Below are positions 1-64,000 of a stretch of 64,000 nt of DNA, piece after piece. The notes beneath the pieces were generated by a model. That model made no database searches. It was not told the origin of the DNA and was given only the letters and a program-made list of their open reading frames with translations. A program made the position numbers and the translations under genes. The first letter of the stretch is position 1, and the number at the start of each line of letters is the position of its first letter. Source of the stretch: Clostridiaceae bacterium BL-3 (GTDB lineage Bacteria > Bacillota > Clostridia > Clostridiales > Clostridiaceae); the NCBI GenBank assembly GCA_902809985.1, contig CADDXC010000001.1, positions 248,001 to 312,000 on the forward strand, read 5' to 3'.

Positions 1-711
1 CCAGAGGATGTAAATTGGCTGACAGCAGAGGAAAAGAAATCAATTACTGAGGAATCCAAAAAAGAAATAAGTGAAAAGGACAAAGTAAGAAAATATACTT
101 TATGGCAGGCAATGGGTGATAAACAGGTTATTAAAATGTGTCTTATATACTTTTTGTGGATTACTGGTTTCTGGGGATTTGGATTCTGGCTTCCTACAGT
201 ATTAAAGTCAGTATCAGGTTTGAGCAATTCAAGTGTGAGTTTTTTGATTATTATTCCTATGACCATAGCTCTGATTGGTTTCATAGTCAATGGGAATTCC
301 TCCTCTAAGACTGGAGAAAAGAGATGGCATGTGGCAATTCCCATGTTTATAGGAGCTGCTGGAATGGGCCTGGGAATAATGATAACCAACCCTGTTTTGA
401 GTTTTATACTTACTTGTGTCACTGCTATTGGCGTATATGTTGGTATGGGAGTTTGGTGGACTTATCCTACATCCTTTTTATCTGGACCGGCAGCAGCTGG
501 AGCTACGAGTTTAATTAACTCAGTGGGAAATTTAGGCGGTTGGTTTGGACCTTATTTGGTAGGATTTATAAAAACTCGTACAGGTTCTTATAATGGTGCT
601 TATATGTACTTGACAGTTTCACTACTTCTTGCTGGTATATTTATACTGACTCTTCACAAAGTATCAGCTGATGAAACTGTGCCAAAAGATAGTATACCTA
701 CATCTAAGTAA
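1..711 (+). CDS. MFS transporter, 3' part (anion:cation symporter type)
   Basis: The reading frame is open from the first base of the window, so the N-terminal half lies outside; about 236 C-terminal residues remain. They hold a charged cytoplasmic loop (residues 1-37 of the fragment, many E and K) followed by about six hydrophobic segments, as expected for the second six-helix bundle of a major facilitator. The stretch FWGFGFWLPTVLKS at the start of the bundle resembles the ACS family (transporters of sugar acids and organic anions); this subfamily call is by resemblance only. An SDR dehydrogenase follows 62 bases later in the same direction, so it may import the substrate of the dehydrogenases and the 2-oxoacid/acetoin dehydrogenase genes downstream. 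The substrate cannot be read from the sequence. Confidence 0.8.
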   Translation, partial: PEDVNWLTAEEKKSITEESKKEISEKDKVRKYTLWQAMGDKQVIKMCLIYFLWITGFWGFGFWLPTVLKSVSGLSNSSVSFLIIIPMTIALIGFIVNGNSSSKTGEKRWHVAIPMFIGAAGMGLGIMITNPVLSFILTCVTAIGVYVGMGVWWTYPTSFLSGPAAAGATSLINSVGNLGGWFGPYLVGFIKTRTGSYNGAYMYLTVSLLLAGIFILTLHKVSADETVPKDSIPTSK

Positions 712-773
712 TCTGTTGCTATAGTATTTTCTCAATAAACTAGTTTTTGAATTTAATAAGGAAGGTGTTTGAT

Positions 774-1523
774 TTGAATTTTGAGAATAAAGTTGTAGTT
801 GTCACAGGAGGAAGTCAGGGAATAGGTAAAGCTATATGTAAAGGTTTTGCAGGTAAAGGTGCAAAGGTTTCAATCCTTGATATTAAAGAGGAAGAAACCC
901 AAAAAGTTGTAGATGAAATAAAAAAGGATGGGGGAACTGCTAAATTTTATAAAACAAATGTAATGGACAGTTCTTCTGTTAAAGAGACCTTTGGCAAAAT
1001 ATTAAAGGAATTTGAGTATATAGACATACTTGTCAATAATGCAGGTATTGTCAATACAAAACCCTATGAAGATGTGACAGAATCCGAATATGACCTGGTT
1101 ATGGGTGTAAACTTGAAAAGCGTCTTTAATACTACAAAGATAGTTTTCCCATTAATGAAGAAAAGGAGAAGCGGTAAAATTGTAAATATTGCTTCTGTAG
1201 CAGGTAAACGTGGCGGTGGGATTTTAGGAAATACGATATATGCGGCATCAAAGGCTGGAGTAATTGGACTTACAAAAGGGCTGGCAAGAGAAGGAGGTCC
1301 CTATGGTATAAATGTAAATGCTGTATGTCCGGGACCTACAGAGACACCTATGCTAAAAGAATTTAAGGGAGAAAGACGAAATAATTTTTTAAATACAATA
1401 CCTCTCAGAAAATTTGGAAAACCAGAAGGTGTTGCGAATATGGTGATGTTTTTGGCATCTGATCTGGCGGAATTTATTACTGGAGAGATTTCAGATGTAG
1501 ATGAAGGCATAATGATGGATTAG
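774..1523 (+). CDS. short-chain dehydrogenase/reductase (SDR)
   Basis: Classical SDR of 249 residues. The N-terminal dinucleotide-binding motif TGGSQGIGK, the NNAG motif, the catalytic Ser in NIASVAG and the YxxxK pair in YAASKAG are all present, followed by the PGPTETP loop. An acidic residue after beta-2 (ILDIKEEE) suggests NAD(H) preference. I chose the TTG at 774 because GGAAGGTG lies six bases upstream and the protein then starts MNFENKVVVVTGG; an upstream in-frame TTG at 747 has no ribosome site. It sits between an MFS transporter and a zinc dehydrogenase. Candidates are an acetoin/butanediol-type, sugar-alcohol or 3-oxoacyl reductase; nothing here decides among them. Confidence 0.85.
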   Translation: MNFENKVVVVTGGSQGIGKAICKGFAGKGAKVSILDIKEEETQKVVDEIKKDGGTAKFYKTNVMDSSSVKETFGKILKEFEYIDILVNNAGIVNTKPYEDVTESEYDLVMGVNLKSVFNTTKIVFPLMKKRRSGKIVNIASVAGKRGGGILGNTIYAASKAGVIGLTKGLAREGGPYGINVNAVCPGPTETPMLKEFKGERRNNFLNTIPLRKFGKPEGVANMVMFLASDLAEFITGEISDVDEGIMMD

Positions 1524-1628
1524 CAAAGTTTGTGGTGAACAGGCATTAGAGTTATATATACTTTAAATGCCTGTGATGTTCTGTTGTTGATTGAGAGTGA
1601 CTATATTAAAAAAGGGGGAGCGAAGACT

Positions 1629-2660
1629 GTGAAAGCATTGATGAAAATGTTACCGGCTTCGGGGTTGGAATTGAGAGAAGTGGAAAAGCCTGTACCTGCC
1701 AGAGATGAAGTTTTAATAAAGGTTAAAGCAGCGGCACTTTGCGGTACGGATTTACACATCATAGACTGGAATATGTGGGCTCAGAATTCAGGGATCAAAT
1801 TGCCGTTAATTGCCGGACATGAATGCTGTGGTGAAGTAGTAGAAGTGGGAAAAGAAGTTACTGGTCTTGAAATTAATGATCATGTTTCCGTTGAAACCCA
1901 TATTCCCTGTGGAAAATGCCTGCAGTGTAAAATTGGTGAGCAGCATATATGTAATGATCTTAAAATGTTTGGTATCAATACCAATGGATGTTTTGCAGAA
2001 TATGCGGTTGTTCCAGCAGTTTGTGCAGTGAAGATTTCCAAAAAGATTTCTTTTGAATTTGGGTCGGTTTTTGAACCTCTTGGAACTTCTTTCAGAGCTG
2101 TTCAAAAGTGTGAAGTAGCTGGTAAGAACGTAGCTGTCATAGGATGTGGATCCATAGGGCTGTTTGCGGTTGCCTCAGCTTTATATATGGGAGCTTCCCA
2201 GGTGATTTCACTGGATATCAGTTCTCCAAGACTTGAAATCGCTAAAAAAATTGGAGCTACTACAATAATCAATTCAGCTGAAGAAGATACCGTAAACAAA
2301 ATTAAAAGCAGTACCAATGGTTATGGAGTAGATGCTATTATTGAATGTTCAGGGAATGTTGGAGCAATAGAGCAGGGATTCAAATTCCTCAGAAAGGGAG
2401 GCAAATATGCACTTATTGGACTTCCAGGAAAAAATATAAGCCTTGATCTTGGCAGCGAAGTGATTTTTAAAGGAGCATCAATATTTGGCATTCATGGAAG
2501 GAAAATGTTCTCTACATGGTATGCACTTGAGAATGCCCTGGCTTCAGGAAGGCTCAATATATCACCTGTGATAACTCATAAAATGGCTCTTGAAGATTTT
2601 GAAAATGGTATTGAACTTGCAAAAAAAGGCATAGCGAGTAAAGTGGTATTTATTCCTTAG
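1629..2660 (+). CDS. zinc-dependent alcohol dehydrogenase (threonine/butanediol dehydrogenase type)
   Basis: Medium-chain zinc dehydrogenase of 343 residues. The catalytic zinc ligands are seen in ALCGTDLHI and GHECCGEV, and structural zinc cysteines in PCGKCLQCKIGEQHIC. A Rossmann motif (GCGSIGLFAV) follows in the middle. Overall it resembles L-threonine 3-dehydrogenase, but butanediol and sorbitol dehydrogenases share these motifs. The start is GTG 1629, preceded by GGGGGAG. It is followed after 26 bases by lipoyl synthase and then E2/E3 genes, so it probably belongs to the same operon. If the complex is acetoin dehydrogenase, a butanediol dehydrogenase role would fit best; this is inference. 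Confidence 0.85.
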   Translation: MKALMKMLPASGLELREVEKPVPARDEVLIKVKAAALCGTDLHIIDWNMWAQNSGIKLPLIAGHECCGEVVEVGKEVTGLEINDHVSVETHIPCGKCLQCKIGEQHICNDLKMFGINTNGCFAEYAVVPAVCAVKISKKISFEFGSVFEPLGTSFRAVQKCEVAGKNVAVIGCGSIGLFAVASALYMGASQVISLDISSPRLEIAKKIGATTIINSAEEDTVNKIKSSTNGYGVDAIIECSGNVGAIEQGFKFLRKGGKYALIGLPGKNISLDLGSEVIFKGASIFGIHGRKMFSTWYALENALASGRLNISPVITHKMALEDFENGIELAKKGIASKVVFIP

Positions 2661-2686
2661 TATGCAGACGAGTCGTATAGAAAGAA

Positions 2687-3583
2687 GTGATTATTTTGGG
2701 TACAAGGCCGCAATGGCTGAAAATGAAAGCACCTGATGCAGTTGTATTAGATAAAATGGAAAATATGTTAAAAGAACTTTCGCTTCATACGGTCTGTGAA
2801 AGTGCAAATTGCCCTAATATAGGACAATGTTTCAAACATGCTACAGCTACTTTTATGGCTATGGGTGATGTCTGCACAAGAAATTGTAGATTTTGTGCTG
2901 TAGCTAAGGGAAAGCCGTTACCTTTGGATAATGAGGAGCCGGAGAGAATAGCAGCTGCAAGTAAAAAATTAGACCTTAGACATATAGTTGTGACTTCTGT
3001 TACCAGGGATGATTTAAAAGATGGTGGAGCAGGGCATTTTGCTAAGATCACAAGAGAAATTAGAAGAGAAAATCCAGAGTCGACTGTTGAGCTTTTAATA
3101 CCGGATTTGGAGGGAAATTGGAGTGCCTTAAAAAAAATAATTGAAGCAAAGCCGGATATTATCAACCATAATATTGAAACAGTAGAATCTTTATATAAGA
3201 AAGTCAGGCCCATGGCAATTTATAATAGATCTATTGAACTTTTAAAACAGGTGAAAATTTTAGATAAAAATATATACACCAAAAGCGGCATAATGGTTGG
3301 GCTGGGAGAAACCAAAGTTCAGGTAATCAAAGTGATGGATGATTTATTAAAGGCAAAATGCGATATATTCACTATAGGTCAGTATCTTAGACCATCTAAG
3401 AACCATCTGCCTGTTTTTGAATATGTTGCTCCTGAGCAGTTTGAGGAATATAAGAAGATAGCACTTGAAAAAGGATTTAAATTTGTTGCATCTGGACCTT
3501 ATGTTAGAAGTTCTTATAAAGCCTTTGAAGGTATGAAAGCTTTAAAGATGGATAATAAATGTTACAGTTCTAATTTTAGTTGA
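2687..3583 (+). CDS. lipA: lipoyl synthase
   Basis: Radical SAM enzyme that inserts two sulfurs into protein-bound octanoyl groups to make lipoyl cofactor. It has the N-terminal auxiliary-cluster cysteines (CESANCPNIGQC), the radical SAM motif CTRNCRFC and the C-terminal RSSYKA motif that binds the auxiliary cluster; 298 residues is the usual length. The gene lies directly upstream of two proteins that carry lipoyl domains, so it supplies their cofactor. GTG 2687 is taken as start, but an in-frame TTG at 2696 is nearly as good. No lipB, lplA or lipM ligase is seen in the window. Confidence 0.95.
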   Translation: MIILGTRPQWLKMKAPDAVVLDKMENMLKELSLHTVCESANCPNIGQCFKHATATFMAMGDVCTRNCRFCAVAKGKPLPLDNEEPERIAAASKKLDLRHIVVTSVTRDDLKDGGAGHFAKITREIRRENPESTVELLIPDLEGNWSALKKIIEAKPDIINHNIETVESLYKKVRPMAIYNRSIELLKQVKILDKNIYTKSGIMVGLGETKVQVIKVMDDLLKAKCDIFTIGQYLRPSKNHLPVFEYVAPEQFEEYKKIALEKGFKFVASGPYVRSSYKAFEGMKALKMDNKCYSSNFS

Positions 3584-3622
3584 AAAAGACAATATGCTAT
3601 TTAGATGTTAGGAGGGTTTTTA

Positions 3623-4975
3623 ATGAGTTGTATTGAAGTGATGCCTAAACTTGGATTGACCATGACAGAGGGGACCCTGGTAGACTGGCATAAAAGTGAA
3701 GGGGAGAAAGTTGAAAAGGGAGAAGTTCTGTTTGAAGTTGAGACGGATAAGCTTACGAATGAGATAGAGGCAAAGGAAAGCGGAGTACTTAGGAAAATAC
3801 TGGTAGAAGAAGGGGAGACAGTTAAATGTCTGGTGCCTGTGGGTATTATTGCAGGTGAAAATGAGGACATATCGGAGCTTTTGAAGCAAGCAGGGGCCAA
3901 AGACCTCAAAAATGAGAAGGAAGAGGTAAAAGAGCAGCCTGAAGAAAAGATAGAAGTTAAAACCATTGAAACACCAAAGGCAGGAGGCAGGGTTAAAATA
4001 TCGCCCATTGCAAAAAGAATTGCCCTGGAAAATGGCGTGAATTATGAACTCATAAAAGGTACTGGACCCATGGGAAGAATAGTTAGAAAAGATGTGGAAG
4101 GATACATTGAAGACAACAGGGTCAAGGTATCTCCTGCTGCAGCCAAGCTTGCCGAAGAGCTGGGTGTAGATCTCAGGTCGATAAAAAAAGACAGCAGGAT
4201 AATGAAAAAAGATGTACTTGAAGCTTCAGAGACAGCTAAAATGTCTGCGGCAGTAGCCGAAGAAAAAGTAGAGGAAAAACCTGCAGTAAAAGAAGCACAC
4301 CGTGGTGAAAAAGCTGTTAAGATGTCGGGAATGAGGAAAGTCATTGCAAAGAGGATGAGTGAAAGCGTCAGCGTGTCACCTACCGTAACCTACAATATGA
4401 CCATGGATACTTCAGAGCTGAAGAGATTGAAAGACAGCCTTAAAGACGTCTTCAAGGTGACCTATACGGATCTGCTCATAAAGATAGTCTCACAGGTGCT
4501 TAAAGAATTTCCACTGGCAAACTGTTCTGTAAATGGAGATACATTTATTTTGAAGGATTATGTGAATATGGGGGTTGCCGTTGCCCTGGATGACGGGCTT
4601 CTTGTTCCAGTGATAAAGGACTGTGACATAAAGGGGCTCAAGCAGATTACAGCCGAATTCAAGGATCTTGTAAAGAGAGCAAAGGAAAACAAACTGGGAC
4701 CTGATGATCTGACAGGAGGTACATTTACCATAACGAATCTTGGAATGTTCGGCATAGATACATTCTCGCCTATTATAAACCAGCCCGAGGTAGCCATACT
4801 TGGAGTAAACAAGATTGCTGAAACACCGGTGGTGGAAAAGTGCCAGATAGTTGTAAAGCCGCTTATGAGTATGTCACTTACAGCGGATCACAGGGCCATA
4901 GACGGAGCCTATGCAGCTCGAATTTTGCAGAGAATAAAGCAGTATGTGGAAAAACCGGGACTGCTTATACTTTAG
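3623..4975 (+). CDS. dihydrolipoamide acyltransferase (E2) of acetoin or 2-oxoacid dehydrogenase complex
   Basis: E2 core subunit of 450 residues. Order of domains: lipoyl domain (about 1-78, lipoylated Lys in VETDKLTNEI), a first peripheral-subunit-binding domain (about 115-155, ISPIAKRIALENGVNYE), a second one (about 165-200, VSPAAAKLAEELGVD), and the catalytic acyltransferase domain ending in the active-site motif TADHRAIDG. Two binding domains in one E2 are less common than one. ATG 3623 follows GGAGGG; an in-frame ATG at 3605 lies upstream of that site and is rejected. The E3 gene follows 20 bases later. No E1 alpha/beta genes are visible; they would be upstream of the window or elsewhere. 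AcoC of acetoin dehydrogenase is the likeliest identity, but a branched-chain or pyruvate E2 is possible. Confidence 0.88.
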   Translation: MSCIEVMPKLGLTMTEGTLVDWHKSEGEKVEKGEVLFEVETDKLTNEIEAKESGVLRKILVEEGETVKCLVPVGIIAGENEDISELLKQAGAKDLKNEKEEVKEQPEEKIEVKTIETPKAGGRVKISPIAKRIALENGVNYELIKGTGPMGRIVRKDVEGYIEDNRVKVSPAAAKLAEELGVDLRSIKKDSRIMKKDVLEASETAKMSAAVAEEKVEEKPAVKEAHRGEKAVKMSGMRKVIAKRMSESVSVSPTVTYNMTMDTSELKRLKDSLKDVFKVTYTDLLIKIVSQVLKEFPLANCSVNGDTFILKDYVNMGVAVALDDGLLVPVIKDCDIKGLKQITAEFKDLVKRAKENKLGPDDLTGGTFTITNLGMFGIDTFSPIINQPEVAILGVNKIAETPVVEKCQIVVKPLMSMSLTADHRAIDGAYAARILQRIKQYVEKPGLLIL

Positions 4976-4995
4976 AACATGGGAGGTTTTTAAAA

Positions 4996-6726
4996 ATGAG
5001 TTGTTTGGAGATAATGCCCAAGCTGGGCCTTACAATGACAGAAGGAATGCTGGCAAAGTGGCATAAAAATGAGGGAGAGAAAGTTGAAAAGGGAGAAATT
5101 CTATTTGAAGTTGAAACGGATAAGCTTACGAACGAGATAGAGGCAAAAGAAAGCGGGGTACTTAGAAAAATACTGGTAGAAGAGGGAGAGACGGTTAAAT
5201 GCCTGACACCCGTTGCTGTAATAGCCGGTGAGAATGAAGATATTTCAGAGCTTTTGAAAGAGGCGGGAGCAGAGGGAAAAGATGAGGTAGAAGAAGCAGG
5301 AGAGCCGGAAGTCCGGGGCGATAAACGTGAGGCAGGCTCTAGAAATGTAGTTGTTATAGGTGGAGGCCCGGGAGGTTATATAGCTGCTATCCGTGCTGCA
5401 CAGCTGGGGAATAAAGTAACCCTTGTTGAAAATGCAGAACTTGGCGGAACCTGCCTCAATGTAGGATGTATACCTACAAAGACACTGCTCCATTCTGCAG
5501 AACTGTTCAGTGAAATCAAAGACAGCAGAAATCTGGGAATTGATGTGGGCGAAGTGAGCATAAACTGGAAAAACCTTCAGAAGAGAAGAAAGAGAATAAT
5601 AAAGAAACTTGTATCAGGAGTAAAAGGACTGCTTTCATATAACAAGGTAAATGTGATCAAGGGGTTTGCCAAAATGGAAACTAAAAATTCCATTGTAGTA
5701 ACCAGAGAAAATGGAGAAGCTGAAAAAATAAGTTTTGACGATGTCATAATTTCCACAGGTTCTCTTCCCTTTGCACCTCTTATACCCGGAATAGGCCTTG
5801 AAGGTGTAGTGGACAGCACCGGTGCACTGGATTTTGAATCTCTTCCGGAGACAATAGTGATTATAGGCGGCGGAGTAATAGGCATAGAATTTGCAAGCCT
5901 TTTCAGCTTACTTGGAAAGAAAGTGACCATTCTGGAAATGCTGCCGTTTATTTTACCGCCTATAGACAGGCAGATTTCAAATCTAATTGCCGATAAGCTG
6001 TCAAAAAGAGGAGTTACACTGAATACCGGATGCAAGGTAACTAAAATAGAAAAGGTAGAAAATGGACTGAAGGTTGATTTTACTAAAGGAGATGGCGTTT
6101 CAAGCGTGGAGGCCGAGAAAGTATTGGTAGCCATAGGAAGGCGTGCAAATACAGAGGGGCTTGATTTAGATAAAATTGGAGTAAAGGTGGAAAAGGGAAA
6201 TGTATGTGTGGATGATCATATGAGAACTAATATAGAAAATATATATGCCATAGGGGACTGTACAGGGAAAATAATGCTCGCCCATGTTGCTTCCGAACAG
6301 GGTGTGGTGGCTGCAGAAAATATATCGGGTCAGAATGCAAAGATGGATTACAAGACCGTGTCCTCCTGTGTATATACAAAACCTGAGATAGCTGCCGTAG
6401 GGTATACTGAAGAACAGGCCGAAGAAAAAGGAATTGGCTACAAAGTAGGTATTTTCCCCATGGGTGCCAATGGGAAAGCCATGATATCAAAGGAAACAGA
6501 CGGTATAATAAAAATACTGGCGGACAAAAAGACGGAAGAAATCCTTGGCGTTCACATCATGGCACCCAGGGCCACGGATCTCATAGGGGAAGCTGCACTT
6601 GCACTGAGGCTTGAAGCTACTGTAGACGAAATAATTACTACTGTGCACGCCCACCCGACTATAGGTGAAGCTTTCAAGGAAGCTGCACTGGCTTCCCAAA
6701 ACAGGACCCTTAATTCTGTAAATTAA
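4996..6726 (+). CDS. dihydrolipoamide dehydrogenase (E3) with N-terminal lipoyl domain
   Basis: Flavoprotein of 576 residues that reoxidises dihydrolipoyl groups with NAD+. An N-terminal lipoyl domain (about 1-78, Lys in VETDKLTNEI) is joined by a charged linker to a full E3: FAD motif GGGPGG, redox disulfide in GGTCLNVGCIPTK, NAD motif GGGVIG, FAD contact AIGDCTG, and the C-terminal His-Glu pair in HAHPTIGEAF. ATG 4996 follows GGGAGG; the frame is open further upstream inside the E2 gene, but that part is not homologous to anything expected. The DNA of its lipoyl domain is almost the same as that of the E2 gene just upstream. Lipoyl-E3 fusions are known in acetoin and pyruvate dehydrogenase systems of Gram-positives. 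Confidence 0.93.
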   Translation: MSCLEIMPKLGLTMTEGMLAKWHKNEGEKVEKGEILFEVETDKLTNEIEAKESGVLRKILVEEGETVKCLTPVAVIAGENEDISELLKEAGAEGKDEVEEAGEPEVRGDKREAGSRNVVVIGGGPGGYIAAIRAAQLGNKVTLVENAELGGTCLNVGCIPTKTLLHSAELFSEIKDSRNLGIDVGEVSINWKNLQKRRKRIIKKLVSGVKGLLSYNKVNVIKGFAKMETKNSIVVTRENGEAEKISFDDVIISTGSLPFAPLIPGIGLEGVVDSTGALDFESLPETIVIIGGGVIGIEFASLFSLLGKKVTILEMLPFILPPIDRQISNLIADKLSKRGVTLNTGCKVTKIEKVENGLKVDFTKGDGVSSVEAEKVLVAIGRRANTEGLDLDKIGVKVEKGNVCVDDHMRTNIENIYAIGDCTGKIMLAHVASEQGVVAAENISGQNAKMDYKTVSSCVYTKPEIAAVGYTEEQAEEKGIGYKVGIFPMGANGKAMISKETDGIIKILADKKTEEILGVHIMAPRATDLIGEAALALRLEATVDEIITTVHAHPTIGEAFKEAALASQNRTLNSVN

Positions 6727-6744
6727 AATCAAACTGATTTGGAA

Positions 6745-6786
6745 TAATTCTAAGCTTTAATAATTTTTTATTAAGGCTTAGAATTA
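6745..6786. terminator. hairpin after E3 gene
   Basis: An almost perfect inverted repeat (TAATTCTAAGC ... GCTTAGAATTA) with an extra TTTAATAA/TTATTAA inner stem. It lies 19 bases after the E3 stop. It lacks a long T-run, so termination strength is uncertain. Confidence 0.6.
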
Positions 6787-6805
6787 TTTATTAGAGGTGA
6801 TAAAA

Positions 6806-7375
6806 TTGAAAGTAATTTGTATTGGAGATAGCCTGACCTATGGATACGGACTTAAGAGAAATGAGGTCTGGACAAATGTTCTTGGAAGAAAGCTTGGAGT
6901 TGAAGTCATAAACAAGGGTGTATCGGGAGATACTTCAGCGGGTATGCTGTCCAGGCTGTATAACGATGTTATTCTGAGTAGGCCAACGCATGCTGTGATT
7001 ATGGGGGGAACCAATGATCTTGTCTGGAATTTGGATATAAGGCAAGTTATATCAAATCTGGCAACTATAGCTTTTCAACTTATGCGAAATTGTATAACGC
7101 CTGTATTTGGATTATCAGTGCCGATTTGCACTGAACTGGCTAGGAAAAATTGGGGCCTTATGTCTGATTTCAGTAACATAAACAAAAATTTAAAAGTATT
7201 GAATGATAAGGTGGTGAAATTTTCCCAAAATTATAGCATACAGGTAGTAGATCTTTATTCTCCTTTTGCTGGAAGCAACGGAGAGGGTCAAGAGGAGTAC
7301 TATATTGACGGGCTTCATTTAAACATTGATGGAAATGTAAAAATGGCAGATATTATTTTCAACATATTGGTTTAA
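6806..7375 (+). CDS. SGNH/GDSL-family esterase or lipase
   Basis: SGNH hydrolase of 189 residues. Block I with the nucleophile Ser is IGDSLTYGYG, the oxyanion Gly is in GVSGDT, the Asn is in GGTNDL, and the Asp-x-x-His pair is DGLHLN near the C-terminus. There is no signal peptide, so it should be cytoplasmic. TTG 6806 is preferred because the GTG at 6797 is itself part of the ribosome site AGAGGTG. It is a clear paralog of the minus-strand gene at 27066-27647. The substrate is unknown; thioesterase, arylesterase or deacetylase activities all occur in the family. Confidence 0.85.
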   Translation: MKVICIGDSLTYGYGLKRNEVWTNVLGRKLGVEVINKGVSGDTSAGMLSRLYNDVILSRPTHAVIMGGTNDLVWNLDIRQVISNLATIAFQLMRNCITPVFGLSVPICTELARKNWGLMSDFSNINKNLKVLNDKVVKFSQNYSIQVVDLYSPFAGSNGEGQEEYYIDGLHLNIDGNVKMADIIFNILV

Positions 7376-7465
7376 TTTTGTGATGGCAGTGATATCCATG
7401 GTATAAAATGAAATTTTGAAATTGCTATTGTAATATGATATCAACTGTGATATTATCAAGAACGT

Positions 7466-7823
<358 letters not shown>

Positions 7824-7831
7824 GCCGCCTG

Positions 7832-7862
7832 AAAACACTGAGCTTTATGCTTGGTGTTTTTC
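7832..7862 (+). terminator. intrinsic terminator of rnpB
   Basis: A 12-bp stem (AAAACACTGAGC with GCTTGGTGTTTT, two G-U pairs) just after helix P1, ending in a T-run. Confidence 0.75.
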
Positions 7863-7967
7863 ATTTTGTTTACAAATAGTTTATCAATGTGACATTAGAA
7901 TGTAACAAGTATAATATATACTTATAAATAAGTAGTTCTTAAGTATTGTCCTCTTTAAAAATAATTA

Positions 7968-8076
7968 TAAGTGTAAATTAGTGCCTGTGGTTGCAGGGCA
8001 CGATAAACTTAAATGCAACCGCAAATAGATCTCCTTTATTATTGTTATGTAAGCACCTGTTTTATAGGGTGCTTAT
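7968..8076 (+). ncRNA. possible small structured RNA (H-type pseudoknot plus terminator)
   Basis: The 378-base gap between rnpB and the next gene is not empty. A hairpin GTGCC (7981-7985)/GGCAC (7997-8001) has the loop segment GTGGTTGCA (7987-7995), which can pair over nine bases with TGCAACCGC (8014-8022), one pair being G-U. This makes an H-type pseudoknot. A weak outer helix (TAAGT 7968-7972 with ACTTA 8007-8011) is also possible. A terminator-like hairpin AAGCACC/GGTGCTT (8050-8075) with ATTTTG follows. I do not recognise an Rfam family. It could be a short riboswitch-like leader of the next gene or a stand-alone RNA. Confidence 0.4.
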
Positions 8077-8201
8077 TTTGCGTAGTAAAAAATGTGATAT
8101 AATATAAAAACTCAATAGAATGTCCTTCAAAATATTTGCAAAAATCGTATATAAATATAAAACATACAATGTTATTGATTTACGAAGAGAGGAAATTAGT
8201 G

Positions 8202-8588
8202 ATGGACAAAGACGAAAAAACTAAATATAGTGTATCTGAAATGATACAAAAATTGGAGAAAAATTCTGATTTATTATTTGTAGATAAAAGTGGAAATGCT
8301 TTTGGTGTAGGAGAATATGGATATTTAGAAGTATCGGATATTCAGAGAATTAATATCAATGATAAGAGCTGGAAACTTGTTAAAAAAGTAATTAGCTTCA
8401 ATGATGCACTTACTGAATTTAATGATCTCAATAGAGATATATATTGCAAATATGGTGGTTCATTAATGCATTATCATACCAATGATATTGATGAGTCACA
8501 TTATTTGGTAAACGATAAAAATGATCCTATAAGTTCAGATGAAATATTAAATGGAACTTGGTATGTAGGTTATTCAAATAGAAGGTAA
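8202..8588 (+). CDS. hypothetical protein, 128 residues
   Basis: I do not recognise this protein. ATG 8202 follows GAGAGGAAA; the frame is open 66 bases further upstream without a ribosome site. The product is soluble, rich in Asp, Asn, Lys and Tyr, has no cysteine motif except one Cys, and contains a short HYHTND segment. The gene is isolated: a terminator hairpin precedes it at 8050-8076 and a very similar one follows at 8598-8630. This gives a one-gene cassette bounded by related hairpins. The small size and composition recall phage or accessory proteins, but there is no other mobile signal. Confidence 0.55.
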   Translation: MDKDEKTKYSVSEMIQKLEKNSDLLFVDKSGNAFGVGEYGYLEVSDIQRININDKSWKLVKKVISFNDALTEFNDLNRDIYCKYGGSLMHYHTNDIDESHYLVNDKNDPISSDEILNGTWYVGYSNRR

Positions 8589-8597
8589 ATTTTATAG

Positions 8598-8630
8598 AAT
8601 AAGCATCCGTCATTTAGGGTGCTTATTTTG
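8598..8630 (+). terminator. intrinsic terminator
   Basis: An 11-bp stem (AATAAGCATCC/GGGTGCTTATT, two G-U type pairs) with TTTTG, ten bases after the stop of the preceding gene. The 3' arm AGGGTGCTTATTTTG is repeated exactly in the hairpin at 8050-8080. Confidence 0.75.
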
Positions 8631-8750
8631 TATTTTGCATAGAGAGAAGAATGAATTAAATAGAGATTGCCAGGATATTATAGTATAAGGGTTTAATTCT
8701 ACTGTATATCAAAATATTAGTAAAACTTAAGAGGAGGTGTAAAAAGTGAT

Positions 8751-9209
8751 ATGGGATACAGTTATTCCAACTTAAAAAAGGATTTAATTTTAATATTTGT
8801 AATGGGTGCTTTATATATGGTGCTTGAAGGGCTATGGAGGGGCTGGACTCATATAAGTATGCTGGTAGTAGGAGGTTTAAGTGCTTTTTTAATAGGAAGA
8901 CTTAATGAACGCCCTAAATTCTATGCCAGGAAAATGTGGCAGGAATGTGTTATAGGCACTTTTATAGTTCTTGTATTGGAATTTGTAAGCGGTATACTCC
9001 TTAACATATGGTTAAAACTTGATGTATGGAATTATTCAGGCAGCTGGGGCAATCTATATGGGCAGATATGCGTACCGTGTGCATTATTGTGGTTTACACT
9101 GATGCCGCTTTGTATATATGTAGATGACTATTTGAGATATAAGCTGTTTGAAGAGGAAAGGCCAGCAGGGTTATTAAAAAATTATAAAGATCTATTTACG
9201 GGTAATTAG
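8751..9209 (+). CDS. membrane protein, ABC_trans_CmpB (PF06541)-like
   Basis: Integral membrane protein of 152 residues with about four hydrophobic segments. The segment WNYSGSWGNLYGQICVPCAL resembles the conserved core of the putative ABC-transporter-permease-like family PF06541, common in Firmicutes and of unknown function. ATG 8751 follows GAGGAGGTG at a slightly long spacing; a GTG at 8746 is in a different frame. It is followed by lgt after 140 bases in the same direction, but no functional link is known. Confidence 0.7.
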   Translation: MGYSYSNLKKDLILIFVMGALYMVLEGLWRGWTHISMLVVGGLSAFLIGRLNERPKFYARKMWQECVIGTFIVLVLEFVSGILLNIWLKLDVWNYSGSWGNLYGQICVPCALLWFTLMPLCIYVDDYLRYKLFEEERPAGLLKNYKDLFTGN

Positions 9210-9349
9210 AAGCATTTTATATATCGAGCATTTAAGATATTGCATATTGTGCTATAATAAGATAGAAATTCTAGCGAGGAGCTGGGATTATGTTTTAAAA
9301 AACAAATAGTATGGCAGATTTAAATTTTAGGAAAGGTTGTAATATACGT

Positions 9350-10120
9350 ATGAATCCAATAGCTTTTTCCATTAATGGTTTTCAAATAAGATGGTATGGA
9401 ATTATAATAGCATTAGGAATGCTGACGGCTATTTTGCTGGCCAATTCAAATTGCAAGTATAAAAAATATAATTTTGATGTTTTGATAGATGTATTTTTAG
9501 TATCTTTTCCTTTTGCCATAGTGGGTGCCAGGGCCTATTATGTTATTTTCCGATTTCCGTATTATAAGGATAATCTCATTGATATGATAAATATAAGGCA
9601 GGGTGGACTTGCAATTCATGGTGGGCTTATATTTGGTATACTGGCAGCCTATATATTCAGCAGATATAAAAAATTAAATTTTATAAAGATAATGGATTTT
9701 GTGGCCCCATCTATAGTACTTGCCCAGGCAATAGGCAGGTGGGGTAATTTTTTTAACAGTGAAGCCCATGGGGGTCCTGTTAGTTATGAATTTATAAGCA
9801 AGTTTCCACTTTTTATACAAAGGGGAATGTATATAGATGGTACGTATTATCACCCTACATTTTTATATGAGTCCATTTGGGATTTATTTGTTTGTGTTGT
9901 TTTAATTTATATATTGAGAAAAAGGTATAGAAAGGGAGCTGTAATATCAGCTTATATTGGGCTATATTCTCTAGGAAGGTTTTTTATAGAAGGACTGAGG
10001 ACAGACAGTTTGATGTGGGGAAATATAAGAGTTGCCCAGTTGGTTAGCCTGATGGGAATTATATTCGGAGTGATTTATTTTGTGTATATAAGAGTTGAAA
10101 AAAACAAGGGTATATCTTGA
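9350..10120 (+). CDS. lgt: prolipoprotein diacylglyceryl transferase
   Basis: Membrane enzyme that transfers diacylglycerol from phosphatidylglycerol to the lipobox cysteine of prolipoproteins. The Lgt signature appears as [13 protein letters not shown], with the essential Arg, Asn and Glu, and seven or so hydrophobic segments are spread over 256 residues. The HGGLIFG motif precedes the signature, as usual. ATG 9350 ([10 protein letters not shown]) matches the usual Lgt N-terminus and follows AGGAAAGG; an in-frame ATG at 9311 adds 13 unlikely residues. A terminator follows at 10131, so this closes a transcription unit. Confidence 0.95.
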
Positions 10121-10130
10121 TATAGGTTAT

Positions 10131-10158
10131 AAAAAAAGGTTGAATAAGCCTTTTTTTT
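10131..10158 (+). terminator. intrinsic terminator after lgt
   Basis: Stem AAAAAAAGG/CCTTTTTTT with a nine-base loop and a run of eight T. The remaining 280 bases to the next gene are AT-rich and show only the operator-like repeat listed at 10390. Confidence 0.8.
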
Positions 10159-10389
10159 AGTTCGTAATGAATATCAAGGTGACATTATCACAAGTTAATA
10201 ACAGTAATTATATATAGATTGTTTACTAGTATAAGTTAAATGTATTATAATTAATTATAGAATAGAAATAAACTATAAAGATTTCATATAGGATTAGAAA
10301 ACTGATCAATCTCAACATTTCAATAAAAAATTTGATAACGTATCCAATAATTCTTATCTACTGAATGCTTAAAATTTAAGCTGACCAAT

Positions 10390-10407
10390 AATTGTGTATT
10401 CACAATT
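10390..10407. promoter_or_regulatory. operator-like inverted repeat upstream of the PocR-type regulator
   Basis: A perfect 7-bp inverted repeat AATTGTG-TATT-CACAATT ends 20 bases before the ribosome site of the regulator gene. Its position would suit autoregulation or another repressor. No protein can be assigned. Confidence 0.35.
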
Positions 10408-10439
10408 AACTTATATTTTTTGTGAAGGGAGGAATTAAT

Positions 10440-11558
10440 TTGAAAAGTAATTTTCCCAATTTAGACTATATAATTAATGTAAATAATTTTCAAAAGATTC
10501 AAGATGCTATATCAAAAGTGGTGGAGACGTCCCTACTGACTGTTGATTATAAAGGGACGCCTGTTACGAAGCATAGTAATTGTAGTGATTTCTGTAAAAT
10601 CATAAGAACTAACTGTATTTACTCCAAATTGTGTGAAAAGTGTGATTCAAGAGGAGGGTTAGAAGCGGCCAGGCTGCAGCATCCTTATGTGTATATATGT
10701 CATATGGGACTATTGGTTTTTGCCATACCTGTAATTGTAGATGGTCAATATTTAGGGGCATTGGTGGGTGGTCAGATTTTAATTAAAGAGGATTGCCGAA
10801 AGAAAGATCTTGAACTGATATTTGAAGATAGATTCACAAAAGCAAAGTTGTTTGATAAAAAAGAAATTGAGGAAGCGTATAAAAAAATTCGAGTAGTTTC
10901 ACTGGATAGGATTAAATCAGTTGCCAATATGATATTTCTTATCAGTAACTATATAGTAGAGGAAGCCCTATTAAAAATAAAATTAAACGAGATGAATGAA
11001 GAAATATCAATGACAAGCAGAGATGAAAATGTAGAAGAAGTTTTACTAAAAACAAAATTAAATGAAATGAGTCAAATAATATCAATGACAAGCAGAGATG
11101 AAAATATGAAAAATGTAAACATAACACAGGGAAAAGAACCTGATAAAGTATATAGTTTAATTGATACTATTAATAAGGGAATTTATAACAAGAGCTTTGA
11201 AATAAAAGAACAGAAGAACAATATAATTTTGAGGCCAGCTTTAGAATACATTCAAAATAACTATTGTCATAGCATTAGTCTAGATGAAATGGCATCTTTA
11301 TGTAATATTAGTTCCAGCTATTTCAGCAAACTTTTAAAAAAAATGACCGGTGAGAATTTTTCCAACTATATAAGTAAATTGAGAATGAAAAAGGCAAAAG
11401 AGCTGCTTGAAACTTCTGATATTTCCATTAAAAATCTTTCTATAGATTTGGGCTTTGAAGATTGTGGATATTTTGTAAAAGTATTTAAAAAAATAGTGGG
11501 TGTTACACCCTCTTCGTACAGACTACAACATAAGTTTAAACACAATGAAGTACAATAA
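10440..11558 (+). CDS. PocR-domain transcriptional regulator with AraC-type DNA-binding domain
   Basis: Regulator of 372 residues. Residues about 5-165 match a PocR sensory domain: conserved Cys in SDFCKIIR and LCEKCD, an HPYVYICHMGL segment and VGGQIL. PocR domains bind small metabolites and often contain a Cys cluster. A linker (about 173-223) holds a 25-residue tandem repeat. Residues about 265-365 form an AraC/XylS double helix-turn-helix (YFSKLLKKMTGENFSNYIS, then GYFVKVFKKIVGVTPSSYR). Start: TTG 10440 after GGGAGG; the GTG at 10422 lies upstream of that site. It is divergent from nothing and sits just before two selenoprotein operons that share a duplicated promoter, so it is their probable activator. 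Confidence 0.88.
   Translation: MKSNFPNLDYIINVNNFQKIQDAISKVVETSLLTVDYKGTPVTKHSNCSDFCKIIRTNCIYSKLCEKCDSRGGLEAARLQHPYVYICHMGLLVFAIPVIVDGQYLGALVGGQILIKEDCRKKDLELIFEDRFTKAKLFDKKEIEEAYKKIRVVSLDRIKSVANMIFLISNYIVEEALLKIKLNEMNEEISMTSRDENVEEVLLKTKLNEMSQIISMTSRDENMKNVNITQGKEPDKVYSLIDTINKGIYNKSFEIKEQKNNIILRPALEYIQNNYCHSISLDEMASLCNISSSYFSKLLKKMTGENFSNYISKLRMKKAKELLETSDISIKNLSIDLGFEDCGYFVKVFKKIVGVTPSSYRLQHKFKHNEVQ
10957..11106 (+). repeat. 75-bp tandem repeat inside the regulator gene
   Basis: Two consecutive 75-base units encode 25-residue copies ending in ISMTSRDEN. The 25 bases around the ISMTSRDE segment are the same in both copies. The repeat lengthens the linker between sensor and DNA-binding domains and keeps the frame. 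Confidence 0.85.
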
Positions 11559-11580
11559 ATAGATGCATTTAGTACAAAAA

Positions 11581-11675
11581 AATACAATTGCTGAAAAAAA
11601 GTAAACGTTTTATTGCATCAAGATTACAGAATAATTCAATGAATATTGTCTGCCAATTTACTATAATTTAAATAT
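11581..11675 (+). promoter_or_regulatory. duplicated promoter/operator, copy 1 (selenoprotein operon 1)
   Basis: About 95 bases are nearly the same as 15548-15642 (about 12 differences by eye). Shared elements include GTAAACGTTTTATT with the palindrome AAACGTTT, the segment ATTACAGAATA, TTCAATGAATATT, and a TATAAT -10 box at 11662-11667 in copy 1. No good -35 box is placed 17 bases upstream, which suits activation by an AraC-type protein. The regulator gene ends only 22 bases upstream. Confidence 0.65.
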
Positions 11676-11728
11676 AGACTAACTGATAAGTAAAGGGAAT
11701 TTCTAATTTGTCAAGTTAATGAGACAGA

Positions 11729-11759
11729 GTATAAAGTCAGAGGCTTTATACCCATTTTT
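11729..11759 (+). terminator. leader hairpin, possible attenuator
   Basis: An 8-bp stem GTATAAAG/CTTTATAC is followed by CCATTTTTGTTTT, in the transcribed leader about 60 bases after the -10 box and before the trxB remnant. It may be an attenuator, or a terminator that was once further from the start of trxB. Confidence 0.45.
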
Positions 11760-11793
11760 GTTTTAAAAGGAAAGTCATCGATGGCAGAAAAAT

Positions 11794-12390
11794 TCATTAG
11801 GTGCAAATCCAAGGCTGTCAGGTTTTAAAAATGAGAAAGAATTGAGAGGAAGAGGAATTTCCTATTGTGCAACCTGTGATGCGGATTTCTTTACAGACCT
11901 GGATGTAGCAGTAGTGGGAGGTGGAGATTCAGCCATTACAGAAGCTATTTACCTTACAAAATTTGCAGAGAGCGTTACAGTCATACACAGGAGAGATGCC
12001 CTTAGGGCGACAAAATCTCTGCAGGACAGGGCTTTTCACAATCCTAAAATAAAATTTATATGGAATTCCATTGTGGAAGAAGCTGTAGGGGATGAAATAT
12101 TGGAAGGATTACTTATAAAGAACAAGATTACAGGTGAAACCAGGAATTTGAAAGTAGACGGATGCTTTGTATTTGTAGGATATGAACCTATATCACAGCT
12201 GTTTCAGGGGAAGGTAACTATGGATGAAAAAGGTTATATTGTGACAGATGAGGATATGAGAACTAATATTTCAGGAGTATTTGCCGCAGGTGATATAAGA
12301 AAAAAATCCTTAAGACAAGTAGTAACTGCAGCAGCTGATGGTGCTATAGCAGCAACTACTGCTGAGCACTATTTAGAATCATTGAAATAA
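11794..12390 (+). pseudogene. trxB: 5'-truncated thioredoxin reductase (NADPH-domain and C-terminal part)
   Basis: Thioredoxin reductase is normally about 310 residues. Here only about 198 remain. Homology starts in frame at SLGANPRLSGFKNEKELRG, then continues with the redox centre CATCDADFF, the NADPH motif GGGDSA, HRRD, and the C-terminal AGDIRKKSLRQVVTA. The N-terminal FAD-binding part (about 110 residues with GxGxxG) is missing, and the frame meets a stop at 11764. The only in-frame start is a TTG at 11842 without ribosome site. The GRGISYCATC form is typical of thioredoxin reductases in glycine reductase operons. The protein could not bind FAD normally, so I call it a pseudogene, though a fragment could be translated. 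Confidence 0.85.
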
Positions 12391-12443
12391 TAAATACTGA
12401 GCTACCTTATTAAGGCAGTTATAAAAATAGGAGGGTTAATAAA

Positions 12444-12776
12444 ATGATAGAATTAAACAAGAAAAACTGGGATGCTGAAATTACTGAATATGTTGAAAAG
12501 CCAGTGTTTGTTGACTTTTGGGGCGATAAGTGTGAAATTTGTAAACAATTAATGCCTGGAGTACATGGCTTGGAAAAAGTATATGGTGACAAAATAAAAT
12601 TTGCCAGCCTTAATATAAGCAGTGCAAGGAGGTTAGCAATTTCTCAAAAAGTTCTAGGACTGCCGACGATGATTATATATAAAAACGGTGAAAAAATGGA
12701 CACTATAACTGCAGATAAAATAAATACTCTTGATGATGTGAAGAGCTTTATAAAATCTACATATGATAAGCTTTAA
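12444..12776 (+). CDS. trxA: thioredoxin of the glycine-reductase type
   Basis: Thioredoxin fold of 110 residues, which would reduce the GrdA/GrdB selenoproteins. The active site reads FWGDKCEICKQLMP, so the dithiol motif is CEIC rather than the usual CGPC. The cis-Pro loop GLPTMIIYKNGE is intact. Thioredoxins in glycine reductase operons are known to have unusual active sites (for example GCVPC), so the change fits a dedicated partner. An AGGAGGG ribosome site precedes ATG 12444. It lies between the trxB remnant and grdA. With trxB broken, reduction must come from another reductase in the cell. Confidence 0.88.
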   Translation: MIELNKKNWDAEITEYVEKPVFVDFWGDKCEICKQLMPGVHGLEKVYGDKIKFASLNISSARRLAISQKVLGLPTMIIYKNGEKMDTITADKINTLDDVKSFIKSTYDKL

Positions 12777-12821
12777 AATTAAATAAAGTTCAAAATAAAT
12801 ATTAAAAAAGGAAGAGATAAT

Positions 12822-13292
12822 ATGTTAATAGGTAAAAAGGTAATTGCGATAGGAGATAGGGACGGTATACCTGGCCAGGCTATTGAGGTCTGTGCAAAGT
12901 CAGCCGGAGCAGAGGTTATATTTGCTTCTACAGAATGTTTCGTTTGAACGGCTGCGGGAGCTATGGATCTGGAGATCCAACAGAGGGTAAAAGATTTGAC
13001 GGAAAAATACGGTGCAGAAAATATAGTTGTAATTTTAGGTGGAGCAGAGGCAGAAGCGTCAGGTCTTTCTGCAGAAACGGTAAGTGCGGGAGATCCGACT
13101 TTTGCTGGACCGCTTGCAGGAGTAGCACTTGGACTGGCTGTCTATCATATTGTAGAACCTGAAATAAAGGAAGAATGTGATGCTGCAGTTTATGATGAAC
13201 AGTGCAGCATGATGGAAATGGTTCTTGATGTAGAAGATATTATAAGTGAGGTAAACACTATAAGAGACCAGTATTCAAAATATAATAAATAA
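12822..13292 (+). CDS. grdA: glycine/sarcosine/betaine reductase selenoprotein A (TGA = Sec)
   Basis: GrdA carries the carboxymethyl-selenoether between the substrate-specific component and component C. The reading frame is interrupted by one TGA (12945-12947, codon 42) in the motif [13 protein letters not shown], which is the family's selenocysteine site; reading through gives 156 residues, the normal length. N-terminus [15 protein letters not shown] and the rest ([29 protein letters not shown]) fit the family closely. ATG 12822 follows GGAAGAG. A hairpin at 12965-12978 is placed as expected for a bacterial SECIS element. It needs SelA-D, which are not in this window. Confidence 0.97.
12945..12978 (+). 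promoter_or_regulatory. selenocysteine codon and candidate bSECIS of grdA
   Basis: TGA at 12945-12947; the stem GGATC (12965-12969)/GATCC (12974-12978) with loop TGGA begins 17 bases after it. Bacterial SECIS elements lie inside the coding region at about this distance and bind SelB through the apical loop. Confidence 0.7.
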
Positions 13293-13356
13293 TATAAATA
13301 ATTTCATTAAAAAGGAAAAATTTTTGGTAGAAAATAGTTTTGATATTAGAATAAAG

Positions 13357-13388
13357 AATAATAGCATGCAGGAATGCATGCTATTATT
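13357..13388 (+). promoter_or_regulatory. strong intercistronic hairpin between grdA and grdC
   Basis: A perfect 14-bp stem AATAATAGCATGCA/TGCATGCTATTATT with the loop GGAA. There is no T-run after it, so it may protect or process the mRNA, or act as a weak terminator that makes grdA more abundant than grdC and grdD. Confidence 0.6.
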
Positions 13389-13410
13389 AAAATAAATAGG
13401 AGGTTTTAAA

Positions 13411-14283
13411 ATGAATTTTCCCGTTGTTAAGAGAGCTTCTTATGTTTTAGTTAATACGCCGGATATGGTGGTACATAATGGCACTACCCAAACTTTGGAG
13501 AGGAAGACAAATCCGGATTCGGATTATCTGAAGCAGATAAAAAACCACTTGAGATCATTTGAAGATGTAGTCAGTTATGCGCCAAATCAAACTTATATAG
13601 GAAACATGGCTCCAGAAGAATTGAGTGAAAGAAAAAGACCCTGGTATAATGAAAAAGTTGATGGCTCATCGAGGTTTGGCAAGTTTGGAGAGATAATGTG
13701 TCAGGATGAGTTTTATGGATTGTTGAAGATATCCGATGTATTTGATCTGGTGATCTTGGAAAAATCCTTTACGGAGGCTGTAAAAGAGAGCTTTAAGAGG
13801 CATCCAATCTTAAAAGATAGAATTGATGACTTGAAAGAGGGAGAGAGCATAGAAAATATTAAAAGGCTTGTAAATGATGGCATAGCAGAGGGCCTTTACA
13901 GGGATGACAAACTTGTGGGATGCGTGAAAAGGGCCCACGAATTTGATCCGAATCTGTCGGCACATACCATGATTGAAAACTTGTCAGTAAAGGCATCGGG
14001 CGTTCTGGCACTGATGTATCTTGTAAAAGACTCTGGATTGGATGTAAGTCAAATTGATTATCTAATAGAACATATAATGAGTGGAAAATTGAACAATTTT
14101 ATGGTAATAGGTAAGGGGAGTTTATTTCTGGGAAGAATGACAAATCTGTTTGATGGAGTATCTATACTTGTAGAAAAGAACGATGGCGGGAAAGAGGAGA
14201 ATACTGAAGTATCCAAAGATGAGGTAAAGAAGATCATAGCACGGGAGATAAGAAAATTTGCACAGCAGTTGATGGATGATTAG
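13411..14283 (+). CDS. grdC: glycine reductase component C subunit beta with large internal deletion
   Basis: GrdC, with GrdD, releases the acetyl group from GrdA as acetyl phosphate; it has a ketoacyl-synthase-III/thiolase-like fold and about 510 residues. Here an intact frame codes for only 290. Residues 1-220 match the N-terminal part (GTTQTLERKTNPDS, SYAPNQTYIGNMAPEE, RAHEFD, SAHTMIENL, ASGVLALMYL) and 221-265 match the far C-terminal part (MVIGKGSLFLGRMTNLFDG). The segment between, about 210-220 residues with the acyl-accepting Cys region, is absent; the junction is near 14070. ATG 13411 follows AGGAGG. It is probably inactive in acetyl transfer, although it could still bind GrdD. Confidence 0.88.
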   Translation: MNFPVVKRASYVLVNTPDMVVHNGTTQTLERKTNPDSDYLKQIKNHLRSFEDVVSYAPNQTYIGNMAPEELSERKRPWYNEKVDGSSRFGKFGEIMCQDEFYGLLKISDVFDLVILEKSFTEAVKESFKRHPILKDRIDDLKEGESIENIKRLVNDGIAEGLYRDDKLVGCVKRAHEFDPNLSAHTMIENLSVKASGVLALMYLVKDSGLDVSQIDYLIEHIMSGKLNNFMVIGKGSLFLGRMTNLFDGVSILVEKNDGGKEENTEVSKDEVKKIIAREIRKFAQQLMDD

Positions 14284-14309
14284 AATTTTTGATACAGAGG
14301 AGGGGAATT

Positions 14310-15455
14310 ATGGACAGGACAAAAAAATTGATTGCGGAAGCATTTGAGGATATAGCTGACGGTATAGAAAAGGGAAGCTTTAAAAGGAGGCCTAGAATAG
14401 GACTTACAGTTTATGGCTCGGAACATGGAGCAGAGGAGATGATAAAAGCTGCACAGTTGGCGGGGAGTAAATACGGTGATTTTGATATAGTGCTCATAGG
14501 GCCGAAAGTTGACTGTGGGTTTGAATCTGTAGAAGTAAGCAGTGCAGAAGAAGGTCATAAGAAAATGGTAAGTCTTCTTGAGGAAAAGAAGATAGATGGG
14601 TGTGTGACACAGCATTTTGATTTTCCTATAGGGGTATCGACTGTAGGTAGGATGGCTGCACCGGGAAGCGGCAGAAATATGATACTTTCAACCACTACGG
14701 GTACTATGGCCACGAATAGGGTGGAGAGTATGGTCAAAAACTCCATAGCCGGCATTGCAGTTGCAAAGTCCATTGGTATAGATAATCCAACCGTGGGGGT
14801 TTTGAATGTAGATGGAGCCAGGGGTACACAGAGGGCGCTTGTAGAACTGCAGAACAGGGGATATGGTATTGATTTTGCTCAATCTCTCAGGAAAAATGGA
14901 GAAGTACTGATGAGGGGAAATGACCTCCTTTCAGGTACCCCGGATGTCATGGTTTGTGATTCACTGACCGGAAATCTGCTCATAAAGATTTTTGCAGCCT
15001 ATACTACCGGAGGAAATTATGAGACTCTGGGATATGGATACGGTCCGGGAATAGGGGAAAATTATGATAAACTGATAAATATAGTATCTAGGGCTTCGGG
15101 GGCACCTCTTATCTGTGAAGCACTTAAATACTGTGCTGTGTGTGCTGAAGGAAAAGTACTGAGGACGGCGAAGAATGAATTTCAAAAGGCAGAGGATGCG
15201 GGGCTGGAGGAGATATTGAAAAAGGATAGGCCGTCGAAAGCTGAAGAGGTGGAGGTAAAGGTGCCTCCCAGGGAAGTTGTGACCTATGCAATACCGGGGA
15301 TAGATATACTGGAACTGGACAATGCCTGCAGGGTATTATGGGAAAAAGGTATATATTCTGAAAACGGAATGGGCTGTACAGGGCCTGTGATTCTGGTAAG
15401 TTCTCAAAAGGGTGAAAAAGCCGTAAAAATTTTAAAGGAAGCAGGATATAAATAA
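14310..15455 (+). CDS. grdD: glycine reductase component C subunit alpha
   Basis: GrdD, 381 residues, a PlsX-like phosphate acyltransferase that forms acetyl phosphate in component C. The family pattern is complete: N-terminal DRTKKLIAEAFEDIADGI, central MILSTTTGTMATNRVE and GYGYGPGIGENYDK, and the C-terminal Cys motif GMGCTGPVILVS proposed to carry the acyl group. It starts at ATG 14310 after GAGGAGGGG, 26 bases after grdC. A hairpin at the stop codon ends the operon. Unlike its neighbour grdC it shows no deletion. Confidence 0.95.
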   Translation: MDRTKKLIAEAFEDIADGIEKGSFKRRPRIGLTVYGSEHGAEEMIKAAQLAGSKYGDFDIVLIGPKVDCGFESVEVSSAEEGHKKMVSLLEEKKIDGCVTQHFDFPIGVSTVGRMAAPGSGRNMILSTTTGTMATNRVESMVKNSIAGIAVAKSIGIDNPTVGVLNVDGARGTQRALVELQNRGYGIDFAQSLRKNGEVLMRGNDLLSGTPDVMVCDSLTGNLLIKIFAAYTTGGNYETLGYGYGPGIGENYDKLINIVSRASGAPLICEALKYCAVCAEGKVLRTAKNEFQKAEDAGLEEILKKDRPSKAEEVEVKVPPREVVTYAIPGIDILELDNACRVLWEKGIYSENGMGCTGPVILVSSQKGEKAVKILKEAGYK

Positions 15456-15482
15456 GAGGGATAAAACAACCCTCTTATTTAT
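15451..15482 (+). terminator. terminator of selenoprotein operon 1
   Basis: Stem AATAAGAGGG/CCCTCTTATT overlaps the grdD stop codon and is followed by TTATC, only a short T tract. It separates grdD from the promoter of the second operon. Confidence 0.7.
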
Positions 15483-15547
15483 CTTCAAAGATTCCGTATT
15501 TATCATGACAATAAATTACAAGGAAATGAGTGCAACTAATATAAAAA

Positions 15548-15642
15548 AGTACAATTTCTAAAAAAAAGTAAACGTTTTATTACATTAACATTACAGAATA
15601 GTTCAATGAATATTATCTGCTGGTTTACTATAATTTAATTAT
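15548..15642 (+). promoter_or_regulatory. duplicated promoter/operator, copy 2 (selenoprotein operon 2)
   Basis: Second copy of the 95-base element at 11581. It keeps GTAAACGTTTTATT, ATTACAGAATA, TTCAATGAATATT and the TATAAT box (15629-15634) at the same spacing. It lies about 75 bases before the GrdE-like start. Confidence 0.65.
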
Positions 15643-15714
15643 AAACTTGACTCAAGTTATAAATATTTTTATAACAATTCGTGACTTGAATATAGGGAAA
15701 GGATGGTTATAGTT

Positions 15715-16989
15715 ATGAGTAAACGTCTGCAAATCGATTATATCGATGTTAAAAAGGTTCAATTCGGAAATAAATCCGAGTTGGTTAACGGTGTGTTAAC
15801 AGTTAATAAGGAAGAGCTTTATAACCTGATTAATAATGACTTGTTTGCATGGATGAATATCCAATTGGTATACCCTGGTGAGAGCTGCAGAATGCTGGCA
15901 GTGCATGACATCATGCAGCCGCGCTGTAAAAAAGAACATCCGGAAGAATCTTATCCGGGAATTTGGGGAAAACTGGCACCTGCAGGTGAAGGGGAAACGG
16001 TAGCACTTAGAGGTGTAGTTGTTTCAGACATTTATTATGCAAAGTGTAATGTTAAATATTATATGGATATGGGCGGTCCATGTGCAAAATACACTCATTT
16101 TTCAAGACATTATCATGTCGTTATCGATGCTGCACCAGCTGAGGGTGTCAGTGATTTAAGTTATGCGGAAGCGTTAAAACATGCTTCACTGACGGCAAAT
16201 GTATATTTGGCTAAGCTTGGTGTTGATCTAAAGCCAGATGAAAAAGAAGTCTTTGAGCTCGGACCAGTTGGCCCAGGAAAGGATGGCAAGCCTCTACCTA
16301 AAGTGGCATACTTTGTTACCCATATGGCCTCACATGATACTTGGAATATATTGTACTATGGGCAAAGCGCGCTTAATTTTCTCCCAATCATAGTTCAGCC
16401 TACCGAAGTGCTTGATGGAGCTTTCCTATGGCGATATTGGGAATGTAATTATTACCTGCAAAACGAGCTGTATATCAGGGAACTTATGAAGCGCCACGGC
16501 AGGGATCTTGAATTTGTGGGAGTTGTTTTCGCAAATAACGTTATGAAAATTGACGGTAAAAATACCATGGGCATGATTGGAGCGACATTATGCCGTGACA
16601 CATTAAAAGCGGATTGTGTTGTGATCAATAAGTCAGGTATGGGACATTGCCAGCTTGATTTGGCGCTGGCTTTTAACTGGGCAGAAAAAATGGGTATGCC
16701 CTGTGTAATGAATCTCTCGGCTGTGTCCAATGATCGCCCGGGTGACATGCTGGTGATCTCAGATCCTAAAGTTGATGCTGTTGTCAACAGCGGGCGTAAT
16801 TATACGCTTCATCACCCGAGAGTTAAACGACTGATTGGGGAGAATGCCGGAGTTCCTAGTCTAGCTGGTATTGATCCTTGGGGACCTTTCGATCATACCA
16901 CCAATTTTGCATATCAGGGAATATGGTCCCAGCTGGGAGATTGCTATGTGACTACGGATTCAAATATTCCATGGAAAGAAGAGGTGTAA
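15715..16989 (+). CDS. GrdE/GrdG/GrdI-like substrate-binding component (pyruvoyl proprotein)
   Basis: Proprotein of 424 residues related to the substrate-specific component B of glycine (GrdE), sarcosine (GrdG) and betaine (GrdI) reductases. Family features: PGESCRMLAVHDIMQPR near residue 60, PTEVLDGAF, and RELMKRHGRDLEFVGVV. In GrdE the proprotein cleaves itself before a Cys to form a pyruvoyl group; the equivalent here is probably Cys244 in RYWECNYYLQNE. The residues around it differ from GrdE (NIAC-type context), so the substrate may not be glycine. ATG 15715 is taken because AAAGGATGG precedes it; ATG 15703 lies within that site. The Sec gene follows after 3 bases. Confidence 0.88.
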   Translation: MSKRLQIDYIDVKKVQFGNKSELVNGVLTVNKEELYNLINNDLFAWMNIQLVYPGESCRMLAVHDIMQPRCKKEHPEESYPGIWGKLAPAGEGETVALRGVVVSDIYYAKCNVKYYMDMGGPCAKYTHFSRHYHVVIDAAPAEGVSDLSYAEALKHASLTANVYLAKLGVDLKPDEKEVFELGPVGPGKDGKPLPKVAYFVTHMASHDTWNILYYGQSALNFLPIIVQPTEVLDGAFLWRYWECNYYLQNELYIRELMKRHGRDLEFVGVVFANNVMKIDGKNTMGMIGATLCRDTLKADCVVINKSGMGHCQLDLALAFNWAEKMGMPCVMNLSAVSNDRPGDMLVISDPKVDAVVNSGRNYTLHHPRVKRLIGENAGVPSLAGIDPWGPFDHTTNFAYQGIWSQLGDCYVTTDSNIPWKEEV

Positions 16990-16992
16990 ATC

Positions 16993-18312
16993 ATGGCTAA
17001 AAAGTATCGAATAGTTCATTATATAAACCAGTTTTATGGAGGATTTGGTGGAGAAGATACTGCAGGTATGGATATAGTTGTTAAAGAAGAGCCTGTGGGG
17101 CCAGGTTTAGCAATGAAAAATGCGTTTGGTGACAGAGCGGAAATTGTGGCTACGATTATTTGTGGGGACAATCATATTGCGGAAAACTTGGAAACAGTAG
17201 TACCTGAGGTGGTTAAAATTGTAAAAAAATACAATCCAGATATGTTCATTGCCGGTCCTGGATTCAATGCTGGCAGATATGGCATGGCCTGTGGTGCGAC
17301 AACAGCAGCAGTTGTTGAAACACTGAAAATTCCGGGCGTTACAGCATTATATGCTGAAAATCCTGGAACTGATATGTATAAAGATCGCTGTTATATTCTC
17401 AAAACAGAAAACAATGCCAGGAAGATGAGAGAAGTTATAAAAAAAATAGTTGATTTTTCCCTTCGATTGGTGTCAGGAGAAGCAATTGGGGATGGTAAGA
17501 AGGAAGATTACCATGGAAGCGGTCCGGCCATTGAAATCGATTATTCAATACCAGCACCAAAACGAGCCATTAACATGCTTTTAGCTAAGTATTACAATAA
17601 GCCTTATAGAACGGAAGTGGTTATGCCCAATCATGAAAAAATTCCGGTGCCGGTACTTGATAAACCCTTGTCAGAAGCAAAAATTGCACTTGTTACTGAT
17701 GGAGGCCTAGTACCAAAGGGAAACCCTGATAATATGGTTGTTACCAATTCGACTTGTTTTAAATATTACTTAATTGAAGGAAAGGACAAACTAAGTCCTG
17801 AGGATTATGAAGTAAGACATCAAGGTTATAATAATGCCTTTGTTCTTGATGATCCCAACCGTCTTGTGCCAGTTGATGCAATGAGGACGCTTGAAAAAGA
17901 AGGTGTCATCGGTTCTTTATTTGATTCATATTTTACAACTGCAGGTGTGATGACTCCTATGGAGAAAGGTAAGAAATTTGGTGAAGGTATTGCCAAAATA
18001 ATGAAAGAACACAAGGTTGATGCGGCTATATTGACGTCCACCTGAGGAACTAGTTCTCGCTGTGGTGCAGTGATGACAAAAGAAATCGAACGTGCTGGTG
18101 TTCCTATTGTTCAAGTGACGAACTTGACAAAAATCGCCGAAGGTATAGGTTCTAACAGAATTCTTCGTGGAAACAGCGTCTTGCATGTTTTTGGCGATCC
18201 TTCGCTGCCAAAGAAAAATGAAGTGGCCTATCGTAAAAATGCTGTCAAGAAAGCTTTGAAAATGCTTGAAGAAGTGCCGGAAGAGGGTAAATCGGTAATC
18301 GAGGAAATTTAA
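16993..18312 (+). CDS. GrdB/GrdF/GrdH-like selenoprotein (TGA = Sec)
   Basis: Sec-containing subunit of the substrate-specific component, 439 residues when TGA 18043-18045 (codon 351) is read as Sec. Known GrdB proteins carry Sec at about residue 350. Family features: HYINQFYGGFGGEDTAG at the start, GPGFNAGRYGMACG, DDPNRLVPVDAMRTLEKEG, and the Sec site LTSTUGTSSRCGAVMTKEI. Known members have UGTCTRCGA, so the first Cys of UxxCxxC is Ser here. Downstream residues stay in frame and remain homologous (EIERAGVPIVQ), so the TGA is not a pseudogene stop. It would bind the amine substrate with the pyruvoyl partner and pass the carboxymethyl group to GrdA. Confidence 0.93.
18043..18073 (+). promoter_or_regulatory. 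selenocysteine codon and candidate bSECIS of the GrdB-like gene
   Basis: TGA 18043-18045, then stem TCGCTG (18057-18062)/CAGTGA (18068-18073) with one G-U pair and loop TGGTG, starting 11 bases after the codon. A GAACTAGTTC palindrome lies between them and could compete. Confidence 0.6.
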
Positions 18313-18373
18313 GCTGGAAATAGCCAATGTGATAATATGACAATATGTTAAAATTAAAAGGAGGTTATTCTTT

Positions 18374-19549
18374 ATGGTTAAGAATAATAAATATAGTGTT
18401 AATACAGCTGAGCCAATATCTGTGAATGTTATAGATCCTTCTACAAAAAAAATATGGCCGGCTGAATTATGCCATGATTCAGATGGGTTTTTCCTGAAGC
18501 AATCCTCTGATCAAGCCAAGGATGCAGAGTTATTTTTGAGTCCTGGCTGGATTGATTTACATGCTCATGTTTACTATGGCGTAGGAGCCATATCCATACC
18601 TCCGGATTCAATTGGATTTGATACCGGTGTTCATTTTATAGCTGATGCTGGAAGTTCAGGTGAAGCTACCATTACTGGATTGAGAAAATATGTTGCACCT
18701 GCCTTTAATACTCCATTTAAAGCCTGGTTAAATATATGTTCTACTGGTTTGGCACAAATACCTGAAGCTACAGATATTTCCGCAATGGATGTAGCAAAAA
18801 CGGTGAGAGCGGCCAATGCAAATCGTCCCTTTGTCTGCGGCATCAAAATCAGAGCTGAAAAAACCACCGTCGGTGCAATGGGTATACAGCCGGTAAAACT
18901 TGCAGCTAAAGCTGCACGAGAAACGGGAATGCGCCTTATGGTACACATTGGGCTGCCTATGCCGTGCATCGAGGATATACTGGATATTTTGGCTCCAGGT
19001 GACGTAATATCTCATGTTTATCACGGGAAATTAAATTCACCCTGGACGTCTGAGGGCAAACCGATTCCTGCTATGGAAAGAGCTTTAAAGCGCGGTGTTC
19101 TTATGGATGTAGCCCATGGAATAGGCAGTTTTAGTTTTGAAGTTGCAAAGAGGGCAATAGCTGCAGGATATCCTCCGTTTACTATTAGCTCTGATGCTCA
19201 TGTTCTAGGCATAAATGGTCCTGTTTATGATCTTCCGACTACAATGACTAAATTGTGTGCTGCGGGCATGGATCTTGTGGATGTAATAGAAGCGGTGACA
19301 GCATCACCTGCTAAAATATTACAGCTGGGTGATTGGTGCAATTTGAAGGGAAGACTGCATAATGCAACATTGTTTAAGCTTAGTAAATCTGCTCCTGCAT
19401 CCAGAAAATTTATTGATTGTGTTGGCAAAGAAATTTTCCCTGAGAAATATATTATTCCTACAGCTATAATTAATAAAGAAGAAATGAAATGGCTGGATTA
19501 TCCTCTTAAAAATGTAAAGGTAGATGTTGATCCTGCAGTACACATATAA
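18374..19549 (+). CDS. metal-dependent amidohydrolase (dihydroorotase-like, COG3964 type)
   Basis: Amidohydrolase-superfamily enzyme of 391 residues. The binuclear metal site is complete: H63 and H65 (DLHAH), K158 (probably carboxylated, GIKIR), H191 (VHIG), H214 (ISHVYH) and D274 (SSDAH). The family resembles predicted amidohydrolases of the EF_0837/AHA_3915 type, whose substrates are poorly known. No signal peptide, so cytoplasmic. AAGGAGG precedes ATG 18374. The gene is 61 bases after the GrdB-like gene and before the operon terminator, so it is co-transcribed with a reductase. I infer that it hydrolyses an N-acyl, carbamoyl or cyclic amide to give the amine the reductase uses. Confidence 0.88.
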   Translation: MVKNNKYSVNTAEPISVNVIDPSTKKIWPAELCHDSDGFFLKQSSDQAKDAELFLSPGWIDLHAHVYYGVGAISIPPDSIGFDTGVHFIADAGSSGEATITGLRKYVAPAFNTPFKAWLNICSTGLAQIPEATDISAMDVAKTVRAANANRPFVCGIKIRAEKTTVGAMGIQPVKLAAKAARETGMRLMVHIGLPMPCIEDILDILAPGDVISHVYHGKLNSPWTSEGKPIPAMERALKRGVLMDVAHGIGSFSFEVAKRAIAAGYPPFTISSDAHVLGINGPVYDLPTTMTKLCAAGMDLVDVIEAVTASPAKILQLGDWCNLKGRLHNATLFKLSKSAPASRKFIDCVGKEIFPEKYIIPTAIINKEEMKWLDYPLKNVKVDVDPAVHI

Positions 19550-19570
19550 GAAAATTTAAATACAGAAATG

Positions 19571-19616
19571 AAGGAGTCTGCTGCATAATTTAATTATGCA
19601 AGCAGGTTCCTTTTTT
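19571..19616. terminator. bidirectional terminator
   Basis: Long imperfect stem AAGGAGTCTGCTGCATAAT with ATTATGCAAGCAGGTTCCTT, then TTTTTT. It lies between the convergent amidohydrolase and htrA-like genes and serves the plus strand clearly, the minus strand possibly. Confidence 0.85.
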
Positions 19617-19623
19617 AAATATT

Positions 19624-20835
19624 CTATTCTGTCAGTGTCAGTTGAAGTGTCTTGGTAGATCCATCTCTATAAATTACCACTGAAACTGTATCACCGGATT
19701 TATGGGTGGATTTTATTTTATTTATTTCTTCTACGGTTTTTATGGATTTGCCGTCAAATTTTTGTATGATATCCTCTGGTTCCAATCCGGCCTTTTCAGC
19801 GGGACTGGATTTTTCAATTTCCTTTACATAAACACCTTCAGGTATGTTGTATTTCTTTGACAGGCTGGAGTCAATATCCACGCAGGCAATTCCGATTTTC
19901 AATATGGGTTTTAAGAGGCCGTTTAACTTGGAAGCCACTGTATTTATAGGAATGGCGAATCCTATACCTTCAACCCCGTTTCCACCTATTTTAGCTGAAT
20001 TTACTCCTATTACCTGCCCAAGTGAATTTACAAGGGCACCGCCGCTGTTTCCTGGGTTTATAGCTGCATCTGTCTGTAAAAAGCTTTGAGTGGTGTTACC
20101 CACAGTGATTTCTCTTTTTGTAGCACTTATAATACCACTTGTGACAGAGCCTAAAAGTTCCTTGCCGAGGGGATTGCCTATGGCTACTACAGAATCTCCT
20201 ACCTGAACATTATCAGAGTTTCCGAGTTCGGCCACTGCCGGCATTTCAGTTTTAGTGGTTACTTTTATTACAGCCAGATCCTGATTTTCATCGTAATTTA
20301 CAACTTTGGCGGATACGGTTTTTTTATTGCTCAATATGACACTTATGCTCTGAGCACCCTGTATCACATGGTAATTTGTGAGTATATATCCATCGGAGTT
20401 TATTATTATGCCTGAACCCATTCCATCGTCCTCACTGCTTTGCCCATCTGAAAAACCGAACATATCCGAATATTGGGATATGGATTTAGTGGAAACACCC
20501 ACTACTGCAGGGCTTACTTTTTTAGCTATTTCTGCTATTGTAAGGCCGCTCTTGCTTGAAGTGGATATAGGGGAAACCTGTGTCTGTGAAGGCTTTGTCT
20601 GCGTTGAGTTTATGGTCTCATAAAGTGGTGTATTTTTGAAAAAGTCTGTATTTGGAACTACATATAAAAAAGCTGCGGCAGATAGAGAGGCGCCTATCAA
20701 GCTGGATATCAATGCCAGGGATATATATGAAAAAATTTTTTTGCCTCTGGAATGTTTTTGGGAAAATTTATTTTTGAAACGGGATAATATGTTCATTCTT
20801 GCAGTATCTTGATTTTTGTTATAATTATCATCCAT
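19624..20835 (-). CDS. HtrA/DegP-like membrane-anchored serine protease
   Basis: Envelope quality-control protease of 403 residues. A charged cytoplasmic tail (1-33) precedes one membrane segment (34-60), a Ser/Thr/Gln-rich linker (70-95), a trypsin-like domain (about 105-290) with the triad H156 (TNYHV), D186 (NQDLAV) and S264 (NPGNSGGAL), and one C-terminal PDZ domain (about 305-400, GLEPEDIIQKFDGKSI). This is the layout of Bacillus HtrA/HtrB-type proteins. The ATG at 20835 is preceded on the minus strand by AAGGAGGAA. It stands alone, converging on the amidohydrolase operon. Confidence 0.93.
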   Translation of the reverse strand: MDDNYNKNQDTARMNILSRFKNKFSQKHSRGKKIFSYISLALISSLIGASLSAAAFLYVVPNTDFFKNTPLYETINSTQTKPSQTQVSPISTSSKSGLTIAEIAKKVSPAVVGVSTKSISQYSDMFGFSDGQSSEDDGMGSGIIINSDGYILTNYHVIQGAQSISVILSNKKTVSAKVVNYDENQDLAVIKVTTKTEMPAVAELGNSDNVQVGDSVVAIGNPLGKELLGSVTSGIISATKREITVGNTTQSFLQTDAAINPGNSGGALVNSLGQVIGVNSAKIGGNGVEGIGFAIPINTVASKLNGLLKPILKIGIACVDIDSSLSKKYNIPEGVYVKEIEKSSPAEKAGLEPEDIIQKFDGKSIKTVEEINKIKSTHKSGDTVSVVIYRDGSTKTLQLTLTE

Positions 20836-21084
20836 GTAAAATTCCTCCTTCTATGAGCTTTTAATAACTATATTATATCATGGTTATATGATAGTTTTTT
20901 TTTGTTACAACTATATGTCAAAACTGTAAACTGAGTATGACAATTCTGTTTATTATATGTTACAGATTTTTTATGCTTTTATTAAAAAAGTATTGATATA
21001 ATTATTATAATATTATACAATTATCTTCTATATTTTATAGGAGAAAATTTAATTTGGAAAGTTCGATTAAGTTAAGGTGATTTT

Positions 21085-22236
21085 ATGATATATGTAATTG
21101 GTATATTATCTGTATTTATATTTACCGGTGTAAATTTGTATATTGGTATAACTGTTTTTGAAACTTTTAAATATTTTGTGACTTTTATAAATTCATATGT
21201 CTATTGGATTGTGTTTTTGCTGCTTGTATTGTCCTTTTTTATAGGAAAATTTTTCAAAAAAATCCTGCCTGAATTTATAAGTAAGATGTTTTACTTAATA
21301 GGATGCTATTGGCTAGCTGTAATTTTTTATTTTATAATAGCTGTGATAATATTTCAAATTATCAAATTGACCTGCTATCTTTTGCCTTTTGCTTATATTT
21401 CAGATGGAATTAAATGGAGAGCTGTATTTTATGCTGTTTCAATGATGATAATATGTGTTATTTTAATAATTGGAACTTATAATGCAAATTCAATAAGACT
21501 GTCGAAATATAATTTACAAGTTGAGAAAAATATAAATGGAATTGAAAAATTGAACATAGTGATGATATCTGATATTCATGCAGGTAGAATAGTGGGCAAA
21601 AGCAGAGTGAAAAATTTAGTTAAAAATGTAAATTCATTGAAACCTGATCTGGTTATTTTAGCAGGTGATATTATAGATGATGATGTGGATTTGAAAGAAA
21701 TGAAAGATATTCTGACGCCATTAAAAGATATAGATTCCGCCTATGGTGTATATGCGGTGTTTGGAAATCATGAATATATTGGCAGAAATACTGGGTATAT
21801 GACAGAAGAGTATAAGAGATTGAATATAAAACTTTTGGTAGATGAATTTGAAGGTATAGATAATAGATTTTATATAATAGGACGAAACGATATTGCCTAT
21901 AAGAATTTTACAGGTAAAGAGAGAAAAAATATATTTCAATTGACGGATAGATGTGACAAGACAAAATTACTGATTGCAGTAGATCATAGGCCGGTAGATT
22001 TGGAAAATTGTAAAAATGCGGGGATAGATATTCAGTTTTCCGGACATACCCATAGGGGTCAGCTTCATCCTTTAAATCTTATAACGAAAAGAATCTTTAA
22101 GATTGATTGGGGATATTTAAAAGATGGTAAATTTAATATTATAGTTTCTTCGGGATTTGGAACTTGGGGTCCGCCTATAAGAATTCATAGTAGATCAGAG
22201 ATTGTTGAAGTTATTCTCAAAGGAGCCGTGAATTGA
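21085..22236 (+). CDS. membrane-bound calcineurin-like metallophosphoesterase
   Basis: Protein of 383 residues. The N-terminal ~145 residues form about four to five hydrophobic segments; the rest is a calcineurin-like phosphoesterase domain with the metal motifs SDIHAG, AGDIIDDD, GNHEY, and SGHTHRGQ. This matches the YkuE/YaeI-like group, some of which act on UDP-diacylglucosamine or phospholipids; the substrate here is unknown. ATG 21085 follows TAAGGTGA. The start of the adenine methyltransferase lies 29 bases after its stop, so the two are probably in one operon. Confidence 0.88.
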   Translation: MIYVIGILSVFIFTGVNLYIGITVFETFKYFVTFINSYVYWIVFLLLVLSFFIGKFFKKILPEFISKMFYLIGCYWLAVIFYFIIAVIIFQIIKLTCYLLPFAYISDGIKWRAVFYAVSMMIICVILIIGTYNANSIRLSKYNLQVEKNINGIEKLNIVMISDIHAGRIVGKSRVKNLVKNVNSLKPDLVILAGDIIDDDVDLKEMKDILTPLKDIDSAYGVYAVFGNHEYIGRNTGYMTEEYKRLNIKLLVDEFEGIDNRFYIIGRNDIAYKNFTGKERKNIFQLTDRCDKTKLLIAVDHRPVDLENCKNAGIDIQFSGHTHRGQLHPLNLITKRIFKIDWGYLKDGKFNIIVSSGFGTWGPPIRIHSRSEIVEVILKGAVN

Positions 22237-22265
22237 AAGTTCAATAAGGAGGAGGACAGTTTCCA

Positions 22266-23969
22266 ATGGATAAACAGCGGAAATACACTGTGCTAGGTGA
22301 AGAGTATGAAAAATCTATGAGTTTAGAAGAAAGAAAAAAAAAGGGCAGTTTTTATACACCTTACTATATAGTGGATTATATAGTGGAAAATATTATGTCC
22401 GATTTGGACGTTAAAAAAAATCCTTTTGTAAAGGTGCTGGATCCCTCCTGCGGCAGTGGATATTTTTTAATAAAAGTGTATGAAATTTTAATGAAAAAAT
22501 TCAGCGAGAATTTAGAATTTATTAGACAGAATTTTAAGGATGAAGATTATAGGATTGAAGATAAAAATGGAATCAGATATATAAAGGGCAGTGAATATTG
22601 GCAGTACTCTAACCTGGGCTATCATATACTCAGGGAATGTATATACGGCGCAGATATAGATGAATTTGCCGTAGAACTGGCAAGAATAAATTTGTGCAAT
22701 AAAAGTGGAATTGATTTTGAGTTTAAATATAATATCATATGCTGCAACAGTTTGATAAAATGGGAAAAAGAACATGAAAATGGAGAAATTTGCGGAGATA
22801 TATCTGAATTCTGGAAGAGAAAATATGACTATGTACTGGGAAATCCACCATGGATATCCCTCAGCAGAAAATATAAAAAAGAGGATAAGCTGACGAAGTA
22901 TTATAGTGAGAATTATAGTGGAAATACGTATTTACCCAATTTATATGAATATTTTATAAAAAGATCTATGGAACTTTTAACACCTCATGGAAGATTTGGA
23001 TTTATAATTCCAGATAGACTGGCCAGTAATCTTTATTACAGAGATTTTAGAAAAAATTTACTTGAAAATTATAGCATATTGAATCTGGTCTTTGAAATAA
23101 AATTTCCGGAAGTAAATGCCGATTCCATGATTATTATAGCTGAAAATGGCTGCAGAATGTACAATAAAGTAAATATAGACATATGTAAAAAGAGGATGTA
23201 TGCTGTGGATCAGCAGAAATATCTGGAAAACTTAAATTTTGAGTTCTCTTACTGCTATAATTCAGAGAGCCTGTTTATAAAGGAAGGTATTGAAAAATCC
23301 AGTAAAATGCTTTCTGACATATGCTGTACTTTTACTGGATTCATAGGATATAGATCTAAAGTGACTTCAAATAAGATCAGCTCTAGCCAAGTTAAAATAT
23401 TAAAGGGCGAAAATATAAGAAAATTTAAGGTAGAAGGCAGCTGTTATTATGATTTTATACCTGAGAATATAAAGGGAGGAACCAAGGATATAAAAAAACT
23501 TGCCAGTAAAAATAAAATAGTTATAAGGAAAACTGGGAGCCAGCTGATAGCAGCACTGGATTGTGAAGGATGCATAATAGAACAATCCCTGTATGGTATA
23601 GTGGGCAAGAACAGGAAAATTTCCATTTATTATATTCTGGGAATTTTAAATTCAACCCTAATTCAATGGTACTATTTAAATTTTCTAATAACAAATCCCA
23701 ATTCGACCCCCCAGATTAAAAAGTACAGTTTGGATCGGATACCCATATGCGAATGCAGTTATGAATATAGGAGTGAAGTTGAAAAATTAGTAAATAAAAT
23801 AATGTATGAAAAAGGGGAAAAAAGTAGATTTGAAAAAAAATTAGACGAAACTGTATTTAACCTATATAATATTGACTATAAGTACAGATATATTATAGTG
23901 GATGAAGTACAAAATAGCAGAGATGGGAAAAAAGGTGGCAGAAAATTAAATGGGGGGAATTATTTATGA
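22266..23969 (+). CDS. solitary DNA adenine-N6 methyltransferase (CamA/Eco57I-like)
   Basis: Class-gamma type adenine methyltransferase of 567 residues. SAM motif I is LDPSCGSGYFL (58-68), the catalytic motif IV is NPPW (193-196). A TaqI-C-like target-recognition region follows (about 340-520), with the conserved GILNSTLIQWYY. The N-terminal RKKKGSFYTPYYIVDYIV is typical of this group. Size and domain order resemble CamA, the solitary methyltransferase of C. difficile that methylates CAAAAA and affects sporulation. No restriction endonuclease or specificity gene is nearby. It sits between a metallophosphoesterase and a tiny membrane protein in a core-like context, which points to an epigenetic rather than a defence role. 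The target site cannot be inferred here. Confidence 0.88.
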   Translation: MDKQRKYTVLGEEYEKSMSLEERKKKGSFYTPYYIVDYIVENIMSDLDVKKNPFVKVLDPSCGSGYFLIKVYEILMKKFSENLEFIRQNFKDEDYRIEDKNGIRYIKGSEYWQYSNLGYHILRECIYGADIDEFAVELARINLCNKSGIDFEFKYNIICCNSLIKWEKEHENGEICGDISEFWKRKYDYVLGNPPWISLSRKYKKEDKLTKYYSENYSGNTYLPNLYEYFIKRSMELLTPHGRFGFIIPDRLASNLYYRDFRKNLLENYSILNLVFEIKFPEVNADSMIIIAENGCRMYNKVNIDICKKRMYAVDQQKYLENLNFEFSYCYNSESLFIKEGIEKSSKMLSDICCTFTGFIGYRSKVTSNKISSSQVKILKGENIRKFKVEGSCYYDFIPENIKGGTKDIKKLASKNKIVIRKTGSQLIAALDCEGCIIEQSLYGIVGKNRKISIYYILGILNSTLIQWYYLNFLITNPNSTPQIKKYSLDRIPICECSYEYRSEVEKLVNKIMYEKGEKSRFEKKLDETVFNLYNIDYKYRYIIVDEVQNSRDGKKGGRKLNGGNYL

Positions 23970-24178
23970 TAACCTTGTTTTGCATTTTATTTGTGATATT
24001 AACTTTGTGTTTGGTATTGTCTATAGTGGGAATTGTGATGCTTCCAATTGTAGGACTTATAATAGCAGCAGCCTTTATTATTGCCATAATAGGAATTATT
24101 TTGAAGATTGTATTTTCACTGCCTTTTTTAATACTTGTTATAATATTGGTGATACTGTACATGTGTAGAAATAAATGA
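23966..24178 (+). CDS. small membrane protein, 70 residues
   Basis: Almost wholly hydrophobic protein with two long membrane segments (about 3-30 and 33-66) and a short basic tail CRNK. Its ATG overlaps the methyltransferase stop in ATGA, with GGGGGGAA just upstream, so translation is probably coupled. I recognise no family. Its strict coupling to the methyltransferase is the only functional hint. Confidence 0.65.
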   Translation: MITLFCILFVILTLCLVLSIVGIVMLPIVGLIIAAAFIIAIIGIILKIVFSLPFLILVIILVILYMCRNK

Positions 24179-24340
24179 TCAATTATAATATTCGATATGT
24201 AACGAACTATGTAGGCGGTATAAATTATATAGTGTTTATATGTAAAGAATATTATCAAACTTATTTTATTAAAATATATTGACTTATTATATATATGATG
24301 TTAATATAATTACGTAAATTTAATAAATTCTTTTGAAAAA

Positions 24341-24411
24341 CATTCGTATAATCTTGATATAATATGGTTCAAGAGTTTCTACCAGAAGGCCAAAACTTCT
24401 GACTATGAGTG
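24341..24411 (+). promoter_or_regulatory. guanine-class purine riboswitch (permease)
   Basis: Purine aptamer: P1 CATTCGTA/TATGAGTG (8 bp), P2 with loop GATATAATATGGT, junction AGTTTCTACC, P3 AGAAG/CTTCT, and 3' junction GACTATG. The specificity base (position 74) is C at 24403, which means guanine or hypoxanthine. It precedes a purine permease and a terminator, so it should switch the gene off when purines are plentiful. Confidence 0.93.
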
Positions 24412-24439
24412 GATTCCGGGAAGAAAATATTTCAAGTAT

Positions 24440-24483
24440 TTTCTAATTTGGATTATTCCATAATTCATATTAGAAATTTTTTA
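24440..24483 (+). terminator. riboswitch expression-platform terminator
   Basis: Stem TTTCTAAT (24440-24447)/ATTAGAAA (24469-24476) with a T-run directly after, just before the ribosome site of the permease gene. Confidence 0.75.
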
Positions 24484-24499
24484 TTTTGGAGGTATCAAC

Positions 24500-25906
24500 A
24501 TGGAAGTTGAAAGATCTAAACTGGATTCATTTTTTAAATTAACTGAGAATCACACTGATGCAAGAACAGAAATTTTAGCGGGCGTTACTACTTTTATTAC
24601 CATGGCTTATATAATTTTTGTGAATCCCAGCGTACTTATGCAGGCTGGTATGAACAGCAAGAATCTTATGGGAGATGCTGCAGTTAAGGCAGGACTTTCT
24701 GCAATCAATGATCCCGTGGTTGCATCGATATTTGTAGCAACCTGTATAGCGGCAGCTATTGGAACTTTTGTGATGGCACTTTATGCAAACCTTCCTTTTG
24801 CACAGGCACCTGGTATGGGACTCAATGCATTCTTTACCTATAGTGTTTGTATAGGAATGGGATATAGATGGCAGCAGGCATTGGCGGCAGTTTTGGTATC
24901 GGGGATAATATTTATAATAATTACAGTTACATCTATAAGGGAAAAAATTGTCAATGCTCTTCCTTATAATTTGAAATTGGCCATATCAGGTGGTATAGGA
25001 TTATTTATAGCTCTTATAGGTCTTAAAAATGCAGGTATTGTTATATCTGATCCTGCTACTTTAGTCGCTTTTGGCAAACTGACCACACCTCATGTACTTG
25101 TTGCAATCATAGGTATTTTAATTACAGCTATACTTATGGCAAGAAATGTAAAAGGATCCATACTCATAGGCATAATTTTAACTACTATAATCGGCATACC
25201 TTTTGGGGTAACCCACACTTCAGGTATACAGCTTATAAGTGCTCCACCTTCACTTTCGCCTACGCTTTTTGCCTTCGATTTTAAAGGACTTCTGGGAATA
25301 GGAAAAGCAGGTATGGTAGGTGCTGTTACAAGTTTGATTATGGTAATCATAACTTTTACCCTGGTAGATCTGTTTGATACCATAGGTACTCTTGTGGGAA
25401 CAGCTGAAAAAGCTGGAATGGTAGATAAAGACGGGAAAGTTAAAAACATGCACAAGGCACTTTTGTCAGATGCACTGGCAACTACAATAGGATCTTTGCT
25501 TGGGACCAGTACGGTAAATACATATGTGGAATCCACTGCCGGTGTTACAGCAGGAGGAAGAACAGGGCTTACATCTTTTACTGTGGGAATATTATTCATA
25601 CTGTCATTATTTTTCTCTGGTCTTGTAGGAATAGTTCCAACTGAGGCTACAGCTCCAGCACTTATAATCGTAGGTGCACTTATGATGGGAGTAGTTACCA
25701 AAATAGACTTCAGTGATTTTACAGAAGCTCTTCCAGCTTTTTTTGCCATAGCTTTTATGCCTTTTAGTTATAGTATAGCAAATGGTATTGCTGCAGCTAT
25801 AATATTTTATCCGATAGTTAAATTAGTTACAGGAAAATATAAGGAAGTTCATCCAATAGTATATGTACTTGCAGCACTTTTTATATTTAGATTTGCTATG
25901 CTTTAA
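24500..25906 (+). CDS. NCS2-family (AzgA-like) purine permease
   Basis: Polytopic transporter of 468 residues with about 13 hydrophobic segments. The N-terminal FFKLTENHTDARTEILAGVT and MAYIIFVNPSVL are typical of the AzgA/PbuG/PbuO group that imports adenine, guanine or hypoxanthine by proton symport. LFDTIGTLVG and the TNTYVEST-like motif (STVNTYVESTAGV) are also conserved. A guanine riboswitch with terminator sits in the leader, supporting guanine/hypoxanthine uptake. The start ATG 24500 follows TTGGAGG. Confidence 0.95.
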   Translation: MEVERSKLDSFFKLTENHTDARTEILAGVTTFITMAYIIFVNPSVLMQAGMNSKNLMGDAAVKAGLSAINDPVVASIFVATCIAAAIGTFVMALYANLPFAQAPGMGLNAFFTYSVCIGMGYRWQQALAAVLVSGIIFIIITVTSIREKIVNALPYNLKLAISGGIGLFIALIGLKNAGIVISDPATLVAFGKLTTPHVLVAIIGILITAILMARNVKGSILIGIILTTIIGIPFGVTHTSGIQLISAPPSLSPTLFAFDFKGLLGIGKAGMVGAVTSLIMVIITFTLVDLFDTIGTLVGTAEKAGMVDKDGKVKNMHKALLSDALATTIGSLLGTSTVNTYVESTAGVTAGGRTGLTSFTVGILFILSLFFSGLVGIVPTEATAPALIIVGALMMGVVTKIDFSDFTEALPAFFAIAFMPFSYSIANGIAAAIIFYPIVKLVTGKYKEVHPIVYVLAALFIFRFAML

Positions 25907-26091
25907 TTGAACTATTCTGGGATTTAGGTGAGAAATTTATTCATGAGAAATATGTTTTTCACCTGAAATCCAGGGTGATACTTTGTTTATTGTAGACATT
26001 AATAAAATATTAAATATAGGAATAAGAGGTTGAAATTTCGTTTTCAATAAACTATGATATTGTAAATGATAGGCGATAGGTGGTTTTTTAA

Positions 26092-26673
26092 ATGAGCCGT
26101 AAATTGAAATTTGCAGTGTGTTTTATCACTATAGCATTTGTGGCCGTTTTGTTGACGGAATTTCAAATAGTGTTTTTTGGGGAAGATACGAAGCCTGAAA
26201 GATCGGATTGTATAATTGTACTTGGGTGCAGAGTATACGGCACAACCCCCAGCCCATTTTTAATGGGGAGGTTGAATAGAGGGCTTGAGCTTTATAATAA
26301 AGGTTATGGAAGATATATTATTGTATCCGGAGGAAAGGGTGAAGGAGAAAGTATATCTGAAGCTGAAGCTATGAGACAGTATTTATTGTCCAAAGGCATG
26401 GATAATTCAAAGATAATAGTAGAGGATAAATCTTCATCTACTATGGCGAATTTAATAAACTCTAAAAAAATAATGAATGCAATGGGGTTTCACAGTGCTG
26501 TGATAGTATCTAATAAGTATCACTTGAAAAGAGCATCCTTGATGGCAAAGAGTCAGGATATAAAAGGAAGTTATTCGGGAGTGTTTATATCCTCCTATAA
26601 AACTCAGGAAATTAGTGGATATATTAGAGAGATACCAGCTGTTTGGAAGTATTACATTCTCAAATTGAATTAA
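26092..26673 (+). CDS. YdcF/SanA-like DUF218 protein
   Basis: Protein of 193 residues: an N-terminal membrane anchor (about 6-25), then a DUF218 domain with VLGCRVYG, PSPFLMGRLNRGLELY, VSGGKGEGE and SEAEAMRQYL. Members (YdcF, SanA, ElyC) act in the envelope with unclear biochemistry. ATG 26092 follows AGGTGG. It ends at a hairpin that also serves the convergent small gene. Confidence 0.85.
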   Translation: MSRKLKFAVCFITIAFVAVLLTEFQIVFFGEDTKPERSDCIIVLGCRVYGTTPSPFLMGRLNRGLELYNKGYGRYIIVSGGKGEGESISEAEAMRQYLLSKGMDNSKIIVEDKSSSTMANLINSKKIMNAMGFHSAVIVSNKYHLKRASLMAKSQDIKGSYSGVFISSYKTQEISGYIREIPAVWKYYILKLN

Positions 26674-26700
26674 AATTTGATTTTAACTGTAGAGTTATAA

Positions 26701-26737
26701 AAATATGCCTCATAATCTAGATTTATGAGGCATATTT
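26701..26737. terminator. bidirectional terminator
   Basis: A perfect 15-bp inverted repeat AAATATGCCTCATAA/TTATGAGGCATATTT with A/T flanks on both sides, between convergent genes; the minus-strand stop codon adjoins it. Confidence 0.85.
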
Positions 26738-26929
26738 TTAATCCACGAAACTATTCCAGTAATTTGAATAATCTAATACTATCGAATCTGATTTTGCATC
26801 TTCTATATTATAACAATAAGCTAATTCCTTTATGAAATCCTTTGCTGAAAGTCCAGATTTGGAAATCAACTCGTCAACCTGTTTTTGTAAGTCTTCAGGT
26901 ATCCTGGAAAAGCAGGAAGTAGTATTCAT
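26738..26929 (-). CDS. small ribbon-helix-helix-like protein, 63 residues
   Basis: N-terminal FSRIPEDLQKQVDELISKSGLSAKDFIKELAYCY (shown only as its parts: IPEDLQKQVDEL then SGLSAKDFIKEL) reads as beta-strand/helix/helix, the pattern of RHH antitoxins and Arc-like regulators. A ribosome site GGGGG precedes the ATG on the minus strand. There is no toxin-like gene beside it, so an antitoxin role is not supported. Fold assignment is by pattern only. Confidence 0.6.
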   Translation of the reverse strand: MNTTSCFSRIPEDLQKQVDELISKSGLSAKDFIKELAYCYNIEDAKSDSIVLDYSNYWNSFVD

Positions 26930-27065
26930 TTTAATAATCCCCCCATATGATATTAATATACTATATGCTATATTCCATTAATGAGTGATATATAACTCAT
27001 ATTACATTTTAAATGTATCACTTTATATGCAAAATGTCAATAAAGAATAGCCTATATATAGAAGG

Positions 27066-27647
27066 TTACACTGAGGATTTAAAGAAATTTATTGTACACT
27101 CTGCCATTAATCTATGCCCTGATAATGATGGGTGTAAGCCATCTATAAATAGATGATTTGCACTTGTATCTTTTAATTTTTCAAGAAAACATTTATAGTA
27201 ATCTATGTAATGAAATTTATTTTCACTACAGAATGTTATTATCCAATTTCTGTAATCTTTTTGGAGCTCATTTATTCTGTCATAGTTTAGAATGTCGTCC
27301 CATCTTTTTATTGCTATACCTTTGTTTATAGCCGGTTCTATTCCTATTATTGGAATTATATCAGAATTTACGGCATCTTTTACAATCAATGCTATATTGT
27401 CTGTTACCATATTTAAAGGTCTGTTGCTCATGAAATCATTGCTTCCACCCATGATCAGTACGTAATTGGGATGATTTTTTATTACATCTTCGTAAGAACG
27501 GGATAACATTCCTGAGGTTGTATCTCCGTTTGCGCCTTTATTCAATACCTCCATTTGGAGGGGTTCTTTTATAAGCGACACCCAATTGTCATTTGCGGGA
27601 ACACCATATCCAAAAGTTAAACTGTCCCCTATACATACTAATTTCAT
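27066..27647 (-). CDS. SGNH/GDSL-family esterase or lipase (paralog)
   Basis: SGNH hydrolase of 193 residues, paralog of 6806-7375. Blocks: IGDSLTFGYG (nucleophile Ser), GANGDTTSG, GGSNDFM, and DGLHPSLSG (Asp and His). Both proteins share the spacing NKGxxGDTxxGMLSR and the absence of a signal peptide. The start is the ATG at 27647, after AGGAGGTAA on the minus strand. It is divergent from the purine riboswitch and stands alone. Confidence 0.87.
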   Translation of the reverse strand: MKLVCIGDSLTFGYGVPANDNWVSLIKEPLQMEVLNKGANGDTTSGMLSRSYEDVIKNHPNYVLIMGGSNDFMSNRPLNMVTDNIALIVKDAVNSDIIPIIGIEPAINKGIAIKRWDDILNYDRINELQKDYRNWIITFCSENKFHYIDYYKCFLEKLKDTSANHLFIDGLHPSLSGHRLMAECTINFFKSSV

Positions 27648-27863
27648 TTTTTGATTACCTCCTTATTTTTCACAGCTTTTAGAATTAATTGCCGTGGTTT
27701 TGTTTACCTGTGAATAATGTTCGATATGATATGAACATTATTCACATAAATGATTATACAATTTCAAATTAAACGAATATTAAAAGATAAATTGAAATTA
27801 ATATATTGAATTATATAATTTACTATGTTAATATAATTATATCAGAAACAAGTACGAATGGAG

Positions 27864-27933
27864 CATCCATATAATCCTAATAATCTGGTTTAGGAGTTTC
27901 TACAGGAAACCGTAAATTTCCCGTCTATGGTTG
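27864..27933 (+). promoter_or_regulatory. guanine-class purine riboswitch (pur operon)
   Basis: Aptamer with P1 CCATA/TATGG, P2 TCCTAA/TTAGGA around loop TAATCTGGT, junction GTTTCTACA, P3 GGAAA/TTTCC with loop CCGTAAA, and 3' junction GTCTATGG. The specificity base is C at 27925 (guanine type). The base before it is T (27924), where most aptamers have A, and the J2/3 end is ACA rather than ACC, a covarying-looking variation. It controls the pur operon. Confidence 0.9.
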
Positions 27934-27994
27934 AAGTGATTTAAAGCTGCGTGTTTTTTGTGCTGAATTTTAAATTGGTTTGCCGATTTTGGGG

Positions 27995-28034
27995 TTCTTG
28001 GAAATTTACGATGTAGATTTTCAGGAGCTTTTTT
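27995..28034 (+). terminator. riboswitch terminator before purE, with readable antiterminator
   Basis: An 11-bp stem TTCTTGGAAAT (27995-28005)/ATTTTCAGGAG (28017-28027, with G-U pairs) then CTTTTTT. The segment GGAAATTTACG (28000-28010) overlaps the 5' arm and is the exact complement of CGTAAATTTCC (27911-27921) in aptamer P3. Ligand binding thus frees the terminator; without ligand the P3 strand pairs downstream and the gene is on. Confidence 0.85.
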
Positions 28035-28050
28035 AAGTATCAGAGTTCAG

Positions 28051-28085
28051 GAATTGTGAACTGTGAATTGTGAATTGTGAATTGT
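28051..28085 (+). repeat. short tandem GAATTGT-type repeat
   Basis: Four to five copies of a 9-base unit (GAATTGTGA, GAACTGTGA-like) immediately before the purE ribosome site. A related array is at 35228-35272. Confidence 0.7.
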
Positions 28086-28103
28086 AAAAGGAGGATATAT
28101 TTT

Positions 28104-28583
28104 ATGAAAGTAGCTATTATATTTGGCAGCAGTTCTGATATTGACAAGATGAAGGGTGCCGCCAAAGCTTTGAAAGAATTCGATATACAATATGAGGCCT
28201 ATATTCTATCGGCTCACAGAGTTCCGGAAAAACTTCTGGAAACTGTAAAAAAACTGGAAAATGAAGGCTGTGAATGTATAATTTCGGGTGCAGGCCTTGC
28301 AGCACACCTTCCAGGAGTTATTGCAGCAAACACCACTCTGCCGGTTATAGGAGTTCCGCTCAATGCAGCGGTTGAAGGGCTTGACTCTTTATTTTCAATA
28401 GTACAGATGCCAAAATCAATACCCGTAGCTACAGTTGGTATAAACAACAGCTATAATGCGGGTATGCTTGCAGTGGAAATATTGGCACTTAAATATTCTG
28501 AAATTAAGAATAAATTACTCGAATATAGAAAAAATATGAAAGAAAAATTTATAAATGAAAATGGAAAAGGAGTGGAATTATAA
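28104..28583 (+). CDS. purE: N5-carboxyaminoimidazole ribonucleotide mutase
   Basis: Class I PurE, 159 residues, converts N5-CAIR to CAIR in purine synthesis. The phosphate-binding [12 protein letters not shown], the catalytic His in SAHR and the [11 protein letters not shown] loop are seen. ATG 28104 follows AAGGAGG. First gene of the seven-gene pur operon under a guanine riboswitch. PurK, which makes N5-CAIR, is not in the operon. Confidence 0.96.
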
Positions 28584-28584
28584 A

Positions 28585-29292
28585 ATGGAAAAGGGAAATA
28601 TGATCTACGAGGGAAAAGCAAAAAAGGTGTATGAAACTGATGATAAGGACAAGGTTATAATTTATTATAAAGATGATGCTACGGCTTTTAACGGACAGAA
28701 AAAAGGACAGATTTCAGATAAAGGTGTGATGAACAATACAATCACTTCAATGCTGTTTGAACTTCTTGAAAAACATGGAGTGAAGACTCATTTTGAGGAA
28801 AAATTGAGCGACAGGGAACAGCTTTGCAAAAAAGTAAAAATAATACCACTGGAGGTAATAGTGAGAAATGTGGCGGCAGGAAGCATGGCAAAAAGACTGG
28901 GGCTTAAAGAAGGAACTCCCCTTAAAACTACAGTCTATGAATTGAGCTATAAAAACGATGAGCTTGGGGATCCTCTTATAAATGATTATCATGCAGTTGG
29001 AATTGGAGCTGCTACTTTTGATGAACTAAAAACCATATATGATATGACAGCAAAGATAAATGATGTTTTGAAGACATTCTTCTTAAAGCAGGGAATAAAA
29101 CTGATAGACTTCAAAATTGAATTTGGAAAATTTAATGGAAAAATACTTTTAGCCGATGAAATATCGCCGGATACCTGCAGGCTGTGGGATGCAAAGACGA
29201 ATGAAAAACTGGATAAAGACAGATTCAGGAGAGATTTGGGAAATGTAAAGGAAGCCTATGAGGAAATATTGAAGAGAATAAGCAATAATTAA
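28585..29292 (+). CDS. purC: SAICAR synthetase
   Basis: Phosphoribosylaminoimidazole-succinocarboxamide synthase, 235 residues. N-terminal [24 protein letters not shown], the VVRNVAAGS-type segment ([16 protein letters not shown]) and [12 protein letters not shown] are all conserved. ATG 28585 begins one base after the purE stop and follows AAAGGAGTGG inside purE, so translation is coupled. Confidence 0.96.
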
Positions 29293-29332
29293 GTTAAATC
29301 CTTATTTTATGGGTATAAAAGGAGAGAATTTT

Positions 29333-30778
29333 ATGTGCACTTTGAATGATAAATTTAATACCTGTTCCTGTATTGAGCTGGAAGAAGATAAATTTAAAGA
29401 TGAATGCGGCGTATTTGGTATATTTTCTAAAAACGATCTGGATGTGGTATCTCTCACTTATTATGGACTGTATGCCCTGCAGCATAGGGGACAGGAAAGT
29501 GCAGGAATTGTAGTTTCGGATGGAAAAGAATTCAAATACCATAAGGGAATGGGACTTGTTTCGGATGTATTTGACAAAAAATTGCTGGAAAGTTTGAAAG
29601 GACAAAGTGCTATAGGTCACGTGAGGTATTCTACTGCCGGATCCAGCACTTTAAATAATGCCCAGCCCCTTATAGTAAAATATAAACTGGGATCTATTGC
29701 CATAGCACATAATGGCAATTTAGTCAATGCAGATGTCATAAGGGCACTTCTTGAAGATGCAGGGTATATTTTTCAGACTTCTGTGGATTCGGAGGTTATA
29801 TTGAGTCTCATTGCACGGGAAGCAAAGAAGGATATAGGCAAAGCCGTAGTGGATGCAGTTCAGGCCGTAAAGGGCTCTTACGCCATTGTTATTTTGACGG
29901 AAGATAAACTCATAGGTGTGAGAGATCCAAATGGGATAAGGCCCCTCTGCATAGGAGAGTTAAATGGTGACTACATACTGTGTTCTGAAAGTTGTGCACT
30001 TGATTCTATAGGCGCGGATTTTGTAAGGGATGTAGCTCCAGGAGAAATTGTCATAATAGACAAAGATGGAATCAAATCCATAAATTTTGCTGAAAAGACA
30101 AAATGTGAAACCTGTTCTTTTGAATATATATATTTTGCAAGACCAGACAGTACGATAGATGGAATAAATGTCTATACTTCTAGAATTAAAGCTGGGAAAA
30201 TACTTTATAAAGAAAATCCGGTAGAGGCAGATGTGGTAATAGGTGTGCCAGATTCAGGAATACCAGCTGCTCTTGGATATTCGGAGGCATCGGGTATTCC
30301 ATATGCAATAGGCTTTATAAAAAATAAATATGTGGGAAGGACATTCATATCACCTTCAAAAGAACTTAGATCCAAAGCTGTAGCTGTAAAACTAAACCCG
30401 CTTAAAGTAAATGTGGAGGGTAGGAGAGTCGTAATAGTGGACGATTCCATAGTAAGGGGAACTACCAGTAGGAAGCTTGTGGAGATATTGAGAAGGGCTG
30501 GAGCTAAAGAGGTTCACTTTCGGGTTAGTTCTCCTGTTGTAAAATACCCATGCTATTTTGGCATTGATACCCCCTGTAGAAAAGATCTCATAGGTGCCAA
30601 TGCAAACATGGAGGAGATCAGAGAGGAAATAGGAGCAGACAGCCTGGGATATATCAGTATAGATGGAATTTTAAAATCTTTAGACTGCAGCGCTGAAAGA
30701 GGATACTGTGTGGGATGCTTCAGTGGAATCTATCCCATATCTGCACCTATAGAAAAAGATAAAAATTATTTAGAGTAA
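29333..30778 (+). CDS. purF: amidophosphoribosyltransferase
   Basis: First committed enzyme of purine synthesis: PRPP plus glutamine to phosphoribosylamine. 481 residues. A propeptide precedes the catalytic Cys in DECGVFGIF, as in the Bacillus enzyme that carries an iron-sulfur cluster; the cluster cysteines are suggested by CETCSF, PCRKDL and YCVGCF. The PRPP loop is VVIVDDSIVRGTTSRK. ATG 29333 follows AAAGGAGAG; a GTG-like upstream extension to 29309 lacks a site. Confidence 0.96.
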   Translation: MCTLNDKFNTCSCIELEEDKFKDECGVFGIFSKNDLDVVSLTYYGLYALQHRGQESAGIVVSDGKEFKYHKGMGLVSDVFDKKLLESLKGQSAIGHVRYSTAGSSTLNNAQPLIVKYKLGSIAIAHNGNLVNADVIRALLEDAGYIFQTSVDSEVILSLIAREAKKDIGKAVVDAVQAVKGSYAIVILTEDKLIGVRDPNGIRPLCIGELNGDYILCSESCALDSIGADFVRDVAPGEIVIIDKDGIKSINFAEKTKCETCSFEYIYFARPDSTIDGINVYTSRIKAGKILYKENPVEADVVIGVPDSGIPAALGYSEASGIPYAIGFIKNKYVGRTFISPSKELRSKAVAVKLNPLKVNVEGRRVVIVDDSIVRGTTSRKLVEILRRAGAKEVHFRVSSPVVKYPCYFGIDTPCRKDLIGANANMEEIREEIGADSLGYISIDGILKSLDCSAERGYCVGCFSGIYPISAPIEKDKNYLE

Positions 30779-30792
30779 AGGATGGTTTTATC

Positions 30793-31788
30793 ATGACAAC
30801 CTATAAGGATGCTGGTGTTAACATTGAAGAAGGGTATAAATCTGTAAAGCTTATGAAGGAGTATTCAGCCAGTACTTTTATTCCCGGTGTATTGAATGGG
30901 CTCGGGAGTTTTGCAGGTATGTTTGAATTGGAAAAATATAAGAATCCTGTACTTGTTTCCGGAACCGATGGAGTTGGGACAAAATTGAAGATAGCTTTTC
31001 AGATGGGTATATATGACACAGTTGGAATAGATTGTGTTGCCATGTGTGTAAATGATATTTTGTGCCATGGAGCAAGGCCTCTTTTCTTTCTGGATTATTT
31101 GGCCTGTTCCAATTTACAGGCGGAAGTTGCTTCAGATTTGGTCAAGGGTGTATCAGAGGGGTGCATTCAGGCGGGATGTGCGTTGATTGGCGGTGAAACA
31201 GCTGAAATGCCTGGATTTTATGCCAAAGGCGATTATGACATGGCGGGTTTTGCTGTGGGAATTGTGGAGAAAGATGATATAATAGATGGAAGCAGAGTGA
31301 AAGAAGGAGATACACTTATAGGCATAGCTTCCAGCGGAGTCCACAGCAACGGTTATTCCCTTGTGAGAAGTCTTATAAGAAATTTTGAGGACAGTTTTGG
31401 TGACAGTACTCTGGGAAAGGTACTTCTAACTCCCACCAAAATATACGTAAAGCCTGTATTGAAATTACTGGGAAAATTTGATGTGAAAGCCATGGCTCAT
31501 ATAACGGGAGGGGGTTTCTTTGAAAATGTACCCAGGATGTTTAAGGAGGACTTTACTGCGGTCATTCATAAAAACAGCTATGATGTACCGGATATATTCA
31601 AATATATAATGGACTTGGGAGTGGATGAGCAGCATATGTACAACACCTACAATATGGGTATAGGTTTTGTACTCTGTGTAGACCCCGGGGACTCTGAAAA
31701 TATAATATCTGAGCTTGAGAAAATAGGTGAAAGTGCATACATAATAGGAACTGTAAAAAGAGGGGAAAAGAAAGTATGTTTAAAATAG
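30793..31788 (+). CDS. purM: phosphoribosylformylglycinamidine cyclo-ligase
   Basis: AIR synthetase of 331 residues. Conserved motifs: VSGTDGVGTKLK (ATP/Mg), CVNDILCHGARPLFFLDY, GGETAEMPG, SSGVHSNGYSLVR, and HITGGGF. It overlaps purN by 13 bases, so the two are translated together. Confidence 0.96.
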   Translation: MTTYKDAGVNIEEGYKSVKLMKEYSASTFIPGVLNGLGSFAGMFELEKYKNPVLVSGTDGVGTKLKIAFQMGIYDTVGIDCVAMCVNDILCHGARPLFFLDYLACSNLQAEVASDLVKGVSEGCIQAGCALIGGETAEMPGFYAKGDYDMAGFAVGIVEKDDIIDGSRVKEGDTLIGIASSGVHSNGYSLVRSLIRNFEDSFGDSTLGKVLLTPTKIYVKPVLKLLGKFDVKAMAHITGGGFFENVPRMFKEDFTAVIHKNSYDVPDIFKYIMDLGVDEQHMYNTYNMGIGFVLCVDPGDSENIISELEKIGESAYIIGTVKRGEKKVCLK

Positions 31789-32390
31789 CGGTTTTGGCTT
31801 CCGGCGGCGGAACGGATTTTCAGTCAATAATAGATGGAGTGGAAAGTGGATATCTTGAAAATTGCAGGATCGAGATTTTAATAACGGATCGAGCTGGTAT
31901 ATATGCTCTTGAAAGAGCTAAAAAACATGGAATTAAGTACAAAGTGTTCGATAGAAAAGTTTATGGTGATAAAATATCGGATGAAATATTGAAACTGCTC
32001 TATAACAAGGCAGATCTGATAGTATGTGCAGGGTGGCTTTCAATACTTAAGGGAAAGCTGATTTCAGAATTTGAAAACAGGATTATAAATATACACCCTT
32101 CTCTCATACCTTCCTTTTGCGGGGACGGGATGTATGGAATAAAGGTACATGAGGCTGCAATTAAGAAAGGTGTCAAGGTATCTGGATGCACTGTACATTT
32201 TGTGGATACAGGCACTGACAGCGGTCCTATAATTTTTCAAAAATCAGTGCCGGTGTATTTTGAGGATACTGCTTATGAGCTTCAAAAGAGAATATTAAAA
32301 GAGGAGCACATAGCTCTTCCTAAAGTTATCAGGCTTATTTCCCAAAATAAAATATCAGTGAAACAGGGAAGAGTTCAAATTTGCAAATAA
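31776..32390 (+). CDS. purN: phosphoribosylglycinamide formyltransferase
   Basis: GAR transformylase of 204 residues that uses 10-formyl-THF. Conserved: LASGGGTDFQSIIDG (N-terminal phosphate loop), NIHPSLIPSF (catalytic Asn and His), HFVDTGTDSGPII (catalytic Asp). The start ATG 31776 lies inside purM after AAGAGGGGA. Confidence 0.95.
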   Translation: MFKIAVLASGGGTDFQSIIDGVESGYLENCRIEILITDRAGIYALERAKKHGIKYKVFDRKVYGDKISDEILKLLYNKADLIVCAGWLSILKGKLISEFENRIINIHPSLIPSFCGDGMYGIKVHEAAIKKGVKVSGCTVHFVDTGTDSGPIIFQKSVPVYFEDTAYELQKRILKEEHIALPKVIRLISQNKISVKQGRVQICK

Positions 32391-32410
32391 AATAAATGGA
32401 GGCGTAAGTT

Positions 32411-33910
32411 ATGATAAAACGTGCACTTATAAGTGTCTACAACAAAAATGGTCTATTGGAATTGGCACGATTTTTGACCAGCAGGGAAGTGGAGATAATA
32501 TCTACTGGAGGGACATATAAGTACCTTGCAGAGAACAATATAAAAGTTACAGAAGTATCGGAAGTAACAGGATTTGATGAAATACTGGACGGAAGGGTAA
32601 AAACACTTCATCCTGCAATACATGCAGGTATACTTGCTAAAAGGGATAACGAAGCACACATGGATACCATAAAAAACAAGAACATACTTCCAATAGACAT
32701 GGTTGTTGTAAATTTGTACCCTTTTTTTGACAAGGTATGTGACGATATAAGTTTTGATGAAAAAATAGAGTTTATAGATATAGGCGGGCCGGCCATGATA
32801 AGGGCAGCAGCTAAAAATTTCAAAGATGTGGTAGTGGTTACAGATGTGGAAGATTATTCTCCAGTAATTGAAGAAATAAAATCCTCCGGGGATGTGAAAT
32901 ATGAATTTAGAAGAAAGCTTGCAGGAAAGGTGTTTAACCTTATGTCTGCCTATGACGGAGCTATAAGCAATTTCCTGCTGGAAGAAGAATATCCTGAATA
33001 CCTAAGCCTGTCTTATAAGAAATCTGAAGATTTAAGATATGGAGAAAATCCACATCAGAGCGCGGCTTATTATACAGAAACTGTGGGAAAAGCTCCTATG
33101 AAGGATTTTGAGCAGCTAAACGGGAAAAAGCTTTCCTATAACAATATGAGGGATATGGATATGGCCTGGAGAGCAGTAAATGAATTTGATGAAATATGCT
33201 GCGTGGCAGTGAAGCATAATACTCCCTGTGGTGTGGCAATTGGGAGAGATCTTCATGATGCTTATTTAAGGGCTTATGAATGTGATCCCACTTCTATATT
33301 TGGAGGAATTATAGCTTTTAATGGAAAAGTAGATGCAAAAACTGCTGGAGAGATAGTAAAAATTTTTGTAGAGATAGTCATAGCACCTGATTTTGATGGA
33401 GAAGCAGTTGATATACTGGAGAAGAAAAAGAATCTCAGGATAATAAAGTGCGAAGCCAAACCTACAAATGAATACGAGATAGCAAAATTGGACGGGGGAA
33501 TACTTGTTCAATCTGCGGATACAAAGCTTGTAGATAAAGTTAGGGTTGTAACTGAAAAGAAACCTTCAAAAGAGGAAATGGACAATTTGATATTTGGAAT
33601 GAAGGTTTGCAAATATGTAAAATCCAATGCAATTGTGGTGGCTAAGGATTTTATGGCAAAGGGAATTGGAGGAGGACAGGTAAATAGAATATGGCCTGCC
33701 TGTCAGGCTCTTGACAGGGCAAAAGATGGTGTTGTACTTGCATCCGATGCATTCTTCCCATTTAATGATGTGGTGAAGGAAGCTGCTAAATATGGGATAA
33801 AGGCCATAATTCAACCCGGCGGTTCTATAAGAGACAATGATTCCATAGAAGAATGCAATAAAAATGGAATATCCATGGTGTTTACGGGAGTAAGGCATTT
33901 TAAACATTAA
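32411..33910 (+). CDS. purH: bifunctional AICAR formyltransferase/IMP cyclohydrolase
   Basis: 499 residues. The N-terminal cyclohydrolase domain shows [22 protein letters not shown] and [16 protein letters not shown]; the formyltransferase domain shows [22 protein letters not shown], and [14 protein letters not shown] 32411 follows AATGGAGG. It completes the pathway to IMP. Confidence 0.96.
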
Positions 33911-33936
33911 TTTTAATAGAAGGGGGTAACCAGGCA

Positions 33937-35178
33937 GTGAAAGTGCTTGTTATAGGATCAGGTGGAAGGGAACATGCTATCTGCTGGAAGATAGCTCAGA
34001 GTCCAAAAGTGGAGAAAGTATTTTGCGCCCCGGGTAACGGCGGAATAGAAATAGAAGACAAGTGCAGTAACGTGAATATAACGGATATGGATGGCCTTAT
34101 GGATTTCGCATTGGAAGAAAAAATAGATCTTACTGTAGTTGGTCCTGAGGTTCCGCTTACAGAGGGGATTGTGGATAAATTTAAAGACAGGGGTCTAAGT
34201 ATATTTGGACCCTCTTCGAGAGCGGCAATGCTGGAGGGAAGTAAAATTTATTCCAAGAATTTCATGAAAAAATATGGCATTAAAACTGCAGAGTATGCAG
34301 TTTTTGATCAGATAGATAAAGCTTTGGGATATATTGGAATATGCAGTTATCCTGTGGTTGTAAAAGCAGATGGGCTGGCAGCCGGAAAAGGGGTATTCAT
34401 ATGTCAGAATTACAGAGAAGCAAAATCTGCATTGGAAGATTTAATGATAAGGAATGTGTTCAAAGGGGCAGGAAAAAAAGTGGTTATTGAAGAATTTCTG
34501 CAGGGAGTAGAGGCTTCAATATTGACTATAACAGATGGAAATACCATTGTTCCCTTTATATCTTCAAAGGATCATAAGCAAATTTATGACGGCGGTGTAG
34601 GACCGAATACCGGCGGCATGGGAGCTGTAGCACCAAACCCCTATTGCAGTGAGAAAGTGCTTGAAGATTTTGCAAAAAATATAATGGAACCCACTTTAAG
34701 GGGAATACAGCAGGAGAACTTGGATTATACCGGAATAATTTTCTTTGGAATAATGATAACCAAAAAAGGTGTCTATCTTTTGGAATACAATGTGAGGATG
34801 GGTGATCCGGAAACTCAGGCAGTGCTGCCCCTTATGAAAAGTGATTTTGTGGATCTGATTCAAGCTGCCCTTTCAAAAAGACTTTTGAGTTTCAAGCTGG
34901 AGTGGAGAAAAGGTGCATGCTGCTGTGTAGTGGCAGCTTCTAAAGGATATCCTGCAAAATATGAAACCGGATTTGAAATAGAAGGTTTGAAGAAGGAAAA
35001 CAAAATTTTTGCAGCAGGTGTCAAGAAAGAAAATGGAATTTTTAAAACAAGCGGCGGGAGGGTTCTTGTAACCTATGGAATTGGCGGCAATCTGGAGGAA
35101 GCCATTGAATGTGCCTATGAAAACCTTAAAAGGGTGAGCTTTAATGGCATGTATTTCAGAAAAGATATAGGAAAGTAA
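33937..35178 (+). CDS. purD: phosphoribosylamine-glycine ligase
   Basis: GAR synthetase, 413 residues, ATP-grasp enzyme. N-terminal VIGSGGREHAICWK, GPEVPLTEGI, VKADGLAAGKGV, and LEYNVRMGDPETQAVLP are conserved. GTG 33937 follows AGAAGGGGGT. It is the last gene of the operon; purL/purQS, purB and purK are not in the window and must be elsewhere. Confidence 0.96.
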   Translation: MKVLVIGSGGREHAICWKIAQSPKVEKVFCAPGNGGIEIEDKCSNVNITDMDGLMDFALEEKIDLTVVGPEVPLTEGIVDKFKDRGLSIFGPSSRAAMLEGSKIYSKNFMKKYGIKTAEYAVFDQIDKALGYIGICSYPVVVKADGLAAGKGVFICQNYREAKSALEDLMIRNVFKGAGKKVVIEEFLQGVEASILTITDGNTIVPFISSKDHKQIYDGGVGPNTGGMGAVAPNPYCSEKVLEDFAKNIMEPTLRGIQQENLDYTGIIFFGIMITKKGVYLLEYNVRMGDPETQAVLPLMKSDFVDLIQAALSKRLLSFKLEWRKGACCCVVAASKGYPAKYETGFEIEGLKKENKIFAAGVKKENGIFKTSGGRVLVTYGIGGNLEEAIECAYENLKRVSFNGMYFRKDIGK

Positions 35179-35195
35179 TTCAAATATCAAATCTA

Positions 35196-35225
35196 AGGGG
35201 TTTTTGGTTTTATCCGAAAACCCCT
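35196..35225 (+). terminator. hairpin after purD
   Basis: Stem AGGGGTTTT (35196-35204)/AAAACCCCT (35217-35225), extended by GG/CC inside. No long T-run follows, so it may be a weak terminator or 3'-end stabiliser. Confidence 0.6.
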
Positions 35226-35227
35226 CA

Positions 35228-35272
35228 TTAATTGTGAATTGTACATTGTGCATTGTACATTGTGCATTGTAA
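35228..35272 (+). repeat. tandem ATTGTG/ATTGTA repeat
   Basis: Alternating nine-to-ten-base units (GAATTGTACATTGTGCATTG, then again) directly after the pur operon. The unit is related to the array at 28051 before the same operon. Confidence 0.7.
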
Positions 35273-35380
35273 AAAGGGTCAGCTTTTAATTTATTGTTAC
35301 ATAATACTTTTTAAGTGGAAATAATTTTAAGTTAATAGTAAAATATAAAATAGTTCTTATCTTATGGAGGTTATTTTAAT

Positions 35381-36388
35381 ATGAGTAATGCGAAAAGGAG
35401 AAAGAGGAAAAAGAAGAAGAGATCTTCTTTTAAAATGTTTTTGATATTTGTAATCTATGAGCTTGTAGTGGTTGTGGTTACTACTCCATTGCTTGTATTT
35501 TACGGTCCCTTTAAAAATGTAAGAAATCAAATAGTGGCAACAGCTATGGCAACTTTCAGCCATCAATACATAGCTACTTTATTTTTGTCAAAAGACAAGA
35601 TAAACCAAATACTTCAGGAAGGAAAAAATGGTCAGACTACCAGTGCAGAAGCTGAAAATCTAAATGGAGTAAATATAGCTCATGTGGGTGATAAGAGTAT
35701 AAAGAGGTATGACATAGATACTTCAAAATTCAACGGCTATATTCTGGAAATAGACGATCCTAAAAGGATACGAATAGGGTATACCAGTAAACTCAGGGAA
35801 GTAGGAGAGAGGACCAGTGAGATAGCCAAAAGAAATGGAGCAGTGGCTGCTATAAATGGAGGGGGATTTTCCGATAAAACAAGCAGCGGAAAGCTCTGGG
35901 TAGGAACAGGGGCTTATCCGGAGGGAATTATAATATCCGGGGGAAAGCTCATATACAGTGATGTAAATCCTGATGGAGAAATAAATGTGACGGCTTTTAC
36001 TCCAAGCGGAAGGCTCATAGTGGGAGATCATACCTTAAATGAATTACTTTCCCAGGGTGTGGTAGAGGCTATTTCTTTTAGAAATTCTCTCATAATAAAT
36101 GGTAAGACTGTAGCTGTGGAAAATGAAGGACTAAACCCCAGGACAGCTATAGGACAAAAAGCAGATGGAACCATAGTCATGCTGGCCATAGACGGTAGGA
36201 AAGGACTTAAAATGGGAGCTTCTTTGAAAGATGTACAGAATATACTCCTCAAGCAGGGGGTTGTGAATGCAAGCAATCTGGATGGAGGATCTTCTACTAC
36301 TATGTACTTAAACGGTGAGGTCATAAACAATCCAAGTGACTGGAACGGGGAGAGGACTGTGGCTACAGCCATATATGTAAAACCCTAG
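35381..36388 (+). CDS. phosphodiester glycosidase (NAGPA-domain) protein
   Basis: 335 residues: a very basic N-terminus (RRKRKKKKRS), one membrane segment (about 20-42), then an extracellular NAGPA domain (PF09992) with AAINGGGFSDKTSSG, GLNPRTAIGQKADGTIVMLAIDGR and the C-terminal ASNLDGGSSTTMYLNG. The family cleaves phosphodiester-linked sugars and is often encoded beside exopolysaccharide or wall-polymer genes. ATG 35381 follows TGGAGG. The next gene starts 15 bases after its stop. Confidence 0.88.
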   Translation: MSNAKRRKRKKKKRSSFKMFLIFVIYELVVVVVTTPLLVFYGPFKNVRNQIVATAMATFSHQYIATLFLSKDKINQILQEGKNGQTTSAEAENLNGVNIAHVGDKSIKRYDIDTSKFNGYILEIDDPKRIRIGYTSKLREVGERTSEIAKRNGAVAAINGGGFSDKTSSGKLWVGTGAYPEGIIISGGKLIYSDVNPDGEINVTAFTPSGRLIVGDHTLNELLSQGVVEAISFRNSLIINGKTVAVENEGLNPRTAIGQKADGTIVMLAIDGRKGLKMGASLKDVQNILLKQGVVNASNLDGGSSTTMYLNGEVINNPSDWNGERTVATAIYVKP

Positions 36389-36402
36389 AGGAGAGTGGAT
36401 GG

Positions 36403-37449
36403 ATGAAAAACTTTAAGAGAATAATTATTTGGACTCTGATACCTGTAGTTATAGAATTAATAGGGCTTTTGTGTCTTAACTTGTTTTATTTCAACGGGGA
36501 TGCAAATTTCAGCATAAAAAAGGTTGATATTTCTTCAAAACAGGCAGAGCATAAAATAAAAGTGAAAATACCGGAATATGCAGAGCAGATCAAAGTGGCA
36601 AGCAGTGGGAATTACATATCCTATTATGACGGTCAGTCACTGCATGTGGTTGATACCATTAAAAATGATGAAAAAGAAGTAAATCTTGAAAATGAGTTGT
36701 CCTATTATACCTGGAATCTGGATACTGATAATATGTTTATAGCGGAGAAAACAAGTACAGGAGGAAATTCAAGTAATTTAAAGTTTGAATCATATGATGC
36801 AAAACGTGATGAAATATACCCTCTGAAAAATTTGGATAAGAATCAGGATCTTTCCATACTGCTGCCGGACGACTCCTATGAGGTTAAACGAGTAGCATTT
36901 TCAGGACCAAGTAATGTGGTATATGTGATGAGTCTTGGAAATGAAGAGACAAATGGGAGAATATACAGGATAGATGTCATGATAAGGATGAATTTAGTTA
37001 ATTTTGGAAGATGCCGTCTTGGAAATATAGCAGCTGTAAATGATGAAAATGGCGACGAGATCATATATGAAGACAGAACCTATAATAGAATCAGAACGGG
37101 AAGGGGAAGGGTGATAGCAACAGGGGAAAATGCCATGCATTATCTTCTAAATACAGATGAAAACAATAATATATACATAGGAAATGGTGAAAATAATAAG
37201 GTCAATAAAATATTCATAAGTAATCTGGATGTTGACAAGAGAAAAATATATACTTTGCCCTCATATGTGAATAAAAACAACATATATATCACCAGAGACA
37301 GAAAAATATATGTGGATAATCCGGAAGCTGGCGAAGTAAAGGAACTTACTACGGGAAAGGTGACTAAATATGACGGAAAATTGATATCTTTATATGAATA
37401 TGGCATAGTAAGTCAAGATGGAAATAAAATAGTTAACAGTTTATTTTAA
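36403..37449 (+). CDS. membrane-anchored extracellular protein of unknown function
   Basis: 348 residues. One N-terminal membrane segment (about 6-28) then a long extracellular part rich in Asp, Asn and Tyr that reads as a series of beta-strands with turns such as NYISYYDGQSLHVVD, suggesting a beta-propeller-like fold. I recognise no catalytic motif. It follows the NAGPA gene by 15 bases and is probably its operon partner, so a shared role in a cell-surface glycopolymer is a guess. ATG 36403 follows GAGGAGAG. Confidence 0.7.
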   Translation: MKNFKRIIIWTLIPVVIELIGLLCLNLFYFNGDANFSIKKVDISSKQAEHKIKVKIPEYAEQIKVASSGNYISYYDGQSLHVVDTIKNDEKEVNLENELSYYTWNLDTDNMFIAEKTSTGGNSSNLKFESYDAKRDEIYPLKNLDKNQDLSILLPDDSYEVKRVAFSGPSNVVYVMSLGNEETNGRIYRIDVMIRMNLVNFGRCRLGNIAAVNDENGDEIIYEDRTYNRIRTGRGRVIATGENAMHYLLNTDENNNIYIGNGENNKVNKIFISNLDVDKRKIYTLPSYVNKNNIYITRDRKIYVDNPEAGEVKELTTGKVTKYDGKLISLYEYGIVSQDGNKIVNSLF

Positions 37450-37473
37450 CATGTTGATATATTGTTTAAAATC

Positions 37474-37558
37474 AAAGTTCAAAGTTCAATTATAAAATTT
37501 AGCAGATTTTTACTAAAGTTAAAAATCTTCATAATTTTATATTCTTGCTTTGAACTTT
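37474..37558. repeat. nested palindrome (MITE-like hairpin)
   Basis: Three nested stems: AAAGTTCAAAG/CTTTGAACTTT (37474-37484, 37548-37558), ATAAAATT/AATTTTAT (37492-37499, 37533-37540), and AGATTTTT/AAAAATCT (37504-37511, 37521-37528). It lies just after the unknown envelope gene and may serve as terminator. A similar layout is at 62056-62162. A 60-codon frame across it is not credible as a gene. Confidence 0.75.
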
Positions 37559-37968
37559 ATTTATTTATGTCAATTTCCAGTTTAACATACAGAAAATTAA
37601 TAGTGTATATTAATATGATATTAGAAATATATAATTTAAAATAATATATAATTAATTATTTTAATTCACAATTTTAAATATTTTTATTATTATTAATTGT
37701 TTATAATTTAAAATATATGTACTATATATTTTTTAGATATTATTAAAATGCAAAAAATATATACCTAAAAATGACATAATTATATTTTTAAAAAAGAATT
37801 TAATTGCGAATAATGCTGTAAAACCAATGATTACAAGGGATAAGCAAAAAGACACAATTCATTAAATAATATTCAGAATATTTTTTATATTAATTTAAAC
37901 AAATAAATTTATGCTATAATTATAATAGTTTTAAATTTATTAATATTATTTTTGAAGGGAGTGTAAGT
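37559..37968. other. AT-rich intergenic stretch before the first permease
   Basis: About 410 bases of very AT-rich DNA. I see no riboswitch, T-box or RNA gene. A GAAGGGAGTG ribosome site precedes the permease start at 37969. A TATAAT-like box (TATAATTATAATAG, about 37915) is a candidate promoter. Confidence 0.5.
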
Positions 37969-39396
37969 ATGGCTACAAATAATTCTATATTTAGGACTAA
38001 AGAGCTAGATAAGTTGTTAGCCGAAACTAAGGGGAAAAAATCATTGAAAAAAGTATTGGGACCTCTTGAACTCGCCATGTTGGGAATAGGTGCCATAGTT
38101 GGGACGGGCATCTTTGTACTGACAGGGGTTGCTGCTGCAAATTACGCAGGGCCAGCACTAATATTATCTTTTATATTCTCGGGAGTTACATGTTGTTTTG
38201 CCGCGCTATGCTATTCGGAAATGGCCGCAATGATTCCTGTAGCAGGTAGTGCCTATACCTTTGGCTATGTAGGTTTAGGTGAAATATGGGCCTGGATGAT
38301 AGGCTGGGATTTACTGATGGAATATATGGTAGCGGTTTCAGCAGTTGCGGTTGGATGGTCTGGTTATATAGTGGCACTTTTCGAATCTGGAGGAATCAAA
38401 TTACCAGCAGCCTTAGTCAATCCGCCTGCAAACGGAGGTATAATAAATCTGCCATGTATATTGATCTTGCTTGTAATAGTACTTTTCCTTTTCAGAGGCA
38501 TGAGCCAGAGTGCAAAACTCAATGATATACTTGTTTTGATAAAATTAAGTGTGGTAATACTGTTCATAATTTTAGGAGTAGGACATATTAAACCCACTAA
38601 CTATCACCCATTTTTCCCTTATGGTGTCAGCGGCGTATTTAAGGGCGCAGCAGTTATATTCTTTGCCTATATAGGTTTTGATGCTGTTTCCACGGCAGCT
38701 GAAGAAGTTAAAAATCCACAAAAGGATCTGCCTATAGGTATATTAGGTTCCCTGCTTGTCTGTACTTTATTGTATATATTGGTTTCAGCAGTGCTGACAG
38801 GAGTGCTTCCATATTATACTTATAAAACTACTGCAGCTCCAGTGGCGTTTGCACTGCAAAAGATAGGGATTTCCTGGGGATCTGCACTGGTATCTATTGG
38901 CGCAGTGTGCGGACTTACTTCTGTACTTCTGGTTATGACTTATGGTTCAACCCGTATATTGTTCTCATTGTCCAGAGATGGCCTGCTCCCTGAAGTTTTT
39001 TCAGATGTACATCCTAAATTTAGAACACCTATAAAGAGTACTATGCTTGTTGGAGTTATAGTAATGCTGCTGTCAGGATTTGTTTCTCTGGGAGAGCTGG
39101 CAACGCTTACAAACATAGGTACATTGATTGCCTTCATTATAGTATCTGCTTCAGTCATAGTTTTGAGGAAGACAAGACCGGAATATGAGAGGCCGTTTAG
39201 ATGTCCATGGGTACCTTTTGTTCCTGCAGTGTCTATAATATTTTGTGCTTATCTGATATGGAATCTGCCTCATTTTACTCAAATGGTATGTGTAATATGG
39301 TTGTGCATAGGGGCTGTAATCTATTTCACTTATAGTAGAAGTCACAGTTTAATGAGTAAGGAGGAAAATGTAGTTTCTCCAACGGATGGAAAGTAG
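37969..39396 (+). CDS. APC-superfamily amino acid permease (paralog 1)
   Basis: 475 residues with about 12 membrane segments and a cytoplasmic N-terminus (FRTKELDKLLAET). The first helix carries GIGAIVGTGIFVLTG, the substrate-binding glycine-rich loop of APC carriers. The stretch YVGLGEIWAWMIGWDLL and FFAYIGFDAVSTAAEEVKNP place it near cationic/small amino acid permeases such as YfnA/YhdG. It is a close paralog of the next gene. The substrate is unknown. Confidence 0.93.
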   Translation: MATNNSIFRTKELDKLLAETKGKKSLKKVLGPLELAMLGIGAIVGTGIFVLTGVAAANYAGPALILSFIFSGVTCCFAALCYSEMAAMIPVAGSAYTFGYVGLGEIWAWMIGWDLLMEYMVAVSAVAVGWSGYIVALFESGGIKLPAALVNPPANGGIINLPCILILLVIVLFLFRGMSQSAKLNDILVLIKLSVVILFIILGVGHIKPTNYHPFFPYGVSGVFKGAAVIFFAYIGFDAVSTAAEEVKNPQKDLPIGILGSLLVCTLLYILVSAVLTGVLPYYTYKTTAAPVAFALQKIGISWGSALVSIGAVCGLTSVLLVMTYGSTRILFSLSRDGLLPEVFSDVHPKFRTPIKSTMLVGVIVMLLSGFVSLGELATLTNIGTLIAFIIVSASVIVLRKTRPEYERPFRCPWVPFVPAVSIIFCAYLIWNLPHFTQMVCVIWLCIGAVIYFTYSRSHSLMSKEENVVSPTDGK

Positions 39397-39453
39397 TCTG
39401 ATGATATATTATTGATTCTCATTTACTGTTTTATAAAATAATAGTAAATCGTA

Positions 39454-39500
39454 TAAAAGAGGGGAGATGCCGGGATGCAGGGCATCTTTCCTCTTTTATT
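39454..39500 (+). terminator. intrinsic terminator of permease 1
   Basis: An 18-bp stem TAAAAGAGGGGAGATGCC/GGCATCTTTCCTCTTTTA (G-U pairs included) followed by TTTTA. Confidence 0.85.
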
Positions 39501-39770
39501 TTAAATGAATACATAATTGTATTCATTTAGTATATAGTATAAATATTTTAATAAATATATTATAAATAAAAATTTATAAATATAATTGTTCTTTTATATA
39601 TATTTTTATAGATTATATAAAATATTATATTGCAAATATATGCAATATAGAATAAATTAAATTTTTTAGAATATAATAATTATTATGACTAATAGAAGTA
39701 TTAAATTATAATATGCTATTATATTAAGAGTATGTAAATTCAATGAAGATTATGTACTCTTAATTTTTAT
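39501..39770 (+). promoter_or_regulatory. AT-rich leader of permease 2 with terminator-like hairpin
   Basis: Mostly featureless AT-rich DNA, but at 39723-39764 a perfect 10-bp stem ATTAAGAGTA/TACTCTTAAT is followed by TTTTATT, about 40 bases before the ribosome site GAAAGGAG. It could be an attenuator for the permease. No known amino acid riboswitch or T-box core is seen. Confidence 0.45.
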
Positions 39771-39820
39771 TGAATTGATAATTTATAAAGTGTTTTATTT
39801 ACTGAAAGGAGACAACATAC

Positions 39821-41221
39821 ATGGGAAAATCAAATTCGATTTTCAGGACAAAATCTGTAGAGGAATTACTGAATAATTCTCAATCAAAAAAAGGAGGATT
39901 GAGAAAAAGTTTAGGCGCATTTGAACTGACGATGATGGGAATTGGAGCAGTTATCGGAACAGGTATATTTGTATTAACCGGAGTTGCAGCTGCAAATTAT
40001 GCTGGACCAGCATTAATTCTTTCATTTATAGTTTCAGGTATGACCTGTGCTTTTGCAGCGTTATGTTATGCAGAATTATCTGTTATGATGCCTATAGCGG
40101 GAAGTGCCTATACGTATGGTTATGTGGGACTTGGAGAAATATGGGCATGGATTATAGGATGGGACCTAATACTTGAATATACAGTAACGGTGGCAACGGT
40201 TACTGTAGGCTGGTCTGCATATGTAGTTCAAATATTACAGGCGATAGGAATCAATATACCAGCTGCTTTTAGCAATCCACTCGGATTAAATGGTGGTATC
40301 ATAAATTTGCCCTGCATATTTATTTTAGCTATAATCATCACTTTTTTAGTTAGGGGAGTAAGCCAGAGTGCTAAGCTCAACGATGCTTTAGTTGTCATAA
40401 AGTTGGGAGTAGTCATACTATTCATTGTTCTTGCATCAGGACATGTGAAACCGATTAATTGGCATCCATTTTTCCCTTACGGAGTAAATGGAGTATTTAA
40501 AGGAGCAGCAATAATATTTTTCGCCTATGTCGGGTTTGATGCAGTAGCTACTGCAGCAGAAGAAGTTAAAAATCCTCAGAGAGATTTACCAATTGGTATA
40601 ATATGCTCACTTCTTATATGTACTGCATTGTATATTATAGTTTCAGCAGTGCTGACAGGAGTACTTCCATATTATGTGTATAAAAACACTGCTGCTCCAG
40701 TGGCATTTGCACTTCAAAAAATAGGCATTTCATGGGGCTCTGCTCTAGTTTCAGTAGGTGCTCTTTGCGGTCTTACCTCGGTACTTTTAGTTATGTGTTT
40801 TGGAGGTACCCGTATATTATTTTCACTTTCCAGGGATGGACTTCTTCCAAAGATGTTTTCGGAGGTAAATCCTAAATATGGAACACCAGTGAAAAGTACA
40901 ATTTTAATAGGAACCGTGGCAATGATTCTTTCAGGTTTTTTACAAGTTGGAAGACTGGCTGAGATGACTAACATAGGTACTCTAATTGCCTTTATAATAG
41001 TTTCATTGTCTGTAATTATTTTAAGAAAGAAAAGGCCCGATTTAGAAAGAAAATTTAAATGTCCAGGGGTTCCATTCACTCCTATAATTGCAGTTGTATT
41101 TTGTTCAGTCTTGGTTGTATCTCTGCCTACTTTTACCAAGATAGTGTTTGTAATCTGGCTGGGTGTAGGATTTTCTATATATTTTATATATGGAAGAAAA
41201 CACAGTACTATGAATGAGTGA
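39821..41221 (+). CDS. APC-superfamily amino acid permease (paralog 2)
   Basis: 466 residues, clearly homologous to the preceding permease over the whole length. Shared blocks include GIGAVIGTGIFVLTG, YVGLGEIWAW, SQSAKLND, and GISWGSALVS. Each is transcribed on its own: a strong terminator separates them and each has a long leader. Differences cluster in helix 6 to 8 and in the C-terminus, so substrates may differ. ATG 39821 follows GAAAGGAGAC. Confidence 0.93.
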   Translation: MGKSNSIFRTKSVEELLNNSQSKKGGLRKSLGAFELTMMGIGAVIGTGIFVLTGVAAANYAGPALILSFIVSGMTCAFAALCYAELSVMMPIAGSAYTYGYVGLGEIWAWIIGWDLILEYTVTVATVTVGWSAYVVQILQAIGINIPAAFSNPLGLNGGIINLPCIFILAIIITFLVRGVSQSAKLNDALVVIKLGVVILFIVLASGHVKPINWHPFFPYGVNGVFKGAAIIFFAYVGFDAVATAAEEVKNPQRDLPIGIICSLLICTALYIIVSAVLTGVLPYYVYKNTAAPVAFALQKIGISWGSALVSVGALCGLTSVLLVMCFGGTRILFSLSRDGLLPKMFSEVNPKYGTPVKSTILIGTVAMILSGFLQVGRLAEMTNIGTLIAFIIVSLSVIILRKKRPDLERKFKCPGVPFTPIIAVVFCSVLVVSLPTFTKIVFVIWLGVGFSIYFIYGRKHSTMNE

Positions 41222-41238
41222 ACTTTAAATGTAAATCA

Positions 41239-41268
41239 TGAGCATTAGGGAAATTTCCCTAATGCTCA
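41239..41268. terminator. bidirectional terminator
   Basis: Perfect inverted repeat TGAGCATTAGGGA/TCCCTAATGCTCA with an AAATT centre, between convergent genes. Confidence 0.8.
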
Positions 41269-41288
41269 TTTAAGAAGCCTGTTTATTT

Positions 41289-42176
41289 TCACTTGAAATA
41301 ATATAATTTGCCGTCCTCCACGGAATAATTTATAAGTTTATTGTTATATAAATAGGATAGAAAGGCTGATATTCCACTGAGATCTAAATGATATTCATAA
41401 AAATTTAAAGATAAATTGTTCAATATAGTTATGTTCTCCAATATATCCTCCCGGGTGAGGGGCTGATCCAGAAGATCTAGGATTTCGTTTTTGTAATTGT
41501 GTATATTGGATATGTTCTTATCTGCTAATTCGGATATTTGACTTTTATCAAGTAATTTTTTTGAGTGTCCTATTAAGAAATAATCTGCTTCCATGTCCTT
41601 TATTTTGTTCAATGAAGATAGGCTGTCATCTATATTATATAAGTACGGAAAAGAGTATTTATTAAGTATCTCGCTGCTGAAAATTGAATCTCCAAGGAAA
41701 CATACTCTTTCAGGTGTTATTATTCCTATGTGTTCTATGGAATGACCGGGCAGGGCAATGATGTCGAATTTTTCATCATTCAATTTGTTTATTCCATAAT
41801 CCAGAATAAAATCTACATCTATAGGCTTATTGCTTCTATCGAAAGCTCTTGAAGGATAGGATGAAGAAAGCATAGATGAAAAAAGCTCCTGATTTTCCAT
41901 GAATAGACTTTCCTTTTTAGAAGTATATACAAGACAACCTGGATAATTTTTTTTGAAATACAAATTGCCGCCGCAGTGGTCTAAATGACTGTGGGTGTTT
42001 ATTATGAATTTGGGGTGAAGGTTATTTTCAATAAGCAGATTGTCTATTTTTTTAGCCTCACTGTTATTTATACCTGTATCTGCAATCAGGCAGTTTTTAT
42101 TTTTGAAAATAAATATTCCGCAATTGGTTGGGCCATCTATATAATAAGTGTTGCCTTTTATTTTATTCAAATTCAT
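41289..42176 (-). CDS. MBL-fold metallohydrolase
   Basis: 295 residues. The metallo-beta-lactamase metal motif is NTHSHLDHCGG; further ligands are in LPGHSIEH and IGHSK near residue 205. The C-terminal 80 residues form a helical, winged-helix-like part seen in many hydroxyacylglutathione-hydrolase-like MBL proteins. Cytoplasmic, no signal peptide. The function could be glyoxalase II-like or lactonase-like; nothing around it helps. Confidence 0.85.
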   Translation of the reverse strand: MNLNKIKGNTYYIDGPTNCGIFIFKNKNCLIADTGINNSEAKKIDNLLIENNLHPKFIINTHSHLDHCGGNLYFKKNYPGCLVYTSKKESLFMENQELFSSMLSSSYPSRAFDRSNKPIDVDFILDYGINKLNDEKFDIIALPGHSIEHIGIITPERVCFLGDSIFSSEILNKYSFPYLYNIDDSLSSLNKIKDMEADYFLIGHSKKLLDKSQISELADKNISNIHNYKNEILDLLDQPLTREDILENITILNNLSLNFYEYHLDLSGISAFLSYLYNNKLINYSVEDGKLYYFK

Positions 42177-42336
42177 TTAATGACACTTCCCTTGAAAGTT
42201 AAATATCAAATTTCTATTAGTTTTTCTTTAATTAAATGATAGCATATTTTATTAAATTTTGAAATTTATATATTGAGGTGATATAATTTAATAAGTATTT
42301 TTATACGATAAATATTAATAGATGGGGGTATATTTT

Positions 42337-42657
42337 ATGGATTCCACGATGACAGGTCTGCTAACTTTTTTAGGATTTATAGGTATTATTCAGGGACTGG
42401 GGATGAAATACAGCAAGTCGGTACGTAAGAAATTTATGCTGGACGCAGAAGGTGTGGACAAAAAATACGTTAATTTTAAAATAAATTTTCTTATTATAAT
42501 GGGAACAGTGGTATTGATAATTGAACTTATTACATATTTTTATCCTCAAGCGGGCACTAAAATGGAGATATTGTTGTCTGCATTTTTACTTTTGGCAATT
42601 ACTTCGGATTTTGTATATAAGAAAACCAGAAACAGGAAAAGAAATAAGTCAAAATAA
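42337..42657 (+). CDS. small membrane protein, 106 residues
   Basis: Two hydrophobic segments (about 8-24 and 48-72) and a third near 80-95, with basic ends (KSVRKK, KTRNRKRNKSK). The layout resembles DUF3784-type small membrane proteins, but I cannot be sure. ATG 42337 follows GATGGGGG; the ATG at 42322 is part of that site. It converges on the next gene. Confidence 0.65.
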   Translation: MDSTMTGLLTFLGFIGIIQGLGMKYSKSVRKKFMLDAEGVDKKYVNFKINFLIIMGTVVLIIELITYFYPQAGTKMEILLSAFLLLAITSDFVYKKTRNRKRNKSK

Positions 42658-42672
42658 CTTATTTGTCTGAAA

Positions 42673-43308
42673 TCATAAATTTTTCATAGTACAAAGATCT
42701 CTGTTAGGACATCGGGAACAATCATGATCTTTTTTACTCAGAGGTAAATTTTCATCGGCTCCGTATATATATGCCATGGAATAGCTGGAGGAAAGCATAA
42801 AGCCTTCCGTAACAGTTAAGTTTAAAAATTTTTCTGCATCCAATTTTTCAAGTATGTTTTTTTGATATTTAAGTGGTAATTCTCCATCACCGGGTGATAT
42901 TCTGCAGCTAAGTCCCAAATTTAATTCCTTTGATTTGCTGTAAATATGATTGAAAAGCTGGGAACTTGTTTCAAAGAGATAGGAAGTGAACATTGCATCC
43001 ATTACCATTCCCTTTTTCATGTTCCCGTAAGAAAAAAATTCATTTATTTTTTTGCTGCAGTTGTCTCCTAAACTTATTATACAATATATTATATGGCTGT
43101 AATTCTCAATAATTTTATAAAGAGAACTATTGTCATTTTTTTCTATGCTGAATACACCTACAGGTTCCGCTGTTTCATATACTGTGGGAAGGAGTAAGTT
43201 GTATAAGCTTTTTATTTCCCTTTCTTCTAATATTTCGCCATAGGATTTTAGCGCTTGAAATACCTGGGATCTATTTAATTTAAAATCAAAATTCAATGTT
43301 ACTTCCAT
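42673..43308 (-). CDS. B12-dependent methionine synthase activation-domain-like protein
   Basis: Stand-alone protein of 211 residues that resembles the activation (AdoMet-binding) domain of MetH. The hallmark CRISPGDGELPLKYQ and the following LTVTEGFMLSSSYSMAYIYG match the reactivation loop and SAM-binding stretch. A C-terminal Cys cluster (DCSRCPNRDLC) is added, which MetH lacks but which fits an iron-sulfur site. Start ATG 43308 has GGAGGAAG upstream on the minus strand; a longer start at 43359 has none. In acetogens such proteins are thought to reactivate corrinoid methyltransferases. No metH or mtr gene is nearby. Confidence 0.82.
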   Translation of the reverse strand: MEVTLNFDFKLNRSQVFQALKSYGEILEEREIKSLYNLLLPTVYETAEPVGVFSIEKNDNSSLYKIIENYSHIIYCIISLGDNCSKKINEFFSYGNMKKGMVMDAMFTSYLFETSSQLFNHIYSKSKELNLGLSCRISPGDGELPLKYQKNILEKLDAEKFLNLTVTEGFMLSSSYSMAYIYGADENLPLSKKDHDCSRCPNRDLCTMKNL

Positions 43309-43442
43309 GCTAGTTCTTCCTCCGCTTATTAATGCATCTACATGCATATATATGATCATATCATATTAAATAGTATATTTTCAATATGTAATGTTGAACA
43401 AGCAGATGAATTTGGCAAATACAAGCAGCTGTTAGATGATAT

Positions 43443-43637
43443 TTGTTCCAATATATCAAGTCTAAAAAAAATAATAACATCAAACTTATTTTAAAAGACC
43501 TTGACAGAGACATAAATATTCCTGAAGATGCAAGTTTAAGAATGAGTTATAAACAAAAAAGAGATATTGAAAAGCTTGAATTTAAAATATACTGGCCTCA
43601 GAGAAAAGAATATAAAATTGATGCAAATCAAAAATAA
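43443..43637 (+). pseudogene. possible remnant of a small gene
   Basis: A 64-codon frame with a weak start and no ribosome site. An upstream frame (43390-43490, EQADEFGKYKQLLDDICSNI) looks protein-like and would join it only through a frameshift near the A-run at 43466. Together they read like a degraded lysine-rich cytoplasmic protein. I recognise no family. Confidence 0.35.
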
Positions 43638-43652
43638 AATTTTAAGGGTAGG

Positions 43653-44855
43653 ATGAGTGTGTATATTAATAATGAAAAAGATAAAAAGGTACTGGGAATT
43701 GAGCGCAACATCTTTTTTACCGGTATGACCAGCTTTTTAACGGATACAACTACGAAAATGATATATTCTATTATGCCGTTATTTTTAATGTCCATAGGTG
43801 CGTCAAAAACAGAGGTATCTCTTATTGAAGGAATTGCAGAAAGTACGGCTTCGGTTCTTAAAGCTGTATCGGGCTGGTGGAGTGATAAAATTGGCAAAAA
43901 CAAACCTTTTATGATCATTGGATATGGATTTACAGCTATTTTATCCCCATTATTTTCAATAGTAACTTCACCTTTACAGGTGCTGGCTATAAGATTCAGC
44001 GAAAGGGTTGGAAAGGGTATAAGGACTGCTCCAAGAGACAGCCTTGTTGCTGCTTCATCAAGTGATAGTGAAAAAGGAAAAAATTTTGGGTTCCACAAGG
44101 CCATGGATAATAGCGGCGCAATAGTAGGGCCTTTTATTGCTTTTGCAATTTTATCAGTATTTCCTAATAATTATCGAAAGGTATTTATATTTTCAGCTCT
44201 ACCCGGGATACTTGGATTAATTACTATAATTTTTTTTGTAAAAGAAGCTAAGAAAAGTAAAGATGATCTTCCTAAAAAAATTACCCTTAGGGACTTTTCA
44301 TATAAATATTACATGTTTTTAGGTATTGTTTTTGTATTTACCTTAGGTAATTCAACTGATGCCTTACTGCTAGTAAAGGCCAATGACATTGGTGTAAAGG
44401 CCTTATTCATACCAATTGTATACTTGATATTCAACTCAGTGTCAGTAATATTCGCTGTTCCAATGGGGATTCTCTCTGATAAATTTGGCAGGGGAAAACT
44501 TATTATCTTTGGATATGTACTTTATTCTGCAATATACTTTGGCTTTGGAAGAACAGATAATAAAATATCAGTGATTTTGTTATTTGTATTATATGGACTT
44601 TACAGTGCAGCAACAGATGGAGTACAAAAGGCACTGGTCTCAGACCTTATCGATAAAAATAAGAGGGGTACAGGATTGGGAATATATAATTCATTGGTAG
44701 GTATAACCTTACTTCCTGCAAGTCTTATAGCTGGTGTTTTATATGATAACGTCAACAATAGTGCCCCTTTTTATTTAAGTTCGGCAATAGCTCTGACTGC
44801 TGCAGTATTAATGTTTCTATTTTACAAGAAATTTAGCAAGGTGAGCCAAATATAA
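43653..44855 (+). CDS. MFS transporter
   Basis: 400 residues with about 11-12 membrane segments. The motif-A region is GWWSDKIGKNKPF in loop 2-3 and SDKFGRGKL in loop 8-9. A short acidic N-terminus (NNEKDKKVLGIERN) precedes. The RVGKGIRTAPRDSLVAAS stretch is typical of a clade of uncharacterised MFS exporters. The start is weakly supported: AAGGGTAGG lies close to ATG 43653, and GTG 43659 would be better spaced. Confidence 0.85.
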   Translation: MSVYINNEKDKKVLGIERNIFFTGMTSFLTDTTTKMIYSIMPLFLMSIGASKTEVSLIEGIAESTASVLKAVSGWWSDKIGKNKPFMIIGYGFTAILSPLFSIVTSPLQVLAIRFSERVGKGIRTAPRDSLVAASSSDSEKGKNFGFHKAMDNSGAIVGPFIAFAILSVFPNNYRKVFIFSALPGILGLITIIFFVKEAKKSKDDLPKKITLRDFSYKYYMFLGIVFVFTLGNSTDALLLVKANDIGVKALFIPIVYLIFNSVSVIFAVPMGILSDKFGRGKLIIFGYVLYSAIYFGFGRTDNKISVILLFVLYGLYSAATDGVQKALVSDLIDKNKRGTGLGIYNSLVGITLLPASLIAGVLYDNVNNSAPFYLSSAIALTAAVLMFLFYKKFSKVSQI

Positions 44856-44952
44856 TGAGAGTGTGAAGTTTTGGACCTGTTGACAAACTCAAATTTACAC
44901 ATCTAAATTATATATCCCCGAAAGAAAAAATTCAGTGGAAGATGCAGAATTT

Positions 44953-46314
44953 CTACGTATGTGTTCTCTGCAGCGAAACTATAGTCTCCACGTGGACAGT
45001 GTGGGGAAACATATCCATGAGTTTTACCTTATCCAGTATATATCCAGATTGGATAAATATGTTTAAGTCATTTACAAGAGTTTTAGGATTACAGGACACG
45101 TAAATTATTTCAGGAGCATTGAAATCTATAATCTGTTTAATTGCTTTGGGATTGATTCCCGGCCTTGGGGGATCAAGTATTATTATGTCGGGCTTATCCT
45201 CTAAAGTTTTCATTATATGTAATACATCTCCTGCTATGAATGTACAATTCTCTATTCCATTCAATTTTATGTTTTCTTTCGCAGATTTTATTGCCTCTTC
45301 TACAAGCTCTATTCCTAGTACTTTTTTTACATGGGGAGATAATATTTGGGCTATAGTTCCCGTGCCGCAGTACAGGTCAAAAACCGTTTTTGAGGAAGTA
45401 TCCTTTAAAAAATCCTTAATTATACTATACAGCTTTTCGGTGCCCTTAGAATTGGTCTGAAAAAATGATTCCGGATAAATTTTAAATTTCAATCCTAAAA
45501 TTTCTTCTATTATATAATCGTTTCCACATAGTATTTTCATTGAATCTATTTTTACCACATCCGATAAATTGTCATTTATAGTGTGAAGTACACCCACCAA
45601 TTTGCCATTATAATTTAAATTTCTCAATATTTCAGTTATTTCATTGAAATCAAAATCAATTTGTGAAGTAGTAACGATGTTTACGAGGATTTCCCCTGTA
45701 TTTTTACCTCTTCTAATTACCACATTTCTTAAATATCCCCTGTGGCTCCGTATTCTGTAATAAGGCAGTTCCTTTTTCCTGAAATAGGTGACGATTTCAT
45801 TTAAAATTACAGTAAAGTCCTCATCTACTATTTTGCATTTATCTACATTCACAATGCCGAAGGATTTCCCCCTCATATGCATTCCCAATGTGAGAGATCC
45901 TCCTTTTTGCTCATCTCCAAAAGTAAATTCCATTTTATTTCTGTAATGAAATTCCTCAGGGCTTTTTTCTATACCCAAGAATTTAAAACCTTTGATAGAA
46001 GATTCTTCAAACAGGTCTAAAACCTGCTGCTTTTTTAATTCAACCTGTATATTATAGGGAATAAACTGAAAATTGCATCCGCCGCAGAGGTTAAAGTGGG
46101 GACATAAGGGCTCTATTGCATAGTTTACATTTTCAATTATTTCCACGATTTTGGCTTCTGCATATCCATTTCTTTTTTTTGTAATCTGACCTTTTATTTT
46201 TTGACCTGGCACAGAGTTTTTTATAAATACCTTTATTCCATCCTTTTGTGCGATTCCAACTGCTGGAAATTTTAACTTTTCTATAAAAAATTCATGTTGG
46301 CTGCCCTTTTTCAA
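44953..46314 (-). CDS. 23S rRNA (uracil-5-)-methyltransferase, RlmD/RumA type
   Basis: 453 residues. N-terminal TRAM domain (about 10-65), then iron-sulfur cysteines CPHFNLCGGC, and a SAM-dependent methyltransferase domain with FDLYCGTGTIAQ, DPPRPGIN and VSCNPKTL, where the catalytic Cys sits. Gram-positives often have two or three such paralogs (RlmCD). The RDD-like gene lies 3 bases upstream on the same strand, giving a two-gene operon. Confidence 0.93.
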   Translation of the reverse strand: MKKGSQHEFFIEKLKFPAVGIAQKDGIKVFIKNSVPGQKIKGQITKKRNGYAEAKIVEIIENVNYAIEPLCPHFNLCGGCNFQFIPYNIQVELKKQQVLDLFEESSIKGFKFLGIEKSPEEFHYRNKMEFTFGDEQKGGSLTLGMHMRGKSFGIVNVDKCKIVDEDFTVILNEIVTYFRKKELPYYRIRSHRGYLRNVVIRRGKNTGEILVNIVTTSQIDFDFNEITEILRNLNYNGKLVGVLHTINDNLSDVVKIDSMKILCGNDYIIEEILGLKFKIYPESFFQTNSKGTEKLYSIIKDFLKDTSSKTVFDLYCGTGTIAQILSPHVKKVLGIELVEEAIKSAKENIKLNGIENCTFIAGDVLHIMKTLEDKPDIIILDPPRPGINPKAIKQIIDFNAPEIIYVSCNPKTLVNDLNIFIQSGYILDKVKLMDMFPHTVHVETIVSLQRTHT

Positions 46315-46317
46315 TTT

Positions 46318-46923
46318 TTAATCTACTCCTTTTGGTACTTTGGCAAATTTTTCACCTAATGTTTTCCTGGATTTACAGCTTCTCATTATAACAGGATATA
46401 AGATAGATACTATTAGAAATAATATTATGTACATGCCTTTCATATCTGCTATATAATGTCCAAACAGGGTTCTTAAAATAAGATCAAATAAATAAAGACA
46501 GGCTAAAGAAACTACAGCCGATACAGCTGTATCTATAATGGAAAGTTTCAGATTGCAGGGTACCAGGTTGTTTTTGACTTTGAGATCTGTACTTCGGTCA
46601 GAAGTTTTTTTCTTTGACACAGGTTCGATTTCAGCACTATCTGCTTTAAAATTGTCAATTTTAGTGTCCTCTTCCTGGGGCTTCTCTGATTGCAGGCTGG
46701 ATTCATCCAACTTTTTTTCAGCTTCCTGTTCTTCCAAAAGTTTTTTTTGTTTCTCTTCTTCCTCCCTTTTGAGCTGTTCCTCTTTTTCCTGTTCTTTCTT
46801 CCTTTTAATTTCTTCAAATCTTCTTTTCTCTTCCATATTTTTATTTTTAAGTTCTTCTAAAAACTGCTTTTTTGCTTCTTCATCTACTGAAAGTTTATCT
46901 TTATTTTCATCATTTTCTCCCAT
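46318..46923 (-). CDS. RDD-like membrane protein with charged coiled-coil N-terminus
   Basis: 201 residues. The first ~75 are almost purely Lys, Glu and Arg and should form a long helix or coiled coil (EEEKQKKLLEEQEAEKKL). A linker leads to two membrane segments (about 125-148 and 160-178) and a C-terminal TLGEKFAKVP, which resembles the RDD family pattern. RDD proteins are poorly understood; some are ion exchangers. Start ATG 46923, with AGGAGG on the minus strand. Confidence 0.75.
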   Translation of the reverse strand: MGENDENKDKLSVDEEAKKQFLEELKNKNMEEKRRFEEIKRKKEQEKEEQLKREEEEKQKKLLEEQEAEKKLDESSLQSEKPQEEDTKIDNFKADSAEIEPVSKKKTSDRSTDLKVKNNLVPCNLKLSIIDTAVSAVVSLACLYLFDLILRTLFGHYIADMKGMYIILFLIVSILYPVIMRSCKSRKTLGEKFAKVPKGVD

Positions 46924-47104
46924 TAAACATATACCTCCTTCTTCTTTTTAACCTTTCTATAACAAATATATTATGCTACACTATGACATCTATGTAAATA
47001 GGTATAAAAAATCTTTTATTATTGTTCACATATTATTTTACAATTTTATTCATTAGTTCTATAATTTTAGTATTGTAATAAATTGATGATTGAGGATATT
47101 TAAT

Positions 47105-48955
47105 ATGAATAGATTGAATTCGTTTTTTCTAGATTTTTTGGATGTAGTATTTTTTATAGTATGTGTAACTTTTAAGATATTGATGTATGGAAGGCATTTA
47201 GAAACAGGGTATATAAAAATTATATCTCTTTTCATTCCGGCCATTGCCCCGGTAATAATTATAATCTCCATATCTTTGATTCTGAAAGCAAAGGCACGTT
47301 CCAGGATGCTCTATATATTCAATATTGTAATAAGTTCATTTATAGTAAGTGATATCATATATTTCAGATATTTTAAGGACATAATATCTCTTCCCGTGCT
47401 TATAAGTGGATTTCAGCTTGGAGCTGTAAAATCCAGTGTGTCAAATTTGATGAATATAAAGGACTTTTTATATTTCACTGATGTTATATTTATAATTCCC
47501 TTTGTGAACAGATATGTTAGAAAGAGAAAAAACAAATTTCCGCTGAATTATAGGATATCAATAGCTGTCGTGCTTCTCTTATTTGGTATTGGTATGGATT
47601 TTATAAGTTTTTATGGACTTTCAAAAGAGCAGCCCAGACTTTTGAGCGCAATGTATAATAAGGTTTATATAAGTAGAAAACTAGGTGTATTGAATTATCA
47701 CTGTTTAGACATCTATAATTCACTTTCAGCCAATATAACCAAAATGACACCTGTTTCCAGAGAAAAAATAAATGCCATAAATACTTTTATGGATAATAAT
47801 AAATCAGATAATAAAAATCTGAGAGGATATTCAAAGGAAAAAAATCTTATAATGATACAGGTAGAGGCCCTTCAGGAATTTGTAATAAATGCTTCTGTAA
47901 ATGGGCAGGAAATAACTCCGAATTTGAACAGATGGGTGAATAGGTCAGTGTATTTTGATAATTTTTATTATCAGGTAGCGGCAGGGGGAACTTCCGATGC
48001 GGAGTTTATGACCAACAATTCGATATATCCGGCAGCGGCTGGGGCAGTGTATTTTCTGTATTCCGGAAATAAATTCAGTGCCATGCCCGAAAATTTTAAA
48101 AATAACGGTTACAGTACAGCAGCATTTCACGGCTTTAGAGAAAATTTTTGGAACAGACAGATAATGTACAAAAAATTTGGCTTTGATAATTTCTATGGTG
48201 AAAAAAGTTATAAGAAAGATGAATCCATAGGTTTGGGACTCAGTGACAGATCTTTTTTGAACCAGTCTCTGATAAAATTGAACAATATGAAATCACCTTA
48301 TTATGCTTTTTTAATAACACTGACCAGTCACTTTCCCTATGATGATGTGGATAAATATGGTGATTTTGATGTGGGAAATTTAAAAGGTACTCTTCTTGGA
48401 AATTATTTAAAAGCCATACATTATACAGATGAACAACTGGGAGTGTTTTTAAATGCTCTGGATGAAAATGGCACGCTTGAAAATTCAGTTGTAATGCTCT
48501 ACGGTGATCACTATGCAATACCCAAAGATAAAGAGCAGCAGCTGTTCAAATTCCTGAATGTAAATTCAACTTCCGAAATGGATTGGGAAGGGCTTCAGAA
48601 GGTACCTCTTCTAATACATTTTCCCAACGAATCGGTGAAAGGTGTGAATCACGTATATGGAGGTGAAATGGATATATATCCTACGGTGTGTAACTTATTT
48701 GATCTGCCCGGGAAAAATATGTTTGGAAAAGATCTTTTTAACCCTAAAAATCAGAAGGTTATATTTAGAAATGGTTCCTTTATAGATAAAAATTATTATT
48801 CTTCTTCCCAGGATGATGTATACTATGATGTAAAGACCGGAAAGGAAGTGCCTGAGAATAGCAGCCTGAGGAAAGACAAAGAGGATGTGTTGAATCAGCT
48901 TGAATATTCTGATTACATATTAAAACATAATGTCATTGACAAGTTGGATAAATAA
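47105..48955 (+). CDS. LtaS-family sulfatase-fold phosphoglycerol transferase
   Basis: 616 residues. Five membrane segments (about 5-180), then an extracellular sulfatase-like domain. The metal site and nucleophile Thr are seen as IQVEALQEFV (first Glu) and GGTSDAEFMTNNS (Thr). Asp-His metal ligands occur in YGDHYAIP and LTSHFPYDD. This is the layout of lipoteichoic acid synthase and its paralogs. The DNA after its stop leads into the TPP riboswitch of the next operon. Start ATG 47105 follows GAGGATA; a TTG at 47090 overlaps that site. Confidence 0.93.
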   Translation: MNRLNSFFLDFLDVVFFIVCVTFKILMYGRHLETGYIKIISLFIPAIAPVIIIISISLILKAKARSRMLYIFNIVISSFIVSDIIYFRYFKDIISLPVLISGFQLGAVKSSVSNLMNIKDFLYFTDVIFIIPFVNRYVRKRKNKFPLNYRISIAVVLLLFGIGMDFISFYGLSKEQPRLLSAMYNKVYISRKLGVLNYHCLDIYNSLSANITKMTPVSREKINAINTFMDNNKSDNKNLRGYSKEKNLIMIQVEALQEFVINASVNGQEITPNLNRWVNRSVYFDNFYYQVAAGGTSDAEFMTNNSIYPAAAGAVYFLYSGNKFSAMPENFKNNGYSTAAFHGFRENFWNRQIMYKKFGFDNFYGEKSYKKDESIGLGLSDRSFLNQSLIKLNNMKSPYYAFLITLTSHFPYDDVDKYGDFDVGNLKGTLLGNYLKAIHYTDEQLGVFLNALDENGTLENSVVMLYGDHYAIPKDKEQQLFKFLNVNSTSEMDWEGLQKVPLLIHFPNESVKGVNHVYGGEMDIYPTVCNLFDLPGKNMFGKDLFNPKNQKVIFRNGSFIDKNYYSSSQDDVYYDVKTGKEVPENSSLRKDKEDVLNQLEYSDYILKHNVIDKLDK

Positions 48956-49039
48956 AACTGCGGATATGTACATGAAATGTTTACATTTTTATAAACAAGT
49001 GATATTATAATAATAATGTAGCAAATTTAATATTGTCTG

Positions 49040-49127
49040 TAGTGTCAGGGGTGCCGGTACGGCTGAGAAAAGTGAAAACTTTAACCCTTTGAACCTGATT
49101 CGGGCAGCGCCGACGTAGGGAAACCGC
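49040..49127 (+). promoter_or_regulatory. TPP riboswitch (THI element)
   Basis: Conserved TPP aptamer parts in order: AGGGGTGCC, GGCTGAGA, ACCCTTTGAACCTGAT, and GTAGGGAAA at the 3' side. It precedes a terminator hairpin and the transporter operon, so it should switch the operon off when thiamine pyrophosphate is bound. Confidence 0.95.
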
Positions 49128-49145
49128 TTTGTAATTTGTATCCTG

Positions 49146-49177
49146 AAGCACTATTTGTGATAGTGCTTTTGTTTTTT
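49146..49177 (+). terminator. riboswitch terminator
   Basis: Stem AAGCACTAT/ATAGTGCTT with a five-base loop, followed by TTGTTTTTT. It forms the expression platform of the TPP riboswitch. Confidence 0.85.
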
Positions 49178-49204
49178 GTCAAAGTTATATAGGAGATAAT
49201 TGAA

Positions 49205-49939
49205 ATGCTTGTTGATGCCCACAATCATATGGATTTTTATGGAGAAAACTTAAAGAAAGCTCTTGATATTATAAAAAAAGATGATATCAAGACACTGGGA
49301 TGCTCCATGAACCTGAAAAGTTATATTTTTACGAAAAAGATAAGTGAAGAGAATGAGAATATAATACCCTGTTTTGGAATACATCCATGGGAAGCACATA
49401 AAAACTATGGTAATCTGGATCAATTTGATGATTATATAAAGGAGTGTAAGGCTTTAGGTGAAATAGGCCTTGACTATTACTGGGTACCGGAGAGGGAAAA
49501 ATATCCCAAAATGGACATGGTATTTGAATACTTTTTGAGTAGGGCCAGACGATATGACAAGATAACCAATATCCATACCAAGGGTGCAGAACACAAGATA
49601 CTGGAATATATAAAAAGGTATAAATTGAGAACACCGATAATTCATTGGTACAGCGGTGATATGGATGTGCTCAAGGAGCTTTTAAAATGTGGTTGTTTTT
49701 TCACCATAAGTGTTGATATAGGCTATTCCAGGATTACAGATGAAATAGTGAATATTCTCCCCCTGGACAGAATATTGACGGAAACAGATGGACCCGACTC
49801 CCTTGAGTGGGTGAATAAACGGTATGGATATCCCTGGGAAGTTGAAGGCATTGTCAGAAAAATCTCAAACATAAAGGGAATTCAGTATGAAGAGTTAAAA
49901 GATAAAATATCCAGTAATTTCAACAGATTGAAATTGTGA
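49205..49939 (+). CDS. TatD-family metal-dependent hydrolase
   Basis: 244 residues with the TatD/amidohydrolase-fold metal motifs: DAHNHMDF (HxH), GEIGLDYYW (Glu), IHTKGAE and IHWYSGD (His), and TETDGPDS (Asp). Most TatD proteins are DNases or D-aminoacyl-tRNA deacylases, but this one is the first gene of a TPP-riboswitch operon with a ThiX-Y-Z-like transporter. Its length and sequence depart from housekeeping TatD. It may process a thiamine precursor brought in by the transporter. ATG 49205 follows AGGAGA. Confidence 0.85.
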   Translation: MLVDAHNHMDFYGENLKKALDIIKKDDIKTLGCSMNLKSYIFTKKISEENENIIPCFGIHPWEAHKNYGNLDQFDDYIKECKALGEIGLDYYWVPEREKYPKMDMVFEYFLSRARRYDKITNIHTKGAEHKILEYIKRYKLRTPIIHWYSGDMDVLKELLKCGCFFTISVDIGYSRITDEIVNILPLDRILTETDGPDSLEWVNKRYGYPWEVEGIVRKISNIKGIQYEELKDKISSNFNRLKL

Positions 49940-49955
49940 ATTTAAGGTGTTTAGA

Positions 49956-50708
49956 ATGAAAGAATCAGGAAATATTCAAAATAAGATGTACCCGGTGATA
50001 ACCATAGCAGTAGTAGTGGCTTTATGGCAGATGGTGGTGGGTCTTCAGTATATACAACCCTATATCCTTCCCTCGCCGTCAAATATTATAAAGACCCTCG
50101 TTTTGGATTTTAGAAACATAATGGAAAATGCGGAAACAACGCTTTATGAATCTTTTGTAGGATTTTTTATATCCATAGTGCTTTCTTTTATATTGGCCAT
50201 AATAATGGACAGTTTTCATACAGTTAAGAAATCACTATATCCTATTTTGCTCATATCCCAGACTATTCCAACTATAGCTATAGCACCGCTTTTTATAATA
50301 TGGTTCGGATTTGGAGCACTTCCCAAGATAATAGTCGTGATAACGGTATGCTTTTTTCCCATAGTTGTAAGTCTTGTAGACGGCCTTGAAAAGGTAGATG
50401 TGGATTACATAAATCTATTTCATAATATGAAGGCTTCCAAACTTCAGATATTTTACCATCTTAAACTTCCCTATGCTCTGGTCAACTTTTTTTCAGGTTT
50501 GAAGATTGCTGCAACTTACATGATAATGTCTGCAATTATAGGCGAATGGCTGGGAGGAGACAGTGGAATAGGTGTATATATGGTGAGGGCCAAGAATGCC
50601 TACCAGCTTGATAAGGTATTTGCCTCAATTCTGGTTATTGTTGTAGTGAGTATTGCGATAATCTATATCATAGACTTTATAGGTAAAAAAATAATACATT
50701 GGAAATAA
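49956..50708 (+). CDS. ABC transporter permease, ThiX-like
   Basis: 250 residues with about six membrane segments and the EAA-type loop ([27 protein letters not shown]). It belongs to the SsuC/TauC/ThiX group. ATG 49956 follows TAAGGTG. The genes for the binding protein and ATPase follow with short or negative spacing, and the operon is under a TPP riboswitch, so the substrate is likely a pyrimidine precursor of thiamine. Confidence 0.87.
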
Positions 50709-50721
50709 GAGGGGGATAATA

Positions 50722-51726
50722 ATGAGAAAAAGTAAATTTATATTGTTGATACTGGTTGTTTTTATAAGTGTAATTGCTATGTCAGGATGTGGAATAAGTG
50801 ATAAAAAGGATACATCAAATTCCTTGGATAAGACCACTGTCATACTGGACTGGACTCCAAATACAAATCACACCGGATTGTATGTGGCCCTAAATAAAGG
50901 ATATTATAAAGATGAGGGGCTGGATGTGAAAATAGTTCAGCCTTCAGAAGGAAGTGTTACAAATCTTATAGCTGCTGGAAAAGGTGATTTTGGAGTGAGC
51001 TATCAGGAAGATGTCACCTATGCACTTACAAGTGACAATCCTCTTCCTGTAAAAGCCATTGCCACAATAATACAGCACAACACTTCCGGTTTTGCCGTAC
51101 CTAAGAGCAAAAATATAAAGACTCCTAAAGATTTTGAGGGAAAAGTATATGGAGGATGGGGATCACCATCAGAAGAAGCAGTGCTTAAAGCTGTCATGGA
51201 GAAGAGCGGTGGAGACTTCAGCAAGGTCAAGATAGTGAATATCGGAAATGACGATTTTTTTGCAGCTACAAAGAAAAATATAGATTTTGCGTGGATCTTT
51301 GAGGGCTGGACAGGTATACAGGCCAAGTTGAAGGGAGAGCAGCTTGATTACATACCCGTTAAAGATCTGGATCCGGCTCTGGACTACTATACACCTATTC
51401 TTATAAGCAGTAACAAGCTTATAAGCAAGAATCCCGAAAAGGTAAAAAAATTCCTGGCAGCTACCGCCAAAGGCTACGAATATTCCATAAAGCATCCTGA
51501 AGAAAGTGCAGATATACTTTTGAAATATGCACCTGAAATAGACAAGAATCTGGCTCTTCAAAGTCAGAAATATATGGCTGGTCAGTATGTATCAGATGCA
51601 CCGCGATGGGGAGTTATGAAATCCCAGGTATGGCAGCGTTATGCTAAATTTCTGAAGGACAAAGGCCTTATAAAAAAGGAGTTAAAAACAAGTGATGCAT
51701 TCACAAATGAATTTCTGCCAAAATAA
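50722..51726 (+). CDS. thiamine-precursor binding lipoprotein, ThiY/NMT1-like
   Basis: 334 residues. A lipoprotein signal peptide ends in the lipobox MSGCG. The mature part begins [23 protein letters not shown], the signature of ThiY and the THI5/NMT1-like family that binds formylaminopyrimidine or HMP. ATG 50722 follows AGAGGGGG. It should sit outside the membrane and pass substrate to the ThiX-like permease. Confidence 0.92.
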
Positions 51727-51736
51727 TAGTGATGAA

Positions 51737-52444
51737 ATGATGGTTGAGATTGAAAATGTGTGCAAGAAGTTTGAAGACAAGACAATACTTGAGGATATAA
51801 CCCTATATCTCAAAAGAGGAGAATTTGTTTCCATACTTGGGCCCAGCGGCTGTGGCAAGAGCACACTTTTCAATATAATAACAGGATTTCTCAAAGAGGA
51901 CAGCGGCAGTGTTTTTGTAAAAGGTGATATAGGATATATGCAGCAAAAGGATCTTCTTCTGCCCTGGAAGACTGTTCTTTCAAATGTAGTACTGCCACTT
52001 GATATAAAGGGGAATGATAAAAAACAGTCGAGGAGAGATGCAAAGAAATACATTGATATGTTCGGACTGGGGGGCTATGAAAATAAGTATCCCTATGAAC
52101 TTTCAGGTGGAATGAAACAGAGGGCCAGTTTTTTGAGAACTTTTTTCTCCTCAGAGGAGATAATGCTTTTGGATGAACCTTTTGGTGCACTTGATTCAAT
52201 AACCCGTGGAAAAATGCAGAATTGGATTTTAAAAATGAGGGAGAAGCTCCATCGGAGTATACTCTTTGTAACCCACGATATTGAAGAGGCAATTGTACTT
52301 TCAGATAGGATATATGTACTTTCTTCAAAGCCCGGCAGGGTAAAAAAAGAGATAATCGTGAATTTTAGCAGGGGCAATAAGGAAAGCAGGTTGTTTTCCC
52401 AGGAACTTTTAAGGATGAAAGCTGATATTTTAAAGTTGCTTTAG
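51737..52444 (+). CDS. ABC transporter ATP-binding protein, ThiZ-like
   Basis: 235 residues. Walker A GPSGCGKST, Q-loop, signature LSGGMKQRAS, Walker B IMLLDEPFGALD and switch His THDIEEA. It pairs with the two preceding genes. Start uncertain: GTG/ATG codons from 51692 overlap thiY by 35 bases, and I take the internal ATG 51737, after which homology begins (EIENVCKKFE). Confidence 0.9.
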   Translation: MMVEIENVCKKFEDKTILEDITLYLKRGEFVSILGPSGCGKSTLFNIITGFLKEDSGSVFVKGDIGYMQQKDLLLPWKTVLSNVVLPLDIKGNDKKQSRRDAKKYIDMFGLGGYENKYPYELSGGMKQRASFLRTFFSSEEIMLLDEPFGALDSITRGKMQNWILKMREKLHRSILFVTHDIEEAIVLSDRIYVLSSKPGRVKKEIIVNFSRGNKESRLFSQELLRMKADILKLL

Positions 52445-52502
52445 GAATCAAACAGCATGGACATTAATCTAAGCTAATTCGATAATTTATAGACGTATTA
52501 AA

Positions 52503-52543
52503 AAAATTGGAAGTATAAAGTGATTCTATATGCTTCCAATTTT
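52503..52543 (+). terminator. terminator of the thiamine-transport operon
   Basis: Stem AAAATTGGAAG/CTTCCAATTTT extended by TATA/TATA inside, followed by TTTTCTT. It can also act for the convergent gene. Confidence 0.8.
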
Positions 52544-52562
52544 CTTCCATAACCAATATAAC

Positions 52563-53597
52563 TTATATATGAATAATGTCTCCTGCACTTGCTTTTTCCA
52601 ATCGGTTGATTATAGAGTTCCCTAAGCCCCTGTCGTTAGGAGCTTGAATATAAATATGATTTACATTCAATTTATCACATTTTCTAAGCAGATCAAATAT
52701 CTTTTGAGCTGCTGTGTTTAACGTTTTAAAACTTCCTAAACTATATATGTGTTGACAGCTCTTAAAATCATTTAAAAATTCTTGGAAACAAATTACAGCA
52801 TTGTCCTCCTTTGCATTTTCTTTGATCCACTGTGAAGTCTTTGTATAATCGCCTTCAACCAATGTTACTGGTGCATCTGGTGCGTAGTGCCTGTATTTCA
52901 TTCCTGGAGCCTTTGGAACTTCATTTCCCTTCACGCTTAATAAATCCTTTTTATATATAAGATTTGGAATTACATTACGTATGTCATCCAGGCTTATTGC
53001 TCCCGGTCTTAGGAGCACTGGTGCTGAAGTAGACATATCTATGATTGTTGATTCTAGTCCAATTGAACATGGCCCTCCATCTAAAATACAGGGAATTTTT
53101 CCATTTAGATCATTATAGCAGTGCTCTGCACTGGTAGTTGATGGTTTTCCTGATAAATTTGCAGACGGAGCTACTAATAAGGTTCTGCTTTCTTTAATTA
53201 TAGCCCTTGCTATCTTGCTTTCTGGAAATCTAACTCCTACAGTTTTCATTCCTGCAGTAACTGTATCTGAAATACAGTCTTTTTTGTTGAAAATCAAAGT
53301 TACTGATCCTGGCCAGAAAGCGCCAAATATTTTTTTGGTTTCTTTTGAAATATCCTTACATATATCATAAACCTGTTCTAATTTATATATATGTACTAGT
53401 AGCGGATTATCTTGTGGCCTTCCTTTAACTTCAAATATTTTTTTTATTGCATTTTCATTAAAAGCATCTGCAGCCAATCCATAAACAGTTTCTGTAGGAA
53501 TTGCAACAACTTCACCTTTTCTTAAATATTCTGCACCTTTTACGATATTTTTATAATTAACATTTAAATCTTTAACATTTAATATTTCTGTTTTCAC
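52563..53597 (-). CDS. threonylcarbamoyl-AMP synthase
   Basis: TsaC/Sua5 enzyme, 344 residues, makes threonylcarbamoyl-AMP for the t6A modification of tRNAs. The YrdC domain shows VVAIPTETVYGLAADAF, KGRPQDNPLLVHI, and PSANLSGKPSTTSAEH; the C-terminal Sua5 domain is present (MKYRHYAPDAPVTLVEG). Start: GTG 53597 after AAGGTG; GTG 53606 is within that site. The essential gene stands alone between convergent and same-strand units. Confidence 0.95.
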   Translation of the reverse strand: MKTEILNVKDLNVNYKNIVKGAEYLRKGEVVAIPTETVYGLAADAFNENAIKKIFEVKGRPQDNPLLVHIYKLEQVYDICKDISKETKKIFGAFWPGSVTLIFNKKDCISDTVTAGMKTVGVRFPESKIARAIIKESRTLLVAPSANLSGKPSTTSAEHCYNDLNGKIPCILDGGPCSIGLESTIIDMSTSAPVLLRPGAISLDDIRNVIPNLIYKKDLLSVKGNEVPKAPGMKYRHYAPDAPVTLVEGDYTKTSQWIKENAKEDNAVICFQEFLNDFKSCQHIYSLGSFKTLNTAAQKIFDLLRKCDKLNVNHIYIQAPNDRGLGNSIINRLEKASAGDIIHI

Positions 53598-53609
53598 AGC
53601 TTTCACCTT

Positions 53610-55394
53610 CTATTTTATTTTGTCTCCATGAAATTCAAGTCCCAATTGATACAATTCAATACCTGTAACCGTATTTTTACTGTCAATGTTAAATTTAATG
53701 CTGACATCTGCTACCCTCAGGAAAAATTCATTTTGAGACTGCGGATACAATTGGTATTTTTTACCGCTGTTGTCCTGCTCATAATAGAGGGCTTTTCCGT
53801 CGGCGGTTATGGAGATATTTGCGAGATTCCCATTGAGTTTATAGTTTCCAACGTATTTGTCAAGAGTTTTACTGTCAATGGCAATTACTTGCTTTGACTT
53901 TGGAAGTTTATAATTCCCACCTAGGGTTATGTCCGCCAGAGTGTCATTTAGAGGATTTATATTGTAGTACCCTACATTGGTGAGAATAATTATAGCTAGA
54001 TCTTTGGCTGGATATCTGGCTATATTGCTTGTAAATCCAACTGTATTTCCACCATGGTATATTTCCTTTCCGTATTTTCCACTTGTGAGCATCCAACCAT
54101 ATCCGTAGTAGGGTCCAGAGGGTGCCATCTCTATATGATTTGAAAATATATTATCCAATGTGGACTGCTTTACCATTTTTTCTGTGTAAAGGGCTCTATC
54201 CCATTTATATAGGTCTTCCGTAGTGGAATACAGGCACCCTGCACCATAAGCCCCGCTGAGTGTTATTTCATCACTTACAGGATAAACGTCCAAGTAGCCG
54301 CTGTAACCTGTAGAGGAGTACATTTTTTCAGTACCTTTATAACCCAGGCCTGTATTTTTCATATCCAGCGGCTGAAAGATATTTTTTTGAAGGTAATCCC
54401 CATAACTCATTCCACTCACCTTTGTAATTATATATCCCAGAAGAATATATCCGGAATTGCTGTAGCTGAAATTGGTTCCCGGTTTGAATTCCAGAGGTTT
54501 ATTTTTAAATAGGTCTATTACCTTGTTTATATCTTTTAAAGAATCCTGGCTCATGTTCCAAAATTGAGGAAGGTCGGTACAGTTTACAATTCCTGAGCTG
54601 TGGGTGAGAAGATTTTCTATTGTTATTATATTTCCGTTTGGAAAATCGGGTATATATTTTGAGATAGGATCGGATACGCTTATCAATCCTCTTTCAACCA
54701 GCTGCATTATGGCCATAGCTGTAAATTGTTTGGTCATGGAACCTATGGGAAATGTGGTATTTGGTGTATTTTGAATATTCTGCTCGAAGTCCGATTTGCC
54801 ATAGCCCTTGTCCAAAATTATCTTTTCATTTTGAGCCACAAGTACATTTCCATGAAAATTATCCGTACTCTGAAGTGTGTTCAAATAGGTATCTAATTTC
54901 TGTGAGATTTGGGAATTTTCCTGGCTAGGTTGTGCTTTTTCAGGGGTGGATATTTTAACAGCCCTGGTATTGTTGTCCCAGTTTATGGTCTTGCCGAGTA
55001 TCTGGCTGAAGAATTCCAGAGGCACAAAGACGAAATTAGTTCTGATGACTGGTGCTGTTGACAAAATGATATTTTTGTTGTTCACACGTATTTTTTTATT
55101 GTTACTCTCGAGTTTTACGGTATAATCCGGAGTAATGAATTCGGCACTGTCACCTTTTATATTCAGTTTTCCGTTTAGTTTCCCACAAAATACGTTAAGA
55201 GAGAGCATGACTACTGAATTTGAGTCCTGATAGGGCTGTACGTATTCTGATGGAATACTGCTTCCATCAATGCTTATTGTAAATTTAGCTTCCTCCGGTG
55301 CTGCTGCAGTGTTTGCCTTCACATTTATTGCAGTTCCGCTTGAGCATATGAGAAAGATTGACATGATCATGGAGGAAAGTACTTTTTTGAACAT
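53610..55394 (-). CDS. secreted serine hydrolase (beta-lactamase fold) with copper-amine-oxidase-N-type domain
   Basis: 594 residues: signal peptide (1-26), a stalk-like copper-amine-oxidase N-terminal domain (about 40-150, VFVPLEFFSQILGKTINWDN), then a class C beta-lactamase/penicillin-binding fold. SxxK is GSMTKQFTA, the YxN element YSNSGY, and the HxG-type motif YHGGNTVG. The C-terminal part (about 490-594) is beta-rich. Such proteins are esterases, D-aminopeptidases or flavour of FmtA; a beta-lactam activity is not implied. Outside the membrane. Confidence 0.88.
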   Translation of the reverse strand: MFKKVLSSMIMSIFLICSSGTAINVKANTAAAPEEAKFTISIDGSSIPSEYVQPYQDSNSVVMLSLNVFCGKLNGKLNIKGDSAEFITPDYTVKLESNNKKIRVNNKNIILSTAPVIRTNFVFVPLEFFSQILGKTINWDNNTRAVKISTPEKAQPSQENSQISQKLDTYLNTLQSTDNFHGNVLVAQNEKIILDKGYGKSDFEQNIQNTPNTTFPIGSMTKQFTAMAIMQLVERGLISVSDPISKYIPDFPNGNIITIENLLTHSSGIVNCTDLPQFWNMSQDSLKDINKVIDLFKNKPLEFKPGTNFSYSNSGYILLGYIITKVSGMSYGDYLQKNIFQPLDMKNTGLGYKGTEKMYSSTGYSGYLDVYPVSDEITLSGAYGAGCLYSTTEDLYKWDRALYTEKMVKQSTLDNIFSNHIEMAPSGPYYGYGWMLTSGKYGKEIYHGGNTVGFTSNIARYPAKDLAIIILTNVGYYNINPLNDTLADITLGGNYKLPKSKQVIAIDSKTLDKYVGNYKLNGNLANISITADGKALYYEQDNSGKKYQLYPQSQNEFFLRVADVSIKFNIDSKNTVTGIELYQLGLEFHGDKIK

Positions 55395-55629
55395 TTACAT
55401 CATCTCCTTCTATAGTAAGATACTATAATCATATCATAAAAAAATGTAGTACTGCTAAATTTAGGTGAATTTTTTACGATTTAATACAAAAGAGAAAGGT
55501 AAAAGTTTAGCTTTTTCAAACTTGAAAACAAATTATAAAGATGTCATAATATTATTAGAATACAAAATAATTATACTTGATTTATAAAATGTTGTTAAAT
55601 TTATATCAAATATCTATGGGGTGATTCCA

Positions 55630-57378
55630 TTGAAGGTAAAAGATATTATGAATAAAAAATTAAATGTAGTGGATGTATTTACTTATAATGATGATACTTT
55701 GATTGAAGATATTAAAAATTTTCTATCATGTAAACGTAATAGATATTTTGCTGTAGTTGATAGTAAAGGTAAGTTTTTGGGAGTTACTGATATATATAAT
55801 TTAAATAATACATTAAAAGGCAGTAAACATTTTAATATTACTAAAGTTAATTTTCTAAATTGCGAAGACACGTTTTTAAAGTATAAAAACTGTTTTAACG
55901 ATGATTATTTAGATAAATATAAGTATATTTATGTTGTTGATAACGAGAGAAACCTTGTGGGATTTATTTCTTCGGAAATTATTAAAATTATCAAGGATAA
56001 AAATGCTTTAACTATGTTTTTTATGGCAATAGATCATATTCATGATGGAATTGTAATTGTGGATAGGAATTCTAAAATAATATATGTTAATGAGGCTTAT
56101 TCAAGAATTTTAAATGTATCTAAATATAAAGTTTTAAATAAGTTTGTAAGCGAGATAGAACCGGGAGCTGCTATATTGGAGTGCTTAAAAGAGAGAAAAT
56201 CTAAAGTAAATACTATGGTTAAAGTAAGAAGTATAGGGAAAGAAATTATTGTTAATATAAACCCCATAATTATAGATGAGAAACTTTTAGGGGCAATATC
56301 TATATTTAAGGATATTACGGAGATATCTTTGTTAAATAAAGAATTGAAAAAGATGAGAAAATTAACTGGAATAATATATAATGACAGCACAAGATCACAT
56401 AATAGCTTTCCTAGGAGTTTTTCCAATATAATAGGTAGTGATAAAAAATTTATGAATTGTTTGAAGTTGGCATCAATAGTGGCACCAACTGATGCGACGG
56501 TATTGATTGAAGGAGAAAGTGGAGTTGGAAAAGAAGTTATAGTAAATGCAATAGTAAATGCCAGCAAGAAAAGAAAGGTTCCATTTGTAGATATAAATTG
56601 CTCCGCAATACCAGAGAGTTTGTTTGAAAGTGAGTTATTTGGATATTCACAGGGATCATTTTCAGGAGCACAAAAAGGCGGGAGAATAGGTAAATTTGAA
56701 ATGGCTGATAGTGGGACTATATTTCTTGATGAAATAGGTGAAATGCCCCTTTTAATGCAGGCTAAACTTTTAAGGGTATTGCAGTCTGGTGAAATTCAAA
56801 AGATTGGTTCTAACGGTGTTAATAGAGTTGATGTTAGAATTATAGCTGCTACAAATAAAGATTTAAAGCGTATGGTAGATGAAGGAAAGTTCAGAGAAGA
56901 TCTTTATTTCAGGCTTAATACGTTTAAAATAAGGATACCGCCTCTCAGGGAAAGAGGCAATGACATAATTGTCCTTGCAAAATATTTCCTCAAATTATAT
57001 TGTAAAAAATATAATAAGAATTTAAATTTTTCTGAAAATGTTTTAAAAATATTTAAAAGAAATAAATGGTATGGAAATGTGAGACAGCTTCAAAGTTGCG
57101 TTGAATATGCAGTTATAATATGTCAGGAAAATACCATAGAAGTGGATGATTTACCAGATGAGATAAAGAATTCTAATACGAGGATGGAGAATGATTTACA
57201 TAAATCGGACAATTTGAAATATATTATATCAAATATAGAGAAAAATCAAATAATTAGTGAATTGAAAAAAACAGGTGGAAATAGGAGTGATGCTATGAAA
57301 AAACTTGGCATGTGCAGAAGAACTTTTTATCGTAAATTGAAAATATATAGTATTGATCCTGATTTATATATTAGATAA
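55630..57378 (+). CDS. sigma-54-dependent activator (CBS-PAS-AAA+-Fis)
   Basis: 582 residues. A CBS-domain pair (about 5-125), a PAS domain (about 135-235), the AAA+ domain (about 270-500) with Walker A GESGVGKE, the sigma-54-contact loop as GSFSGA (usually GAFTGA), Walker B TIFLDEIGE, and a C-terminal Fis-type helix-turn-helix (GGNRSDAMKKLGMCRRTFYRK in parts). TTG 55630 follows GGGGTG. CBS and PAS parts suggest that it senses a nucleotide and a small ligand. It is the obvious activator of the operon that starts at 57549 through the -24/-12 promoter. Confidence 0.93.
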   Translation: MKVKDIMNKKLNVVDVFTYNDDTLIEDIKNFLSCKRNRYFAVVDSKGKFLGVTDIYNLNNTLKGSKHFNITKVNFLNCEDTFLKYKNCFNDDYLDKYKYIYVVDNERNLVGFISSEIIKIIKDKNALTMFFMAIDHIHDGIVIVDRNSKIIYVNEAYSRILNVSKYKVLNKFVSEIEPGAAILECLKERKSKVNTMVKVRSIGKEIIVNINPIIIDEKLLGAISIFKDITEISLLNKELKKMRKLTGIIYNDSTRSHNSFPRSFSNIIGSDKKFMNCLKLASIVAPTDATVLIEGESGVGKEVIVNAIVNASKKRKVPFVDINCSAIPESLFESELFGYSQGSFSGAQKGGRIGKFEMADSGTIFLDEIGEMPLLMQAKLLRVLQSGEIQKIGSNGVNRVDVRIIAATNKDLKRMVDEGKFREDLYFRLNTFKIRIPPLRERGNDIIVLAKYFLKLYCKKYNKNLNFSENVLKIFKRNKWYGNVRQLQSCVEYAVIICQENTIEVDDLPDEIKNSNTRMENDLHKSDNLKYIISNIEKNQIISELKKTGGNRSDAMKKLGMCRRTFYRKLKIYSIDPDLYIR

Positions 57379-57418
57379 TATGTATACTTTATATATAATT
57401 ATATACAAAGTATACATA
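57379..57418. promoter_or_regulatory. palindromic candidate enhancer (UAS) for the sigma-54 activator
   Basis: Perfect 12-bp arms TATGTATACTTT (57379-57390)/AAAGTATACATA (57407-57418) around a 16-base AT centre that is itself nearly palindromic. It begins just after the activator's stop, about 63 bases upstream of the -24 element. It could also terminate the activator gene. Confidence 0.6.
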
Positions 57419-57480
57419 GAAATCAATAAAGAGAATATAGAATATGTTGATATAATGCTTTTTTTAAAAGCATTATTTTT

Positions 57481-57497
57481 TTGGCATTAAATTTGCT
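57481..57497 (+). promoter_or_regulatory. sigma-54 (-24/-12) promoter
   Basis: TTGGCATTAAATTTGCT keeps GG and GC at the exact sigma-54 spacing (consensus TTGGCAC...TTGC). It lies 52 bases before the start of the AtuA-like gene. Confidence 0.85.
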
Positions 57498-57548
57498 ACA
57501 TATGTTAGGTGTTAGATAAATGACATATTTTATAAAGAAGGTGTATTT

Positions 57549-58907
57549 ATGAAAACAGTAAGAATTGGAGGAGCTCAAGGATTCTGGGGCGATCTAAATG
57601 ATGCTCCCATCGAAATGGCAAAAAAAGATGATGTAGGGTATATTTCCTGTGATTATTTAGCAGAGCTTACTCTGTCAATAATGCAAAGGCAGAAGGAACG
57701 TCATCCAGAAGCGGGGTATGCTAGAGATTTTATAAAAGCGTTGAGAGAAATGCTTCCTATGATTAAAGAGAAAGGAATAAAGGTTTTAACGAATGCAGGA
57801 GGAATGAATGTAAAGGCTGCGGTTGAAGCTGCAAAGCGGGTTATTAAGGAATCAGGATATAATTTAAAAGTTGGATATGTAACTGGTGATAATGTAATGG
57901 ACGTAATATCCGATTTAAGAAAACAGGGAATATCCATGAACAATATGGATACTGGCGAGTCAATAGATTCAATATTGCCTCACATGGTGAATGCAAATGT
58001 ATATTATGGATCAGAGCCAATTGTAGAGTGTCTGGAAGGTGGATCAGATATAGTAATAGTGGGACGTTCTACGGATACAGCTTTGTTTTTGGGGCCGCTT
58101 GAACATGAATTTGGATGGAAAAATGGAGAATGGGATTCCTTGGCTACAGGCATTTTGGCAGGTCATCTTTCTGAATGTGGAGCTCAAGCAACTGGAGGAA
58201 ATTATGATTACGATTGGAAAAATGTACCCCATCCAGAAGATCTGGGTTATCCTATAGCAGAAGTAAGTGAGCCTGGGAAAATAATAATGACAAAGACAAA
58301 AAATACAGGTGGACTTGTAACTGTTCAGTCCATAGAAGAGCAGCTCTTCTATGAAATACATGATCCTAAAAAATATCTTACTCCAGATGTTGTAGCTGAT
58401 TTTAGTGGAATAAATCTAAAACAGATAGAGAAAGATAAAGTTTTGGTTGATGGTGTAAAGGGTCACAAGAGACCAGATACGTTAAAGCTCTGTGTTGGAT
58501 ATACAGAAGGATATAGGAATGTGGCATATCTGCCTTTTAGCTGGCCAGATGCATTGGACAAGGCAAAAAGGGCAGCTCAAATACTTGATGATAGACTTAC
58601 AAATAAAAAACTTGATGCTATAGAAAAGAGAATTGAATTTGTGGGGTTAAATTCACTTCACGGGCCAATTGCTGAAGAAATAAAGCAAGAGCTTAATGAA
58701 GTTGTACTTAGAATAGCAATAAAAACTAAAACAAAGGAAGAGGCAAGCAAGCTGACTCCTGAAGTTGCTCCGTTTATTTTAAATGGACCACCAGCATCAT
58801 GTTTCTTTGGGGGAAGGACTAGACCAGCAGAAGTATTTGCATTATGGCCTACACTTATTCCCAGAGATGCAGTTAAATTTGAAGCTCATGTAGAGGAGGT
58901 AAAATAA
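57549..58907 (+). CDS. AtuA-like protein (DUF1446)
   Basis: 452 residues of the acyclic-terpene-utilisation AtuA/DUF1446 family: IGGAQGFWGDLNDAP, LTNAGGMNVKAA, IVIVGRSTDTALFLGP, HLSECGAQATGGNYDY, and GYTEGYRNVAYLPF. The biochemistry of the family is not settled. The ATG follows AGAAGGTG. It is coupled to a small partner 1 base after its stop, then to a CoA-transferase and a transporter, so it probably modifies a hydroxy- or unsaturated acyl group. Confidence 0.85.
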   Translation: MKTVRIGGAQGFWGDLNDAPIEMAKKDDVGYISCDYLAELTLSIMQRQKERHPEAGYARDFIKALREMLPMIKEKGIKVLTNAGGMNVKAAVEAAKRVIKESGYNLKVGYVTGDNVMDVISDLRKQGISMNNMDTGESIDSILPHMVNANVYYGSEPIVECLEGGSDIVIVGRSTDTALFLGPLEHEFGWKNGEWDSLATGILAGHLSECGAQATGGNYDYDWKNVPHPEDLGYPIAEVSEPGKIIMTKTKNTGGLVTVQSIEEQLFYEIHDPKKYLTPDVVADFSGINLKQIEKDKVLVDGVKGHKRPDTLKLCVGYTEGYRNVAYLPFSWPDALDKAKRAAQILDDRLTNKKLDAIEKRIEFVGLNSLHGPIAEEIKQELNEVVLRIAIKTKTKEEASKLTPEVAPFILNGPPASCFFGGRTRPAEVFALWPTLIPRDAVKFEAHVEEVK

Positions 58908-58908
58908 T

Positions 58909-59226
58909 ATGATAGTTAAATTAAAGGATATAGCTCATGGAAGATCTGGAGATAAAAGTGATACGGAAAATGTGTGCATATTTGCAAGAGATCCAAAATA
59001 TTATGATGCGATGAAAAGACAGCTTACGCCTGAAGCTGTGAAAAAGCATTATAGAGGAATAGTAAAGGGTGATGTGATAAGATATGATATCCCACAGCTT
59101 TATGGATTCAATTTTGTGTTACATCATGCACTTGACGGGGGTGCAACCCGTTCATTAAGGTTGGATACGCTTGGAAAATGCATGGAAGCTGCCCTTTTGA
59201 GATTTGACATTGACTTGGATAAATAG
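58909..59226 (+). CDS. small AtuA-associated protein (DUF4387)
   Basis: 105 residues. The MIVKLKDIAHGRSGDKSDTENVC start and the FVLHHALDGGATRSLRLD end are typical of the small partner encoded beside DUF1446 proteins or fused to them. It starts one base after the AtuA-like stop with GAGGAGG inside that gene, so the two are made in equal amounts and probably form a complex. Confidence 0.85.
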   Translation: MIVKLKDIAHGRSGDKSDTENVCIFARDPKYYDAMKRQLTPEAVKKHYRGIVKGDVIRYDIPQLYGFNFVLHHALDGGATRSLRLDTLGKCMEAALLRFDIDLDK

Positions 59227-59261
59227 AAATAATTTCTAGGAATAAAAGGAGAGAATTTAGT

Positions 59262-60443
59262 ATGACAAAACCACTTGAAGGTATACGTGTTATAGATTTA
59301 ACTCGTGTTTTATCGGGACCTTATTGTACTATGCTTTTGGCAGATATGGGTGCAGAGGTAATCAAGATAGAACAACCTGGAAAGGGAGATGACAGCAGAG
59401 GATATCCTCCTTTCCAAAGAGGAATAAGTGCATATTTTGCAAATTTGAATAGAAACAAAAAGAGTATAGCTCTTAATTTAAAAGATCCAAAAGCCAAACA
59501 AGTTCTATTTGATCTTATAAAAATATCAGATGTAATAGTTGAAAACTTCAAGCCTGGTACTATGAACAAATTAGGATTCTCATATGAAAGTGTAAAAGCT
59601 GTAAACCCAGAGATAGTTTATGCTTCCATCTCAGGATTTGGACAAACAGGGCCTTATAGAAAACTTCCAGGATATGATGTTATAGCACAGGCTATGAGTG
59701 GAATGATGAGTGTTACAGGATGGCCGGATTCACCACCTACTAGAACAGGTACTGCAATAGGAGATGTTCTGGCTGGACTTAATTGTTGCATAGGAATTTT
59801 GGCAGGACTGCAGGGGAAAAATACTCATGGAAAAGGTGACAGAATTGATGTAGGGCTTATAGATTGTTCTGTAAGTGCAATGGAAACTATAACTGAAATA
59901 TATATGGTCGAAAATAGGATACCTAAGCCTATAGGAAATCGTTATGAATTCATATATCCCTATGATTCTTTTGAAGCAAAAGATGGATGGGTGGTTATAG
60001 CTGTAGGAAATGATTCGATATGGCAGAGATTCTGTAAAGCCATAGGTAGAACTGATTTACTTGAGATAGGAAAATTCAAATTGAACAAGGATAGAGTAAA
60101 TAATTATTGTGAGCTTAATAAAATTGTTACAGAATGGACAAAACAGCATGAAATAGATGAAATAATAGAAATACTTCAGGCAAATGGTGTTCCATGTGCT
60201 CCTATAAATACTATAGACAGAGTTATAAATGACAAAAATGTTAAGGAAAGAGAAATGATATGTGAAATAGAACATCCTATAAAAGGAAATATGAAGATAA
60301 CAGGATGCCCTATAAAATTTATGGAGTCTGATCATACAAACTATAAGAAAGCGCCTACACTTGGAAAAGATACTAAAGAAGTGTTAAAAAATATGTTGGA
60401 TATGTCTGAAGATGAAGTGAATTATTTCAATGAAAACAATTAA
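59262..60443 (+). CDS. class III CoA-transferase (CaiB/BaiF)
   Basis: 393 residues. N-terminal GIRVIDLTRVLSGPYCTM, AEVIKIEQPGKGDDSR, and the catalytic Asp region GLIDCSVSAMETI are conserved. Class III enzymes move CoA between acids such as formyl/oxalyl, succinyl/mesaconyl or aryl groups. In this operon it should activate the imported acid to its CoA ester. ATG follows AAAGGAGAG. Confidence 0.92.
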   Translation: MTKPLEGIRVIDLTRVLSGPYCTMLLADMGAEVIKIEQPGKGDDSRGYPPFQRGISAYFANLNRNKKSIALNLKDPKAKQVLFDLIKISDVIVENFKPGTMNKLGFSYESVKAVNPEIVYASISGFGQTGPYRKLPGYDVIAQAMSGMMSVTGWPDSPPTRTGTAIGDVLAGLNCCIGILAGLQGKNTHGKGDRIDVGLIDCSVSAMETITEIYMVENRIPKPIGNRYEFIYPYDSFEAKDGWVVIAVGNDSIWQRFCKAIGRTDLLEIGKFKLNKDRVNNYCELNKIVTEWTKQHEIDEIIEILQANGVPCAPINTIDRVINDKNVKEREMICEIEHPIKGNMKITGCPIKFMESDHTNYKKAPTLGKDTKEVLKNMLDMSEDEVNYFNENN

Positions 60444-60464
60444 ATAGACTTATATAATTGATGA

Positions 60465-60523
60465 TATATAAAATTTGACCTAATAGATAATTACATATAT
60501 CTATTATAGTCAAATTTTATATA
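60465..60523. promoter_or_regulatory. long nested palindrome between CoA-transferase and transporter genes
   Basis: Outer stem TATATAAAATTTGAC/GTCAAATTTTATATA (15 bp), inner stem TAATAGATA/TATCTATTA (9 bp), only three unpaired bases in between. No T-run follows. It may lower or stabilise expression of the distal transporter gene, or bind a dimeric regulator. Confidence 0.65.
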
Positions 60524-60547
60524 AATAAAGATTAAAGGGGGAAACCA

Positions 60548-61846
60548 ATGATAGCTTTACTTGGCTTTATAACTGTAGGTGCTGCGGTTATATTGATAAT
60601 GAAAAACAAAATGGATCCTATACCGGCACTCATAATAATTCCTGTTATTACATGCATATTATCTGGATTTGGTGGACAAACCAGTAAATTTATAATTTCT
60701 GGTATTTTGGATGTAGCTCCAATGGGAACAATGTTTATTTTTGCAACGCTCTTCTTTGGAATTATAATCGATGCAGGTACCTTAAACCCTATTATTAGAA
60801 AAATTTTTAAGATAGTGGGTAAAGATCCGGTAAAAATTGTACTTGGCACTGGAATATTGGCGATGATGGTTCATCTTGATGGAAATGGGGCAGTTACCTT
60901 TTTAATAGCTATTCCTGCAATGCTTCCACTATTTGATGCGGTTGGAATGAGAAGGACTACATTGGCTACAGTAGTGGCGTTAAGTGCTGGACTTATGAAC
61001 ACAGAACCTTGGGCTGGAACGGCTCAAAGATGTACAGTTGCACTTAAACTGACTACGGCCCAATTGTGGAAACCTCTTATTATACCATTTATAGTAGGAG
61101 CAATATGCATATTGTTCATAGATTACAGACTTGCATTACAGGAAAAAAGAAGAATTGGAGAAATAAATTTGTCAGGTAATGAAAGTTTTGATCTTGTAAT
61201 AGATGAAGAAAAGAAAAAAATAGAAAGACCGAAATTATTTATTGTAAATATAGCAATTGTACTTTTGACCATTGGTGTACTTGTATCAGGGAAGGTTACT
61301 CCTGCAATTGCATTTATGGTATCACTTGCACTGGTATTGATTATAAATTATCCTAATGCAAAAGATCAAAAAGAGAGAATTAATGCCCATGCAAAGGAAG
61401 CTCTTTTAATGTCAGGCATAGTATTTGCTACTGGAGCACTTGTAGGAGTTATGAGTGGAACTGGAATGATAAGGGAAATGACAAATGTTCTTGTAAGTAT
61501 AATTCCTAATGCTCTTGGAAAACATATAGCACTTTTGACTGGCATATTTGGAATGCCTGCAAGTCTACTTTTTGATCCTTCCTCTTTCTATTTTGGAGTT
61601 TTGCCGGTAATAGCGGAGGCAGGAAAAAGTTTTGGGGTTCCAGTTGTGGAAACAGCAAGAGCGGCATTTTTAGGACAGATGAATATGGGTTTTCCTATAA
61701 GTCCTCTTACGGGAGGTACATTCCTTTTGATATCTCTTGCAGGGATTGAACTTGGTGAGCATCAGAAAAAAACTTTTCCCTATGCTTTTGCAGTGACTAT
61801 AGTAATGCTTATAACCTCGATGATTATTGGAGTAATTAGAGTATAA
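60548..61846 (+). CDS. CitMHS-type organic acid transporter
   Basis: 432 residues with about 12 hydrophobic segments. The ALLGFITVGAAVILIMKNKMDPIPAL start (parts shown), MVHLDGNGAVTFLIAIPA and TGMIREMTNVLVSIIP match the CitMHS family of metal-citrate/proton symporters. Family members also carry other di- and tricarboxylates. GGGG precedes ATG 60548. It is the last gene of the sigma-54 operon. Confidence 0.88.
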   Translation: MIALLGFITVGAAVILIMKNKMDPIPALIIIPVITCILSGFGGQTSKFIISGILDVAPMGTMFIFATLFFGIIIDAGTLNPIIRKIFKIVGKDPVKIVLGTGILAMMVHLDGNGAVTFLIAIPAMLPLFDAVGMRRTTLATVVALSAGLMNTEPWAGTAQRCTVALKLTTAQLWKPLIIPFIVGAICILFIDYRLALQEKRRIGEINLSGNESFDLVIDEEKKKIERPKLFIVNIAIVLLTIGVLVSGKVTPAIAFMVSLALVLIINYPNAKDQKERINAHAKEALLMSGIVFATGALVGVMSGTGMIREMTNVLVSIIPNALGKHIALLTGIFGMPASLLFDPSSFYFGVLPVIAEAGKSFGVPVVETARAAFLGQMNMGFPISPLTGGTFLLISLAGIELGEHQKKTFPYAFAVTIVMLITSMIIGVIRV

Positions 61847-61918
61847 TGTAAATCTATTATATATCTATATGTCATATATTTATCTAGAACTGTAGATGTT
61901 TTTAATAATTAATTATGT

Positions 61919-61964
61919 GCATGTCAGGAATAACCGTCAAAAATATTTTTGACATGCTTTTTTA
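61919..61964 (+). terminator. terminator of the sigma-54 operon
   Basis: Stem GCATGTCA (61919-61926)/TGACATGC (61950-61957) then TTTTTT, with an inner GTCAAAAATATTTTTGAC palindrome that offers an alternative fold. The remaining bases to 62164 hold the repeat listed at 62056. Confidence 0.8.
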
Positions 61965-62055
61965 TTAATTAGGTTTTTCTCTGATTTCTGACAGTGAAAC
62001 AGTGTTTTCTGTTACTTTAAAGATGTCAGAGTAAATTTTATGCATATTAGCAAAA

Positions 62056-62162
62056 CAGCTGAAAATGAGAAGTGAAAAGTTAAAAGTAAATGAGGATTTT
62101 TAGTAAATACTGAAAATCTAGTAAGACTATTAATTTTTAACTCTTCACTTTTCCGTTAGCTG
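62056..62162. repeat. nested palindrome (MITE-like) before bioB 3' end
   Basis: Outer CAGCT/AGCTG, then a long imperfect stem (GAGAAGTGAAAAGTTAAAA with TTTTAACTCTTCACTTTTC) and an inner GATTTTTAGTA/TACTGAAAATC stem. The layout and the GATTTTTA(C/G)T centre resemble the element at 37474. It probably also terminates bioB. Confidence 0.65.
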
Positions 62163-62164
62163 CA

Positions 62165-63151
62165 TCAATATGTTAAATTCAGGTCATTGAGCATTTGAAA
62201 ATCCTTGTTTACCTCCTGCCCGCTTGTAGTCAGATAGTCACCTATCAGCATGCCGTTTATGCCGGCAATAAATCCAAGAGGTTGGAGACTCTTGAGATTT
62301 TTTTCTCTTCCTCCTGCAAATCTTAAATTTTTATCAGGGAATATAAATCTCATTATGGCAAAAGTTTTTATTATTTCCAGCGGAGGAAGGGGCCTTGCAT
62401 TTTCGAGCCTTGTGCCTTTAACTGGGTTCAATACGTTTAAAGGCACTGCATCCACATTCAGTTCCTTTAGCAGGAATGCGTGCTCGATGCGCTGTTCCAT
62501 GGTTTCTCCGAGGCCTATGATCATTCCTGAGCACACTTCCATACCGGTCTTTTTTGCATAGCGTATTGTATCAATTCTCTCGCCGTATCCATGAGTTGAA
62601 ACAATTTTAGGAAAAAAGCTTCTTGCTGTCTCCAGGTTGTGGTTGTAGCGTTCAACGCCTGCATCTGCCAGCTGCTGTGCTGCATCCATGGTGAGAGTTC
62701 CAAGACAGGCGCACAGCTTTAAATTGGTATTTGCTTTCATCCTTCTAAAGGCGTTTAATATGATCTTAAAATTCTTTTCTTTTCCGGTATATCCCAGGCC
62801 GCTTGTACATATATCGCAGTGCCTGGCACCTGCCTTCTCACGTTTTATTGCGGTTTCAACAATTTTATCCTCATCTATAAGTGGGTAACATTTTGCATTT
62901 GTATGGTGATGGGCGGATTGGGCACAAAATGCGCAGTCCTCAGGACAGCTGCCTGATTTTGCATTTATCACAGAGCACAGATCCACGTCACTTCCGTTGA
63001 ATTTTTCCCTTATTTTATTGGCAAAGCTGCACAGCAAAAATATATCACTTTCTTTGGATTTCCCCAGAGCTTCAGCTTCTTTCCTGGTGATATTTCCTCC
63101 ATTTAAGATCCTCTGACCTATTTCCAGTATTTCATTCCATAATTCATCCAT
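62165..63151 (-). CDS. bioB: biotin synthase
   Basis: Radical SAM enzyme of 328 residues that turns dethiobiotin into biotin. The 4Fe-4S motif SGSCPEDCAFCAQS, the Cys of the 2Fe-2S site, and NHNLETARSFFP are conserved; the Arg ligand region RFAGGREKNL is seen at the C-terminus. ATG 63151 follows AAGGAGA. A BirA-type operator lies upstream. bioA, bioD and bioF are not in the window. Confidence 0.96.
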   Translation of the reverse strand: MDELWNEILEIGQRILNGGNITRKEAEALGKSKESDIFLLCSFANKIREKFNGSDVDLCSVINAKSGSCPEDCAFCAQSAHHHTNAKCYPLIDEDKIVETAIKREKAGARHCDICTSGLGYTGKEKNFKIILNAFRRMKANTNLKLCACLGTLTMDAAQQLADAGVERYNHNLETARSFFPKIVSTHGYGERIDTIRYAKKTGMEVCSGMIIGLGETMEQRIEHAFLLKELNVDAVPLNVLNPVKGTRLENARPLPPLEIIKTFAIMRFIFPDKNLRFAGGREKNLKSLQPLGFIAGINGMLIGDYLTTSGQEVNKDFQMLNDLNLTY

Positions 63152-63175
63152 AAAGATATCTCCTTATACAGTTTA

Positions 63176-63207
63176 TTGTGAACTTAATTTTATATAAAGG
63201 TTAACAA
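63176..63207 (-). promoter_or_regulatory. BirA biotin-repressor operator
   Basis: On the minus strand: TTGTTAACC, 14 bases, AGTTCACAA. The consensus is TTGTTAACC-N14-16-GGTTAACAA, so the first half is perfect and the second has two changes. It lies 25 bases before bioB, next to a TATAAT box (TATAATTAT). This means that bioB is repressed by biotin-loaded BirA. Confidence 0.8.
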
Positions 63208-63349
63208 TATAATTATAGCAATACACAAAAAATATATCAAGATATTTTGAATATTAAATTTGGCAAAGGTATAGACATAGCTTGGATGGACACACTAATA
63301 ACTAATTGCTCATAGTATTAACTTTGCCGTCACTAAGTTTTTTGTTAAA

Positions 63350-63389
63350 ATAAAAAGTGTAAATCCTGGTGAATGACATCAGGATTTAC
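63350..63389 (-). terminator. minus-strand terminator of the last gene
   Basis: Stem TAAATCCTG/CAGGATTTA; on the minus strand the hairpin is followed by CACTTTTTATT. It directly follows the stop of the fragment gene. Confidence 0.75.
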
Positions 63390-63395
63390 GCAAAT

Positions 63396-64000
63396 TTAAG
63401 TTGGATCATATCCCACTACAGTCCATATTCCAGTACTGTCCTGTCTTATAAGTTTCTTTAGATATACTTTTCTTATAGGGGTATTTTTCCCACCAACCTC
63501 TACTACTGCATCTATCCCGGTGTTTTTTAGTACGTTTAATTCTTCATATTTAATGGGATAATCACCCTGAATGCCTTCAGGTGAAATCTTAAGGCTTACA
63601 AAAACCTGGGATGTGAAAACAGGATCTAATTTCCATGGAGAATGTCCTCTATCAGCATTTTTTTGTTCTGCCTGTTCTATTTTTAAATCTACGGGAACTT
63701 TTACTTCAGGTTTAGCTAAATTCCCTCTTTTTGATGAAGGTAAGTCCACTATGCCGTTGGTAAGGTCCTTTATGAATAATTTCAATTCTTCTAAAGACGA
63801 ATTCCCAACTACGGCATATTCAAAGCCATTCAGCTGCCACCTAACCGAATTTATATCTGTTGAACCTGCGTATGAGTCTATACCCTGTAGAATGCCCACT
63901 TCATTTTGTACTGGTGACTGAATTTCTGCTGCACTGTTGTTTATCCTTCCAATAACTGCAGTGGATACTGGCTTGAATTCACTTGAGGATTTCTTCTGCA
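63396..64000 (-). CDS. hypothetical protein, C-terminal part (gene runs off the window)
   Basis: The frame is open to the window edge, so the N-terminus is outside; about 201 residues are visible. An internal Met at 63899 is not a start, since homologous-looking sequence (STAVIGRINNSAAEIQ) runs on upstream. The fragment is soluble, Ser/Thr/Lys-rich in the middle (LPSSKRGNLAKPEVKVPVD), and the C-terminal 90 residues look like a beta-rich domain with IRKVYLKKLIRQDSTGIWTV, as in some secreted or anti-sigma-linked proteins. I recognise no family. Confidence 0.6.
   Translation of the reverse strand, partial: QKKSSSEFKPVSTAVIGRINNSAAEIQSPVQNEVGILQGIDSYAGSTDINSVRWQLNGFEYAVVGNSSLEELKLFIKDLTNGIVDLPSSKRGNLAKPEVKVPVDLKIEQAEQKNADRGHSPWKLDPVFTSQVFVSLKISPEGIQGDYPIKYEELNVLKNTGIDAVVEVGGKNTPIRKVYLKKLIRQDSTGIWTVVGYDPT

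Follow-up and report, generated by a model that had tools for sequence, protein, structure and literature searches.

A probable Far-type selenoprotein reductase pair with a duplicated grd block and an amidohydrolase in a Clostridiaceae genome

Within a 64,000-nucleotide stretch of the Clostridiaceae bacterium BL-3 genome (the window), a farE-farB pair probably encodes the substrate-specific 'protein B' of a Far-type (fluoroacetate-reductase) system of the glycine-reductase superfamily, as judged from family scores and trees. It is likely that this FarEB works without a pyruvoyl base and together with GrdA and GrdC/GrdD, on a substrate freed by a hydrolase, and that the locus is switched by a PocR-type regulator and carries a copied grd block. 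The features are as follows.

10440-11558, + strand: PocR-domain/AraC-type regulator (PF10114, 155.7 bits; HTH_18, 69.9 bits); TTG start, with a GTG at 10422 as possible alternative
11557-11680, + strand: promoter-region repeat, copy 1 (84% to 15524-15647)
11842-12390, + strand: trxB fragment with the N-terminal part missing, residue 136 onward out of 318 (98.3% identity between 11799-12378 and the trxB of L063, the glycine reductase locus of this genome)
12444-12776, + strand: trxA, thioredoxin (NF047697, 131.8 bits, slightly below the cut-off of 140; PF00085, 65.3 bits; 73% amino acid identity to L063 TrxA)
12822-13292, + strand: grdA, selenoprotein A, in-frame UGA at 12945-12947 (NF040748, 271 bits, cut-off 130; 92% amino acid identity to L063 GrdA)
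13411-14283, + strand: grdC, internally deleted (663-bp in-frame deletion at a 6-bp repeat, 14065-14070)
14310-15455, + strand: grdD (NF040747, 554 bits, cut-off 350; 99.2% amino acid identity to the L063 copy)
15451-15479, + strand: possible terminator closing the grd block, seen by eye; 10-bp perfect stem and 9-nt loop, beyond the 8-nt limit of the hairpin scan
15524-15647, + strand: promoter-region repeat, copy 2, upstream of farE (84% to copy 1 over 124 nt)
15715-16989, + strand: farE, GrdE-like, without the pyruvoyl segment (NF053623, 850.6 bits, cut-off 675; tree group 100/99)
16993-18312, + strand: farB, GrdB-like selenoprotein, one UGA at 18043-18045, motif STUGTSSRCG (TIGR01918, 419.6 bits, cut-off 65.45)
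18046-18083, + strand: weak SECIS-like hairpin immediately 3' of the farB UGA (RF01990, 23 bits at E 0.29, under the gathering score of 38; fold z -1.25)
18374-19549, + strand: metal-dependent amidohydrolase (PDB 2ogj, E 2.5e-64; 8wzy, 1.4e-52; NF006689, 308.8 bits, below the cut-off of 371; dN/dS 0.11 against the sister locus L038)

The model that FarE exceeds, NF053623, is named by NCBIfam "fluoroacetate reductase subunit FarE". In the tree the window FarE and 27 others, the Synergistota FarE included, form a single group (28 rows, 100/99), which remains once GrdG and a deeper relative, L092, are added (98/96). This count includes L086, at 668.8 bits slightly below the cut-off of 675, and for the majority of the 18 loci on contigs the FarE class comes from 72-96% identity to the window protein rather than from individual family scoring. 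The group is separate from glycine-type GrdE, from the sarcosine GrdG of Peptoclostridium acidaminophilum and from the genome's own betaine-type E, and FarE lies beyond well-supported branches from GrdI/GrdH, the only betaine-type reference being the genome's own long-branched L064. FarB is likewise separate from the seven other B proteins compared (SH-aLRT 97 on the non-Far side, 86 on the FarB side). L092 has an E protein sister to FarE (100/99), whereas its B protein groups among the B proteins outside Far (97). Six plasmid records match FarE, all below 60% identity, the first being a sarcosine GrdG at 34%.

The preliminary description had taken the pair to be something other than a glycine, sarcosine or betaine reductase, and in our trees it indeed groups apart from the references used for these and outside the GrdF/G and GrdH/I clades; on the tree and the motif together, these three specificities for FarEB were rejected. 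Its gene list (PocR/AraC regulator, grdA, deleted grdC, grdD, GrdE-like, GrdB-like with Sec, amidohydrolase) was recovered in full, as was the second promoter copy, and a scan of nine proteins found no GrdX and no glycine-type GrdB above cut-off in the operon. The pair is not a new reductase family, because FarEB is already published and has an NCBIfam model.

The pyruvoyl-forming Cys of glycine and sarcosine protein B (GrdE/GrdG) is absent from the window FarE, which has a Trp and a 6-residue deletion where those proteins carry the Cys-bearing segment; the segment is absent from FarE in 28 of 28 loci. FarB retains Sec, and the window protein keeps the STUG motif; selB is present in the same genome. 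The middle Cys of UxxCxxC is gone (UxxS) in all 25 readable FarB sequences and the last is retained in 19, the window's among them. The window FarB is of the UxxSxxC subtype, unlike the UxxSxxG FarB of L083, a locus whose layout matches the published farACEB. Four FarE cysteines (C58, C71, C301, C312) are invariant in a 17-row alignment. A Cys-rich metal site replacing the pyruvoyl group was dropped, however, because L084-L086 have Ala instead of C312, L086 also has Thr instead of C58, and L092 lacks all four.

Upstream of farE, the trxB'-trxA-grdA-ΔgrdC-grdD block looks largely like a partial copy of L063, to judge from nucleotide identities of 98.3% (trxB'), 99.85% (grdC), 99.2% (grdD) and 93% (grdA), with no match for trxA. 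The 5'-truncated trxB and the trxA upstream of grdA were missing from the earlier gene list. What is left of grdC corresponds to positions 1-218 and 438-477 of the 477-position profile; intact GrdC scores above cut-off at two other loci, and a full glycine-type set (grdE, grdA, grdB, grdC, grdD) lies elsewhere in the genome. The block is flanked by the two promoter copies and is missing from the equivalent site in the sister genome, where L038 has a regulator orthologue (83%) in the equivalent position and one promoter copy, its left part like copy 1 and its right part like copy 2. The grd genes and the grdC deletion stand as first described; the block resembles a partial duplicate rather than a dedicated core.

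The farE, farB and amidohydrolase reading frames are open in the window and under purifying selection (dN/dS against L038 of 0.06, 0.11 and 0.11). This speaks against a locus that is decaying and hence unused, a reading that the truncated trxB, the deleted grdC and an in-frame TAA at codon 139 of farB in L038, from a MAG, would favour; given also the intact GrdC at two other loci, we regard it as unlikely. Even less credible is an assembly artefact, with the grd block arising from the glycine reductase locus as a repeat joined at the wrong place. Stretches 98-99.9% identical to L063 would fit such an origin, but a simple mis-join is improbable because grdA is only 93% identical, trxA has no nucleotide match, the grdC deletion is exactly in frame and the promoter copies differ by 16%.

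The amidohydrolase starts 61 nt after farB. It aligns with 2ogj, a protein with acetyl-mandelate activity, over 49-324, the metal-binding barrel, and the HxH motif and barrel Asp match by eye. Its scores fall below the curated NCBIfam cut-offs (NF006689, 308.8 against 371 bits; TIGR03583, 249.3 against 432 bits), and its four NCBIfam matches include no hydantoinase or carbamoylase. The COG3964 label is that of the preliminary description, our own comparisons being with PDB and NCBIfam. Beside the pair this gene is largely not conserved in related genomes: of the 28 loci, two (those of the window and the sister genome) have it next to farB, and two further loci end inside farB. No support was found for an N-methylhydantoin- or N-carbamoyl-sarcosine-like substrate.

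Loci of the far type are found in Clostridium, in many Lachnospiraceae including Catonella and in one Myxococcota-assigned MAG, and GrdA was detected in 16 of 18 far genomes. Hydrolases adjoining farEB in the 28 loci are of the M20D (7) and COG3964 (2) types, with one other amidohydrolase, and a CN_hydrolase lies beside the farEB-like genes of L092. An LctP-family permease occurs in half of the loci (14/28), always within 2.2 kb of farEB, and an MFS permease nearest to lactate/oxalate-formate transporters in six of the 28, both kinds scoring under the curated NCBIfam cut-offs. A LarA lactate racemase (above cut-off) and a TRAP permease lie beside far in L084, and a LarA lies 5 kb from far in L049. 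A TetR regulator stands beside a FarB paralogue of half size that contains Cys in 22 of the 28 loci, the two being fused in one case; this pair is a candidate enzyme-derived sensor. A control over 29 loci gave 11 matches to hydrolases no more than 5 kb from farEB and one weak M20D match farther off, but it is biased because its four reference proteins themselves came from the neighbourhood of far; once self-hits are removed, one COG3964-type match (the sister) and six M20D matches, all of one subtree, remain near farEB. Hydrolytic release of a small carboxylate for FarEB is plausible because other hydrolases adjoin far elsewhere, with LctP or MFS permeases. The earlier idea of substrate release by a hydrolase thus survives in that several kinds of hydrolase lie near far, although in the 28 loci this particular amidohydrolase turned up in the window and its sister alone.

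Within the Far-type explanation, FarEB would bind a small X-CH2-COO- substrate without a pyruvoyl Schiff base, and the FarB selenolate would attack its C2, expelling X, which is fluoride for the published enzyme, and passing the carboxymethyl group to the GrdA selenocysteine. GrdC/GrdD, with GrdC from the intact loci, would then yield acetyl phosphate and ATP. The hydrolase downstream of farB most likely cleaves an ester or amide conjugate and so sets a substrate of this kind free. The PocR regulator, presumed activator of both promoters, would turn them on, and the partly broken grdA/grdC/grdD copy, under a second far promoter, perhaps supplies extra GrdA and GrdD. On the other side, no FarA-type MFS, LctP, FarC-type radical SAM or TRAP reference matched in window positions 5001-27000, and the UxxSxxC subtype differs from the UxxSxxG of L083; the NCBIfam name may also over-extend from a single tested lineage, and the in-frame TAA in the farB of the sister MAG counts on this side too. 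Ten flanking genes scanned include no monocarboxylate permease, and the best FarC match anywhere in the genome is 31%.

The rearranged operon, different regulator and extra hydrolase suggest that the everyday substrate is possibly not fluoroacetate. Tentatively, FarEB may natively use a common natural 2-substituted acetate, most simply glycolate, which linked hydrolases would release from esters or amides and lactate/glycolate-type permeases would import, with fluoroacetate a look-alike. Glycolate is isosteric with fluoroacetate, and the M20D, COG3964-type, CN_hydrolase and other amidohydrolase neighbours, the LctP, MFS and TRAP permeases and LarA would all fit, as would the gut, mouth and manure habitats of hosts that include Faecalimonas, Catonella and Hespellia. 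Against this, hydroxide is a poor leaving group, the LctP and MFS matches score under their cut-offs and the window locus has no such permease nearby; fluoroacetate moreover induces far very strongly, by ~5,000-fold, with fluoride and acetate formed and grdA up (PMC10838667). The authors of that account nevertheless question whether FarEB prefers fluoroacetate and propose that the preferred substrate may be an amine, with formylglycine in the STUG motif as a possible substitute for the pyruvoyl group (PMC10838667). The term glycolate is absent from the main text of both far papers checked. An amine also figured in the preliminary description, where the amidohydrolase would free sarcosine-like compounds from cyclic or carbamoyl amides (N-methylhydantoin, N-carbamoyl-sarcosine). 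The hydrolase 61 nt past farB, kept in the sister under purifying selection, and the STUG of the window FarB would agree with it, but an amine is less likely because the pyruvoyl segment is lost throughout FarE; furthermore GrdG and FarE fall in separate groups, the possible formylglycine-making radical SAM is absent here and the hydrolase is nearest 2ogj/8wzy. We consider such an amine reductase very unlikely. Carboxymethyllysine, which has a link to Cloacibacillus, was dropped as native substrate, the literature search having given no usable study.

Compared with the Far-type reading, it is a more speculative thought that FarEB serves anaerobes, in the gut and elsewhere, as a pathway from a common natural 2-substituted acetate, possibly glycolate, to acetyl phosphate, with repeatedly recruited hydrolases cutting the substrate from esters or amides and defluorination as a side activity; most hosts would sense through TetR paired or fused with a Sec-to-Cys half-copy of the enzyme, whereas the window lineage would use PocR and would have captured a copy of the downstream grd genes under the far promoter. 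To our knowledge no activity has been reported for any clostridial FarEB, and the literature searched describes the far operon only for Synergistota. Its presence in Clostridium and Lachnospiraceae, with neighbours hinting at a different everyday substrate, opens the purpose of FarEB to direct testing; it is also a caution that genes of this kind may be wrongly labelled as defluorinases by the NCBIfam name.

The closest known system is the farACEB operon of Cloacibacillus porcorum MFA1, Synergistota, whose FarE has no pyruvoyl cysteines (PMC10838667). The window shares with it a FarE above the NCBIfam cut-off that groups with L083, the missing pyruvoyl segment, Sec in FarB and GrdA in the genome; L083 has the published layout (MFS-rSAM-farE-farB), and we infer that it belongs to the MFA1 species. 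The window differs in lacking, close to farEB, both a FarA-type transporter and a radical SAM of the FarC type, in its PocR regulator, COG3964-type hydrolase and duplicated grd block, in the retained last Cys of FarB (UxxSxxC) and in its Clostridium host. C. evryensis without the rSAM, and P. piscolens without rSAM and transporter, both degrade fluoroacetate, more slowly (PMC10838667). The amidohydrolase is homologous to PDB 2ogj, 8wzy and 2ics across most of its length, with HxH and barrel Asp, but scores below the NCBIfam cut-offs. Glycine protein B (L063) likewise has a Sec GrdB-family subunit, 46% identical to FarB, with GrdA/C/D, but its GrdE carries the pyruvoyl Cys segment, is 32% identical to FarE and falls in a separate group. 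Sarcosine GrdG/GrdF of P. acidaminophilum (L093, as annotated) has the common protein-B architecture; its GrdG, 34% identical to FarE, has the pyruvoyl segment and also groups separately. Betaine GrdI/GrdH (L064, beside a betaine BCCT transporter) lacks the pyruvoyl-column Cys as FarE does, but at 27%/40% identity it lies on a separate long branch, and the 6-residue deletion at these columns belongs to FarE.

The gene pair at the centre of the far locus is of the fluoroacetate-reductase type. Its E protein scores 850.6 bits against the NCBIfam FarE model (NF053623; cut-off 675), and the same protein reaches only 187.9 bits against the sarcosine GrdG model (cut-off 780). The genes concerned lie in the window as follows.

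15715–16989, farE
16993–18312, farB, with a Sec codon
18374–19549, COG3964-type amidohydrolase

According to PMC10838667, fluoroacetate raises farACEB about 5,000-fold in Cloacibacillus porcorum MFA1 and is degraded by C. porcorum, C. evryensis and Pyramidobacter piscolens; PMC12366334 restates these results. Among the matches listed for literature on fluoroacetate reductase, on fluoroacetate with glycine reductase, and on the subject more broadly, none described far beyond the Synergistota.

A tree of 59 E proteins places all 28 FarE sequences in a single group (ultrafast bootstrap 100, SH-aLRT 99), within which the proteins of the window and of L038, the far locus of a sister metagenome-assembled genome (MAG) of the same genus, are sisters (100/100). 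The group persists at 98/96 when GrdG of Peptoclostridium acidaminophilum and L092, a deeper Far-like relative, are added, with long branches that leave the deeper joins unsure; the position of the window within FarE is not the same in the two trees. Where GrdE and GrdG have a Cys-bearing segment, FarE has a Trp and a six-residue deletion, the Trp being found in that column in 28/28. A quick tree of 48 B proteins, with SH-aLRT support only and an arbitrary root, sets FarB apart from the GrdB of the same genome, sarcosine GrdF, the betaine-type B protein, three copies from genome G176, and L092.

FarE exceeded the cut-off in two of 292 relatives, the window's genome and that of L038, and the same two were the only ones in 391 genomes sampled from the class. 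Three of 397 genomes sampled from the Faecalimonas family were positive, two of them found before, as were 7/185 in the phylum of the Pyramidobacter record. A contig scan with the window FarE as query gave 18 loci (72–96% identity), mostly under titles naming Lachnospiraceae or genera of that family, with further ones from Clostridium, Faecousia, Pyramidobacter and a Myxococcota-assigned MAG; GrdA is present in 16 of these hosts, the two others being Dorea MAGs. These 18, nine regions from genome searches and the window make up the 28 far loci analysed here, which include L086 (668.8 bits, slightly below the cut-off) and two pairs with identical FarE (L041/L042 and L051/L080).

Sequence and profile checks found in the window every gene named in the preliminary description, which had read the locus as a possible new glycine-reductase-like pathway, and added a 5'-truncated trxB and a trxA. 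The locus runs from the PocR/AraC regulator and promoter repeat 1 through trxB'-trxA-grdA(Sec)-ΔgrdC-grdD and promoter repeat 2 to farE-farB(Sec)-amidohydrolase. The two repeats are 84% identical over 124 nt and spaced by 3,967 nt. The linker of the PocR regulator carries an in-frame 75-bp tandem duplication (10956–11105; 84%). A terminator-like hairpin at 11729–11751 separates the trxB fragment from promoter copy 1 and could act on the grd block by attenuation; 6 such sites were found against 5.8 expected from shuffling. Elsewhere in the window are two purine riboswitches (24324–24425 and 27847–27947), one of them upstream of a xanthine/uracil-family permease gene, a TPP riboswitch (49037–49138) and an RNase P RNA (7465–7828).

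Much of the grd block matches the host's own glycine reductase locus L063 (C1:1722000-1738000; trxB, trxA, grdE, grdA, grdB, grdC, grdD): trxB' at 98.3% over 580 bp, the first part of grdC at 99.85% over 682 bp, and the end of grdC with grdD at 99.2% over 1,435 bp. The grdE and grdB genes are skipped, and the in-frame deletion in grdC, located at a 6-bp repeat, measures precisely 663 bp. Since trxA has no nucleotide match (73% protein identity) and grdA matches at 93.3% over 478 bp, these two are older or come from elsewhere. The betaine-type locus L064 holds another complete C/D set. At L038, PocR directly precedes farE with a single promoter copy; its left flank is similar to window copy 1, its right flank to copy 2. 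The block could be a younger insertion; the 16% divergence of the two window copies, about that between window and L038 (85–87% identity), suggests instead that it may be old, lost in L038, and later subject to gene conversion from L063.

Around the 28 loci, window included, a TetR regulator nearest to DhaS (120.1 bits, cut-off 129) is found at 23 and a half-size FarB paralogue, shortB, at 22. An LctP-family permease, above the Pfam and just below the NCBIfam cut-off, accompanies 14, and an MFS protein nearest to lactate/oxalate-formate transporters, below cut-off, six; the ten flanking genes scanned in the window (4840–26673) include no monocarboxylate permease. FarC-like radical SAM proteins (35–100% identity) occur at L040, L053, L083 and L087. 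Hydrolases of several kinds lie next to the pair in other genomes, but the COG3964-type amidohydrolase, which the preliminary description had linked to the pathway, is seen only in the window and L038, as is PocR (each 2/28). Seven loci have an M20D amidohydrolase (above the TIGR01891 cut-off) immediately 3' of farB, and L082 has another amidohydrolase between MFS and farE; the COG3964-type enzyme matches the latter only in a short HxH region and gave no match worth the name in comparison with M20D. At L084 alone, a TRAP permease, a serine hydrolase and a LarA racemase lie upstream of farE. An enrichment control for these neighbourhoods, biased by the choice of reference proteins, serves as a hint only. 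The more distant pair of L092 (7319–13199; FarE 48%, FarB 64%) is preceded by a Na+/solute symporter and accompanied by a divergent CN_hydrolase. Separately, L066:2726-13672 carries three consecutive FarE/FarB-like pairs (35%/43–45%) interspersed with GPH-type symporter genes; they score well below the FarE cut-off and may represent another, uncharacterised protein-B group.

ShortB spans FarB residues ~162–182 to 436–439 and has Cys in place of Sec in 22/22, within the motif CGTS(T/S)RC in 21 and CATSTRC in L048. At L081 (4409–5986, minus strand) it is fused with a DhaS-like TetR regulator in one 525-aa frame. The DhaS–DhaQ system pairs a TetR activator with a paralogue of its pathway's enzyme that is itself inactive. 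We infer that shortB is a candidate enzyme-derived sensor of the Far substrate. The window has PocR in the place of shortB.

FarEB is best read as a GrdA-dependent reductase that would convert 2-substituted acetates to acetyl phosphate, by analogy with glycine reductase and with the system described in PMC10838667. That same paper suggests an amine as the preferred substrate, via formylglycine in STUG, and this could hold; permease, racemase and isostere arguments lead us to guess at glycolate as the native substrate of the proposed acetate reductase. Comparison of the window with L038 shows purifying selection on farE, farB, the hydrolase and PocR (dN/dS 0.06, 0.11, 0.11 and 0.17, respectively). 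SelB is found in the window's genome, which also has two D-proline-reductase-like PrdB genes, named by eye (L004 and L005; G000:C1:1494265 and 2856988), with Sec in the active site of one and Cys in the other.

The Sec motif of FarB is UxxS in all 25 readable sequences, a count that omits L038 (interrupted) and L045 and L086 (sequence stopping within farB). In the sister MAG, the farB frame (L038:11279-12598) is interrupted by a TAA at codon 139, in addition to the Sec UGA. The last Cys of the motif is retained in 19/25, the window among them, and replaced by Gly in L047, L053, L054, L081, L082 and L083. Genome G425, from the Synergistota search, has one locus of each subtype, UxxSxxC with LctP (L080) and UxxSxxG with MFS (L081). 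The order at L083, MFS, radical SAM, farE, farB, agrees with the published farACEB, and we infer that this locus is that of C. porcorum. Since L083 has the Gly subtype and the window keeps the last Cys, the window FarB does not belong to the best-tested subtype of the known system.
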